Assembly (NCBI GenBank): GCA_029238255.1
Contig: JAQWGK010000042.1
Location: 1 to 50,974, forward strand
Direction: 5' to 3'
DNA from: Porticoccaceae bacterium
GTDB taxonomy: Bacteria; Pseudomonadota; Gammaproteobacteria; Pseudomonadales; Porticoccaceae
DNA length: 50,974 nt
Shown: piece by piece, positions 1 through 50,974 of the stretch
Position numbering within the stretch: the stretch's first letter is position 1
Layout of the letters: every line of letters begins with the position of its first letter
Translations under genes and position numbers: made by a program
Notes under the pieces: model-generated
Told to the model about the DNA's origin: nothing
Databases searched by the model: none
The model's input: only the letters and a program-made list of their open reading frames with translations

Positions 1-100
1 TCGTCAAACCCAAAACACCTTCTTCTGCCAACGATTTTAAGCAATCTACAACCAAATCGGGCGTCTTAAAATTAATTATAATGGCGGATGTTCTGCCCAT
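1..100 (-). CDS. Glycosyltransferase family 2, N-terminal fragment
   Basis: Only the first 33 codons are inside the window; the gene runs off the left edge. From the ATG at 100-98 the translation reads MGRTSAIIINFKTPDLVVDC and continues with a leucine-rich helix. This resembles the first beta-strand and helix of GT-A fold family 2 transferases (VNYN/NFKTPDL type, common in rhamnosyl and other O-antigen transferases). An in-frame stop lies 8 codons upstream, so the start is well constrained. It is the gene downstream of the 163-1335 glycosyltransferase, separated by about 60 bp, and probably co-transcribed in the exopolysaccharide locus. Donor and acceptor cannot be inferred. Confidence 0.6.
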   Translation of the reverse strand, partial: MGRTSAIIINFKTPDLVVDCLKSLAEEGVLGLT

Positions 101-162
101 CGGGTTTTGGCTTCCTGTATTAACCTAAGGTCTTGGGAGATATTCATTGATAATAGACTAAT

Positions 163-1335
163 TCAAATTATCTGCTTAAGGTGTTCAAAAAATTCTTCGT
201 CCTTAAAGAATTGATGCCCAACTTGGTATGCATTTTTGGTGATCCTTAATCTCTCATCAGGATTAGCAATGTAATAAGTAAACTTTTCAGCAAAATCGGA
301 AAAATCCCATGCAACTGGCACATAGGTTTCATAAGGAATAAAAATATCAGGATAAGTCTTTAGATTCCCCATATCCGGCTTTAATAAGAGACTTCCTAAA
401 GCAACAGCTTCATAGTCACGCCAGCATATCTCGCCGTATCCAAAGGGGCTAAAAGTCATCTTCGATCTCCCAAGCTCTATTAAATAGTCAATTTTGGGAA
501 GAGGCCCATTCGATACACTATAGATCGAGGACAATTGGAATGTCCTTTTTAAGGCCTCTGCTCGCATTTGCGAATACCAATCACTTCCTTTAACAGTAAA
601 ACGAGCATTCAGATCAATCGGTCTCGATCCAACAGGAACTCCCTTATTTGAAAAAAGGCTATATAGATAGGGAGCAGTGAGAAACCCGACACCTTCAATA
701 AGTTTTTTATCAATAGATTTTGGAATTACATATTTTTTATTTTCGTGCTGACAGTTATATAGCTTCCCATAATAATCCATGAGATTCGTATCGCCAAAGT
801 GGCTCTTGCGGTACTCATGAGAGTCTACAAACAACGTTTTCTTAACATATTTATCGATGTATGGATCAATTTTTGAAAATAAGCGGAGATCAGATGGAGC
901 ATACCAATCAAAAAAAACCACTTTGGCCTTTGGAAAATTCGACTTTATTAGGGAAAAAATATTCCCCAAATCTTTATCTTCAGCCTTAAAGTGAGCCTGA
1001 ACAGCTACCACCTGCACATTAGTGGCACCTCCATCTGCTCCAACTTTTTCTAATGAATTTAATGGCAAAGCCTTAAGCGTCAATCCATATTGCCTACGAA
1101 TTTTTTTTCGATAGGAATAAAAAGGATAGAGCTGTGATCCAGCTATAGCATTGGGATAATATAAAAAAACAAAGGAAGGTACTGTATAGTCGCCACGAAT
1201 CGGCAATTTACAGTTTATTCGTTTAGTAATTTTCCAAATAATTTCAGATAGTTGGGCTCTCCAAACGCGAATCACTGTCCCACTAGAAACTAAAAGTAAC
1301 CACTTTATAAAGTCCTTATTTCTCCATCTAGGCAC
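163..1335 (-). CDS. Putative glycosyltransferase (CgeB/exostosin-like C-terminus)
   Basis: This 390-residue cytoplasmic protein starts at a GTG (1335-1333) with GGGAG placed 6 nt upstream. The N-terminal half is unfamiliar. The C-terminal 110 residues, including FSPFGYGEICWRDYEAVALG, then a segment ending in PDIF and a closing helix, resemble the nucleotide-sugar-binding half of CgeB/exostosin-like GT-B transferases. In those enzymes the glutamate of the xxYEAVALG element contacts the donor. No signal peptide or membrane helix stands out; residues 10-25 are only moderately hydrophobic. Its place between a GT2 gene and other exopolysaccharide genes supports a role in repeat-unit assembly. The sugar specificity is unknown, and another GT-B subfamily is possible. 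Confidence 0.55.
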   Translation of the reverse strand: MPRWRNKDFIKWLLLVSSGTVIRVWRAQLSEIIWKITKRINCKLPIRGDYTVPSFVFLYYPNAIAGSQLYPFYSYRKKIRRQYGLTLKALPLNSLEKVGADGGATNVQVVAVQAHFKAEDKDLGNIFSLIKSNFPKAKVVFFDWYAPSDLRLFSKIDPYIDKYVKKTLFVDSHEYRKSHFGDTNLMDYYGKLYNCQHENKKYVIPKSIDKKLIEGVGFLTAPYLYSLFSNKGVPVGSRPIDLNARFTVKGSDWYSQMRAEALKRTFQLSSIYSVSNGPLPKIDYLIELGRSKMTFSPFGYGEICWRDYEAVALGSLLLKPDMGNLKTYPDIFIPYETYVPVAWDFSDFAEKFTYYIANPDERLRITKNAYQVGHQFFKDEEFFEHLKQII

Positions 1336-1469
1336 ACTTCACTCCCTTGCTTATAACTTCCCATGCATTACAGTATAGTCACTGAAATAGGTACCGTTGG
1401 ATATTATAAATATGAGCCATTCTTGGGAATGAGGATTGAATATTCAAATACAAAAAAATGGCTCCGCAC

Positions 1470-3398
1470 TTACTGCAGGGAACATTTCAGCCCGCCGTAG
1501 CCATCCCTGATATATTCAATAACTGACTGAGCGGTGAAATCTCGACTCCAATTATTTTTCGATTGATTAGCCACCTGTTGTGAAAAATCATTAATTGACT
1601 GCGAAAGTCCTATCGACGATAGGTATGCCTCAAAAGTTCTCTTCGGCTCAAGAAATGAATCCTGGACTACTGTAGAGTTAGTGTCACCTGAAACCGGACG
1701 CCATGCATCAATATCGTAACTAACCCCCTGAGAATGAAACCACTCAGTACTATCTAAGCCTGAATAATATTTATTCTCCTCGAGCACAACAGAATCTAAT
1801 TGATCTGCCATTAAAACCCGCATATTACTACCAACAAGCTGAATATTATTTCCAGAAATACGAATATTCTCTTTAGGGTCTGAATTAATACTTATGGCTC
1901 CAGTTTTTGAGCTTGGGTTAGGAGTAATCAATCCATGAATGGTATTTTCAGAAATAGTAACGTCATTACTATGTCCATTTAGTCTTATACCCAAGAGATT
2001 GGTTACCTGAAGATTATCTGTGTGCAATATATAATTACCGCAAATTAAACCACCATCCCAATCGGTGGCATCAATATTCCACCCCAAAGTTCTATTTGTT
2101 GGCTGATCGCGACCAATTGCCAACATTACATTGTTAATAATTGTGATGTCCTTCCAGCGCGGCCCAGTATCATAATCTGTATTGCCACCTGCACTAATGC
2201 CGATTTCTCCGCCGACATAGACATTGTCCTCCACCCACAAATCATGAGATATTATTGAATCGACACCGGTATCTTTATCTGAATTCGCAGCCCACTTGTT
2301 CTGAATGCTCGATGAGCGAAGAAATATATTGCGGATAAATTTGGTGTGGAAAGCTTCAGAGAAATACGTATTATGATTAAACACATTCGCCTGGCCCTCA
2401 TACTTTTCATTGCCCGAATCTACTTGCTTCTTATACCAGCCATTATGATCAAAAACATTCTCCTCTAGAAGAACAGACGCGTGAGAAGCATATATTCCCT
2501 GAGAATGATCACGCTCACTATATGAATTTCTGATAGTGTTTCTTCGAATAACTACATCCAAAACATCACCACCCCCATTAATAGCAATCCCCTTACTAAA
2601 ATAATTAAAGTCATTATCCTCCAATAAAACTGTACCCATAGCAGACTCTTTTGGGGAATACATTCTGACTGCTATTGACTCAGTTACTTGACCCCAACCA
2701 GAAAACTCGGAAGACGCTGGATCTCGTGTATACGCATAAATTGCTAGGCCAGTAATTGCTATGTACTTTCTATGAGACCAAATTCTAAAAGTCTCATTAG
2801 CATCACTTTTAATTATTGGGCGCTGATCACCTGCCCCGTAAGATGTAACAACAGAACGCTCATTTTTTGAACGCCCTGTATTTAACTGGATATTCTCATG
2901 AACTTCCCAAACATCCCCGCGAAGAAGAAGAATCCAATCCGGGTATCCTTCGCGAGTATTGGCATTTGCTGCCTCGATAGTTTTAAAAGGCTTAATCAAC
3001 CCTGGCTCTTCAATATCAGCGATATCTCTTGGCGCATAAAACTCAGCAGTTTCATCATCACCAAGAGACGAACTTACATAAATTAGTCTTGAATCTTCAG
3101 AAGGGGTAATAATTGACCAACCACTTTCATCCCAGCCATTGATTTCACGGGGATAAAGGTTAAATTCCCCAGGCTGGACACTATATTCACTTTGGTTTAC
3201 TTCATACTCAGAGCTAGTATCAGCTGAGCTAGCTACTGGTGTCTCTGGCTCAGAACTAGAATTAGTAGTCGTCTCCTCACTGGTGGCAACAGGTGTGATG
3301 GCTAGATCGCCTGAACTCTCATCCTCAGTAGGGGTTGATTTACAGGCCGTCAGACCAATCAGTACTAGAAGAAAAACCAAAGATTTGTATTTAAACAT
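1470..3398 (-). CDS. Lipoprotein with right-handed beta-helix domain
   Basis: This 642-residue protein has a type II signal peptide with the lipobox LTAC (Cys19). A Ser/Thr/Glu-rich linker follows to about residue 85. The remainder is Asn- and Gly-rich with recurring short strands of the form 'xxIxxNxI' (for example VVIRRNTIRNS, VTISENTIHG, IRISGNNIQL). This is the signature of parallel beta-helix (PbH1/pectate-lyase-like) proteins that bind, cleave or epimerise polysaccharide. No catalytic residues can be assigned from sequence alone. It lies inside the exopolysaccharide locus, so a role in processing or anchoring the polymer at the envelope is a reasonable inference. A surface adhesin is the alternative. 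The tail after residue 560 leaves the repeat pattern. Confidence 0.7.
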   Translation of the reverse strand: MFKYKSLVFLLVLIGLTACKSTPTEDESSGDLAITPVATSEETTTNSSSEPETPVASSADTSSEYEVNQSEYSVQPGEFNLYPREINGWDESGWSIITPSEDSRLIYVSSSLGDDETAEFYAPRDIADIEEPGLIKPFKTIEAANANTREGYPDWILLLRGDVWEVHENIQLNTGRSKNERSVVTSYGAGDQRPIIKSDANETFRIWSHRKYIAITGLAIYAYTRDPASSEFSGWGQVTESIAVRMYSPKESAMGTVLLEDNDFNYFSKGIAINGGGDVLDVVIRRNTIRNSYSERDHSQGIYASHASVLLEENVFDHNGWYKKQVDSGNEKYEGQANVFNHNTYFSEAFHTKFIRNIFLRSSSIQNKWAANSDKDTGVDSIISHDLWVEDNVYVGGEIGISAGGNTDYDTGPRWKDITIINNVMLAIGRDQPTNRTLGWNIDATDWDGGLICGNYILHTDNLQVTNLLGIRLNGHSNDVTISENTIHGLITPNPSSKTGAISINSDPKENIRISGNNIQLVGSNMRVLMADQLDSVVLEENKYYSGLDSTEWFHSQGVSYDIDAWRPVSGDTNSTVVQDSFLEPKRTFEAYLSSIGLSQSINDFSQQVANQSKNNWSRDFTAQSVIEYIRDGYGGLKCSLQ

Positions 3399-3681
3399 CG
3401 CTAACCACTCCCGAATAGAAACGCCCTAAATCGTAACTACCTTTTTCTTAACTGTCTTTGAGAACACTCAAGATGCGTGACCCAGGTTTGATAGTTCCCT
3501 TCTAAACCCTGAAACAGCTCACACTTACACCAAAACTAATGCAGAAAAAGGTACTGCATTTGAGTTTACCGCAGGTTCAACCGCTAGTTTAACTACCTTT
3601 CAGCACCAGATCTTATATTACTCTTGCCACTCAACCCATATGATCTATTCTTAATGGAATAGATATATAAGGAAATATCCA

Positions 3682-3882
3682 ATGCCCCTCTCTCTTCACA
3701 GGCGATCATTCATAAACAGTGTTTTGCTCTTTTCTGTGGCGCCCTTGGCAGCTGCAAAGAGGTCTCAACCAGCCAATAACCAGCAACTGATATTTACAAA
3801 TATCAAACTCCTTGATCAGGGTTTTGTCTCTGTCAACGGATGGGTCTTACCAAAAGAAACCCTAATCAAGGGTACCCGCTAG
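3682..3882 (+). CDS. Small Tat-signal protein preceding a GMC oxidoreductase
   Basis: This 66-residue protein begins with a twin-arginine element, HRRSFINS (R7-R8), followed by a hydrophobic stretch ending in APLAAAK, so it looks like a Tat signal peptide with a cleavage site near residue 25. The mature part would be only about 40 residues and includes GFVSVNGWVLPKETL. The stop codon is one base from the start of the GMC oxidoreductase gene, so the two are translationally coupled. Small Tat-exported subunits accompany membrane gluconate/fructose-type GMC dehydrogenases (established for those families). This protein is shorter than those subunits, and I do not recognise it as one of them. By inference it could carry the folded FAD enzyme through the Tat pore. 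Confidence 0.6.
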   Translation: MPLSLHRRSFINSVLLFSVAPLAAAKRSQPANNQQLIFTNIKLLDQGFVSVNGWVLPKETLIKGTR

Positions 3883-3883
3883 C

Positions 3884-5320
3884 ATGCTCTTTGATTTCAA
3901 TTTACAAACCGACATAAATAAAAACTATGACGTCTGCGTAGTGGGTACAGGCCCAGCAGGTATTACATTAGCAAGAAAGCTCTCAGAGACCGGTCAAAAA
4001 GTCCTTTTACTGGAAGCAGGCGGGCTTGGTTACTCGGAACAGTCTCAGGCTTTTTATGAGTGTGAGACCGTTGGCCATAATGCCTGGCCAAAGTTTTCCC
4101 GGTTGAGATACTTTGGCGGGACATCCAATCACTGGGCAGGCCGCTGCAGACCCTTTGATAGTTCTGATTTTAACCCTCGTGAGATAAATGGCCTGCCAGG
4201 CTGGCCTATTAGGTACAGTGATATTAAGCCCTACCTGAACGAAGCGATGGAAATTCTTGATCTGGACAAAAAAATGGGGTTTCAACCAGTCAATGACGAT
4301 CTGCTCAAAACGCGTTTTTCGCCGGATGCCTATTCAAATAGCCCGCCTACTCGCTTCAAAGATAAATACCTCTCTGAAATAGAAAGTTCAAAGAATATCG
4401 ACTGTTATTACAATGCCAACGCGATTGACATGCGATTAGATACATCCCATCAGTCCATAACCCATATCAAGGTCAGTAATTACAATAATTTTTCAACCAC
4501 AGTTTCTGCACAAAAGTTTATTCTTTGCCTTGGAGGCATAGAAACACCCCGCTTTATGCTTAACTGTAAAAATCAGATCCCGACTGGAATTGGTAATTCC
4601 AGCGATATGGTTGGCCGCTGTTTTATGGAGCATTTAAACGTGCGCATGGGCTCTTTTCTTTATCGTGATATTGATAACACAGAGGGCATGCAATTTTATG
4701 CGGATGATGCTTTCGTTATTAAGAATACTATTGGAAAATCCAATATCACTTTTGGCATTGTCAGAAAAATAAAGTCCTATGGTCGAACAAAGGAGATAAA
4801 GAACTTCTTTAAAAATATCGCCTGCCAGATGGAGATTGAGGAAAAGATTCAATTTATCAGTGAGTTTAAATGCCCTGGCATGGGAAATATTGGCACCTTA
4901 ATAGAGCAATCGCCAAATTTAGACAGCAGAATATCCCTTAGCAAGGAAACCGATAGCTTTGGTCTAAACAGAACTAAATTTGACTGGCAGATAAATGATT
5001 TCGACAAAAAGACCATCAGGAAAACAGGGCAAGCTGTGGCCATAGAGTTTGCCAAGGCTAATCTGGGATCAGTGCGTTTGTCTGACTTTATTTTAGATGA
5101 AACGAGAGAAATTGAATTTGGCCGTCATGCTCATCATATGGGTACAACCCGTATGTCTGAATCTCCGCAGTACGGTGTTGTTGATCAAAACTCAAAAGTA
5201 CATGATCTCGACAATCTATATATCGCTGGCAGCAGTGTTTTTTCAACTGGGGGAGCCTGTAACCCAACCATGCCGATTATGCAGCTATGCCTGCGACTTG
5301 TAGATCACCTTACCGGTTAA
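3884..5320 (+). CDS. GMC-family FAD-dependent oxidoreductase
   Basis: This 478-residue flavoprotein probably oxidises a sugar or alcohol. The N-terminal Rossmann fold has GTGPAG (G21-G26) followed by LLLEAGG, the FAD-binding signature. The stretch GGTSNHWAGRCRPF fits the GMC flavin loop. The C-terminal domain has HHMGTTRMS near residue 415 and GGACNPTMPIMQL near 450, supplying the His/Asn catalytic pair of the family. It has no signal peptide, but the one-base-separated upstream gene encodes a Tat signal protein. Its neighbours on both sides are polysaccharide genes in the opposite orientation. By inference it oxidises an exopolysaccharide precursor or a periplasmic sugar; no electron acceptor such as a cytochrome c is encoded next to it. 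Confidence 0.85.
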   Translation: MLFDFNLQTDINKNYDVCVVGTGPAGITLARKLSETGQKVLLLEAGGLGYSEQSQAFYECETVGHNAWPKFSRLRYFGGTSNHWAGRCRPFDSSDFNPREINGLPGWPIRYSDIKPYLNEAMEILDLDKKMGFQPVNDDLLKTRFSPDAYSNSPPTRFKDKYLSEIESSKNIDCYYNANAIDMRLDTSHQSITHIKVSNYNNFSTTVSAQKFILCLGGIETPRFMLNCKNQIPTGIGNSSDMVGRCFMEHLNVRMGSFLYRDIDNTEGMQFYADDAFVIKNTIGKSNITFGIVRKIKSYGRTKEIKNFFKNIACQMEIEEKIQFISEFKCPGMGNIGTLIEQSPNLDSRISLSKETDSFGLNRTKFDWQINDFDKKTIRKTGQAVAIEFAKANLGSVRLSDFILDETREIEFGRHAHHMGTTRMSESPQYGVVDQNSKVHDLDNLYIAGSSVFSTGGACNPTMPIMQLCLRLVDHLTG

Positions 5321-5347
5321 TAAGCAAAAATTAATCATTTTCTATGG

Positions 5348-6433
5348 TTACTTAATTTCATTTAGCAGGGCGGATTCTAAAATTTCCGCCGACTTATCCC
5401 AGTCGAAAGATTTCACGTAAGATGCGCTATTGACACTCATCTCACACCACGACTGCTCATCCATAGAGAGCACTCTGATCATTTTCTCAGCCATATCTTG
5501 AGCATCACCCACATTAGCCAGAAAGCCGTTGTGACCATCCTTTATATAGTCCTCTGGCCCACCACAGCGAGTAGTCACTACCGGGCAGCCACAAGCCGCA
5601 GCTTCAATGCCCGGCATACCAAACCCCTCAAGTGTCGAAGGCAGTAACCAACAATCCGTTCTTTTATACAATTCGGGAATCAAATCCTGAGCTGGACGAA
5701 AGAAATACTCAAAATTTTCTGGAGGCTTGTTTTCGGGTTTCAGCGGGTGGGAACCAAAACATATAACCTTTAACTCAGGGATAGTCCTCTGGACAAGTCG
5801 GATAGCCTCAAATGCAGTTGCCGCGCCCTTCCACTCAACTATGCCGTAAAGCATGCCAACTGTTGGAACCGACTGCTTTAATCGTGGCTGAAAATTGAAT
5901 TGATTCCAATCCACACCATTAGGAATTAATACTGAACTTTCGTCACCATAGTCTTCCGCCATCACCCTCTTTAACCAATTGGCAATAACAAGCTTTTTAT
6001 AGGGCAGACGATATGTCTCCTTAACAGACTCAGTATCACCTCCATGCAGCTCATGGTGCCTGATAAAGTAGGCTTTTTTACCCTTTCTATCAGACCAGTC
6101 TTTTATCCAATGCGCTGTTTCCCACCACGTTGCTATGGTGACATCTGCATCGGGAACATCGGTCTCAACAATTGGGCGGCGTCGAACCGGAATCAAATTA
6201 GCAGTGCTTTGCTCAAAATGATGAGTCTGTTTTCGGTTCCTGTATCTTTTGATCCAATAGCGGATAAATGCTCTGATACGCAAAATCGGTGGTTTCCGAG
6301 GAGGCAAATCAACATAGGCCATATTGACCCTGTGCCCCCGACGAACCATAGCTTCAGCGATTAAACGATTGGATTTAATACCACCAGCCAAGCTTGGACT
6401 TGGCAATACCCAGTTTATGGTCAATGTCTTCAT
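5348..6433 (-). CDS. Glycosyltransferase family 4 (GT-B)
   Basis: A 361-residue retaining glycosyltransferase. The N-terminal domain has the acceptor-side glycine loop SPSLAGGIKSNRLIAEAM. The C-terminal donor domain carries the GT4 EX7E element in LEGFGMPGIEAAACGCPVV, followed by GGPEDYI and HNGFLA. The ATG at 6433 is preferred over the TTG one codon earlier. The gene converges on the GMC oxidoreductase gene (27 bp apart) and follows the flippase gene by about 16 bp, so it is probably co-transcribed with the flippase. It adds one sugar to the lipid-linked repeat unit at the cytoplasmic face of the inner membrane; donor sugar unknown. Confidence 0.85.
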   Translation of the reverse strand: MKTLTINWVLPSPSLAGGIKSNRLIAEAMVRRGHRVNMAYVDLPPRKPPILRIRAFIRYWIKRYRNRKQTHHFEQSTANLIPVRRRPIVETDVPDADVTIATWWETAHWIKDWSDRKGKKAYFIRHHELHGGDTESVKETYRLPYKKLVIANWLKRVMAEDYGDESSVLIPNGVDWNQFNFQPRLKQSVPTVGMLYGIVEWKGAATAFEAIRLVQRTIPELKVICFGSHPLKPENKPPENFEYFFRPAQDLIPELYKRTDCWLLPSTLEGFGMPGIEAAACGCPVVTTRCGGPEDYIKDGHNGFLANVGDAQDMAEKMIRVLSMDEQSWCEMSVNSASYVKSFDWDKSAEILESALLNEIK

Positions 6434-6449
6434 CAAAATAAAAACCGCC

Positions 6450-7781
6450 CTAAATATTTAAGATCCAAACACCAAACCCAATTACCACGACAGAGGAGAT
6501 AACCGCAAATACATCTAGGCTAGGCCACCAGACTTTATGTTTTTTTACTAATACTGCCAGCATCGGATAGCACAAAAATTTGGATGCAGATATTCCGGCT
6601 ATTAGCCCTATAACCCCAAAAAAATGCGATCCAATAATCATACAAGCCAGAAGAAGCAGACCTCTAGTAGCCTGAAACAACATAAATCCAAATGAGTCTC
6701 CAAATGCTAAAAGAGCATTTGCTGTTGTTACTGTTATGACACTACCGATAGTACCGACTGCCAATACTTGCAACATCCATCCAGCAGAGCTGTATCTTGA
6801 GTCATACAAGATATCTATAAAAAATTCCCCACCAATTACTAGAGCCCAAACCATAGGAAGTGTTGCTAATAGTAAATACATACGTATCTTGCGAACGGAT
6901 AATAAATCCCTCTTTTTACTATCTCTTCCAATATCTGAGTAAATAGGCAATAAAACTAACTGATTAACCTTTAACAATAATTCTAAAATCACTCTCGACC
7001 ATATTGCTGCGATTGCGAACACACCCAAATCTTGCTTTGTGAGGAATACTCCCAAAACCAGAACATCCCCTTTATTTATAAAAAAAGTGATAAATGAGCT
7101 TACAAAAATCCATTTTCCAAAATTGTATATATTTGCCACAGCATCAGTATCTAAACTAAATCTTGGTTTATAGGAAGTAAGCATCCGGTAAGAGAGAGCC
7201 AGCGTTGCGAACGACCCAAAAAGTCCCCCCAAAGCTATCGCCCAAATCGACCGAAAATACCAAGCAAGTATTAATGTGGTTATTACAGATATGAACTGAC
7301 CCGTCAATTCCCAACTAATAAGTCTCCTAAGCTTAATGTGACGCTTCAGAGTCAGAGCGCTCGGGCTATAGAATCCATGAATCAACGCTGATAGCCCAAC
7401 CACCGGTATAAGGAGAGATAATTCAGGCGCCTCATAGAATGAAGCAAGAGGATAAGCAACTATCCAACATAACACCCAAATTATGGCTCCTCGGATAATT
7501 TGCAATGTCCATGCTGTATTAAGGTAGTCCGGGTCATCACCACGTTTATCTCTCACTACAGATGTTGAAATACCAACATCAGAAAGCATTTGTATTCCGC
7601 TTATAACAACTTGAACCAATGCCATCAGCCCAAATACTTCTGGGAAAAGGAGCCTTGTTAAAATTAAGTTGCTGCATAGGCGAATGATTTGGCCGCCACC
7701 AAAACCAGCCAGTGCCCAAAAGGAACCAGATATAGCTTTATTCTTCAGAGGTAAGAATCTGTTTTTTGAGTTTATATCCAA
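6450..7781 (-). CDS. Polysaccharide repeat-unit flippase (Wzx/PST family)
   Basis: A 443-residue multispanning inner-membrane protein with about 12-14 hydrophobic segments, of the polysaccharide transporter (MOP) superfamily. The N-terminus (SGSFWALAGFGGGQIIRLCSNLILTR) and FGLMALVQVVISGIQMLSDVGIS are typical of Wzx/WzxC-type exporters; these translocate undecaprenyl-linked repeat units across the membrane. The only in-frame start near the hydrophobic N-terminus is a TTG at 7781 with GAAGAG upstream, so the start is somewhat uncertain. It is followed by the GT4 gene and is divergent from the polymerase gene at 7948. Confidence 0.85.
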   Translation of the reverse strand: MDINSKNRFLPLKNKAISGSFWALAGFGGGQIIRLCSNLILTRLLFPEVFGLMALVQVVISGIQMLSDVGISTSVVRDKRGDDPDYLNTAWTLQIIRGAIIWVLCWIVAYPLASFYEAPELSLLIPVVGLSALIHGFYSPSALTLKRHIKLRRLISWELTGQFISVITTLILAWYFRSIWAIALGGLFGSFATLALSYRMLTSYKPRFSLDTDAVANIYNFGKWIFVSSFITFFINKGDVLVLGVFLTKQDLGVFAIAAIWSRVILELLLKVNQLVLLPIYSDIGRDSKKRDLLSVRKIRMYLLLATLPMVWALVIGGEFFIDILYDSRYSSAGWMLQVLAVGTIGSVITVTTANALLAFGDSFGFMLFQATRGLLLLACMIIGSHFFGVIGLIAGISASKFLCYPMLAVLVKKHKVWWPSLDVFAVISSVVVIGFGVWILNI

Positions 7782-7947
7782 ATGGGAAAGCTCTTCCTTG
7801 AAAATAACTGATTCAGCTAGTGCGAGTCTAAATACGGATACGAGGATGGATAGACATAATGATTTTGATTTAAGTCTAGTATAGAGGTAGGATTAGTCAA
7901 ACATAAAAAATATGTGATATTGGATAAATCAGAACAGGAACGTTCAA

Positions 7948-9474
7948 ATGCCAGAGTACCTTCGCGCTTACATTGTTGTAGTTTCCCTATTTTTCGCATC
8001 CTTCTGGCTGATAAAGAAAGTTAAACCTGACTTTATAGATCAAACTCAACTAAGTAAGTGGCGAAATTATTGGATCCTGATAGCTTCAATTTCATTTCTC
8101 AGCCCTAATGTTTGGGTTTATCTTTTTTCTTTAATCATAATATTAGTAATCGTTCGTTCGTCTCCCACTGAAAAACCTGTTTTTTTCTTAGCAATTTTAT
8201 GTTCCTCACCACTTTTCCACTTTACAGTTCCAGGTTTTGGAGTGATCAACTATCTTATTAAATTAAGCTATTTTGACGTATTGGCAATATTTCTATTAAT
8301 CCCAATATACAAGTACATACATAATAAAAGTTGGAAGCTAAACAGTTATGATAAATGCGTTTTAGTCTATGTGATGCTTATTTCCGTCCTGGCAGTAAGC
8401 GAGACATCCATTACTCACGGAACACGTTTGGCAGTTCAATATTCTCTAGCCATTGGACTACCCTACTTTGTCTTAAGTCGAGCCATAAACTCCACTATAC
8501 AACTCCAAAAAACTGCTTATGCCCTCCTATTCTGTTTAATCCCAATGGCCGTAATTGGCTGTTTCGAATCGATTAAATATTGGAAGCTATACTCCTCAGC
8601 ATTCTCACATGTACTTGGAGAAGGCAATAACCAAGCTTACAGGCTTAGAGGAGGTTCATTGAGGGCAAACGGGTTGTTCGCAAGCCCTATCGTTTTGGGC
8701 TACGCTATGGTGATTGGCCTAGGCTTTCTAACCTATGTAAAAAAGCACACAACAAAAACAAATATTATTCTAGGTATTGGCTTTCTTTTCCTAGTATCCC
8801 TTTATTTTACTAAAGCCAGAGGACCTTGGTTAGGTTTAGCGGTTTTCGTTATTTTATATCTTTGGTCCGGACCCAAAAATCTCGGCAAATTAGCCACGTT
8901 ATTTTTAGGAGGGTCGATTGCCCTCATACCACTAAGCTTAACTACAGCTGGAATGAAGTTTATCGAGATGCTTCCATTTTTTTCATCTCAGGATTCCCAT
9001 GAAGCATCCACGGTTGACTACAGACTAAGACTTATTGAACAGGGCTGGATAGTGTTCCAAAAAAATCCAATTCTAGGCTCTATAACTTATCGAGATACAC
9101 CTGAAATGGAAGTTATGCGGCAAGGACAAGGGATTATTGATGTCGTAAATTCATACATTCATATCGTCCTGAGTTATGGAATGGTAGGTCTTGCACTTTT
9201 TGTTTTTGTTTTTCTGGGGTTATTTATATCAGTTTATAAATCAATTAAGAGTCTTCCATCTTCTGAAGTACAACTCATTTATATTGGTCGAACCTTATTT
9301 GCTGTTTTAGGATCAATTATCTTTATGATATTTACAGTAAGCTCAATTGATTTTATTCCTATTTTTTATTGGTCTATAGCTGGTATTTGTTCCGCGTATA
9401 TTAAAATTTGTAACCATAAAAGGAACGAACTAGCTAACCCGCAACAGCATCCAACTCAGGCAGCATCTCCTTGA
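7948..9474 (+). CDS. O-antigen ligase/polymerase family membrane protein (Wzy-like)
   Basis: A 508-residue inner-membrane protein with about 11-12 hydrophobic segments and one large hydrophilic loop near residues 345-400. The loop contains YRLRLIEQGWIVFQKNPILG and a long segment ending in VNSYIHIVLSYGMVG, the Wzy_C-type layout shared by polymerases and O-antigen ligases. The ATG at 7948 has AGGAA upstream. It is transcribed toward the ATPase gene and overlaps its 3' end by 41 bp. In a locus with Wzx, Wzz-like and export genes, polymerisation of the repeat unit in the periplasm is the likelier role. Confidence 0.8.
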   Translation: MPEYLRAYIVVVSLFFASFWLIKKVKPDFIDQTQLSKWRNYWILIASISFLSPNVWVYLFSLIIILVIVRSSPTEKPVFFLAILCSSPLFHFTVPGFGVINYLIKLSYFDVLAIFLLIPIYKYIHNKSWKLNSYDKCVLVYVMLISVLAVSETSITHGTRLAVQYSLAIGLPYFVLSRAINSTIQLQKTAYALLFCLIPMAVIGCFESIKYWKLYSSAFSHVLGEGNNQAYRLRGGSLRANGLFASPIVLGYAMVIGLGFLTYVKKHTTKTNIILGIGFLFLVSLYFTKARGPWLGLAVFVILYLWSGPKNLGKLATLFLGGSIALIPLSLTTAGMKFIEMLPFFSSQDSHEASTVDYRLRLIEQGWIVFQKNPILGSITYRDTPEMEVMRQGQGIIDVVNSYIHIVLSYGMVGLALFVFVFLGLFISVYKSIKSLPSSEVQLIYIGRTLFAVLGSIIFMIFTVSSIDFIPIFYWSIAGICSAYIKICNHKRNELANPQQHPTQAASP

Positions 9475-10357
9475 TCTTCACCCCCTTAGCCTCTTCCAGC
9501 CAATGGGCAACCTCTTCCACCTCTTTGGTCTGGGTTTTGGTCGGCCTAATCACCGCAGATAGGTTGCGATCTTTAATCACATCCAGAATCAAACCGGCAT
9601 TAATACTCTTCCGCTCATCGGCAAAGGCATAAACCAATGCCATATCGCAAAGGGTATTAATACGCCGTGGAACGCCTTCAGAGAAGCAGAAAATGGCTGC
9701 AATGGCGTCGGTGGTAAATATGGATTTGGGACTTCCGGCCACTTTGAGGCGATGAAGGATATATTTCCCTGTGTCCACGTAATCCATGGGGCGCAGATTA
9801 AAATCCACCCCTATTCGCTGGGCAAACTGGGTTAGCTTGGGGTTATTGAGTTTTTCGATTAACTCTGGCTGACCAATAAGTATTAGCTGCAAAAAAACAT
9901 CGTTAGAAATATTGATATTGGAAATAAGCCGCAACTCTTCGAGTGTATCCTCGGACAGATTTTGTGCCTCATCGATCACCAGCAGTACACGCTTGCCATC
10001 GGAATACTGATCCATTACAAACTCAGTGAATTTGCGTAGCTTTTTGGCGTTCTCAGGGTTGGGCTCTTCGAGGTCGAAGGCATCCAAAACCCAGGTCATC
10101 AGGTTACCAAACGAAGCGTGGGTATTATTAATCATCCCAATCACCACCTCTTCCCCTTCCTGAGCGAGCAGGTAGTTGACCAGGGTTGTCTTTCCAGCAC
10201 CAATATCGCCGGTGATTACGGTAAAGCCGGCCTGACTGTGAAAGCCATATTCGAGCATGGTTTGTGCACGAATATGGTTTTTGCTGAGATAAAGAAATTC
10301 CGGATCCGGGTTTAAGCTAAACGGCTTTTCTTTTAGGTGAAAAAACTCTTCATACAT
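9434..10357 (-). CDS. PEP-CTERM-locus secretion ATPase (ExeA-like AAA)
   Basis: A 307-residue AAA ATPase. The N-terminus, MYEEFFHLKEKPFSLNPDPE, followed by a LYLS element, matches the subfamily found beside exosortase-associated exopolysaccharide genes (the PEP-CTERM-locus ATPase, related to ExeA/GspA). Walker A is GDIGAGKTTL and Walker B is VLLVIDEAQNL; a sensor arginine region follows in RIGVDFNLRPM. The C-terminal 40 residues are charged and may be helical. The gene is the last of the leftward exopolysaccharide operon (36 bp after the BY-kinase gene). Its 3' end overlaps the convergent polymerase gene. The exact mechanical role of this family in export is not established. Confidence 0.85.
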   Translation of the reverse strand: MYEEFFHLKEKPFSLNPDPEFLYLSKNHIRAQTMLEYGFHSQAGFTVITGDIGAGKTTLVNYLLAQEGEEVVIGMINNTHASFGNLMTWVLDAFDLEEPNPENAKKLRKFTEFVMDQYSDGKRVLLVIDEAQNLSEDTLEELRLISNINISNDVFLQLILIGQPELIEKLNNPKLTQFAQRIGVDFNLRPMDYVDTGKYILHRLKVAGSPKSIFTTDAIAAIFCFSEGVPRRINTLCDMALVYAFADERKSINAGLILDVIKDRNLSAVIRPTKTQTKEVEEVAHWLEEAKGVKIKEMLPELDAVAG

Positions 10358-10393
10358 ATATTTTCAATCCCTGAATATCTGTGTCTGGCGAAC

Positions 10394-11191
10394 TTATACC
10401 AGTGACGGCATAAATCCGGCTTCGGTTGACTGCGATTTGTTAACCACGGTGCCGACTATATTGGCATTTTGCATGGACTGTATGGCCTTTCTGATATCAG
10501 CTTCCGAGTCACGCCCTTCCTCCAGAACCATTAAAAAACAGTCCACATGATTGAGTGCGGTAAGTACATCATCTCTGGGCAAGATAGCTGGCATATCGTA
10601 GATTACAATCCGTGACTTGTAGCGTTGGGTCACTTCATTAAACAGTGCAATCATTCTCGGGCTGGATATTAGCTCGGATGAATTTTCAACACTTCCTACA
10701 CCGGGCAATAGCAGTAACCGCTCAACCCCCGGGTTAACGAGCAAGTCGGCAATTTCTACATCGCCGTTTAAATAATCACTGAGGCCAACAGTTGGCTCAA
10801 TCGCAAAATAGTCTTTAACGCCAGGATGGCGCAGATCCATATCGACCAACAGGGCTGTGTAGTTAACTTCCATTGCAATTGCAGCGGCCAGATTGCTTGC
10901 AACCAGTGATTTACCTTCCCTCGGTGAGGGGGAGATTATCCCTATACTGCGCCAATTATTGGCACGCATCTGCTTGATAATAGTTGTGCGTAGAGTTCTA
11001 AATAGCTGTGACCGCGGATCATTGGATGAGCGGGACACAACCAGATTTTTCTCTAATAATTTATGGCAGACGGGCACCACCTGACTGGAGGTGTAGACAA
11101 TCTTTTCCAGCGGCGATGCTTTACCCGATGAGAGCTTGTGCTCTTGGCGTTTTTCTCTGGCCTTTTGCAGCGCCTTATGAATTCGAGACAT
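10394..11191 (-). CDS. CpsD/CapB-type tyrosine kinase of exopolysaccharide locus
   Basis: A 265-residue cytoplasmic P-loop kinase. It has Walker A in SPREGKSLVASNLA, Walker A' in ALLVDMDLRHPG and Walker B in RIVIYDMPAILP. The N-terminus MSRIHKALQKAREKR is characteristic of the PEP-CTERM-locus BY-kinases. There is no C-terminal tyrosine cluster, unlike Wzc or CpsD, so autophosphorylation may use other sites or the protein may work mainly as an assembly ATPase. It lies 9 bp after the chain-length determinant gene, its expected membrane partner; together they correspond to a split Wzc. Confidence 0.88.
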   Translation of the reverse strand: MSRIHKALQKAREKRQEHKLSSGKASPLEKIVYTSSQVVPVCHKLLEKNLVVSRSSNDPRSQLFRTLRTTIIKQMRANNWRSIGIISPSPREGKSLVASNLAAAIAMEVNYTALLVDMDLRHPGVKDYFAIEPTVGLSDYLNGDVEIADLLVNPGVERLLLLPGVGSVENSSELISSPRMIALFNEVTQRYKSRIVIYDMPAILPRDDVLTALNHVDCFLMVLEEGRDSEADIRKAIQSMQNANIVGTVVNKSQSTEAGFMPSLV

Positions 11192-11200
11192 AGTAGATTC

Positions 11201-12796
11201 CTAAAGCATATTTATTTTAGTCATAACTTTAAACCAGACGATATCCAGACTCATGACAAAGTAGTCGACTATAGCCAGTATCACTAGCCCCAAAATAGCC
11301 GCAATAATCATCAGTCGCTTGCGAGATTTATCTTTTCTGCTGTAATCCTCTGCAGTCAACATTAAGGGGATAATTGCCAGAGGCTCTGCGCCAGTGATGC
11401 GAGTGATATCTTTAATACTCCTAACTGCCGGATCGAGCATTTCCACCAACATTACCAGCCCCAAACTAACAGCACCGGACAAAAATAATCCCATCATTAG
11501 TAGCTTTGGACGGTTTGGTTTAACTGACTCAGTGGGCTTTAAAGGCGGCTCAATCAATGTAAAGCTTTCGGCCTTATTTTCTGACTCAAGGTTCTGTGCC
11601 ACATCTGCCTCAAGCTGTTTGGCTCGCAACTCCTGATACTTTCGCTTGGTACTTTCATAGTCGCGGGTCATATCATCATAGCTACGCTGAACTTCATGGG
11701 TACGGGCAACTCGCTCGTGATACTCCCTGACCTCTGCCTGCATGGACTGTCGTTCAGTATTAGTTCGAGACAGTTCTTTTTCGGTAAGATCAATTTTTAT
11801 TTTTATCTGCCGGTATAGTGGGTTGGAGATTTCATCCATATTCTGCTCTGGCTGAAACAGCGCATCAGCAGCAACTTCTTTTTCCAGTCCGTCTATTTCT
11901 CTGGTTAACCGCTTAATATCCGGATGAGATTCTGAGTACTTGTTTTGTAGACTGCTTAATTCATTTTTAAGCTGCGCAAGCCTGACTGGGCTGCTCAGGG
12001 TAGTCATGCCATCACTGCTGGCCACATAGGGATCCATGCTGGCAAGTTCAAGGCTGAGGTAATGCACCTGATCGCTCAGTCTAACCGCTTCTTTTTGGCG
12101 TGCTTTAATCTTCTCTTCAAGGTTTTTGATCATTGAGAGATTGAATTGCAGCAGCTCCGGAAGGCTGTCGCCAAACTCCAATTTGAAGTTGGCAATTTGC
12201 TCTTCTAGTCCCTGTACGGTTTTTTGCATTTTGTCAGCTTCATCGCTGAGAAAAGTGACAGTTTCTGCTGCCTTATTGGTTCTGGTTTTGACGTTCTCAT
12301 CGAGGAACATAGTCACCAGCTCATTGGCCACCTTCTGGGCTATATCCGGTGATTCGTCCATAAAAGAGACTTTAAAGGCAATACTGGCTCGTTGCGCCCT
12401 ACCTCGAGTCGGATCTATAACATTGGCATTGATCATCTCTACATGGACTGAACTGCGAAACTTCTCTACCAGTAAAGATACTGTACTGTTTGCTCTCTCT
12501 TGCTCATAAACATTATGTTTATCAAGGGTCTCAAGAACACGGGAGGTAGTTAGAATACGCTGTTTGATGACCTGTATCTGCTGCTCGGCATAACTGGTTA
12601 CTGTTGAGCGCACCAGATCTCGCGGGATCTCCTGACTCTCAATCAGCACTACGCCCTCAGATTGATAAATAGGCGGCAGTAAAAACGTTATGGTGGCGCT
12701 GATAGCAAGTAGCAGTGGGAAGGCGATAATAATATACAGCTTGCGTCTGCGTAGAATATCTAAATAATCCAGCAGTGACTTTTCGGTATCTTCCAT
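11201..12796 (-). CDS. Polysaccharide chain-length determinant (Wzz/GNVR type)
   Basis: A 531-residue inner-membrane co-polymerase. It has a cytoplasmic N-terminus with a Wzz motif (SLLDYLDILRRRKLYIIIAF), a first transmembrane helix near residues 18-38, a long periplasmic coiled-coil region (about 150-400, rich in Glu, Lys and Gln heptads), a Pro-rich PPLKPTESVKPNRPK before the second helix near 430-450, and an extra hydrophobic stretch close to the C-terminus. This layout matches the exosortase-associated chain-length determinant family. It sets polymer length and couples to the adjacent BY-kinase. Confidence 0.88.
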   Translation of the reverse strand: MEDTEKSLLDYLDILRRRKLYIIIAFPLLLAISATITFLLPPIYQSEGVVLIESQEIPRDLVRSTVTSYAEQQIQVIKQRILTTSRVLETLDKHNVYEQERANSTVSLLVEKFRSSVHVEMINANVIDPTRGRAQRASIAFKVSFMDESPDIAQKVANELVTMFLDENVKTRTNKAAETVTFLSDEADKMQKTVQGLEEQIANFKLEFGDSLPELLQFNLSMIKNLEEKIKARQKEAVRLSDQVHYLSLELASMDPYVASSDGMTTLSSPVRLAQLKNELSSLQNKYSESHPDIKRLTREIDGLEKEVAADALFQPEQNMDEISNPLYRQIKIKIDLTEKELSRTNTERQSMQAEVREYHERVARTHEVQRSYDDMTRDYESTKRKYQELRAKQLEADVAQNLESENKAESFTLIEPPLKPTESVKPNRPKLLMMGLFLSGAVSLGLVMLVEMLDPAVRSIKDITRITGAEPLAIIPLMLTAEDYSRKDKSRKRLMIIAAILGLVILAIVDYFVMSLDIVWFKVMTKINML

Positions 12797-12830
12797 AATT
12801 TTGTAGCGTCCTTTTCCCTAACTCTTATTA

Positions 12831-13973
12831 TTAAAAGCTATAGCGCAAACCAATTTTTACGCGGTTTGACTCAACCTCCGACCCGGAATTTCGGTCATAA
12901 CTTCTAAATACATAGGAAGTTTGCAGCTTTAATTTTTCAGTTATTCGGTAGTGATAATAGGGGGAAATATTGATGCTTTCGCGATCATTGAGGGCAGAGT
13001 CGGTGTCATACCAAGAGAGATTAATACCTGCGGAGCTTCGACTTGTATATCTATGCTCAAAACCGACTCTCACACTATCTCGTTCTTCTACATCACCCTG
13101 ACTGGATGGATAGAGGCTTCTGGATAGACTCAGTGACCAATCATTACTTTCCTGACTGTAATTCATGCCTAAATTAAGCAAAACCCCAGTGTTGTCAGAA
13201 TCTACAATAAGTACCACCGGCCCCGACAGAATTCTCTTGCGACTATCACTCTGGAAATAACCTGTACTGCCATTGATGCTTAGTGACTCTGAATACTGAT
13301 AAATAAACCCAACCGTTATTTTTTCATAGTCAGTTTTATTAGTATTAACATTGGGTCGCTCAGCTTCGTACTGGGAAACACTTATATTTGCCGTGGTGCT
13401 AAGTACTTGATCCACTTTGTGCTGCCAATTTAAGCCAATGGTCTGATCTTCGTTATCGGAAAAATCATCCGCATTATAGTCTCGCTCGGTGTACCCGAAA
13501 GATATCCCGAGATCGTCTTTTTCAGTGACTCGAAAAACAACACCAGGATCTACATAGACAGTTTCGACAATTGTATTTGAATCGAATTGACCCGTATCCT
13601 GATCGGCAAAATCACGCTGTGAATTTTCGCTATAACCAAAATCCAGTGACCAAGTTGAGCGCTCCTTTTTGTAACTGTTTTTCCAGTTAAAAGCAGGGTC
13701 TTCAGAATCAAATTGATCGAATTCAGAATATCGCTTAACGGCTAACTTGGCATCCAGTTCAGACTTAACCACCGGCGACAGATAGATCAGCGAAGCCTCG
13801 GGCTTAATGGAATAAATCCAACTGTCCTGCTCAGCTTCATTCATTAAAAAATTATCATCGTAGGTAGCATCCGCGTCGAAGTTAAAATCTGCTACCCAAC
13901 CGGCTGCCAGAGATACTGTGGAAAAACTTACCAGCAGTATCAGCGCAGCGATTGATTTAGTTATCTTGTTCAT
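12831..13973 (-). CDS. Outer-membrane beta-barrel of exopolysaccharide locus
   Basis: A 380-residue protein with a Sec signal peptide ending VSLAAG (about residue 24). The mature chain shows alternating hydrophobic/polar strands separated by Asp/Ser-rich turns and ends in VKIGLRYSF, with the C-terminal Phe recognised by the Bam machinery. It resembles the EpsL/BBP2-like barrels repeatedly found in PEP-CTERM exopolysaccharide loci. It lies between the export-protein and chain-length genes in one leftward operon. By inference it is the outer-membrane passage for the polymer, since the export protein here is short and may lack an outer-membrane domain. Confidence 0.8.
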   Translation of the reverse strand: MNKITKSIAALILLVSFSTVSLAAGWVADFNFDADATYDDNFLMNEAEQDSWIYSIKPEASLIYLSPVVKSELDAKLAVKRYSEFDQFDSEDPAFNWKNSYKKERSTWSLDFGYSENSQRDFADQDTGQFDSNTIVETVYVDPGVVFRVTEKDDLGISFGYTERDYNADDFSDNEDQTIGLNWQHKVDQVLSTTANISVSQYEAERPNVNTNKTDYEKITVGFIYQYSESLSINGSTGYFQSDSRKRILSGPVVLIVDSDNTGVLLNLGMNYSQESNDWSLSLSRSLYPSSQGDVEERDSVRVGFEHRYTSRSSAGINLSWYDTDSALNDRESINISPYYHYRITEKLKLQTSYVFRSYDRNSGSEVESNRVKIGLRYSF

Positions 13974-13989
13974 AGCTAATCCTTGCCAT

Positions 13990-14568
13990 TTATGGGACGA
14001 CGATTACGTCTCCCGCTTTAAGAAGGTGGTTGCTGGATAGGTCGCTGCCTTTCTCAAGGTCTGAGTAGCGCACCTTTAAAATGCTTTCCTGGGTGTCCGT
14101 TGACTGATCGCTGCGGCGAATAATTTTGATCGAGTTTTCCGCGGCAAATTCATTGAGCCCGCCCGCCATAGCCAGTGCCTGCATTACCGTGGTCAATTGG
14201 ATCATGGCCACAGGGCCGGGTTTGAGTACCTTACCAACCACAAAGACAACATTGCCTTTGGTACTGGTTACGGTGACATTAACCTCTGGATCGGCAATAA
14301 AAGTATCGAGTTTTTCACCGATCACCGCTTCTACCTGAGCCGCGCTTTTACCTGCCGCCTGTAAATGTCCAACTAGTGGAAATGAAATCATGCCATCGGG
14401 TAGTACGGTGATGGTTCTCTGCATAGTATCTTCATTCCAGACCGAGACATCTAATTGATCCCCCGGGTTGAGCAGATAGGTTTCGGCGGCAGCTACACTG
14501 CATAGTCCTGCAGTTAGCAGTGAGACTGTAAGAAAGAAGTTTTTTAACATTCCAGTTGTTTTCATCAT
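13990..14568 (-). CDS. Exopolysaccharide export protein (Wza/SLBB, PEP-CTERM type)
   Basis: A periplasmic polysaccharide export protein of about 192 residues. After a signal peptide ending in VAAAE it has the Poly_export domain (YLLNPGDQLDVSVWNED, then LPDGMISFPLVGHLQAAG). An SLBB-like segment follows (NVVFVVGKVLKPGPV, then LTTVMQALAMAGGL). It is about half the length of Wza and lacks an obvious lipobox and the amphipathic outer-membrane helix; that suits the short export proteins of exosortase-associated loci, which probably need a separate barrel. The ATG at 14568 is preferred, with AGGA 9 nt upstream; a GTG at 14574 and an ATG at 14565 are alternatives. Confidence 0.85.
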   Translation of the reverse strand: MMKTTGMLKNFFLTVSLLTAGLCSVAAAETYLLNPGDQLDVSVWNEDTMQRTITVLPDGMISFPLVGHLQAAGKSAAQVEAVIGEKLDTFIADPEVNVTVTSTKGNVVFVVGKVLKPGPVAMIQLTTVMQALAMAGGLNEFAAENSIKIIRRSDQSTDTQESILKVRYSDLEKGSDLSSNHLLKAGDVIVVP

Positions 14569-14660
14569 GATCACTTATCCTGTGTAATCCATATCAGTTT
14601 ATTGTAGACCTATTTATCTACCTGTGATACCCATCCAGCAACTGCTTGATAGCGCAGATA

Positions 14661-16076
14661 TCAATAGGCATTTTTGTTGAGAAATCCTCCGCAGGCGGTC
14701 ATTACAATCAGCTTTATATCCAGCCATATTGACCAGCTTCGAATATATTCGAGATCGTATTTAATACGACCCTCCATTTTTTCCAATGTATCGGTCTCAC
14801 CTCTATAGCCTTTTACTTGCGCTAAACCGGTGATGCCGGGTTTTACTTTGTGCCGCAACATATAGCCATGGATTGCGGTTCTATAAAATTCATTGTGAAT
14901 AACCGCATGAGGGCGAGGCCCAACAATCGACATAGTGCCGGCGATTACATTAAAGAATTGCGGCAATTCATCCAGTGACGCTCTGCGTAAAAAGGCCCCA
15001 AACGGGGTGATTCGACTATCAGCTTTACTCGCCTGCTGAAGCTCCTGGTCACCTGCATCCATCACCGTCATGGTTCTAAATTTCCACACTGTTATAGGTT
15101 CGCCACCTATACCGTAGCGCTGCTGTCGGAATAGCGCTGGGCCAGTGGATGTTAACTTTATCACCAGAGCGATCAACAACATTGGCAAGGCAATCATCAG
15201 CAAAATCAGGCTACCGGCAACCAGATCGAGCATCCGTTTAGTAATATTATCCAGACCTGTGTGCGGCGATTCGAAAACGCTAATGGCCGGCATACCCTGA
15301 ACGTCGAGCCAGCTGGCGTTTAACAGGTCAAAACTAAAGAGGTCGAGCATCATATAGGCAGAGACGGTGGTATCTGCCAGTTCGTTAAGTAACACTTTAA
15401 TGCGCTTCTCTGCGGCGAGAGGCAGAGTGATAAAGATAGTGTCTATAGCGCCTTTTTTAGCCTGATCAATCAACTCCTGAGAACCGCCCTTAATCAGGCT
15501 TGAATCTGATATATATCGTCGTGACCCATTGCTTCTTCTATCATCAAAATAGCCAACAAACTTATAACCGGCCCAGGGCATAGACTGTATGCGGGTCTCT
15601 AAACTGGCTCCCAGTTCGGTGGCACCATAAATGGCTACCGACCTTGAGCTGGCGCCTGTTTCACGAAACAGTCGCAAGATCATGCGGGTAATAGAATGCC
15701 AGGAGATCAGTTCAATGGGTGTCAGTAAAAACCAGTAAAAAACCATTTCGCGGTTGTATAGATCGGAGGGATGAAAAACCATATCAACCAGAATCAGGAT
15801 AACAACTACCATCAACCAGTTACTTCCCACAGCTATAACTTCTGCCTTAAGACTGGTATCGCGCCAGGATTTATAACTGTGGCTGGATTCGGAAAGAAAG
15901 CTGAACAGTACAATGGCTATCAGTAACAACCAGTTATACAGCGGCACCCAGCTGAGGTTGAGCACCGAAACCAACGCCACCAGCGTACAGCCGATGATTC
16001 CCGCATCAATAAGGCGAGAAAACGCATTGATCTTGGCGTCGCGGCGACGCACCATCCTTGAGAATTGATCGGCCAT
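14661..16076 (-). CDS. Undecaprenyl-phosphate sugar phosphotransferase (WbaP/WcaJ type)
   Basis: A 471-residue polyisoprenyl-phosphate hexose-1-phosphate transferase, the priming enzyme of repeat-unit synthesis. Four hydrophobic N-terminal helices (about 20-130) are followed by a Rossmann-like CoA_binding_3 region (VAIYGATELGASLE), a membrane re-entrant helix near 285-310, and the catalytic domain. The catalytic domain contains LFRQQRYGIGGEPITVWKFR, LDELPQFFNVIAGTMSIVGP with the following RPH, and KPGITGLAQVKGYRGET. It is the first gene of the leftward operon. A promoter-like TCGACA-N16-TACAAT lies at 16115-16142 and an inverted repeat at 16167-16191. The sugar is likely glucose or galactose by family resemblance. 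Confidence 0.9.
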   Translation of the reverse strand: MADQFSRMVRRRDAKINAFSRLIDAGIIGCTLVALVSVLNLSWVPLYNWLLLIAIVLFSFLSESSHSYKSWRDTSLKAEVIAVGSNWLMVVVILILVDMVFHPSDLYNREMVFYWFLLTPIELISWHSITRMILRLFRETGASSRSVAIYGATELGASLETRIQSMPWAGYKFVGYFDDRRSNGSRRYISDSSLIKGGSQELIDQAKKGAIDTIFITLPLAAEKRIKVLLNELADTTVSAYMMLDLFSFDLLNASWLDVQGMPAISVFESPHTGLDNITKRMLDLVAGSLILLMIALPMLLIALVIKLTSTGPALFRQQRYGIGGEPITVWKFRTMTVMDAGDQELQQASKADSRITPFGAFLRRASLDELPQFFNVIAGTMSIVGPRPHAVIHNEFYRTAIHGYMLRHKVKPGITGLAQVKGYRGETDTLEKMEGRIKYDLEYIRSWSIWLDIKLIVMTACGGFLNKNAY

Positions 16077-16114
16077 AAGTCCAACTGACTCTATGTGATA
16101 ATTTACTGAAAAAG

Positions 16115-16142
16115 ATTGTACGTGACGATTTTGTTCTGTCGA
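16115..16142 (-). promoter_or_regulatory. Putative sigma-70 promoter of the exopolysaccharide operon
   Basis: On the minus strand TCGACA (16142-16137) is separated by 16 nt from TACAAT (16120-16115). Each box is 5 of 6 to consensus. It lies about 40 bp upstream of the sugar-phosphotransferase start and just downstream of the inverted repeat at 16167-16191. Confidence 0.5.
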
Positions 16143-16166
16143 TCACGTAGCATCTAATTTATGAAT

Positions 16167-16191
16167 CAGTTAACGGCTTACCTGTGAACTG
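16167..16191. promoter_or_regulatory. Inverted repeat, candidate operator site 1
   Basis: CAGTTAAC-N9-GTGAACTG: 8-bp arms with one mismatch. It lies between the stop of the PEP-CTERM gene and the start of the exopolysaccharide operon, about 25 bp upstream of the predicted -35. The core GTTAAC-N9-GTGAAC has the same spacing as the site at 16891-16911. The regulator is unknown. Confidence 0.45.
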
Positions 16192-16193
16192 GT

Positions 16194-16817
16194 CTATTTT
16201 TTTGCTGATTTTCGCAGCCCAGCCAAGCCAAACAGCCCGGTGATAAACAGCCACGCAGCCGCGGGAATAGGAACTTCTGTTACTGCCCACTGGGTAAAGT
16301 GGGAAATATCATGTTCTTTATTGTCCAGAGCTGAGCCAATTTCAACCTCAAGCTGATTACCTAAAACACCGTCATCATTGATCTGAAAAAGCCATACAAA
16401 ACTCGAGGCTTTTACGGTCAGATAACCCGTGAAATCGGCAGTGGTCATCAATTTCCTGCCAGTGAAACTGCTCGGATCTTTGACACCTGTCAGCCCCGGG
16501 ATTACAACCCCTTCGAACGCTAGCATATTGGTCACATCCGCCAGATGATCCTGAGCAGTTCCCGTAGACCAAAACGCGCTGGAGGTTATATCGGCAAGAC
16601 TTCCAGTGGTGACTGCGCAAGTGGTGCAGGTAGTGGCAAAGCCCTGATCTATCACGCCATCGCCAAATGGAGTATTTCCCGCATTCTCATCCACTCCGCC
16701 ACTGGTTTTGTTCTTATCTGCAGCCCACACACTCAACAGGTCGATAGTGCCCGCCTGTACAGGAGATAGTGCTAATGAGCAGAGGGTAAATAAGGTAATT
16801 AATATTTGTTTGTTCAT
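16194..16817 (-). CDS. PEP-CTERM-like sorted surface protein (VPIP variant)
   Basis: A 207-residue exported protein with a Sec signal ending in SPVQAG, a mature domain of about 155 residues and a C-terminal sorting tail. The tail begins VPIPAAAWLF, continues as a hydrophobic helix, and ends in a basic cluster (RKSAKK). This tripartite tail is the signature of exosortase substrates; VPIPAAAWLF is the variant common in marine gammaproteobacteria. A CxxC pair occurs in TTCTTCAVTT (about residues 64-67) and may form a disulfide. The mature domain is unrecognised. The gene lies directly upstream of the exopolysaccharide operon, as such substrates often do. The exosortase itself must be encoded outside the window. 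Confidence 0.85.
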   Translation of the reverse strand: MNKQILITLFTLCSLALSPVQAGTIDLLSVWAADKNKTSGGVDENAGNTPFGDGVIDQGFATTCTTCAVTTGSLADITSSAFWSTGTAQDHLADVTNMLAFEGVVIPGLTGVKDPSSFTGRKLMTTADFTGYLTVKASSFVWLFQINDDGVLGNQLEVEIGSALDNKEHDISHFTQWAVTEVPIPAAAWLFITGLFGLAGLRKSAKK

Positions 16818-16880
16818 AGTCCCCGTCCTTGTGCGCCTTTTTATCTAAAAGCAACTCAATCTAAAAGTAACTAAAGTTCC

Positions 16881-16967
16881 GTGCAATTAGGTTCACAGCA
16901 TTAGCGTGAACTAGCGCACAGTCTTTACTAGTAAGTTAAAAGATAGACCATGGACAGGCACTGTCAA
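16881..16967 (-). promoter_or_regulatory. Promoter region of the PEP-CTERM gene (two candidates)
   Basis: An upstream candidate is TTGACA (16967-16962, perfect) with a 16-nt spacer and TATCTT (16945-16940). A second candidate starts at TTGCAC (16886-16881) with a 17-nt spacer to TAGATT. The inverted repeat 16891-16911 lies between them: downstream of the first start site but immediately upstream of the second -35. Confidence 0.45.
16891..16911. promoter_or_regulatory. Inverted repeat, candidate operator site 2
   Basis: GTTCAC-N9-GTGAAC with perfect 6-bp arms, in the leader of the PEP-CTERM gene. It shares arm sequence and the 9-bp spacer with the site at 16167-16191 upstream of the exopolysaccharide operon, which suggests one DNA-binding protein for both. 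Confidence 0.45.
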
Positions 16968-17024
16968 GAATAAGAGGGTGATTTTTATTTACTAGTGGAT
17001 AGTTTGGGGAGGAATTTTGAGCAT

Positions 17025-17054
17025 AAAAAAAGGCGACTCTTTAAGAATCGCCTT
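17025..17054 (-). terminator. Rho-independent terminator of the rpsP-rplS operon
   Basis: On the minus strand a 10-bp stem (AAGGCGATTC / GAGTCGCCTT, one G-U) with loop TTAAA is followed by a run of Ts. It begins about 30 nt after the rplS stop. Confidence 0.9.
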
Positions 17055-17085
17055 TCTTGGAAAAACAGGTAATAACCGGTGGTTA

Positions 17086-17442
17086 TTAGCTGAGCTTTTC
17101 CTTGATACGTGCTGCTCGACCTGAAAGCTCGCGCAAGTAGTACAACTTGGCGCGACGAACTGCACCGCGACGTTTAACTTCAATGCTGTCAACCAGTGGG
17201 CTGTAAGTCTGAAAGGTACGCTCTACACCGATACCGTTAGAGATTTTACGAACAGTGAATGCAGAGTTCAGCTGGCGGTTACGCTTAGCCAATACTACAC
17301 CTTCAAAAGCCTGAAGACGCTCACGAGAGCCCTCTTTTACTTTTACCTGAACAACAACGGTATCACCGGGGCTGAATGCAGGGATTTCTTTGCTCATCTG
17401 CTCTTTTTCAAGTGCAGCAATAATAGATGTCTTGCTTGTCAT
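17086..17442 (-). CDS. rplS: 50S ribosomal protein L19
   Basis: A 118-residue ribosomal protein of the large subunit at the 30S/50S interface. The sequence [20 protein letters not shown], then [12 protein letters not shown] and [20 protein letters not shown] is unmistakable L19. The ATG at 17442 is chosen because AGGAGC lies just upstream of it, inside the longer TTG-started reading frame. It is the last gene of the rpsP-rimM-trmD-rplS operon and is followed by a strong terminator. Confidence 0.97.
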
Positions 17443-17515
17443 TTTCTTGCTCCTCAATTTTCATTGGTTGGTGGCACGCCACCTGCTTTAGAGCTCTGTA
17501 CAGAGAGGATGAACA

Positions 17516-18268
17516 CTATCCTTTGTCATCATCTGCCAGTGCAGCACTCATTTCCTTGAGTAGAGCCTGTTGCTCTTTATTGAGCTTCAGGCGGTCCAGT
17601 AAATCTGGTCTTCGCTGCTGGGTTCGCACGAGTGACTGCTGCAAACGCCAACGTCTAATTTTTTCATGATTACCGGACAGCAATACCTCTGGTACAGCCT
17701 GCCCCTGATAATCGTCTGGCCGCGTATAGTGCGGACAGTCCAGTAGTCCCTCGGCAAACGAATCCTGATCGGCAGAATCTGAATGCCCCAGTGCTCCTGG
17801 TATCTGGCGTATTAGAGCATCCATTAAAACCATTGCTGGAAGCTCACCGCCACTGAGAACATAGTCACCTATGGACCACTCCTCATCGACTTCTAACTCT
17901 ATTAGTCGCTCGTCGATTCCCTCGTAGCGACCGGCAATCAATATTAATGATTGCTGTGTTGCAAACCTGTTTGCGGCACTCTGATCGAGCACCTGACCCT
18001 GTGGTGATAAATAAACCACTCTGGCCTCTTCCCCCGCCCAGTCTCTGGCGGCTGATATCGCCTTACGCAAAGGCTCTATCATCATCACCATACCGGGGCC
18101 GCCTCCGTAGGGGCGTTCATCAACCGTCTGGTGGCGATCCTGGGTAAATTCTCTGGGATTGAAGCTTTTACACTGCAACAATCCATTTTTCACTGCTCGA
18201 CCACTGACACCGTATTCGGTCAATGAATCAAACATTTCTGGAAACAAGCTAATCAATGCGATCTTCAT
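17516..18268 (-). CDS. trmD: tRNA (guanine37-N1)-methyltransferase
   Basis: A 250-residue SPOUT-class methyltransferase that methylates G37 next to the anticodon of tRNAs reading CUN, CCN and CGG. Conserved elements are [37 protein letters not shown] and [20 protein letters not shown], which form the trefoil-knot SAM site. Typical family length. Third gene of the rpsP operon, 28 bp after rimM. Confidence 0.97.
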
Positions 18269-18296
18269 TCACTTGCTCCTCTTTAGCCTGTTCGCT

Positions 18297-18818
18297 TTAA
18301 AAGGCAGGATCCCAATTAACATCAACTCTCTGATCAGCCAGGTCCACCTTGACGACAAATTCATCCACATAGGGGATCAATCTCTCTTCTCGGTCAATGC
18401 TTTGGCTATCACCTTTGACCACCAATACATCATTGGCGCCGGTTTCCAGTAGCGACTTAACCACACCAAGTCGCACTTCCTGATCCTGGTGATGAGCTAT
18501 AACCGCAAGCCCTTCAAGCTGATGCCAGTAGTAATCATCTTTACTCAGCTCTGGAAGATTAGTCTTGGCCACCTGAATTTCACTACCACACCATTTCTGG
18601 GCAATGTCGCGATCATCAGTGCCTTTGATATGCACCACAAGGCTTTCGCCATGCCTGCGCCAATCATCGATTTCCAGTTGCTGAATGCCAGAAGCCGTGG
18701 CTATAAACCACGGCTTGTAGGAGCACAGTGTCTCTACCTTATCGGTATAGGAGTGCACCTTGACCCAGCCACGCACACCGAAGACAGTCGTTATGCGACC
18801 AACAACCAGTGTTTCCAT
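18297..18818 (-). CDS. rimM: 16S rRNA processing/maturation factor RimM
   Basis: A 173-residue 30S assembly factor that acts on the 16S 3' domain and binds S19. The N-terminal RimM domain starts METLVVGRITTVFGVRGWVK. The C-terminal PRC-barrel contains DDYYWHQLEGLAVIA and ends with ERLIPYVDEFVVKVDLADQR followed by VDVNWDPAF. It sits between rpsP and trmD as expected. Confidence 0.96.
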   Translation of the reverse strand: METLVVGRITTVFGVRGWVKVHSYTDKVETLCSYKPWFIATASGIQQLEIDDWRRHGESLVVHIKGTDDRDIAQKWCGSEIQVAKTNLPELSKDDYYWHQLEGLAVIAHHQDQEVRLGVVKSLLETGANDVLVVKGDSQSIDREERLIPYVDEFVVKVDLADQRVDVNWDPAF

Positions 18819-18861
18819 CGAGTCCTGTTTCCCAGAATTACTCAGCGTTGTAGCCGGTAAA

Positions 18862-19125
18862 TCAGGCAGCTGCTGTTGCAGCGGCTTTAGAAGCTTCTTT
18901 AATCAACGACTTAACACGATCACTAACCTGAGCACCCTGACCCTGCCAATAGGTGGCGCGATCAAGATCAATACGCAGGCTCTCTTCTGAGCCGCGTGCT
19001 ACTGGGTTGAAGAAACCAATACGCTCAATGTAGCGAGCGTCACGCGCTTTGCGAGAGTCGGAAACTGTGATGTGGTAAAAGGGACGTTTCTTAGCGCCAC
19101 CACGAGCCAATCTAATTGTTACCAT
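18862..19125 (-). CDS. rpsP: 30S ribosomal protein S16
   Basis: An 87-residue protein with the canonical S16 start [20 protein letters not shown] and the ERIGFFNP motif. First gene of the rpsP-rimM-trmD-rplS operon. The 270-bp gap upstream (19126-19394) to ffh presumably holds its promoter, but I could not pick a convincing one. Confidence 0.97.
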
Positions 19126-19394
19126 TTACTAAAATCCTGTGTTCAAACTGGCATCATCGCCAGACTTGATATTTCAATTTGTAATACTTCTGGAAAGCTC
19201 AGCATAGAAATACACGTAGCTCCCCGAAAGGCGCGGTATCTTACGCCAAAAGAGACTAAAAGGAAACTACTTTAACTGCGATATCTGAAGAGTTGGAAAC
19301 TGGCGATTTCAGCGGCTATTGAGTCGCTAAAATTCGCCTTCGAAAAAGGAACCTGCCGTCCTGAGACTCCTTTAAAATAAGGGCTTTGCGGGTT

Positions 19395-20831
19395 TTATCG
19401 GCGCGGGAAATTACCTGGAGGCAATCCACCCATCGGTGGCAATCCGCCACCCATTCCGCCGCCGCCAATACCACCAGAGCCGCCACCCATAGCACCACCC
19501 ATGCCACGCATCATATTCTGCATGCCTTTGCCTTTCATTTTTTTCATCATCTTGCCCATCTGCTTATGCTGCTTGAGCAGACGGTTTAGATCCTGAATGG
19601 TGGTTCCTGAACCATTGGTGATTCGACGCTTGCGAGATCCATTTAAAATATCTGGATTGCGGCGCTCTTTAACGGTCATAGAGCCAATAATGGCTTCCAT
19701 CTGGCCAAACTGGCCGGTGACATTTTGCTGTTGGGCCATCTGCGCCATATTGCCCATACCGGGCAATTTATCCATCAAGCCAGCCATACCGCCGAGATCA
19801 TTCATCTGCTGCAGCTGATCGCGAAGGTCTTCAAGATCAAAGCCTTTGCCCTTAACCATTTTCTTGGCAAGTTTTTCGGCCTTCTTCTTATCAACCTTGC
19901 GCTCAACATCTTCGATAAGCGACATAACATCGCCCATACCCAGAATCCGCGAGGCGATACGCTGAGGGTGGAAAGGCTCCAGTGCATCTGTTTTTTCGCC
20001 GACACCGAGGAATTTAATTGGCTTACCGGTAACATGGCGCACAGATAAAGCCGCACCACCGCGGGCATCACCATCCACTTTAGTGAGGACAACACCGGTC
20101 AGAGGCAGGGCTTCATTGAAGGCCTTAGCAGTATTTACCGCATCCTGACCAATCATCGAGTCGATAACAAACAGGGTTTCCACCGGGTTGGCGGCTTTAT
20201 GTACCTGCTTGATCTCGGCCATCATCTCGCCATCGATATGCAGGCGACCGGCGGTATCTACGATAAGCACATCAACAAATTTGGTTTTGGCGCTGGCAAT
20301 TGCTGCATTGACAATATCAACCGGCTTTTGGCTGGTGTCACTGGGGAAAAATTCTGCACCCACTTCAGCGGCGAGGGTTTTAAGTTGTTCTATAGCCGCT
20401 GGTCGGTAGATATCCGCAGAGACCACCATGACCTTTTTCTTTTCCCGCTCACTCAGGTATCGGGATAGCTTTGCTGCCGAGGTGGTTTTACCCGCACCCT
20501 GCAGACCGGCCATCAATATCACTGCCGGTGGTTGAGCCGCTAGGTCGAGAGATTCATTTTCCTCTCCCATAACCTTTTCAAGCTCAGCTTGAACAATCTT
20601 AAGAAACTGCTGGCCGGGATTAAGGCTTCGATTAACCTCTTGGCCGAGAGCACGCTGTTTTATCTGCTCTATAAAGTCTTTGACCACTGGCAGCGCCACA
20701 TCCGCTTCAAGCAGCGCCATACGCACTTCACGAAGAGTGTCCTGAATATTTGCTTCACTGAGACTCGCCTTTCCTGAAATCTTCTTCAGGCTGTCGGACA
20801 GACGTTCACTTAAATTTTCAAACATTGCCAT
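19395..20831 (-). CDS. ffh: Signal recognition particle GTPase Ffh
   Basis: The SRP54 protein, which with 4.5S RNA targets nascent inner-membrane proteins to FtsY. N domain (FENLSERLSDSLKKISGKA); G domain with G1 GLQGAGKTTSAAKL, DTAGRL and TKVDGDARGG; Met-rich M domain (LQQMNDLGGMAGLMDKLPGM, then MGKMMKKMKGKGMQNMMRGM). A Gly/Met/Pro tail ends the protein. The reading frame extends to a TTG at 20846, but the ATG at 20831 (MAMFENL) or 20825 (MFENL) is likelier. Divergent from ypjD; upstream of the rpsP operon as in many gammaproteobacteria. Confidence 0.97.
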   Translation of the reverse strand: MAMFENLSERLSDSLKKISGKASLSEANIQDTLREVRMALLEADVALPVVKDFIEQIKQRALGQEVNRSLNPGQQFLKIVQAELEKVMGEENESLDLAAQPPAVILMAGLQGAGKTTSAAKLSRYLSEREKKKVMVVSADIYRPAAIEQLKTLAAEVGAEFFPSDTSQKPVDIVNAAIASAKTKFVDVLIVDTAGRLHIDGEMMAEIKQVHKAANPVETLFVIDSMIGQDAVNTAKAFNEALPLTGVVLTKVDGDARGGAALSVRHVTGKPIKFLGVGEKTDALEPFHPQRIASRILGMGDVMSLIEDVERKVDKKKAEKLAKKMVKGKGFDLEDLRDQLQQMNDLGGMAGLMDKLPGMGNMAQMAQQQNVTGQFGQMEAIIGSMTVKERRNPDILNGSRKRRITNGSGTTIQDLNRLLKQHKQMGKMMKKMKGKGMQNMMRGMGGAMGGGSGGIGGGGMGGGLPPMGGLPPGNFPRR

Positions 20832-20948
20832 GGATATTATTTCCAACTATTCATTTATGCTGCCCATTATAGCAATTATTTCCCGCAACTCTTCACCCTG
20901 CTCACTGAATATGACACACTCTGCTAAAATATTTACTGACTGACTCCG

Positions 20949-21740
20949 ATGACAAGTTTCTTTGCTGTTTCTGCAATTGCTATCTACCTGCTGGCCTTTG
21001 GCTATCAGGTTTCGCAGCTGCGTAAACATCCCGGCACACCGACCACTGCTTTTCAGCTATCCGCGGCAGTAGCCATTGTGCTGCACGGTGTCACCGTCTA
21101 TGGCTTTTTGTTTACCTTGGAAGGACTGGATTTAAGTCTACTCAAGGTATGCGCCCTGATCTCTCTGGTTATAAATCTGGTGCTGTTTATCAGCGGCCTA
21201 AAGAAACCTATCCACAGCCTCTATCTTTTTCTGTTTCCGATCTCAGCAGTCTCGCTGTTTGCCGCCCTGACCACCCCCAGCACTAAAGCCGCTGTGGTTA
21301 TACCGCCAACTATCGAGGCCCATGTACTGATTTCCATACTCGCCTACAGCACGCTGGCTATAGCCGCACTGCAGGCACTGTTTATCGGTTACCAGAACTG
21401 GCAGCTGAAACATAAGCATCAGAATTTTCTTATGCGCACCTTCCCACCATTGCAGAGTATGGAAGCACTGCTGTTTGAACTGGTTTGGGCCGGCGAGATA
21501 CTTCTTACTCTCTCACTAATTAGCGGATTTCTCTTCTACGAGGACTTCTTTACCCAGCACCTGCTACATAAAGTAGTTTTTAGCATGGTGGCATGGGTTT
21601 TCTACGGTTGTTTACTTTGGGGTAGGCACTTTCAGGGCTGGCGCGGCAATACTGCGATTCGCTGGACCTGGGCAGGCTTTATCGCCATATTGTTTGGCTA
21701 TATCGGCAGTAAAGTGGCACTGGAATTTCTTCTGGTTTAA
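20949..21740 (+). CDS. ypjD: CcsA/YpjD-family inner-membrane protein
   Basis: A 263-residue protein with eight predicted transmembrane helices of the cytochrome c assembly (CcsA/CcmC-like) superfamily. Recognisable parts are VLHGVTVYGFLF, HVLISILAYSTLAIAALQAL, and a C-terminal half that includes HKVVFSMVAWVFYGCLLWGR. The conserved histidines could be haem or metal ligands, but in YpjD homologues the function is not settled. It is paired with a CorB-type gene exactly as ypjD-yfjD is in E. coli, which suggests a functional link with magnesium/cobalt efflux. Confidence 0.87.
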   Translation: MTSFFAVSAIAIYLLAFGYQVSQLRKHPGTPTTAFQLSAAVAIVLHGVTVYGFLFTLEGLDLSLLKVCALISLVINLVLFISGLKKPIHSLYLFLFPISAVSLFAALTTPSTKAAVVIPPTIEAHVLISILAYSTLAIAALQALFIGYQNWQLKHKHQNFLMRTFPPLQSMEALLFELVWAGEILLTLSLISGFLFYEDFFTQHLLHKVVFSMVAWVFYGCLLWGRHFQGWRGNTAIRWTWAGFIAILFGYIGSKVALEFLLV

Positions 21741-21853
21741 TTCCCCTGCAAGCAAACCGCCTAAAATCCCCATTAATATGTATTTATAACCTATTGCCAA
21801 AAGCTAAAAACTACTTCACCATGATCGACCTTAATATTTTAGGTTTTTGATTC

Positions 21854-23128
21854 TTGGACGGTTCCCATCCTTGGGTGTTGTGGTTAACACTCGCATTACT
21901 ACTACTTGTATCCGCTTTCTTCTCTGGCTCCGAAACCGGCATGATGTCCTTAAACCGTTATCGGCTCAGGCATCAACGCAAAAAAAGTGCCGGCGCTCGC
22001 CGGGCAGCCAAACTTCTCGCAGTGCCTGATCGCTTAATCGGTCTGATTTTAATTGGTAATAATGCAGTCAATATTCTGGCGGCGATTATCGCCAATATGC
22101 TGGCAATTATTTATGTTGGTGAAGCTGCGGCTCCCTGGGTGGCCACGGCCTCCCTGACTATTGCCGTGCTGGTATTTTCCGAAGTAACCCCAAAAACCAT
22201 TGCCGCACAGAACCCTGAATGGTTTGCCTTTAAAGCCAGTCATATTCTCAAGCCGCTACTCAAGCTTATCTGGCCGCTGGTATGGATGGTTAACAAGCTA
22301 ACTAATGGCCTGATTAAATTGCTCGGCTTTGACCCCAGCGCCTCACGAGATGATGGACTGGATACTGAAGAGCTGCGATCGGTTGTCGATATATCCGGCC
22401 ACAAAATTTCCGACAGCCATCAGGGCATGCTGAAAGGTATTCTCGATCTCGAGAATGTCACTGTTGAAGATATTATGATTCCGCTCAACGAAATTCTCGG
22501 TCTGGATATCGAAGAGGATATCGAAGCACTGATGGGCAAAATGCTGAAAACCGAATATACGCGATTGCCGCTCTTCGATGGTGATATCAACAATATTATT
22601 GGTATCTTCCATATGCGCAAGGCCAACCACTTGGTGCGTCTGGAAAAAGTCACCCACAATGCGATCAAGCGTTTCTCTGATGAACCCTACTTTATTCCCG
22701 AGAGCACGACCCTAACGACTCAGCTACTGAACTTTAAGAAGACCCGCCACCGTCTGGCCATGGTCGTCGATGAGTACGGTGAAGTGATGGGACTGGTGAC
22801 GCTTGAGGATATCCTCGAAGAGATTGTCGGTGACTTTACAACCAATACCGCCGACGAGGTTGAGGAAGTGGTTGCCAATGACAATGGCAGCTATCTGATT
22901 GATGGTGCTGCGACTATTCGTGAAATTAACAAGGCCACTGAATGGGCTCTGCCCACAGACGGCCCCAAGACTCTTAACGGCTTGGCACTGGAACAGCTGG
23001 AAAGTATTCCCGACGGCAATGTTAGCTTTATGATTGATAATTACCGCTGCGAGACTGTTGAGATCAACGGCAAGATGATTAAGAAAATCTGTGTTATTCC
23101 GCTGCAGAAAAAGCCGGAAGAGGACTAA
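21854..23128 (+). CDS. corB: CorB/HlyC-CorC family transporter with CBS domains
   Basis: A 424-residue CNNM/CorB-type protein implicated in magnesium (cobalt) transport. The DUF21 membrane domain covers about residues 5-190 (SAFFSGSETGMMSLNRYRLR, then GNNAVNILAA and VFSEVTPKTIA). A CBS pair covers about 200-330 (VEDIMIPLNEI, VVDEYGEVMGLVTLEDILEE), and a CorC_HlyC domain runs to the end. The start is a TTG at 21854; a stop lies immediately upstream, and the N-terminal length then agrees with the family. Located 113 bp after ypjD, same strand, probably co-transcribed. Confidence 0.92.
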   Translation: MDGSHPWVLWLTLALLLLVSAFFSGSETGMMSLNRYRLRHQRKKSAGARRAAKLLAVPDRLIGLILIGNNAVNILAAIIANMLAIIYVGEAAAPWVATASLTIAVLVFSEVTPKTIAAQNPEWFAFKASHILKPLLKLIWPLVWMVNKLTNGLIKLLGFDPSASRDDGLDTEELRSVVDISGHKISDSHQGMLKGILDLENVTVEDIMIPLNEILGLDIEEDIEALMGKMLKTEYTRLPLFDGDINNIIGIFHMRKANHLVRLEKVTHNAIKRFSDEPYFIPESTTLTTQLLNFKKTRHRLAMVVDEYGEVMGLVTLEDILEEIVGDFTTNTADEVEEVVANDNGSYLIDGAATIREINKATEWALPTDGPKTLNGLALEQLESIPDGNVSFMIDNYRCETVEINGKMIKKICVIPLQKKPEED

Positions 23129-23150
23129 TAAGAAAAGCTAGCTAGAGAGA

Positions 23151-23336
23151 CTAGTAAAACGGATTAACCTTGCGATTGCGCTCACCACAGGCAATCAGCA
23201 CATCCAGCCTCTGATCATTATCGAGCACAGACCAGTCACGAATTTCATCCGCAGTTCTAAAACAACCCTGACAGATATCCTCATCATTGAGGGTACAAAT
23301 CGAATTACAGGGTGATGCTACAGGCTTGTTCGCCAT
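23151..23336 (-). CDS. DUF1289 small Cys-rich protein
   Basis: A 61-residue protein with SPCNSICTLNDEDICQGCFR followed by TADEIRDW. The C-x3-C-x7-C-x2-C pattern is the DUF1289 (YdhL-like) signature, probably a metal-binding knuckle. Function unknown. Its ATG overlaps the TGA of the gamma-carbonic anhydrase gene by one base (TGATG), so it is translationally coupled. Confidence 0.88.
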   Translation of the reverse strand: MANKPVASPCNSICTLNDEDICQGCFRTADEIRDWSVLDNDQRLDVLIACGERNRKVNPFY

Positions 23337-23860
23337 CAGTCTTTAATCTCCACAAGATCTATCTTCATTTTGGCCGCTTTCTCTACATAGACAGCTGCTG
23401 AACCGAGCAAAAGCTGCTTCGACGACTCATCCAACTGCCGAACAATTTTTCCAGGTGAGCCAACGACCAGAGACCCATCGGGAATCACAGCATTGGCTTT
23501 AACCAGTGTATTGGCACCAATAATACAGTCGCTGCCAATTTTAGCGCCATCCAGAACCACTGCATTGATTCCCACCAGCGTTCTAGCACCCACTTCGAGG
23601 CAGTGAATCATCGCGTTGTGACCCACCGTGACATCTTCACCAATCACCAAGGGCTTGCCCGGATCGCAATGCAAGACAGCGCCGTCTTGAATATTACTTC
23701 GCGCGCCCACCTCAATATGATCACAATCCCCACGAATCACCGCATTAAACCAGACGCTAGCGTTTTCTTTTAGGGTGACCTGACCCATCACATCGGCGCT
23801 CTGGGCGATAAAAACTGATGGGTGGATATCCGGGCTGTGGCCGCCGTATTTATAAATCAT
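23336..23860 (-). CDS. Gamma-carbonic anhydrase family protein (YrdA-like)
   Basis: A 174-residue left-handed beta-helix protein with hexapeptide repeats (VTLKENASVWFNAVIRGDCD, VGARSNIQDGAVLHC, GEDVTVGHNAMIHC, IGANTLVKANAVIPDGSLVV). The metal-ligand histidines sit in VLHC, VGHN and MIHC, as in gamma-class carbonic anhydrases and YrdA. Whether it is catalytically active is not predictable. It is in an operon with a Nudix hydrolase (upstream) and DUF1289 (overlapping). Confidence 0.92.
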   Translation of the reverse strand: MIYKYGGHSPDIHPSVFIAQSADVMGQVTLKENASVWFNAVIRGDCDHIEVGARSNIQDGAVLHCDPGKPLVIGEDVTVGHNAMIHCLEVGARTLVGINAVVLDGAKIGSDCIIGANTLVKANAVIPDGSLVVGSPGKIVRQLDESSKQLLLGSAAVYVEKAAKMKIDLVEIKD

Positions 23861-23891
23861 TGGATTGTTTTGTCCTTTGCACAGAAACCAC

Positions 23892-24530
23892 TTAGCTATT
23901 ACGCAGCAACTGGATTTCCTGATGACTGGGATAGATTAAATTTAGTTCAGCGCCTAAAGTCTCATTTAACATATCGGTTATAACCCGCAGCGTAAAACCC
24001 CAGATTTGGTATTCACGGTTCTGATTGTCGCAGTATTGCAAACGGGGAAAACGAATCGACTCGCCCCGATGAATTAAATCAAAATATTCATAGCGCTCGA
24101 TATCCAGAAAGTAACTGACCGGTACCGTAAATATCGAACCAATTTCCGATGGATCGCCGACTAGAACAGGAGGGTTTTCAAGCAGACCAACAAACGGGGT
24201 TACTCTCAGGTTGCGACGTTTTGGCGAAGCACTGGGCAGAGTGGCAACAACCTCCACCAACGCCGGATCCAGACCAATCTCCTCTTTCGCCTCGCGCAGC
24301 GCAGTCTGCAAAAGATCAGCATCTTCAGCGTCCCACATACCACCGGGGAAAGCGACTTCACCGGGGTGGCTGCTAAGGTGCTGGGCACGCTGGGTTAAAA
24401 TTATCTCGGGAATCTCTCCACTATTGATTAACGCAACCAGAACAGCCGCCGTCGAACGGCTCTGATCATCCACAGGCTGAGGTCTACAAAGTGGGAATTT
24501 TTCGAGATTTTTAACAATTGCTTCTAACAT
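23892..24530 (-). CDS. CoA pyrophosphatase, Nudix family (NudL-like)
   Basis: A 212-residue Nudix hydrolase. The UPF0035/NudL signature LTQRAQHLSSHPGEVAFPGG is followed by a modified Nudix box, ALREAKEEIGL, with the two-residue-longer spacer (MWDAEDADLLQT) typical of CoA pyrophosphatases. It probably cleaves CoA or its derivatives to 4'-phosphopantetheine and 3',5'-ADP. Divergent from a second Nudix gene at 24572; the start codons are about 40 bp apart. Confidence 0.87.
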   Translation of the reverse strand: MLEAIVKNLEKFPLCRPQPVDDQSRSTAAVLVALINSGEIPEIILTQRAQHLSSHPGEVAFPGGMWDAEDADLLQTALREAKEEIGLDPALVEVVATLPSASPKRRNLRVTPFVGLLENPPVLVGDPSEIGSIFTVPVSYFLDIERYEYFDLIHRGESIRFPRLQYCDNQNREYQIWGFTLRVITDMLNETLGAELNLIYPSHQEIQLLRNS

Positions 24531-24571
24531 TTGTGCATTATACGCAGGTCATATTTATTTCTGAGCTTTTG

Positions 24572-25129
24572 ATGAATTTTTGTTCCAGTTGCGGCGAGTC
24601 CGTCACCATAAAAATCCCTGAGGGTGATAATCGTGAGCGCCATGTGTGCGAACACTGCCTGACGATTCACTATCAAAACCCGCGGGTTATTGCCGGGGTA
24701 CTTCCGGTCTATGGCGATCAGATACTGCTGTGCCGACGCGCTATTGAACCCCGCCATGGGTTCTGGACACTGCCCGCAGGATTTCTGGAGAATGGCGAAT
24801 CATCTCTACAGGGCGCTCTTCGAGAATGCGAAGAAGAGGCCAATGCACAGGTTATAGAGCCTGAGTTATACGCCCTGTTCGATATCCCACAGATCAATCA
24901 GGTATACGTGTTCTATCGCGCGCAAATGGCCGAAGCCAAATTTAACCCAACCTTCGAATCATCGGAAGTCGCACTTTTTGATGAGGCGGATATCCCCTGG
25001 GGTGAACTGGCTTTTCCAGTGGTTGAATTGGCTCTTCATCATTTTCTCAACGATCGCCAGAGCGGAAACTATATTGTTCGTCACGAAGAGATAAGACGAC
25101 CCTGGAAAAGCCGCCGTCCTATCTCATAA
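24572..25129 (+). CDS. Zinc-ribbon Nudix hydrolase
   Basis: A 185-residue protein. The N-terminal zinc ribbon is MNFCSSCGE...CEHC (two CxxC pairs). The Nudix domain has the exact box GFLENGESSLQGALRECEEE. It resembles the ADP-ribose/NADH pyrophosphatase-type Nudix proteins of proteobacteria. The longer reading frame starts at 24518, but the ATG at 24572 is preferred because the zinc ribbon begins there and the longer form would overlap the divergent gene. Substrate not determinable. Confidence 0.87.
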   Translation: MNFCSSCGESVTIKIPEGDNRERHVCEHCLTIHYQNPRVIAGVLPVYGDQILLCRRAIEPRHGFWTLPAGFLENGESSLQGALRECEEEANAQVIEPELYALFDIPQINQVYVFYRAQMAEAKFNPTFESSEVALFDEADIPWGELAFPVVELALHHFLNDRQSGNYIVRHEEIRRPWKSRRPIS

Positions 25130-25145
25130 ATAATTGAAGCTAATA

Positions 25146-25907
25146 TTAGAAAGCTAATTGCAGCCCCAGATAGTACCCCTCAAAGGTCGCATCTGACTGC
25201 AGGTCATCAAGATCGTCCAGCTCAACCTGCATTGAACGGTAACCGAGAATCAAACCGGCATCCATCGCCGGAATCAAATCAAACTCATAGGTTAGCTGTG
25301 CCGCCCAATCCACTAATCGGAACTCATCAACATTAATCCAGTTGGCAATCACATGGGCTGAAAGTCCAGTCAGGGGAACATCTACCCCAACCTGACCATA
25401 AAGCAATGGACCCACTGCATCTAAATCGATTGATTCCTGCTGATTGAGCCCCACCAGACTTGCCTGACCATCAAAAGAGCGGGCGGTGATACCAAGATCC
25501 AAATCCACAACATTATCAAGCACCTCATAGTAGAGAGTTGCATCTGTATGGCTTAAATCCAGTGAGACATCGACCTGCTCATCACTGGCAAAAGGATTGC
25601 CATTGAGATTGGTACCGGCGCTGACCAACGCATTACCCGTCCACTCCATCTCACTGTGTTGCAAACGGATATTTGGCAATAGAGGAATAGGATGTTCGAG
25701 GGCGACAAAAACAAACTGATTACTTTGCTTATCGAGATTTAAGGTCGATTCAAGATCAATGTCGGTGCGACCAATATCACCTTCCGGACTCGCCTGCCAA
25801 GAACCACCCCCAATAGTGAGGCCAGCGATATCGGCAACCGCGGTTAAGGGTGCGGTTAAGGGTGTAAGAGCTATTGCTACTATTAATAAACTGCGAGATA
25901 AAGTCAT
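25146..25907 (-). CDS. TIGR04219-like outer-membrane beta-barrel protein
   Basis: About 253 residues. A signal peptide ends in TAVADIA, and the mature N-terminus GLTIGGGSWQASPEGDIG carries the Gly-Gly-Gly/Trp element typical of the TIGR04219 barrels. Amphipathic strands continue to a C-terminal LGLQLAF with terminal Phe. The ATG at 25907 is chosen for its AGGGAAG ribosome-binding site 5 nt upstream; the reading frame extends to 25943. Function unknown. It lies 3' of the peroxiredoxin gene but is separated from it by a terminator. Confidence 0.78.
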   Translation of the reverse strand: MTLSRSLLIVAIALTPLTAPLTAVADIAGLTIGGGSWQASPEGDIGRTDIDLESTLNLDKQSNQFVFVALEHPIPLLPNIRLQHSEMEWTGNALVSAGTNLNGNPFASDEQVDVSLDLSHTDATLYYEVLDNVVDLDLGITARSFDGQASLVGLNQQESIDLDAVGPLLYGQVGVDVPLTGLSAHVIANWINVDEFRLVDWAAQLTYEFDLIPAMDAGLILGYRSMQVELDDLDDLQSDATFEGYYLGLQLAF

Positions 25908-26001
25908 TGTTCTTCCCTGAGTGGTTTGAATTGGGCTCATCATAGTGACTTATGCAGAGCATTGGTGTGACAGGCTACCGAAATTAGCGGACCGGCGACC
26001 A

Positions 26002-26040
26002 TAAAAAAACCCCGCACTTTAAAAAAGTACGGGGTTTTTA
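26002..26040. terminator. Bidirectional rho-independent terminator after the peroxiredoxin gene
   Basis: The stem includes AACCCCG/CGGGGTT extended by ACTTT/AAGT with an A-rich loop, flanked by an A run on the left and a T run on the right. It lies 20 bp from the peroxiredoxin stop. Confidence 0.88.
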
Positions 26041-26061
26041 AATTCAGCTCTTAATAACTAC

Positions 26062-26667
26062 TTATAGCTTCTCAGAGTGCTCAGACAGGTACTCAGCGAC
26101 ACCAGCAGTGGTGTCCTTCATGCCTGCATCACCCTTATTCCAACCGGCAGGGCAAACTTCGCCGTGCTCTTCGTGGAAGTTAAGTGCATCAACCATACGC
26201 AGCATCTCATCAACATTGCGGCCCAGTGGCAGGTCGTTAACTACCTGATGGCGCACAGTGCCCTCTTCATCAATAAGGAAAGAGGCGCGGAATGCGATAC
26301 CCGCTTCCGGATGCTCAACATCGTAAGCGTTGCAGATCTCATGCTTAACATCAGCAACCAATGTGTATTTAACCTGACCAATACCGCCATCGTTGATAGC
26401 AGTGTTGCGCCATGCGTTGTGAGAGAACTGAGAATCAATTGAAACACCGATCACTTCCACGCCACGGCTCTGGAATTCTGCATAACGGTGATCAAAGGCG
26501 ATCAGTTCTGATGGGCAGACAAAGGTGAAATCCAAAGGGTAAAAGAAGATAACTGCTTTTTTGCCTTTGATGCTCTCTGCCAGATTGTAGTTCTCGACGA
26601 TTTCGCCGTTTCCAGTTACTGCTGCAGCAGTAAAGTCAGGTGCTGACCTTCCAACTAATACACCCAT
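26062..26667 (-). CDS. Typical 2-Cys peroxiredoxin (AhpC/Prx1 family)
   Basis: A 201-residue thiol peroxidase that reduces H2O2 and organic peroxides. The peroxidatic cysteine is C51 in DFTFVCPSE and the resolving cysteine is C172 in GEVCPAGW. GGIG is present, but the C-terminal YF motif is missing, so relative resistance to overoxidation is expected. The closest resemblance is to the Pseudomonas-type peroxiredoxin found near grxD/bfr genes. Single-gene transcript by appearance: a hairpin upstream at 26717-26738 and a terminator downstream. Confidence 0.94.
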   Translation of the reverse strand: MGVLVGRSAPDFTAAAVTGNGEIVENYNLAESIKGKKAVIFFYPLDFTFVCPSELIAFDHRYAEFQSRGVEVIGVSIDSQFSHNAWRNTAINDGGIGQVKYTLVADVKHEICNAYDVEHPEAGIAFRASFLIDEEGTVRHQVVNDLPLGRNVDEMLRMVDALNFHEEHGEVCPAGWNKGDAGMKDTTAGVAEYLSEHSEKL

Positions 26668-26716
26668 TTCAATTCTCCTGTGATAAAGGTTAGTAAAAAA
26701 ATATAACTATAAAGAA

Positions 26717-26738
26717 CTGCGAGTCATTTGACTCGCAG
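26717..26738 (-). terminator. Stem-loop after grxD
   Basis: Perfect inverted repeat CTGCGAGTCA-TT-TGACTCGCAG 15 bp after the grxD stop. The U tract that follows on the minus strand is weak (TTCTTTATAG), so termination efficiency is uncertain. Confidence 0.55.
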
Positions 26739-26753
26739 CAATAATATGTAGGA

Positions 26754-27077
26754 TTACTCCGCAGCGGGTGCCGCTTCATCAATCAATGGCTTAAGCTCGC
26801 CCTTTTCATGCATCTCAGTGACAATATCACAGCCACCGATAAGCTCGCCATTAACCCACAGCTGTGGGAAAGTCGGCCAGTTGCCAAAGGTTGGCAGATT
26901 AGCGCGTATCTCTGGATTAGATAGAATATCAACATAGGCAAAACGCTGTCCACAACCCATCAAAGCCTGCACTGTGCGCGCAGAAAAGCCACACTGGGGC
27001 TGATTGGGTGAGCCCTTCATATAAAGAATAATTGAGTTGTTTTCTACCTGATCACGAATGGTTTCCATAATGTCCAT
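26754..27077 (-). CDS. grxD: Monothiol glutaredoxin Grx4 (GrxD)
   Basis: About 107 residues. The CGFS active site (C29 in QPQCGFSARTVQAL) and the WPTFPQLWVNGELIGGCDIV segment are diagnostic for the [2Fe-2S]-carrier glutaredoxins that bind BolA. The start at 27077 (MDIMETIRDQ) follows AGAGGAA; the reading frame is open to 27113. It stands head-to-head with the Fur-controlled cassette at 27249, a setting consistent with iron homeostasis. Confidence 0.95.
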   Translation of the reverse strand: MDIMETIRDQVENNSIILYMKGSPNQPQCGFSARTVQALMGCGQRFAYVDILSNPEIRANLPTFGNWPTFPQLWVNGELIGGCDIVTEMHEKGELKPLIDEAAPAAE

Positions 27078-27241
27078 AAAGACAAATTCCTCTGAATTAA
27101 TAAGCTGCTGCAAATAAGGTCTATTTTAACCGTTTACGCGTATTTGCGACAGCATCTAATCCGTTTATTTACACATACCGAAAGTTACCTGCCCATTGTT
27201 ACGGGGTAACTGCTCGACCAGATTGACTTCAATTTAATTAT

Positions 27242-27289
27242 AAATGCAAATGAGAATGATTTGCATTTACATTTAAGCCGAAGTATAGT
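27242..27289 (+). promoter_or_regulatory. Fur box overlapping a sigma-70 promoter
   Basis: AATGAGAATGATTTGCATT (27249-27267) is a close match to the 19-bp Fur consensus. It lies in a perfect inverted repeat, AAATGCAAA-N9-TTTGCATTT (27242-27268). A promoter-like TTGCAT (27261-27266), 17-nt spacer, TATAGT (27284-27289) places the repressor on the -35. Predicts repression of the downstream porin/FMN/PepSY genes by Fe(II)-Fur. Confidence 0.82.
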
Positions 27290-27379
27290 GACGCCTCAAT
27301 TTGATCAGGCATGTCCTCTCCGGCAGATAGTTGTGGAGTGTTCAGGCTAAAACACAGACTCCAAAATAGGAATTTACTA

Positions 27380-28585
27380 ATGAAGAAGCAACTTCTCGCC
27401 ACTTTAATTGGCTTGAGTTTCGCTGCCACTACTCAGGCAGCAACCCCCAGTGTTGAAGAAATGTGGGAAATCATCCAGAAGCAGCAAGCGGAAATCTCGA
27501 CACTGAAAAATCAGTTAAACAAAAATGATTCACGTATAACTGAAACTGAAATCATCGCCGAAGCTACTATCAGCGCTGTGGAAGAAATTGCCCTGGCCCC
27601 TGCTGCTAGCAACAAGACTCATATCGGTGGCTACGGTGAGCTGCACTACAACAACCTGGAAAAAGATGATGGTAGCGGCGACAAAAATGAAGTCGATTTT
27701 CACCGTTTTGTTCTTTTCACCTCTCACCAGTTTTCCGACAGCATTCGTTTTTTCTCCGAGCTAGAAGTTGAGCACAGCATTTCCGGTGAAGGACAGGTCG
27801 GTGAAGTTGAGCTGGAGCAGGCCTATATCGAATGGGATCTTGCCAATAACAAATCTGCCAAAGCAGGTCTTTTCCTTATGCCTGTTGGTATCCTTAACGA
27901 AACTCACGAGCCAGATACTTTTTACGGCACAGAGCGAAACTCTGTTGAGAAAAACATTATTCCGGCCACCTGGTGGGAAGCGGGCGCGGCACTGAGCGGT
28001 GAATTTTCACCGGGCCTAAGCTACGACGTTGCAGCTCACTCGGGACTATTTCTCGCAGACGGTGAATACAAGCCTCGCGACGGTCGTCAAAAAGTGGGTA
28101 AAGCCAAAGCCGACGATATGGCCTTTACCGGTCGTCTAAAATACACCGCTATTCCGGGTCTGGAACTGGCCGCATCCGTGCAGCGACAAGTTGATATGCG
28201 CCAGAGTGAAGGCGACAAGATTGCTGGCACCCTGTTTGAAACTCATCTGGCTTGGCAGAAAGACGACTTCCAACTGCGCGCACTCTACGCTAGCTGGGAC
28301 TTTGGTAGCGCAATCAACGACATTAAAGCCGGTGCCGACGAGCAGACTGGTTTCTATATTGAGCCTTCCTACAAGCTCACGGACAAACTCGGTGTATTCG
28401 CACGCTTCAGTGAGTACGACAATACTGCCGGCAGTGCTACAGACAGTGCCATTGAGCAAATCGATCTCGGCCTAAACTACTGGCTGCACCCCAATGTTGT
28501 GTTTAAAATTGATTACCAAAATCAAGACAACAGCTCGGGCACAGGTAGCGATGGCGTCAATATCGGTGTTGGGTTCTCATATTAA
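27380..28585 (+). CDS. Outer-membrane porin (OprP-like, coiled-coil N-terminus)
   Basis: About 401 residues. The signal peptide is MKKQLLATLIGLSFAATTQAA. A short trimerising coiled coil (VEEMWEIIQKQQAEISTLKN) and a linker follow, then a 16-strand-like barrel that opens with HIGGYGELHYN, runs through VDFHRFVLF, and ends in NIGVGFSY. It resembles the phosphate-selective porin O/P class. The ATG at 27380 follows AGGA; the frame is open to 27311 but has no ribosome-binding site there. First gene of a three-gene operon (14-bp gaps) behind the Fur box. By inference it admits an iron complex or small chelate; substrate unproven. Confidence 0.8.
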   Translation: MKKQLLATLIGLSFAATTQAATPSVEEMWEIIQKQQAEISTLKNQLNKNDSRITETEIIAEATISAVEEIALAPAASNKTHIGGYGELHYNNLEKDDGSGDKNEVDFHRFVLFTSHQFSDSIRFFSELEVEHSISGEGQVGEVELEQAYIEWDLANNKSAKAGLFLMPVGILNETHEPDTFYGTERNSVEKNIIPATWWEAGAALSGEFSPGLSYDVAAHSGLFLADGEYKPRDGRQKVGKAKADDMAFTGRLKYTAIPGLELAASVQRQVDMRQSEGDKIAGTLFETHLAWQKDDFQLRALYASWDFGSAINDIKAGADEQTGFYIEPSYKLTDKLGVFARFSEYDNTAGSATDSAIEQIDLGLNYWLHPNVVFKIDYQNQDNSSGTGSDGVNIGVGFSY

Positions 28586-28599
28586 AAAGATCGCACTAA

Positions 28600-29175
28600 A
28601 TGTTTAACCGCCTTTACAGAAACCGCCTTAACAGCCTTATTGGTAAAGTAGTTTTTGCAGGCTTGTTGACCACAACCCTCTTGGCATCTCCGCAGTTGAG
28701 TGCCAAGGGGGTTTATCAGTCTGGTCCAGATTTTTTTGCCGAGGTTTTTGCCCCGCAGCAGCCTGAAGCTGGCGTGCTCTGGTTAAACAGCAGCATCCGC
28801 CAACAGGCAGAAAAAATACTCGGGCGCAAAGTCTTAGGGCTGAGAGTTCGCTACCAATATTCGGCCGGTAAGACCGCGTGGATTCTCAATGAAATTGGCA
28901 AGGAGATGCCCATCACCATAGGGGTGGTGATTGATCAGAGTAAGATTGCCAGCGTAAAAATTCTCGCCTATCGGGAGAGTCGCGGTGGAGAGGTACGCTA
29001 CCCCGCCTATATGGCCCAGTATCAGGGAGCATCCCTAACCGACAGATACAAGCTCGATCAGTCTATCGACGGTATAACCGGAGCAACGCTCTCGGTATGG
29101 GCAGTAAATAAGGTAGCGGCGCTAGCTTTGTATTATCATAGTCAGGTAATAACCCAGCCCGAATCAACAGAGTAA
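28600..29175 (+). CDS. FMN-binding (FMN_bind) protein, ApbE-flavinylation target
   Basis: A 191-residue exported protein (hydrophobic segment about 18-35). The C-terminal domain ends in DGITGATLSVWAV; the Thr of the GAT motif (T163) is the residue that ApbE links covalently to FMN in NqrC/RnfG-type domains. GVVIDQSKIASVKILAYRES is the preceding FMN_bind strand pair. It lies between a Fur-controlled porin and a PepSY membrane protein, so it is probably the periplasmic flavin relay of an electron-transfer system. ApbE is not encoded in the window and must act from elsewhere. Confidence 0.88.
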   Translation: MFNRLYRNRLNSLIGKVVFAGLLTTTLLASPQLSAKGVYQSGPDFFAEVFAPQQPEAGVLWLNSSIRQQAEKILGRKVLGLRVRYQYSAGKTAWILNEIGKEMPITIGVVIDQSKIASVKILAYRESRGGEVRYPAYMAQYQGASLTDRYKLDQSIDGITGATLSVWAVNKVAALALYYHSQVITQPESTE

Positions 29176-29189
29176 ACAAGCGAGCCTCG

Positions 29190-29942
29190 GTGAAATCTCA
29201 CAACTCTTCAAAAACAAATATTATCTGGCACCGCCGCCTCGGCCTGTCAGTATTTTTAGTGCTAATTTTTCTCGCGATTAGCGGTATTGCCCTGAACCAT
29301 TCGCCGGCACTAAAACTCAATAAAACAGATCTTTCAAATAGCTGGTTACTGTCATGGTACGGGTTGGAAAAACCCGCTATTAATGGCTTTAAACTGCAAG
29401 ATAAGTGGCTCTACCACAACGGCAACAACCTGCTATTTATAGATAACCAGGCAGTGGCACCCTGCGCAGCACCCCTGCGTTCAGGCGCTAAAAACTCTCA
29501 GAGCATTTTTGCTCTCTGTGCCGACACACTGGTTATACTCACCGAAAAGGGTGAATTACTGGAAAGTTTCAGTCAGCTAGACGGCTTGCCGGCCAATGTT
29601 GAGGCAGTGGCTGCTGTGGATGATGGCCTTTACCTTTTGACAGATTCAGCGGTGCTGGCATTCGACCCCAATAGTCTGGCCCTGACAGCTATAGCTAAAA
29701 CCCCTGCCGATTTATCGCAATCCCTGAATCTCATGGTGCCAGTGCCCGAATCACTTAAGCAGCAGCTTGAGGATGCTGGGCCAAGTATCTCGTTGGAGAC
29801 CCTTATTCTCGATCTTCATAGCGGTCGATTCTTTGGCCAGTATGGGGTTTTGTTTATGGATATTATTGGACTGTTGGTCTGTATTCTTTCAATCACAGGC
29901 TTGTGGGCCTGGTTAAACCGCCTGCGGCAGATCAAACAATAG
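29190..29942 (+). CDS. PepSY-associated membrane protein
   Basis: A 250-residue protein. The N-terminal helix WHRRLGLSVFLVLIFLAISG is followed by IALNH. A periplasmic domain of about 170 residues leads to a C-terminal segment SLETLILDLHSGRFFGQYGV and a second helix ending GLWAWLNR. This is the PepSY-TM-like layout; histidines H14, H32 and that of LDLHSGR are candidate haem ligands, as in related ferric-reductase-like proteins. GTG start at 29190. By inference it passes electrons from the cytoplasmic side or the quinone pool to the flavinylated partner. It is shorter than classical four-helix PepSY reductases, so the path is uncertain. Confidence 0.8.
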   Translation: MKSHNSSKTNIIWHRRLGLSVFLVLIFLAISGIALNHSPALKLNKTDLSNSWLLSWYGLEKPAINGFKLQDKWLYHNGNNLLFIDNQAVAPCAAPLRSGAKNSQSIFALCADTLVILTEKGELLESFSQLDGLPANVEAVAAVDDGLYLLTDSAVLAFDPNSLALTAIAKTPADLSQSLNLMVPVPESLKQQLEDAGPSISLETLILDLHSGRFFGQYGVLFMDIIGLLVCILSITGLWAWLNRLRQIKQ

Positions 29943-30046
29943 CGACAGTAAGCTTCCAATACCCTAATCCAATATTGCCAGCATAAATAAACCACGATAT
30001 TATTTGCTACCAAGTAGGCATTCACAATCATGTCTACAACCAAACG

Positions 30047-30068
30047 GGCAGCGCAGCTGCCTTTTTTT
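30047..30068 (+). terminator. Rho-independent terminator after the PepSY gene
   Basis: GGCAGC-GCA-GCTGCC stem-loop followed by seven Ts, about 105 bp after the PepSY stop and 38 bp before argD. Confidence 0.85.
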
Positions 30069-30069
30069 A

Positions 30070-30089
30070 TTGCGTAAAAAAATACGCAA
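30070..30089. promoter_or_regulatory. Inverted repeat upstream of argD
   Basis: Perfect TTGCGTA-N6-TACGCAA, directly after the terminator T-run and 17 bp before the argD ATG. It could be an operator or a translation-controlling hairpin. It does not match the ArgR consensus I know. Confidence 0.35.
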
Positions 30090-30106
30090 AGGATGCTAAA
30101 AAGACA

Positions 30107-31285
30107 ATGACGACTAAAGCACTGATGAACACCTACGGCACCAAAGCCGCTACTCTGGTAAAAGGAGAAGGCGCATGGCTGTGGGACGCAAATGGAAATA
30201 AATACCTCGACGCCCTTTCAGGTATCGCGGTCTGCGGTCTGGGTCACTCCCACCCCGCTATTGCAGCAGCAGTTGCCGAGCAGGCCTCTGTTCTAACTCA
30301 TTGTTCAAACTTCTTTGCCATTCCCAATCAGGTCCATCTCGCCGATAAACTCTGCGCGGCCTCTGGTATGGACAAGGTATTCTTTGGAAACTCTGGCGCT
30401 GAAGCCAATGAAGCTGCGATCAAGATGGCGCGCCTTCACGGCCACAAGAAAGGTATCAAACTGCCAACCGTACTGGTGATGGATAACGCTTTTCACGGTC
30501 GCACCCTAGCCACTTTAAGCGCCTCGGGTAGCCGCAAGGTTCAGGCCGGCTTTGAACCTCTGGTGCGTGGTTTCGCTCGCGGGTCATTTGATGATATTCA
30601 GTCCCTAGAAACTATCGCCGACAACAATCCCAATATCTGTGCGGTATTTGTTGAGCCGATTCAGGGCGAAGGTGGTATTCGCGTCACTGCAGATGACTAT
30701 CTCAAAAAGCTACGTGAGTTCTGCACTGAAAAAGGCTGGCTGCTGATGCTCGACGAAGTTCAGACCGGCAATGGCCGCACTGGAAAATATTTCTATTACC
30801 AACACAGCGGCATTATCCCCGATGTGGTCACCACATCTAAAGGCCTCGGCAATGGCGTGCCCATCGGCGCCTGTCTCGCCCATGGTGAAGCCGCTGAGTT
30901 AATGCAGCCGGGAAATCATGGCTCCACCTTTGGCGGTAATCCTCTGGCCTGTGCAGCGGCACTGGCAGCTGTTACGACCATCGAACAGGAAAATCTCTGT
31001 GAGCGCGCTACAGTTTTGGGTGACAGATTGATGAATGGCTTTAAATCAGCACTGGCTGATGTAGCCCATGTTAAAGAAATTCGTGGCAAGGGCTGCATGA
31101 TCGGTATAGAAATTGATAAGCCATGCAAGTCACTATTCCCCGCCGCGATGGCTGCGGGTCTGATTATTAATGTCACTGCTGACTCGGTGATTAGACTGCT
31201 GCCACCGATGATTATGAGTGACGATGAAGCGGATCAGGTGGTCGCCATACTCGCGCCACTAATTAAAGATTTCCAACAGGATTAA
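30107..31285 (+). CDS. argD: Acetylornithine aminotransferase
   Basis: A 392-residue class III PLP aminotransferase. Features are CSNFFAIPNQ, FFGNSGAEANEAAIKMARLH, AFHGRTLATLSASG, VEPIQGEGGI, LLMLDEVQTGNGRTG and the PLP lysine in TTSKGLGNGVPIGA. It makes N-acetylornithine in arginine synthesis and may also act as succinyldiaminopimelate transaminase, as the E. coli enzyme does. It is followed 15 bp later by argF. Confidence 0.95.
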   Translation: MTTKALMNTYGTKAATLVKGEGAWLWDANGNKYLDALSGIAVCGLGHSHPAIAAAVAEQASVLTHCSNFFAIPNQVHLADKLCAASGMDKVFFGNSGAEANEAAIKMARLHGHKKGIKLPTVLVMDNAFHGRTLATLSASGSRKVQAGFEPLVRGFARGSFDDIQSLETIADNNPNICAVFVEPIQGEGGIRVTADDYLKKLREFCTEKGWLLMLDEVQTGNGRTGKYFYYQHSGIIPDVVTTSKGLGNGVPIGACLAHGEAAELMQPGNHGSTFGGNPLACAAALAAVTTIEQENLCERATVLGDRLMNGFKSALADVAHVKEIRGKGCMIGIEIDKPCKSLFPAAMAAGLIINVTADSVIRLLPPMIMSDDEADQVVAILAPLIKDFQQD

Positions 31286-31300
31286 ATAGAGCAACTTTTC

Positions 31301-32221
31301 ATGACTATTAGACATTTTCTTACCCTTCACGATCTCAGCCCTGATGAAATAAATGAGGTTATTGAGCTAGCTATAGAGCTCAAAGCTGCCCATCGTGAAG
31401 GTCGACAAGAGCCTGTTTTTGCAGGGAAAATTCTCGGTATGATCTTCGAGAAGTCCTCTACCCGCACCAGAGTTTCCTTTGAAGCTGGCATGGCGCAACT
31501 GGGGGGCGATGCCCTGTTCTTATCCCCCAATGACACTCAGCTAGGGCGCGGTGAACCAATCGAAGATTCCGCGCGAGTCATCTCGCGAATGGTCGATATT
31601 GTGATGATTAGAACCTTTGGTCACGACAAGATTGAAAAGTTTGCCGAGTACTCAAAGGTACCGGTCATTAATGCGCTTACTGACCAGTTCCACCCCTGTC
31701 AGCTACTGGCAGATATACAGACGTTTGTCGAACACCGCGGTTCGATTCAGGGTAAAACCGTGGCCTGGATTGGCGATGGCAACAATATGTGCCAGTCGTG
31801 GATCAATGCGGCGATGCTATTGGATTTCAATCTCAATATCGCCTGCCCGGCCGGCTATGAACCCGACGTCGAGTTAGTGGCTAGAGCTGGAAAGCGTGTC
31901 ACTGTGACCAATGATCCTGTGGAAGCGGCCACTGGTGCACATCTTGTGACTACAGATGTATTTGCCTCAATGGGTCAGGAAGATGAACAGGAAGAGCGTT
32001 TAAAGCACTTTGCCAACTATCAGGTTAATCATAAGTTGATTGGCCATGGGGCGGATGATGTGTTGTTTATGCACTGTTTGCCAGCCCATAGAGATGAAGA
32101 GGTCTCTGCTGAACTGTTTGAGGATGAGAATATTTCAGTGGTCTGGGATGAGGCGGAGAATCGTTTGCACGCGCAAAAGGCGTTAATGATGTTTTTGCTT
32201 GGAGCTAGCAGTAATCCCTAA
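31301..32221 (+). CDS. argF: Ornithine carbamoyltransferase
   Basis: A 306-residue transferase that joins carbamoyl phosphate and ornithine to citrulline. Carbamoyl-phosphate site [18 protein letters not shown]; ornithine-site SMGQE; HCLPAHR near the C-terminus. Typical length. In an operon with argD; its substrate is made by carAB, encoded 5 kb away in this window. Confidence 0.97.
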
Positions 32222-32340
32222 CTCGCAACTTCATTGGCAGTGTATTTTCAGGTGTAAACATATTTTTCTGAAACAGCGTATTTAATGCTTTTCTTGGTCC
32301 AAAACTCTGGCTTTATGACAGAGGAAAACCATCTTTGCCA

Positions 32341-33621
32341 TCATCTACTAGACTCTAGCCTATTTACCCTGATATTTTTTCCTTCGATACTTAGAAACAA
32401 AAAGAGTATTAAAGTCAAATATGAGAGCGAGAGGATAGGTGAAAAGCATAGAAAAGTAAGTCCAATTGAATAAAAGAATTTACGGTTTTCAGTTACGATA
32501 TTTTTTACGTAAATCATTTTAAATCCAATGATCACGAACAGCGTTATCATTCCAATTAAGCCATAATTTACCATCCATGAAAGCCAAAAATTATCCATGG
32601 TACCGAATTCAGTGAAGTGAATAGAACTATCAACACCATGGCCTACTAATATCGAAGAATTTAAAGCGGCATATGCTTCACTGTACTGCTGGAATCTAAC
32701 AGCATTTGAATTTGATAATGCCGAAAACTCGCCACTACCGGTAGCTAATTCGACTAGCTTAGTTAAAAGTTTAAAGTCTGAAAAAAGCAAATAAAAACAC
32801 AAAATTGATAATAACGATAATAAAACGGACAGTTTCTGAATGGTTAAATTGCGATAAGTACTTAAAAATAGCGTTATAACTAAGAATGCGCCTAACCCTG
32901 ATCGAGAACCTGAAATAAAAATCGAATATGCAAAAATCAAAAAAGCAGTAACGAAAAATAACAATTTAAGATTTACCGATTTATTGCTATTCCTGATCAC
33001 TGTTATAGCTGATATATAAGCAACCATGCTTAACAAAGCATATGCTAGCGGGTGAACCATAAAACCCTGCGATCGATAGCCAACAAGTCGAAATTTTTCT
33101 TTGAGAATAAACCCCCACCCTTCAGTTTGACTACCAAAATAAGCCATTAAAATATTTGATACCGGTATTCTAGAAAACTGTTCATATATCGCAACTGGGA
33201 AATTGAGGATAAACGCAGCTATTAAACTTTTACATAAAATATCAACGGTCAAACTACCTTGCCTAAAATGGTAGTTTAAGTATGCAAAAACTCCAAAATA
33301 TAAAACAATTTGAGCTAAAGCCCTAACCAATACACCCTGATAAGCATCTGAAAATACTGAAGATACCAACCAAGAACTCATTACCAGGGCAAATATAAAA
33401 ATAGCTATTGGTATTTTTACTACATTAATTTTAAAATTTCCCAGGAAAATAACGAGCAACTCAATAAGAAAAATAACAGCTATTATTTTCTGAATATTAA
33501 AACCATAGCTTAAGGTCAAATAAGAAGGGAAACCGAATATAAGGAAAATAGAAAGGCCAATATATAGACTGAAGTTTTTCAATCTACATATACTGAGTAG
33601 CATTACAATTAAAACAAACAT
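32341..33621 (-). CDS. O-antigen polymerase/ligase-like membrane protein
   Basis: A 426-residue inner-membrane protein with about 11-12 hydrophobic segments and a large loop near residues 290-345 containing NAVRFQQYSEAYAALNSSIL and VGHGVDSSIHFTEFGTMDNF. That is the Wzy_C-type organisation. It is AT-rich compared with flanking argF and greA. Last gene of the leftward three-gene island; its start is 2 bp from the GT2 stop. Second such gene in the window; the two share architecture rather than obvious sequence. Confidence 0.75.
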   Translation of the reverse strand: MFVLIVMLLSICRLKNFSLYIGLSIFLIFGFPSYLTLSYGFNIQKIIAVIFLIELLVIFLGNFKINVVKIPIAIFIFALVMSSWLVSSVFSDAYQGVLVRALAQIVLYFGVFAYLNYHFRQGSLTVDILCKSLIAAFILNFPVAIYEQFSRIPVSNILMAYFGSQTEGWGFILKEKFRLVGYRSQGFMVHPLAYALLSMVAYISAITVIRNSNKSVNLKLLFFVTAFLIFAYSIFISGSRSGLGAFLVITLFLSTYRNLTIQKLSVLLSLLSILCFYLLFSDFKLLTKLVELATGSGEFSALSNSNAVRFQQYSEAYAALNSSILVGHGVDSSIHFTEFGTMDNFWLSWMVNYGLIGMITLFVIIGFKMIYVKNIVTENRKFFYSIGLTFLCFSPILSLSYLTLILFLFLSIEGKNIRVNRLESSR

Positions 33622-33623
33622 TA

Positions 33624-34550
33624 TTAATTATTTACTAAATATTTAAAGTAAGTTTTATAGATCACAACTGCCTTACTTATTGAACCAATTTTCAATATAT
33701 TTTTTTGCCACTTAAGGAACAGAAATACGTAATAAGTCATTCTTTTTAATAAAGAAAAGTGCTTACGATAAAAGAAAAAGCTCCCTTTAATTACATGCTC
33801 AATATAAAAGTTAAGCGAAGGATTTTTTTTATCAATTGGTGTTGCTAATGATACGGGAATATTTAATGAAGAATGTGCAAAGTGTTCGATTGAAACTTCA
33901 GTCGATACAACAGCCCTCCCAATCAAGTTGATTCGATAACTAAAATCAATATCTTCAATGTACATGAAAAACTTATCATCGAAACCGCCAATGTCACTAT
34001 ATGACTCTTTACTTAAAAACATAGCGCAACCACTTATAAAAGGACTTTCAATAATTGGAGGGGCACCTTTTAATTGATCTACTACTTTATTTTTAAACCA
34101 ACTTTTGGCACCAGCATGCAACGAAGAAAAATCGCCTCCCCCAAACCAGATAGTCTCTCCACCTTGGTTTAAAATTACTGGTGAAACACACAATATATCA
34201 GTATTAGCTTCAATAGTTGAGTAAAGCTTGGAAATTACACCTGAATTAATAACAGTATCATTATTCAAAACAAACAAATACTCTATATTACTGTAATCTA
34301 AGCAATACGCAGCTCCCAAATTATTGGCATACCCAAACCCCCCATTTATCTGACTTTTTATCACTTTCACAACTTCATATTTAGAAGCTATTTTATCCGC
34401 TTCATTATTAGATGAATTATTATCGACCACAATCACGCCCACGTCTTCATCAATATTTTTCAAATTAGACAGCAATCGAAATGTATCATCCAATCCATTA
34501 TAATTAATTGTGACGATTACTACTTTTGCTTGATTTATGGGTGTTATCAT
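33624..34550 (-). CDS. Glycosyltransferase family 2 (GT-A)
   Basis: A 308-residue transferase. It has VVIVTINYNGLDDTFRLLSN, VVDNNSSNNEAD, the metal-binding LFVLNNDTVI, and EDIDFSYRINLIG (catalytic-base region). It resembles rhamnosyl/galactofuranosyl-type GT2 enzymes. It lies between the flippase and polymerase genes of the AT-rich island. No transmembrane helix is evident. Sugar unknown. Confidence 0.85.
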   Translation of the reverse strand: MITPINQAKVVIVTINYNGLDDTFRLLSNLKNIDEDVGVIVVDNNSSNNEADKIASKYEVVKVIKSQINGGFGYANNLGAAYCLDYSNIEYLFVLNNDTVINSGVISKLYSTIEANTDILCVSPVILNQGGETIWFGGGDFSSLHAGAKSWFKNKVVDQLKGAPPIIESPFISGCAMFLSKESYSDIGGFDDKFFMYIEDIDFSYRINLIGRAVVSTEVSIEHFAHSSLNIPVSLATPIDKKNPSLNFYIEHVIKGSFFFYRKHFSLLKRMTYYVFLFLKWQKNILKIGSISKAVVIYKTYFKYLVNN

Positions 34551-34620
34551 ATAATTTCCGCTAGTTTAAAGGAATATTAATTAGGAGGTTATGACCTAGC
34601 TTCTGCATCTACAATTTCCT

Positions 34621-35862
34621 CTAAGCCAATTTGTTTTTATTGTTGCTAAGATTAAGAAAGCAAGCTAAAAATATGCCTGCTGCAATATGTGAAATTAATA
34701 AGCCATAAAGGTTTAAATAAGGAGTAAATATAAAAGCTAGAGTAATAAACACACAAAAGGTAAAAAATCCGATTTGTGTTTTATTTTTTTGCAACCCTTT
34801 TGCGGTTATCACTACTTCTTTGGAGATAGTATAAAACCGTACGACAATAAAAACTCCAAAATAGGGAAGGAGGTTGCTCAAGCTTTTATAAGCATCCCCA
34901 TAAATAAGGTCAACAATCTCATTGCTATAAAAAAACAACACTATAAATATACTTAAACCTGTAGAGTTCAAGATTATATTTAATACTCGATTGCTCTGAT
35001 TAAAGCCAACAATGTCCTCACTGGCTTTTTGATAAGACAATTTTGGTAAAAAAACATTAGCAACCACCGGGCCAAAGCGCTCAATCTTGCATAAGTTCAT
35101 GCCAGCTTGGTATATCCCAACAACACTCGGGTCAAAGAATGTGTTTACCAATATCACATCCGAATGTCTTCTTAGACCTACAATCCAGACATCAAATGCA
35201 AAGTATTTATTTCGATTAATTCTGCTTAATAAATAACCAAATTTAAAATCAAATTTGATTTTCCCAGAATTCGTAATAAATGAATAATATGAAATTAAAC
35301 AATAAAATAACCTGGAAAAGGTTAAGGCGAGTACTACTGCATAGAGAGATGCATATTCCTTTAATACAAGGTAAACAGTAACAAAAACAACCACTGTCGA
35401 TAAAAAAACTATTAACGTTTCTTTCCCGTAATTATTTAATGCTCTATGAGGAATATTAAAAAAATCACCAAATGACGTGAATAATGTTGATGCAGCAATA
35501 AAAAACAGGATATAAGATGATTCAAGCTCTTTATTATAAAAATAATCAAACGTTGCAATGATAATAATGAAAGGGATGGCTAAAAAAGACTTGATAACAA
35601 AAGCTTCACTGACTAATGCATTAACTTTATTCTTTTTTTCAGAAATATCTTTCAACAGCTGATTAGTAAATCCAAACTCTACAATCAAAATTAATATAAA
35701 ACATATACTCTGAAAGAATGCTAAAGCACCAAATTGCTCCACGCCCAGATATCTAGCAATAATTATGAGCAATATGGCACTATTCAACATTCTAAATAGG
35801 GTGCTAAACCCCATTAAAGTCAATTTGCTAAAAAATCCAGATTCAGGCCTTTCATTCTGCAT
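34621..35862 (-). CDS. Oligosaccharide flippase (Wzx family)
   Basis: A 413-residue multispanning MOP-superfamily protein. The N-terminus LMGFSTLFRMLNSAILLIII is followed by ARYLGVEQFGALAFFQS, the classical Wzx beginning. About 12 helices. First gene of the AT-rich polysaccharide island; a promoter at 36398-36426 and an ops-like element at 36323-36330 lie in its long leader. A single GT between flippase and polymerase means the rest of the pathway must be encoded elsewhere. Confidence 0.87.
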   Translation of the reverse strand: MQNERPESGFFSKLTLMGFSTLFRMLNSAILLIIIARYLGVEQFGALAFFQSICFILILIVEFGFTNQLLKDISEKKNKVNALVSEAFVIKSFLAIPFIIIIATFDYFYNKELESSYILFFIAASTLFTSFGDFFNIPHRALNNYGKETLIVFLSTVVVFVTVYLVLKEYASLYAVVLALTFSRLFYCLISYYSFITNSGKIKFDFKFGYLLSRINRNKYFAFDVWIVGLRRHSDVILVNTFFDPSVVGIYQAGMNLCKIERFGPVVANVFLPKLSYQKASEDIVGFNQSNRVLNIILNSTGLSIFIVLFFYSNEIVDLIYGDAYKSLSNLLPYFGVFIVVRFYTISKEVVITAKGLQKNKTQIGFFTFCVFITLAFIFTPYLNLYGLLISHIAAGIFLACFLNLSNNKNKLA

Positions 35863-36322
35863 AAAAATTATAGCCCTTTCTATTTTTCTTGAGGGTTGTT
35901 ACGAAACAGCTAACCAGCAGATATAATACTTTGAAGTATTCACCTATTTTCTTCATCGGGTAACCGCCCATTTTATAACCTTTTATTATTACTTCGTTAC
36001 GCATGAATGATTTCACTGGTATCCATATAGCGATATTCCCGTAATACCGTGGCAGCTAACCGACAGATAATTTCGGTCGACTCTAAGTTAGACTGCTAAA
36101 AAACGCTAGAGACGTTCAAGGAACGAACAAATAACTTAATCCATAAAAGCTCTGAATACAAAGACTAGTAACAGACAGCAAGGAGTGACCAGTGTAGGAC
36201 TTCGACCAGGACTTAACCTAAAATTGCGAATTAAGCGTGCATGAGTTGATAGATACTTGCAATTAACAAGTTAATTCGGATTATCCTAGCTTTTGATAGC
36301 TCAATATAACCATTCACACATG

Positions 36323-36330
36323 GCTACCGC
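36323..36330 (-). promoter_or_regulatory. ops-like element (GCGGTAGC) in the polysaccharide leader
   Basis: The minus strand reads CTGCGGTAGCCATG, with the 8-nt ops core GCGGTAGC that pauses RNA polymerase and recruits RfaH. It is about 60 nt after the predicted start site and about 460 nt before the flippase ATG, the usual arrangement for RfaH-dependent operons. An upstream JUMPstart-like block is only loosely recognisable. Confidence 0.5.
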
Positions 36331-36397
36331 AGCGGCCAACTCTACAAGTCACCACCGGCTAAATTAACTCCAAAATTCATACGATTATGAATAATTC

Positions 36398-36426
36398 ATT
36401 ATATTTAAGCATAAGTTTATTTTCAA
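36398..36426 (-). promoter_or_regulatory. Strong sigma-70 promoter of the polysaccharide island
   Basis: TTGAAA (36426-36421), 17-nt spacer, TATAAT (36403-36398, perfect). It reads toward the flippase gene, giving a leader of about 530 nt. The span 35863-36586 holds no convincing gene: only this promoter, the ops-like element and AT-rich leader sequence. Confidence 0.7.
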
Positions 36427-36586
36427 TCATTTTTAAGTGTTATTAGACCTGACAGAATTATTCTTCTTATAAGCCGCACTATTTTAGATTGCCACAGAAA
36501 GAAAAAGACTCTAACGACGCAAACGCAGAATTAAAATTTGAATTATGCATGGCAGAACGGCCAATCAAATCTCTGGGGAAGAACTA

Positions 36587-37063
36587 CTATATAAACTCAA
36601 CGCTATCGATTTCATACTCAATATCGCCACTGGGCGCTTTAACCACAACAACTTCACCAATCTCTTTGCCCATTAAGGCTCGGGCAATCGGAGACTGATA
36701 GGAAATCTTACCCTGTTTAACATCCGCCTCGTCGTCTCCGACAATTTTGTAGGTGACGGTATGATCGGTTTCGAGGTTGATAATAGTCGCGGTAGAACCG
36801 AATATCACCTTGTCACCTTGGGGCACTTTGTTGATATCGATAACCTGAATATTCGACAGTTTGCTCTCGATTTCCTGAATACGCCCCTCAGCAAAACTCT
36901 GCTGTTCACGAGCTGCATGGTACTCGGCGTTCTCTTTGAGATCGCCGTGCTCACGGGCAGTGGCAATATCATTAATAATGGTTGGACGCACCACTTTTAC
37001 CAGGTGTTGCAGCTCATCGCGCAGGGCGATTTCACCTTCAACCGTCATTGGGGTCTTTTGCAT
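36587..37063 (-). CDS. greA: Transcription elongation factor GreA
   Basis: A 158-residue factor that stimulates RNA polymerase transcript cleavage. The N-terminal coiled coil includes [20 protein letters not shown] and [20 protein letters not shown], with the acidic tip residues. The C-terminal FKBP-like domain ends in [20 protein letters not shown]. The ATG at 37063 overlaps the carB stop (TAATG) and has CAGGAGAT upstream, so the upstream extension to 37135 is rejected. Confidence 0.97.
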
Positions 37064-40000
37064 TACACTATCTCCTGATGCAGAGTTTGGATACGGCGCA
37101 CCGTAGTGCCACCCTGATAGCTCAACGCCTGACATACTGCGCTGCCACCAGCCATAGTAGTAGTGTAATAAACTCTGTGCTGCTCTGCACTGGAACGAAT
37201 CGCAGAGGAGTCCGAGATCGCCTGACGACCCTCAGTGGTGTTAATAATCAGATCGATTTTGTCGCTCTTGATCATATCGACAATATGCGGACGACCTTCC
37301 TGAACCTTGTTGACCAAAGTCACAGGTATACCGGCCTGTTCGATAAGCGTAGCTGTACCTTTGGTTGCTACCAGCTTAAAGCCGAGATCTGACAGCTGTT
37401 TAGCCAACTCTGGAACCTGGCCCTTATCGCGCTCACGAACACTGACAAAGGCTGTGCCACTGGCAGGGATTTCGTCGCTGGCACCCAGTTCTGCTTTGCC
37501 ATAGGCTTCAGCAAAGGTGGTGCCCACTCCCATCACTTCACCAGTAGATTTCATCTCTGGCCCAAGAATCGGGTCAATACCGGGGAATTTATTAAATGGG
37601 AATACCGCTTCTTTAACACTGTAGTAAGGCGGGATTATTTCGCTGGTAAAGCCCTGTGACTCAAGAGTCTGGCCAACCATACAGCGAGCGGCGATTTTCG
37701 CCAGCGAGGTACCGATACACTTGGAGACAAAGGGAACGGTTCGCGACGCTCTTGGATTAACTTCAATCACGTAGATCTTGCCGTCCTGAAGGGCCAGCTG
37801 CACATTCATCAAGCCGCGCACACCCAGTTCCAGAGCCATCTTTCTGCACACTTCGCGCATATCGTTCTGAATTTCTTCACTAAGGCTGTAAGGTGGCAGT
37901 GAACAGGCGGAGTCACCAGAGTGAATACCGGCCTGCTCGATATGCTGCATAATTGCGCCGATAACTACCTGCTTGCCATCACTGACCGCGTCCACATCCA
38001 CTTCAATCGCATTGGGCAGGAAGAAGTCGAGTAGCACTGGGGAGTCGTCTGACACCTGAACCGCAGTCTTCATATAGTGGCGCAGCTCGTCTTCTTTGTA
38101 GACGATTTCCATAGCGCGACCACCGAGAACATAGGAGGGTCGAACGACTAGCGGGTAGCCAATCTCTTTTGCCAGCTCTACAGCCTGCTCAGCGCTTCTT
38201 GCTGTAGCATTACGCGGCTGTAACAGACCGAGTTTGTCGATCATCTGCTGGAAGCGCTCGCGGTCTTCCGCGCGGTCAATCGCATCCGGGGTAGTACCGA
38301 CAATCGGCACACCAGCAGCTTCAAGGGCGCGGGCAAGTTTTAGCGGGGTCTGGCCACCAAACTGCACAATTACACCTTTGGGCTTTTCAATACGTACGAT
38401 TTCCAGAACATCTTCAAGGGTAACCGGCTCAAAGAACAAACGGTCTGAAGTGTCATAATCTGTGGAGACAGTCTCCGGGTTACAGTTGACCATAATGGTC
38501 TCATAGCCATCGTCACGCATCGCCAGAGCGGCGTGAACACAGCAGTAATCAAACTCGATACCCTGACCGATACGGTTGGGACCGCCACCGAGTACAAGAA
38601 TCTTATCTTTATCATTGGGGCGCGCTTCACACTCTTCCTCGTAGGTAGAGTACATATAAGCGGTATCTGTTGAGAATTCCGCAGCACAGGTATCGACACG
38701 CTTGTAGACCGGGTGAACTCCCAGATCGTTGCGCAACTGGCGCATAGCGCTCTCTTCACAGCCTAAAATATCTGCTAGGCGACGATCAGCAAAACCTTTG
38801 CGCTTTAAGCGGTAGAGGCTGTTTTGATCCAGATCGCTCAGGCTTGACTGAGCCAGAGCCAATTCGTCTTTAATTAAGTCTTCGATCTGAATCAGGAACC
38901 AGTTATCGATCTTGGTCAGTGCGAAAATCTCTTCACGGCTCATGCCATGACGGAATGCTTCACCCACATACCAGATACGATCCGGGCCGGCGACGGCCAG
39001 CTGGCGGTGTATCTCCGCCATTGGATTTTCATGCTCTGGCGTGAGGATGGGATCAAAACCGGCAGCGCCCACTTCCAGACCGCGCAGAGCTTTCTGCATG
39101 GACTCCTGGAAAGTGCGACCAATGGCCATCACCTCGCCCACTGACTTCATCTGGGTAGTCAGTGCAGCGCTGGCCTGCTCAAATTTCTCAAAGGCAAAGC
39201 GCGGTATCTTGGTTACCACATAGTCGATGCTCGGCTCGAAAGAGGCCGGAGTAGCACCGCCAGTAATTTCATTTTGCAGCTCATCCAGGGTGTAACCGAT
39301 AGCGAGCTTGGCGGCCACCTTGGCAATTGGGAAGCCAGTGGCTTTGGAGGCCAGTGCAGAAGAGCGCGATACTCGCGGGTTCATCTCAATAACAATTAGG
39401 CGCCCGTCTTCCGGGTTTACCGCAAACTGTACATTGGAGCCGCCAGTTTCAACGCCGATCTCACGCAATACCTTCAGCGAGGCGTTGCGCATTATTTGAT
39501 ATTCTTTGTCGGTTAAGGTCTGGGCCGGGGCAACCGTAATCGAGTCGCCAGTGTGAATACCCATAGGGTCAAAGTTTTCGATGGAACAGATAATAATGCA
39601 GTTATCTCTGCGGTCTCTGACCACTTCCATTTCAAACTCTTTCCAGCCAATCAACGATTCATCGATCAACAGCTCATTGGTTGGCGAGAGATCTAAACCA
39701 CGACGGCAGATCTCTTCAAATTCTTCGCGGTTGTAGGCAATACCACCACCGGAACCACCCATAGTAAATGAGGGGCGAATAATGCACGGGAAGCCGAAAC
39801 GGTCGGCAATCTGCGCGGCCTCTTCCATGCTGTGGGCAATGCCCGAATTCGGTGTATCCAGACCAATCGCCTTCATCGCCTTATCAAAGCGCTCGCGATC
39901 TTCTGCCTTGTCGATAGCATCGGCATTGGCGCCAATCATTTCTACGCCATGCTTTTCCAGTACACCGTGCTTGGCTAGATCCAGAGCACAGTTAAGTGCG

Positions 40001-40281
40001 GTCTGGCCACCCATAGTCGGCAGCAGTGCATCGGGCTTTTCCTGAGCAATAATATGCTCAACGGTACGCCACTCTACCGGTTCGATATAGGTCGCATCGG
40101 CCATCGCCGGGTCGGTCATAATCGTCGCCGGGTTGGAGTTGACCAGAATTACTCTAAAGCCCTCTTCGCGAAGCGCTTTACAGGCCTGAGCACCGGAGTA
40201 GTCAAACTCACAGGCCTGACCAATAACAATTGGGCCGGCACCAAGTATCAGGATGCTTTTAATATCAGTTCTTTTTGGCAT
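37063..40281 (-). CDS. carB: Carbamoyl-phosphate synthase large subunit
   Basis: A synthetase subunit of about 1072 residues that builds carbamoyl phosphate from ammonia, bicarbonate and two ATP. It has tandem ATP-grasp halves, starting with [20 protein letters not shown] and again with [20 protein letters not shown]. The C-terminal MGS-like regulatory domain carries the site for UMP/ornithine-type effectors. The ATG at 40281 (MPKRTDIKS) is preferred to the TTG at 40299. Between carA and greA in one leftward operon. Confidence 0.97.
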
Positions 40282-40347
40282 ATCGTCTCTGTCTCGCAAC
40301 TATTTAGTTGTGCGCTAGTTGTGCGCCAGTTTTGCGGGAGTTGCGCT

Positions 40348-41490
40348 TTAGTTGCGCGCTTCCATAAGTTCAATAAAGTGGTCAAACAACACTGCTGCCT
40401 CATGGGGACCAGGGCTTGCTTCCGGGTGACCCTGAAAACTAAAGGCTGGCTTATCGGTGCGATGGATACCCTGTAGCGATCCATCGAATAGCGAGCGGTG
40501 CGTAGGAATCAGATTATCCGGCAAGCTGGTTTCATCAACCGCAAAGCCATGGTTCTGACTGGTGATCATCACTACATTGTTGTCTATATCTTCAACCGGA
40601 TGGTTGGCACCGTGGTGACCAAACTTCATCTTTGCCGTCTTGGCACCGGAGGCCAGAGCCAACAGCTGGTGACCCAGACAGATTCCAAATACTGGAATCT
40701 CGGTTTTGAGAATTTCTGTAATAGCGTCGATAGCGTAATCGCAGGGTTCTGGATCGCCGGGGCCATTGGATAGGAATACGCCGTCCGGATTCATCGCCAA
40801 CACTTCACTGGCAGGGGTTTTAGCCGGTACAACCGTTAAATCGCAGCCGCGATCGACCAGCATACGCAGAATATTGCGCTTAACACCGAAGTCGTAGGCT
40901 ACCACTTTGAATTTTGCTGTAGTCGGATCCTGATCCCTGTGACCAACACCCAGCTCCCAGCTGTGCTGAGACCACTGATAGGTAGATTCTGTCGTTACTT
41001 CCTTAGCCAGATCCATTCCTTTAAGGCCGGCAAACTCTCTGGCGGCGGCAAGGGCGGTTGCGTCATCGACATCACCGGCCATAATGCAGCCGTTCTGAGC
41101 ACCGCTCTCGCGGAGGATACGGGTCAGCTTGCGGGTATCTATATCGGCGATACCGAGGATATTGTTATCCTTGAGGTAGCTATCCAGAGATTGCTCGCTG
41201 CGGAAGTTGGATACCAGCAATGGCAGATCGCGAATAACCAGACCTGAAGCCCAGACTCGATCCGACTCTGCATCTTCGTCATTGACGCCGACATTGCCTA
41301 TATGGGGATACGTGAGGGTAACTATCTGCTGAGCATAAGAGGGATCAGTAAGAATTTCCTGATACCCGGTAAGGGCTGTATTGAAAACCACTTCACCAAC
41401 GGAGCAGCCATCTGCACCGATAGCGGTTCCTCTGAAAATTGTTCCGTCTGCAAGCGCAAGTACGGCTTCTCGGTGAGTATGGGAATTCAC
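40348..41490 (-). CDS. carA: Carbamoyl-phosphate synthase small (glutaminase) subunit
   Basis: A 380-residue glutamine amidotransferase that supplies ammonia to CarB. N-terminal CPSase_sm_chain domain ([20 protein letters not shown]). The class I glutaminase has a nucleophile Cys in [15 protein letters not shown] and His/Glu in [16 protein letters not shown] start at 41490 with AGGAGG upstream. It has an attenuator-like leader of about 190 nt (41491-41689), so carAB is likely controlled separately from dapB. Confidence 0.97.
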
Positions 41491-41574
41491 ACAACCTCCT
41501 AATTAATTAACTAAAAAAACGTTGACCTGAAATCAGGTGACTCCGATTACGGCATCAGTCAATTTCGAATATTT

Positions 41575-41612
41575 GTAAAAAAGCGAGATGAAACTCGTCG
41601 TCTCATCTCGCT
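41575..41612 (-). terminator. Intrinsic terminator in the carAB leader (attenuator)
   Basis: On the minus strand AGCGAGATGA - 11-nt loop - TCATCTCGCT, a perfect 10-bp stem followed by six Ts. It lies between the predicted carAB promoter (41684-41712) and carA. Its 5' arm contains the TGA stop of the leader peptide. An upstream GTCTCATT (41654-41647) can pair with GATGAGAC of the 5' arm as an antiterminator. It would also terminate dapB read-through. Confidence 0.8.
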
Positions 41613-41659
41613 AAATATAATATTCTGCTGTGCTCTAACCTCTCGGAATGAGACCGCAT
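41603..41659 (-). CDS. Putative carAB leader peptide (18 residues)
   Basis: The minus-strand reading frame MRSHSERLEHSRILYLAR runs from ATG 41659 to TGA 41605-41603. It has four arginine codons, all of kinds usually rare (CGG, AGG, AGA, AGA), the last immediately before the stop. A GCGGA sequence 5-9 nt upstream is a weak ribosome-binding site. The final codons run over a U-rich stretch (AATATTATATTTAG), and the stop lies in the 5' arm of the terminator. This geometry lets a translating ribosome prevent hairpin formation, as in pyrBI/pyrE attenuation. Too short to be a conventional gene; translation is unproven. Confidence 0.5.
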   Translation of the reverse strand: MRSHSERLEHSRILYLAR

Positions 41660-41683
41660 CTATGTCCGCGGTGTTAGGAGTGC

Positions 41684-41712
41684 ATTGTATTGAAAGTGCC
41701 CGTTTTTGTCTA
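41684..41712 (-). promoter_or_regulatory. Putative sigma-70 promoter of carAB
   Basis: TAGACA (41712-41707), 17-nt spacer, TACAAT (41689-41684), each box 5 of 6. Located in the dapB-carA spacer, 25 bp before the leader-peptide ATG and 72 bp before the terminator hairpin. Confidence 0.65.
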
Positions 41713-41748
41713 TCACTGAAACAAGAAATTTAGTGGATAAAACGACAA

Positions 41749-42573
<825 letters not shown>

Positions 42574-42644
42574 CTATCCTGTTTTTTATTAAGTATTTTA
42601 AATAACTGAATCCAACTGGTGCACATATAGTACGCAAGTTGATT

Positions 42645-43778
42645 TTAACCGGTCAAATTATCGAAGAATTTTTTAACTCCATCAAACCAGCTGCTGCTGC
42701 GTGGGGAGTGTTTACCCTTGCCACCCAGACTCTCTTCAAATTTCTTTAGCAGGTCACGCTGATCAGCAGTCAAATTCACCGGCGTTTCCAGCACTACCCG
42801 ACAGAGCAGATCACCAACACCACCGCCGCGAACCGGGGCAACCCCTTTGCCGCGCAGACGGAACAGCTTACCGCTCTGCGTCTCGGCGGGAATTTTTAAT
42901 TTCACCTTGCCAGACAGTGTTGGAACTTCCAGATCACCACCCAGCGCCGCCTGAGCAAAGCTAATCGGCACCTCACAGTGCAGATTGCTGTCATCGCGGA
43001 CAAATATCGGATGGTCGCGCACCACCATCTGCACATAGAGATCACCGGGAGGGCCACCCTGTGGACCTGCTTCACCTTTACCGGAAAGACGAATACGATC
43101 ACCGGTATCAACGCCCGCGGGAATCTTCACAGAGAGTGTTTTACGCTCTTCCTTGACCCCTTGACCACGACAGTCGCCACAGGGATCGGAGATCATCTGA
43201 CCGCGACCATGACATGTTGGACAGGCCTGCTGCACAGAGAAGAAACCCTGAGCCATACGTACCTGACCCGCACCCTGACAGGTGGTACAGGTCACTGGTG
43301 AAGTACCTTTGCGAGCGCCAGAACCATCGCAGGTTCCACAGTGACTCATGGTTGGTACATCTATCTGTACGGTTTTACCCCTAACTGCATCTTCAAGATC
43401 CAGCTGTAGGTCATAACGCAGGTCGGAACCTCGCGCCGGACCGCCACGGCCACCGCCGCCACCCCCGAAAATATCGCCAAACACGTCGCCAAAAATATCA
43501 CCAAATCCGGCACCGCCCGCACCACCGCCGCCAAAACCACCACCAGCACTGCCATCGACACCGGCGTGTCCAAAGCGGTCGTAGGCAGACTTCTTCTCTT
43601 CATCACCGAGAACTTCGTAGGCTTCCTGAGCTTCTTTAAATTTCTCGTCGGAGTTTTTATCGTCTGAATTGCGGTCCGGGTGGAATTTCATCGCAATGCG
43701 ACGGAATGCCTTTTTGATCTCCTGAGGAGAGGCGCCTTTATCAACACCCAATACGTCGTAGTAATCGCGTTTAGCCAT
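42645..43778 (-). CDS. dnaJ: Chaperone DnaJ (Hsp40)
   Basis: A 377-residue type I Hsp40. J domain ([20 protein letters not shown], then [10 protein letters not shown]); Gly-rich linker (about 75-115); four zinc-binding CxxCxGxG repeats ([32 protein letters not shown]); C-terminal substrate-binding domains. It stimulates the DnaK ATPase. Located 90 bp after dnaK, with a stem-loop between them. Confidence 0.97.
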
Positions 43779-43818
43779 AACGAGTTTCTTTTTTCCTAAC
43801 TAGTACAAATAGTATTAA

Positions 43819-43838
43819 GCGCGGAACAATGCCCGCGC
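43819..43838 (-). other. Stem-loop between dnaK and dnaJ
   Basis: GCGCGG-N8-CCGCGC, followed on the minus strand by TTAATACTATTT rather than a clean U run. It may be a partial terminator or an mRNA-stabilising element lowering dnaJ relative to dnaK. Confidence 0.35.
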
Positions 43839-43868
43839 CTAATAGAAGTAGAGATAACCAACAATGAC

Positions 43869-45800
43869 TTACTTGCCGTCTTGCTTCTCTTCTTCAGCGT
43901 CTTCTTTTACTTCTTCAAACTCGGCATCCATAGCGTCGTCACCAGCGGGCTGTTCGCCCTCAGGTGCCTGACCCGCTTCAGCCTGTTCTGCATACATTTT
44001 CTGAGCCAGACCAGAAGAGGCTTCCGACAGAACCTTGGCGGCTTCGTCGATGGCGTCTTTGTCGTCGCCCTGAACCGCTTCTTCAACCTGCTTGATCGCT
44101 GCTTCAATAGCTGTCTTCTCTTCTTCAGAAGCTTTATCGCCTGCTTCCTCAAGAGTTTTCTTAGCTGCGTGAGCAAGGCCATCAGCAGTGTTGCGTGCCT
44201 GAATCAGGTCGGCAAACTTTTGATCTTCAGCCGCATTGGCTTCAGCATCCTGAACCATTGCATCGATCTCTTCATCGGAGAGACCCGAAGAGGCTTTAAT
44301 AATGATCGACTGCTCTTTACCCGTGGCCTTATCTTTAGCGCCAACATGGAGGATACCGTTAGCATCAATATCAAAGGTCACTTCAATCTGTGGCATACCC
44401 CGTGGCGCTGGCGGAATATCTGCCAAATCAAAACGTCCGAGAGACTTATTACTGGCAGCCTGCTTGCGCTCACCCTGAACTACGTGGATGGTTACCGCAG
44501 TCTGGTTGTCGTCAGCGGTTGAGAATATCTGCGATTTCTTGGTAGGAATCGTGGTGTTTTTCTCAATAACCGGAGTAGCTACGCCACCCATGGTTTCAAT
44601 ACCCAAGCTCAGTGGTGTTACGTCGAGTAGCAATACGTCGGTAACATCGCCAGCCAGTACAGCACCCTGTAGTGCAGCACCTACGGCAACCGCTTCGTCG
44701 GGGTTAACATCTTTGCGTGGCTCTTTGCCGAAGAACTCTGTTACTTTCTCCTGAACCTTAGGCATACGCGTCTGGCCACCGACAAGAATGATCTCGTCGA
44801 TTTCGCCCACTGACTTTCCAGCATCTTTCAGTGCCGTCTTGAGAGGCTCTAATGAACGCTCAATCAGATCTTCAACCAGTGACTCGAGCTTGGCGCGAGT
44901 TAGCTTAACGACCAAGTGCTTAGGACCAGTGGCATCAGCAGTGATATAGGGCAGGTTTACTTCAGTCTGAGCACTTGAAGAGAGCTCGATCTTAGCTTTC
45001 TCAGCAGCTTCCTTAAGACGCTGCATAGCCAGTGGATCACCGTGAATATCGATGCCGCTGTCCGCTTTAAATTCCGCTGACAAATATTCGATCAAACGCA
45101 TATCGAAGTCTTCACCACCGAGGAATGTATCACCGTTGGTTGCCAGTACTTCAAACTGCTTCTCGCCGTCGACATCGGCAATCTCAATAATAGAGATATC
45201 GAAAGTACCACCACCGAGGTCGTAGACAGCTACCACTGAGTCGCCAGCCGTTTTATCAATACCGTAGGCCAGTGCCGCAGCCGTTGGCTCATTGATAATA
45301 CGCTTAACATCGAGACCCGCAATACGGCCGGCATCTTTGGTTGCCTGACGCTGTGAATCGTTAAAGTAGGCAGGCACAGTGATTACCGCTTCTGCGACTG
45401 TCTCGCCGAGATAGTCTTCAGCGGTCTTCTTCATTTTCTTCAATACTTCAGCAGAGATCTGTGGAGCAGCTTTGCTGTCGCCTTTGATCTCTACCCATGC
45501 ATCGCCATTGTCTGCCTTAACAATTTTGTAAGGCACCATTTTGATATCTTTCTGCACAACATCATCTTCAAAACGGCGGCCGATCAGGCGCTTTACCGCA
45601 TAAACTGTGTTGTGTGGGTTGGTGACTGCCTGGCGTTTAGCCGACTGTCCAACCAGAATTTCGCCTTCGTCCGTAAACGCCACAACCGATGGAGTGGTGC
45701 GTGCGCCTTCTGAATTTTCGATGACTTTGGGTTTATCTCCTTCGAGAACGGCCACACATGAGTTGGTCGTTCCAAGGTCGATTCCGATAATTTTGCCCAT
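43869..45800 (-). CDS. dnaK: Chaperone DnaK (Hsp70)
   Basis: A 643-residue Hsp70. ATPase domain with [54 protein letters not shown] and [13 protein letters not shown]. The linker [16 protein letters not shown] leads to the beta-sandwich substrate domain and helical lid. The C-terminus is acidic and ends in [19 protein letters not shown]. Second in the grpE-dnaK-dnaJ series; a possible extra sigma-32 promoter lies at 45885-45914. Confidence 0.98.
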
Positions 45801-45884
45801 TGATTAATTCTCCGTTACTTGTCTTTAAAGCCTGTTGCCAGGGTTTGTCTAATAGGTGTCTATTGTTTGTTTAGCTATGTTTCT

Positions 45885-45914
45885 ATAGGTGGGTGCTAGT
45901 TCGTCAAATTCAAG
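45885..45914 (-). promoter_or_regulatory. Possible sigma-32 promoter of dnaK
   Basis: CTTGAAT (45914-45908), 14-nt spacer, CCCACCTAT (45893-45885). The -35 is one base and the -10 about one to two bases off the heat-shock consensus CTTGAAA/CCCCATNT. It is in the grpE-dnaK spacer. Confidence 0.45.
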
Positions 45915-45948
45915 GGCGGCAGTATTTATTTAATACCACCCTGCTGAA

Positions 45949-46557
45949 TCAGGACGCGCTTGAAACCACCACCATGGCCGGTCTGATCAAACGGCCATTG
46001 AGGGTGTAACCCTTCTGGAACACATCCATCACTGTATTTGGCTCAAGATCTGGGTTGGGGACCATAGAGACCGCCTGATGCAAGTTGGCATCAAAGGGCT
46101 GACCAGCGGGATCTACTGCTTCGACTTTGAAGCGTATCAACACCTCGACAAAACTCTTCAGGGTCAACTCAACACCTTCGGCTATCGCTTTCTGACCTTC
46201 GTCTTCTGCATCTATAGCACTGAGTGCGCGCTCGAGGTTATCGACCACTGGAAGTAGATCCGCAGAGAATTTATCCAGCGCAAATTTGTGGGCATTTTCC
46301 ACATCGCGCTCGGCACGGCGACGCATATTCTGCATTTCCGCCTGAATTCTCAGCACATTGTCGTTGGCATCCGCCACCTGCTGTTGCAGCTGCTCAGTTT
46401 CAGAGACCTGCTCTTCCTCGAGCAACTCCTGTTCAATTTCTTCGTTGCTGACGTGTTCCGTACCAGCTTCGTTCAACACTTCTTCCGGCTGAACGGCATC
46501 TTCAGGCTGAACGGCATCTTGATCTTTTTGTTGGTCAGTTTCTGTTTCGCGTGACAC
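45949..46557 (-). CDS. grpE: Nucleotide exchange factor GrpE
   Basis: A 202-residue homodimeric factor that releases ADP from DnaK. An acidic Gln/Glu-rich N-terminal tail (residues 1-55) contains a tandem duplication ([13 protein letters not shown]). A long coiled coil with [20 protein letters not shown] follows. The C-terminal beta domain has [20 protein letters not shown] and [20 protein letters not shown]. First gene of the heat-shock operon, behind a consensus sigma-32 promoter, divergent from recN. Confidence 0.97.
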
Positions 46558-46610
46558 ACCAATTCCTCACTTCGTTGGTTATATTGGCCATTATTTTTGG
46601 CTCTCCCTCA

Positions 46611-46638
46611 ATATGGGGACAAACTATTCAGTTTCAAG
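46611..46638 (-). promoter_or_regulatory. Sigma-32 (heat-shock) promoter of grpE
   Basis: CTTGAAA (46638-46632) is perfect; a 13-nt spacer leads to CCCCATAT (46618-46611). It lies 54 bp upstream of the grpE ATG, reading leftward. Confidence 0.9.
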
Positions 46639-46641
46639 CGA

Positions 46642-46670
46642 TTGCTTAACGGCAATCTGTTCTGTATAAA
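46642..46670 (+). promoter_or_regulatory. Putative recN promoter with degenerate LexA-like site
   Basis: TTGCTT (46642-46647), 17-nt spacer, TATAAA (46665-46670). A CTGT-N8-ACCC sequence overlapping the -10 (from 46662) keeps one good LexA half-site, but the second half departs from ACAG. It is only 4 bp from the divergent grpE -35. Confidence 0.45.
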
Positions 46671-46699
46671 TCTACCCACGCTATAAGGTATTAAATAAA

Positions 46700-48373
46700 G
46701 TGCTGCTATCAATAAATATCAATAACTACACATTGGTTGAATCTCTAGAGATCGAGTTCTCAAAAGGCACCACTGCTATCACTGGTGAAACCGGTGCCGG
46801 CAAGTCGCTGGTGCTCGATGCACTGGGTATGGCGCTGGGTGATCGCGCCGATAGCGACACTATTCGCCACGGCAAGCAGCGCGCCGAAATCACCGCTACC
46901 TTTGAGATCAGCAGCACCCCAGAAGCTAAAAACTGGTTGCACAGCAATGACTTAGATGCCGATGATCAATGTATTTTGCGCCGCCTGTACACCACCGAGG
47001 GTCGCTCTAGGGGTTATATCAATGGTCAGTCCTGCACCATGCAGCAGCTGCAGACTCTCGGCGATATGCTTACCGATATTCACAGCCAGCACGAACACCA
47101 GTCTCTTTTACGTCGCGAGACCCATCGCAGACTTCTCGACGAATACGCCAAAACCACCGAGTTGGCCACAGAGGTGGCGGCGAGCTATCAGCAGTGGAGC
47201 AGTGCCAACAAACAGTTAAATAATCTTCTCGAGCACGCCGATGAATTAACCGCGCGAAAAGATCTGCTGACTTTTCAGGTGCAAGAGTTGCAGCAGCTGG
47301 GGTTGGAGAACAATGAGCTCGGCAATCTCGAGAAAGAACAGCAGACGCTGACCAATGCCGATCAGATTCTGCAGGACAGTCACAGCTTGCTGGCGGTTTG
47401 CGACCAGGACGAAAGTTTTAATATTCGCGAAGGTTTAAACCGCGCGCTAACGATTTTGTCCGGCTTAAAACACAGGCCTGAGGCCCTTGGTAATGCCGAG
47501 GAACTTTTACAGAGTTCTATGATTCAGGTGGAAGAGGCTATCCATGAGATCAGCAATCATATCGATCGTTTTGAGGCCGACCCACAGCGCCTGCAACAGG
47601 TTGAGGAGCGGCTTTCGGCTATATTCCAGCTATCCCGCAAGCATCGGGTTAATGGCGATCAGCTAGCCGAAACCCTAGAATCCCTGGAAGCGGAACTGCA
47701 GGAGCTTAAAGGCGGCGGTGAGAGTATTGAGACCCTTCAGGAGGCGCTCAATAAGCTGGCCGACAAGTACAGTGCCAAGAGCGCAAAACTGAGCAAACAG
47801 AGAGCCAAAGCGGCTGCGGTGATGGCCGATGAAATTAATCAGCAACTGCAGCTTCTATCTATGGAAGGTGCCGAGCTGGTGGTTTCAATATCGCCATTGA
47901 GTAAAGGCGAGTTTCGCGCCACCGGCAATGAGGATATTGAGTTCTTGATTGCGACCAATCCCGGGCAACCTCATAAACCCCTGCAAAAGATTGCCTCTGG
48001 CGGTGAGCTGTCTCGCGTCAGTCTGGCGATTCAGGTGGTTGCGGCGGCGCATTCCAATATTCCAACACTGGTATTTGATGAGGTGGATGTGGGGATTGGC
48101 GGCAGTACTGCGGATATTGTTGGTCAGTTGCTTAAACAGCTGGGTGATCGCGGGCAGGTTATCAGTGTGACGCATCAGCCTCAGGTGGCGGCTCATGCTC
48201 ATCATCATTATCGTGCTAGTAAGGTGGTTGAAACCAATAGTGCTGAGTCGTTAATGACGCCGCTTGATCAGCAACAGCGGGTTGAGGAGTTGGCGCGAAT
48301 GTTGGGCGGCGCCAAGGTGACGGATCAGACGCTTTCTCATGCTTCTGAGTTGCTTAAGTTGGCTTCTGCCTGA
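46700..48373 (+). CDS. recN: DNA repair protein RecN
   Basis: A 557-residue SMC-like ATPase of double-strand break repair. Walker A TAITGETGAGKSLVLDALGM; central coiled coils (about 150-370); signature IASGGELSRVSLAIQV; Walker B TLVFDEVDVGIGGSTA; VISVTHQPQVAAHAHHH. The GTG start at 46700 (MLLSININNYTLVE) aligns with the usual RecN N-terminus. Divergent from grpE, as in many gammaproteobacteria. Confidence 0.97.
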   Translation: MLLSININNYTLVESLEIEFSKGTTAITGETGAGKSLVLDALGMALGDRADSDTIRHGKQRAEITATFEISSTPEAKNWLHSNDLDADDQCILRRLYTTEGRSRGYINGQSCTMQQLQTLGDMLTDIHSQHEHQSLLRRETHRRLLDEYAKTTELATEVAASYQQWSSANKQLNNLLEHADELTARKDLLTFQVQELQQLGLENNELGNLEKEQQTLTNADQILQDSHSLLAVCDQDESFNIREGLNRALTILSGLKHRPEALGNAEELLQSSMIQVEEAIHEISNHIDRFEADPQRLQQVEERLSAIFQLSRKHRVNGDQLAETLESLEAELQELKGGGESIETLQEALNKLADKYSAKSAKLSKQRAKAAAVMADEINQQLQLLSMEGAELVVSISPLSKGEFRATGNEDIEFLIATNPGQPHKPLQKIASGGELSRVSLAIQVVAAAHSNIPTLVFDEVDVGIGGSTADIVGQLLKQLGDRGQVISVTHQPQVAAHAHHHYRASKVVETNSAESLMTPLDQQQRVEELARMLGGAKVTDQTLSHASELLKLASA

Positions 48374-48380
48374 GCCCTAT

Positions 48381-48411
48381 GTCATCCCGACAGAGCGTAG
48401 CGAAGAGGGAT
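48381..48411 (+). repeat. Left copy of a 31-bp inverted repeat (REP-like)
   Basis: Starts GTCATCCCGACAGAGCG and ends in a GAAGAGGGAT segment. It has an exact reverse-complement copy at 48918-48948, 506 bp apart, and begins 7 bp after the recN stop. Resembles the GTCATCCCG-type dispersed repeats of many proteobacteria. Confidence 0.85.
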
Positions 48412-48444
48412 CTGTTGGTTCGGCTCGGTTTGAAGCACTGAACC

Positions 48445-48556
48445 GGCTCACCTACCCTAACCCCCTTTCAAAACACGCCGTGAATACATCCATGTAGTCT
48501 CGAGGCCAGCATCCCTGCTGGCCACGGTTCTGAAAGGGGGTTAGGGTAGGTAAGCC
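48445..48556. repeat. Inverted-repeat element with inner hairpin
   Basis: Perfect 20-bp arms CCTACCCTAACCCCCTTTCA (48451-48470) and its complement (48531-48550) extend outward to 26 bp with one mismatch. An inner hairpin, GGCCAGC-N6-GCTGGCC, spans 48504-48523. A further outer pair (CGGCTCGGTTT at 48421-48431 with its near-complement at 48560-48570) continues the fold. No reading frame of note. Confidence 0.85.
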
Positions 48557-48619
48557 TTAAACCGAGCGGAATTTAATTTCTTGTGTTTTTTTAAACGAAT
48601 GCGAGTGTGCTGTTGGAGG

Positions 48620-48676
48620 TCCCAGCCTTCGCTGGGATGACGGTGCTTCGTTTCGTCATACTGGCGTAGGCCAGTA
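48620..48676. repeat. Two small REP-like hairpins
   Basis: TCCCAGC-CTTC-GCTGGGA (48620-48637) followed by GATGAC, and TACTGGC-N4-GCCAGTA (48659-48676). Both are typical of extragenic palindromes. Confidence 0.7.
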
Positions 48677-48686
48677 TCTTGGAATA

Positions 48687-48706
48687 CAGTGCTCCAAACC
48701 AAAATA
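48687..48706 (+). repeat. 20-bp direct repeat, copy 1
   Basis: CAGTGCTCCAAACCAAAATA; exact second copy at 48899-48918. The two copies bracket the long hairpin 48730-48892. Confidence 0.85.
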
Positions 48707-48729
48707 CCCCGCAGATTACTACACAAGTA

Positions 48730-48892
48730 AAAACCCAACCTTAAAGGGAGCTTTCAGATCAATCAGGGTCCGTTTATGGGTTTATAATTTTCAGATTGAG
48801 CGAAGACTTGTTTGAGTGAAACGAGTTGTCTGAGCGCTGAAAATTATAAACCCATGGACCCGATCTGAAAGCTCCCTTTAAGGTTGGGTTTT
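48730..48892. repeat. 163-bp long inverted repeat
   Basis: Outer arms of 31 bp (48730-48760 and 48862-48892) are perfect. Inner arms (GGGTCC, then a 19-bp segment ending TTTTCAG) pair with a 4-base bulge. The loop of about 40 bp carries GAGCGAAGACTTG / GAGTTGTCTGAGCG. It is flanked by the 20-bp direct repeats, looks like a mobile or dispersed non-coding hairpin, and has no coding potential. Confidence 0.85.
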
Positions 48893-48898
48893 GGGGAT

Positions 48899-48948
48899 CA
48901 GTGCTCCAAACCAAAATATCCCTCTTCGCTACGCTCTGTCGGGATGAC
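48899..48948 (-). repeat. Second direct-repeat copy fused to the right 31-bp inverted repeat
   Basis: The 20-bp direct repeat 48899-48918 abuts (one shared base) the reverse-complement copy of the 48381-48411 repeat at 48918-48948. Here the two repeat families are joined. Confidence 0.8.
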
Positions 48949-48970
48949 AAGTCAGTTAAAAATTTTAGGC

Positions 48971-49007
48971 AAAAAAAAATCCCCGATTAAAATCGGGGAT
49001 TTTTTTT
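48971..49007. terminator. Rho-independent terminator of pnp (bidirectional)
   Basis: ATCCCCGAT-TAAA-ATCGGGGAT, with A9 on the left and T8 on the right. It begins about 20 bp after the pnp stop and works for leftward pnp transcripts. Confidence 0.92.
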
Positions 49008-49026
49008 ACTTCAACAACAGCGACTA

Positions 49027-50974
49027 TTAAGCCTCTGGTGCAGCTTCCTCAGAAGGAGCCGCTGGGGCTTCAGGTGCAGTACCCTCTTCCGCCTGTGCTT
49101 CTTTGATAGACAGCTTCACACGACCGCGGTTGTCGATTTCCAGAACCTTAACGCGAACATCCTGACCTTCGCTGAGGTAATCAGTAACCTTGGCAACACG
49201 CTCTTGAGCGATCTGCGAGATATGAACCAGACCGTCAGTGCCGGGCATAAAGTTAACAAATGCGCCGAACTCAACGATGCGAACAACTTTACCGTCGTAG
49301 ATAGTACCTGGCTCTGGGTCGGCAACGATCGCAGCGATCGCTTCCATTGCAGAGTTCAGGCCTTCTGTATCTTCAGAGTAGATCTTAACTGCGCCATCAT
49401 CAGTGATATCGATAGTCGAGTTATGCTCTTCACAAAGACCACGGATAGTCGCGCCGCCCTTACCAATAACGTCACGGATCTTGTCTGAATCGATCTGCAT
49501 AACGCCCATACGCGGTGCAGTTTCAGCAACCTCGTCACGACCAGCAGCAATCACCTGATTCATCTCACCGAGAATATGCAGACGAGCTTCCATGGCTTGC
49601 TCAAGGGCAATTTCCATAATCTCTTCAGTGATACCTTCGATCTTGATATCCATCTGCAGAGCAGTAATACCATCAGCTGTACCAGCTACTTTAAAGTCCA
49701 TATCACCGAGGTGATCTTCGTCACCCAAGATATCAGTCAGTACCGCAAAGCCAGCGTCTTCTTTAACCAGACCCATAGCGATACCAGCAACTGGTGCCTT
49801 AAGAGGTACACCGGCATCCATCAATGCCAAGCTAGAGCCACAGACAGAAGCCATAGAGCTTGAACCGTTAGATTCAGTGATCTCTGATACTACGCGCATG
49901 GCGTAGGGGAAATCTTCTGGAGAAGGCAGTACAGCGTTGATACCACGACGGGCTAAACGACCGTGACCCACTTCACGACGGCTAGTGAAACCAATACGGC
50001 CACATTCGCCTACTGAGTAGGGAGGGAAGTTGTAGTGCAGCATAAATGGATCGTCGCGCTTACCTTCAAGAGCATCGATCATCTGTGCATCACGGGTTGA
50101 ACCCAGAGTTGCAGCAACAATTGCCTGAGTCTCGCCACGGGTAAACAGTGAAGAACCGTGAACCTTGTCGAGAATACCCACTTCAACGTTAATCGCGCGA
50201 ACTTTCTTAGTGTCACGACCATCAATACGTGGCTCGCCACGAATGATACGACCGCGAACAATATTCTTTTCGAGCTTTTTGAATGCGTCTTTCAGATCTT
50301 CTTCTGAGAAGCCATCTTCGCTAGCCAGCTCAGCAACAGCGCGATCACGCAGACCGTTTACAGAGACAACACGTTCCTGCTTATCAACTACCTGATAGGC
50401 ATTATCCAGATCAGCGCCAACCAAATCAGCCAGTGCAGACTTAAGCTCAACATTTTCTTCTTCAGCCTGCCAATCCCAACGGGGCTTGCCAGCTTCGGCG
50501 GCCAGCTCTGCAATAACAGAGATAACAGTTTGCATTTCCTGGTGAGCGAACAGTACGCCACCGAGCATAGTGTCTTCTGAAAGCTCGCTGGCTTCAGATT
50601 CAACCATCAATACAGCGTCCTTAGTACCAGCAACAACCATATCCAGTGAAGACTCAGCGAGTTCACTGTAAGTTGGGTTCAACAGGTAACCCTGCTCGTC
50701 GGTGTAACCAACGCGGGCACAGCCAACTGGGCCGTTAAAAGGAATGCCTGAGATAGACAGTGCTGCAGAGGTGCCGATCATTGCGGCGATATCTGGATCG
50801 ATGTTTTTCTCTGCAGACATAACAGTACAGACAACCTGTACTTCGTTTTTAAAGCCATTCGGGAAAAGAGGACGGATCGGACGGTCAATCAGACGCGACG
50901 TCAGAGTCTCTTTTTCGTTTGGACGACCTTCACGCTTAAAGAAACCGCCGGGGATTTTGCCCGCAGCATAAGCT
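49027..50974 (-). CDS. pnp: Polyribonucleotide nucleotidyltransferase (PNPase), 5' end outside window
   Basis: A phosphorolytic 3'-5' exoribonuclease and degradosome component. 648 codons are visible and the reading frame is open through the right edge. The edge sequence encodes the end of the first RNase PH-like domain ([20 protein letters not shown], then [14 protein letters not shown]). An all-helical linker, the second RNase PH domain ([20 protein letters not shown]), the KH domain ([15 protein letters not shown]) and an S1 domain ([27 protein letters not shown]) follow. An Ala/Glu/Pro tail ends the protein. About 60-70 N-terminal residues are missing by comparison with the family. Confidence 0.97.

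Follow-up and report, generated by a model that had tools for sequence, protein, structure and literature searches.

A conserved, predicted three-way-junction leader RNA and a candidate attenuator upstream of carAB in a genus of Porticoccaceae

The carA leader of Pseudomonas, known as P32, is the closest described counterpart of the locus reported here. According to the available text of PMC4997734, the pyrimidine response of P. aeruginosa requires a stem-loop in this leader, a leader peptide is reported for P. aeruginosa, no start codon is seen in P. syringae, and attenuation of pseudomonad carAB is given only as a possible mechanism; a sequence-only reading of the present DNA had pointed to such a proposal, which is in print. 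Our locus resembles P32 in its dapB-carA location, sigma-70 promoter, leader, and similar terminator with a T-run (compared via the proxy locus L073), but has a 43-nt junction that was not found outside the genus. The E. coli pyrBI and pyrE leaders are alike in serving the pyrimidine pathway and in placing a terminator before the first gene with an A/U-rich stretch ahead of it, and differ in that this genus has no conserved leader open reading frame (ORF), short ORF starts being present in sister genera. PyrR attenuation of the Bacillus pyr operon also uses alternative hairpins before a pyrimidine operon, although no PyrR over the cut-off was found in 52 genomes of the family. Start-site switching at E. 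coli pyrC and pyrD, where a run of pyrimidines next to a hairpin's 5' strand holds the start, has a parallel in the predicted start here, but it controls translation, whereas a terminator would be gated at this locus.

The window (the whole 50,974-nucleotide stretch that was analyzed) carries the following features, all on its minus strand:

41749..42564, minus strand: dapB, the upstream neighbor
41684..41712, minus strand: sigma-70-type promoter TAGACA-17-TACAAT from a consensus scan, with the -35 box at 41712-41707 and the -10 box at 41689-41684
41675..41677, minus strand: putative transcription start zone, C7/T8/A9 after the -10 box, within the 5' strand of P1
41635..41677, minus strand: three-way-junction RNA element of 43 nt from consensus folding (covariance model R1, 63.8 bits), with helices P1 CTAAC/GTTAG, P2 ACCGC/GCGGT, and P3 CTC/GAG and, in the window, an A opposite a C
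41603..41659, minus strand: 18-codon frame MRSHSERLEHSRILYLAR and stop, ATG at 41659 to TGA at 41603, not conserved
41644..41654, minus strand: switch strand GTCTCATTCCG, which either belongs to P2/P3 or could act as the antiterminator strand, from its pairing with the terminator 5' arm
41638..41644, minus strand: Shine-Dalgarno-like GAGAGGT with no start codon, about 26 nt upstream of the terminator arm
41613..41634, minus strand: A/U-rich spacer between element and terminator, with 2.2 changes per site on the tree
41577..41612, minus strand: intrinsic terminator with a 13-pair stem at 41612-41582 (5' arm 41612-41600 and 3' arm 41594-41582 around a 5-nt loop, one G.U pair) and a T-run at 41581-41577
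40348..41490, minus strand: carA, GTG start

Much of this anatomy had been seen in the sequence-only reading, and the promoter, the 18-codon frame whose TGA lies within the terminator 5' arm, and the terminator itself are all confirmed, the hairpin of 10 bp described there being the perfect part of the longer stem. Its proposed antiterminator segment, GTCTCATT at 41654-41647, can indeed pair with this arm, and the complementarity continues over the whole switch strand, 10 of whose 11 positions pair with 41610-41600. Absent from that reading were the conserved fold at 41677-41635 and the weakness of the ribosome site before the ATG of the frame. Consensus scanning of the window returns two promoter-like sites with 0.9 expected and two terminator-like sites with 0.7 expected, which is little more than chance; the anatomy gains its significance from conservation in relatives. 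Across 41 leaders of the genus, for example, the -35 box is unchanged at five of six positions and the -10 box at three of six.

For these comparisons the carA N terminus was located in 91 of the 94 relatives and, across the family, in 107 of 112 genomes. The 142 leaders collected comprise 48 from this genus (of 50 genus genomes), 59 from its sister genera in the family, and 35 from other families. There is no leader from L006, in which the contig starts at carA, or L087, in which the carA start was not found, and no carA was obtained from G036 and G048. Some hairpin is present in 135 of the 142 leaders, and 124 of those 135 have the promoter pattern; 123 of the 124 entered the shuffle test for the antiterminator (48 genus, 57 other-genus, and 18 other-family leaders), and the 135 entered the counts of Shine-Dalgarno positions and start codons (48, 57, and 30, respectively). 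Set A2 comprises the 38 nonidentical leaders of the main type (type A), identical rows being merged, and A3 is 30 of those 38. One genus genome has a second, distant carA-like gene (G007:C17:8329-8856; 65% identity), which was left out of the counts. The genus appears to consist of marine SAR92-type bacteria.

The terminator is the most widely shared part of the leader. A hairpin plus T-run with a score of at least 25 is present in all 48 genus leaders, 57 of 59 from other family genera, and 27 of 35 from other families, and the arm motif CGRGR is found in 48, 56, and 23 of those, respectively. Its outer pair occurs as three standard types among the 48 genus leaders, with at least six changes, and its loop has 7.4 changes per site on the tree. 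A search with the terminator pattern gave a match in 20 of 194 genomes of the order, counted wherever in the genome it lay relative to carA. Because a leader terminator is kept across the genus, the family, and other families, attenuation of carAB is likely, and we regard the assignment of this leader as an attenuator of carAB as highly probable. The P. syringae P32 RNA starts 118 bases before carA and stops 45 bp short of that gene (PMC4997734, available text), and these ends, placed on L073, fall in the start region and the T-run of a similar terminator; termination thus has experimental support, from relatives and not from this genus, and the transfer is approximate because L073 is a proxy. 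L073 matches Rfam family P31 above threshold. P31, a Pseudomonas small RNA (sRNA), has its matches on the strand complementary to the carA leader and terminator, in L073 (922-998, minus strand; 52.6 bits against a threshold of 40), L074 (31.5 bits), and L066 (29.6 bits), and the window scores 21.8 bits at 41557-41611 on the plus strand. P31 may thus represent the antisense strand of the P32/carA terminator.

The detection of P32 in P. aeruginosa as an RNA of about 80 bases (PMC4997734, available text) also bears on a different view of the locus, in which the leader is mainly the source of a stable trans-acting sRNA, a counterpart of P32, with the junction guarding the 5' end and the terminator unregulated. 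Against it, the same text reports that the P. aeruginosa stem-loop is needed for pyrimidine control and that deletion of P32 gave little phenotype in P. syringae, and we consider a primary role as an sRNA very improbable. Extension of the same control to pyrB was considered and rejected: upstream of pyrB-like genes in six genus genomes (L258 to L263), no hairpin plus T-run reaches a score of 25 within 220 nt, the best hairpin scoring 17.1 and two genes having none (the name pyrB is a reading of the frame).

Comparison among relatives divides the sequence-only reading, which had proposed that a ribosome translating MRSHSERLEHSRILYLAR would block the terminator hairpin when UTP or arginyl-tRNA is low. 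The carAB attenuator with an upstream segment able to pair with the terminator arm is supported, with the hairpin kept in all 48 genus leaders and the pairing in all 38 nonidentical type A leaders, but the arginine-codon leader peptide is not supported in this genus. Of the 48 genus leaders, 15 have the ATG and 10 the full frame, the latter confined to one subclade and requiring two changes on a tree of dapB and carA pieces; in the other 38 leaders the full frame is absent, including those of the nearest relatives, L002 and L003 (96% identity over a carA fragment), in which it stops early, and 26 of the 48 have, in this frame, a TAA two codons ahead of the TGA in the arm. The ATG borders the variable P2 loop. 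In the window, which alone among the 10 leaders with the full frame was scored in this way, the best anti-Shine-Dalgarno duplex in the preceding 18 nt is -3.2 kcal/mol, compared with -10.4 kcal/mol before carA. Nothing was found that speaks for arginine sensing. In favor of a leader peptide are the end of the 18-codon frame within the terminator arm, its retention in those 10 genus leaders, and the frames that end K-A-R-stop at the same place in the arm in three other genera (10 leaders). On balance a peptide-based attenuator is most unlikely for the genus, and the arginine-codon version was rejected on the count of full frames. A further frame that starts in the terminator arm itself (MRRRVSSRFF...) has its start codon in 48 of 48 leaders, but its length and end vary widely, and we take it to be a by-product of the terminator.

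The part of the leader that is strongly constrained lies upstream of the terminator and spacer. Consensus folding of the leaders yields a three-way junction plus the terminator, and within the junction element 28 of 33 core positions are unchanged in 41 genus leaders on a tree with a total length of 9. Core changes amount to 0.17 to 0.20 per site, whereas the P2 loop has 5.8, the sequence upstream of the promoter 6.8, and third codon positions of dapB 11.9. The element is 41 to 44 nt long, and its type A consensus, CTAACACC..-loop-G.GGTCTC(A/G)TTC(C/T)GAGAGGTTAG, describes 41 of the 48 genus leaders; the remaining seven (L038, L040, L041, L043, L046, L049, and L091) form a single clade, type B. 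In type B leaders another hairpin replaces the junction, and CCGAGAGGTT and the terminator are retained. The consensus fold has a z score of -3.8, with 2 of 500 column shuffles equally stable, and the named structure is formed in 99.3% of the tallied cells. Folded alone, the element adopts the junction as its best structure in 24 of 38 leaders, and the other 14 have a rival fold lower by at most 0.9 kcal/mol; the window is among the latter, at -12.3 kcal/mol for another fold and -11.4 kcal/mol for the junction. Covariation supports the element weakly: P1 is invariant, P2 has one pairing-preserving double change (in 6 of 38 rows, a single event), and of five covariation measures compared with 500 shuffles three exceed all of them and two do not (pairs changed on both sides, 2 versus 2.5; pair types, 7 versus 8.5). 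We think it likely that the leader holds a functional folded RNA.

The distribution of this element is narrow. Covariance model R1 finds it in 41 of 50 genus genomes, once per genome except in G030, and gives no match in 62 family genomes of other genera (E of 0.01, strict filters); among 390 genomes of the order, strict filters leave strong matches in nine genus genomes and otherwise nothing above 22.8 bits. The second copy in G030 (C37:161-202) lies at a contig end in a genome with an estimated 4% contamination and is perhaps on a foreign contig. Membership in a known RNA family was rejected, as Rfam gave no match at the gathering score and only sub-threshold ones; in a further comparison the sole family to match was P31, in L073, L074, and L066 with the scores given above. 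The element would be an RNA family absent from Rfam 15, from a marine clade, and the locus offers a compact and strongly constrained RNA suited to testing in vitro.

Since the conserved block contains inverted repeats located at the predicted start of transcription, it could in principle function in the DNA, as an operator that overlaps the start, rather than as an RNA. The arms of the repeat differ in spacing by up to 3 bp among leaders, and the P2 loop can change freely, so RNA suits the pattern better, and an operator is extremely unlikely. A junction acting as a receptor for a small molecule or protein, riboswitch-like or PyrR-like, in which binding would hold the junction and favor termination, would account for the invariance of the helices together with a UUC loop and an AG joint, and UCC-GAGAGGUU (UCC..GAGGUU) resembles what we take to be the consensus of the PyrR binding loop. 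However, the only unpaired and invariant positions are UUC and AG, which would make a small pocket. Most riboswitch classes are not limited to one locus per genome in one genus, as this element is apart from G030. The searches for PyrR gave no gene over the cut-off with either of two models, and PyrR control was rejected on that result: with the first, three genus genomes of the 52 family genomes had matches of 20 to 23 bits, and 11 of 14 control genomes matched, 4 of them over the cut-off; with NF003549, none of six genomes was over the cut-off and one had weak matches. Together with the Rfam result, these findings leave a receptor improbable.

We propose instead that the leader works through alternative RNA pairing. 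The switch strand, with the consensus GTCTC(R)TTC(Y)G, can form 10 of 11 pairs with the arm of the terminator in all 38 type A leaders noted above, although it lies within the invariant block, and its conservation is therefore not independent. In the nascent transcript, the 5' end of the leader RNA would fold into the P1-P2-P3 junction; as long as the junction holds, the downstream terminator would form and transcription would stop, and when P1 and P3 open, strand GUCUCAUUCCG would take the 5' arm of the terminator and allow read-through into carA. With the transcript ended just past the 5' arm, junction and antiterminator are predicted to lie within 4 kcal/mol of one another in 35 of 38 leaders (window, -14.2 and -16.9 kcal/mol, respectively), with the junction favored by 5 to 7 kcal/mol in L010, L012, and L045; a third fold lies below both at this decision point in 16 of 38. 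For transcripts starting at C7, and with the 3' arm not yet made, the antiterminator is favored over the junction in most leaders and the junction over the antiterminator in 6 of 38. Shuffling gives p = 0.02 for the duplex in the window. Values of p < 0.05 are reached by 21 of the 41 type A leaders and none of the 7 of type B, by 2 of 57 leaders from other genera, and by 1 of 18 from other families, and an antiterminator common to the whole family was not found among the 123 leaders tested. Conservation of the element, its consensus fold, the conserved terminator, the mutually exclusive pairing, and the similar predicted energies are best explained by an attenuator of carAB run by folding of the leader RNA, with the antiterminator switch as drawn and no conserved leader peptide, a model to which we give a little less than an even chance. 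In this model cells would make use of the alternative pairing. Such a leader switch was not found in the literature searched, which lay largely outside subscription papers.

By analogy with P. aeruginosa, the signal is probably the pyrimidine status of the cell, which would act via RNA polymerase, either by nucleotide-dependent choice of the start site, setting the length of P1, or by polymerase pausing in the A/U-rich spacer. The switch alone leaves the invariance of P1 unexplained. Position 9 after the -10 box is an A in 44 of 48 genus, 49 of 57 other-genus, and 8 of 19 other-family leaders, mostly following two pyrimidines, and in type A positions 7 to 9 are the C-T-A of CTAAC; this predicted start zone is consistent with the start reported for P. 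syringae, transferred by distance to proxy L073. Starts from C7 to A9 would leave P1 with five to three pairs, only 3 bp at A9, and moving the start from C7 to T8 or A9 shifts the modeled median balance from 2.1 to 3.85 kcal/mol in favor of the antiterminator, a change of about 1.75 kcal/mol that is already complete at T8. These effects on P1 length and modeled balance are the basis of a more specific scenario, in which a self-contained RNA switch operated by start choice within CUAAC replaced the ribosome-based attenuator of the sister genera. If true, start choice would set P1 length and select terminator or antiterminator with no need for a peptide, a protein, or a ligand pocket; this form of the sensor swap is speculative, and we consider it improbable.

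Ribosomes enter the picture through the sister genera. In all 48 genus leaders, in 40 of 57 from other genera, and in 6 of 30 from other families (4 of 30 with another leader start), the best anti-Shine-Dalgarno site lies 22 to 31 nt upstream of the terminator arm, where shuffles predict 14 to 24% depending on the group; the distance windows were picked after inspection of the data, and the leaders are related, so that the counts are not independent. Among the 57 other-genus leaders, 44 have a start codon after such a site (12.4 expected), which is ATG in 18 (4.8 expected), compared with 1 of 48 in this genus (3.4 expected) and 3 of 30 in other families (4.1 expected). In at least 10 other-genus leaders the frame is just ATG, one codon, and a stop (e.g., ATG-ACC-TAA), and a Shine-Dalgarno-like site with ATG and a frame of two or more codons, in some cases one that ends K-A-R-stop within the terminator arm, is seen in L137 to L141, L147, L155 to L158, L165, L063, L050, L146, and L143. 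With short ORF starts near the terminator so common in the other genera, the idea of a translated leader fits the family better than the window. The presence of a Shine-Dalgarno site with a start codon in sister genera and of a folded RNA here suggests a swap of sensors, with ribosome-coupled attenuation in the former and the folded RNA in its place in this genus, a pattern read from the leader sequences. The family would then be one in which the carAB operon keeps its terminator while the sensing part seems to change, from a ribosome site at a short ORF to a folded RNA.

The same data bear on a role for the ribosome within the genus, whereby a 30S subunit or ribosome on GAGAGGT would block the hairpin and the junction would hide or expose the site; the family would then conserve ribosome placement rather than a peptide. 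The constant position of the site and the frequent start codons of the sister genera argue for this arrangement, as does the repression of an E. coli terminator by a ribosome close upstream (PMC4824070, available text). Against it, the near absence of start codons at the site in this genus is joined by a site strength no better than in shuffled leaders (p = 0.46 in the window) and by predicted accessibility, the mean unpaired fraction of the site in genus leaders being 0.38 to 0.44, and the post hoc windows and relatedness of the leaders weigh on the positional counts. Ribosome docking is on the unlikely side, though the most probable of the alternatives to the RNA switch.

Two further observations concern the surroundings of the leader. 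A small hairpin, ACCTGATTTCAGGT, lies at 41525-41538 of the window, between the terminator and the carA start, and is similar by eye in some near relatives. At 31310-31732, the window encodes an ornithine/aspartate carbamoyltransferase N-terminal domain (PF02729), probably of argF, which apparently directly follows another coding frame.
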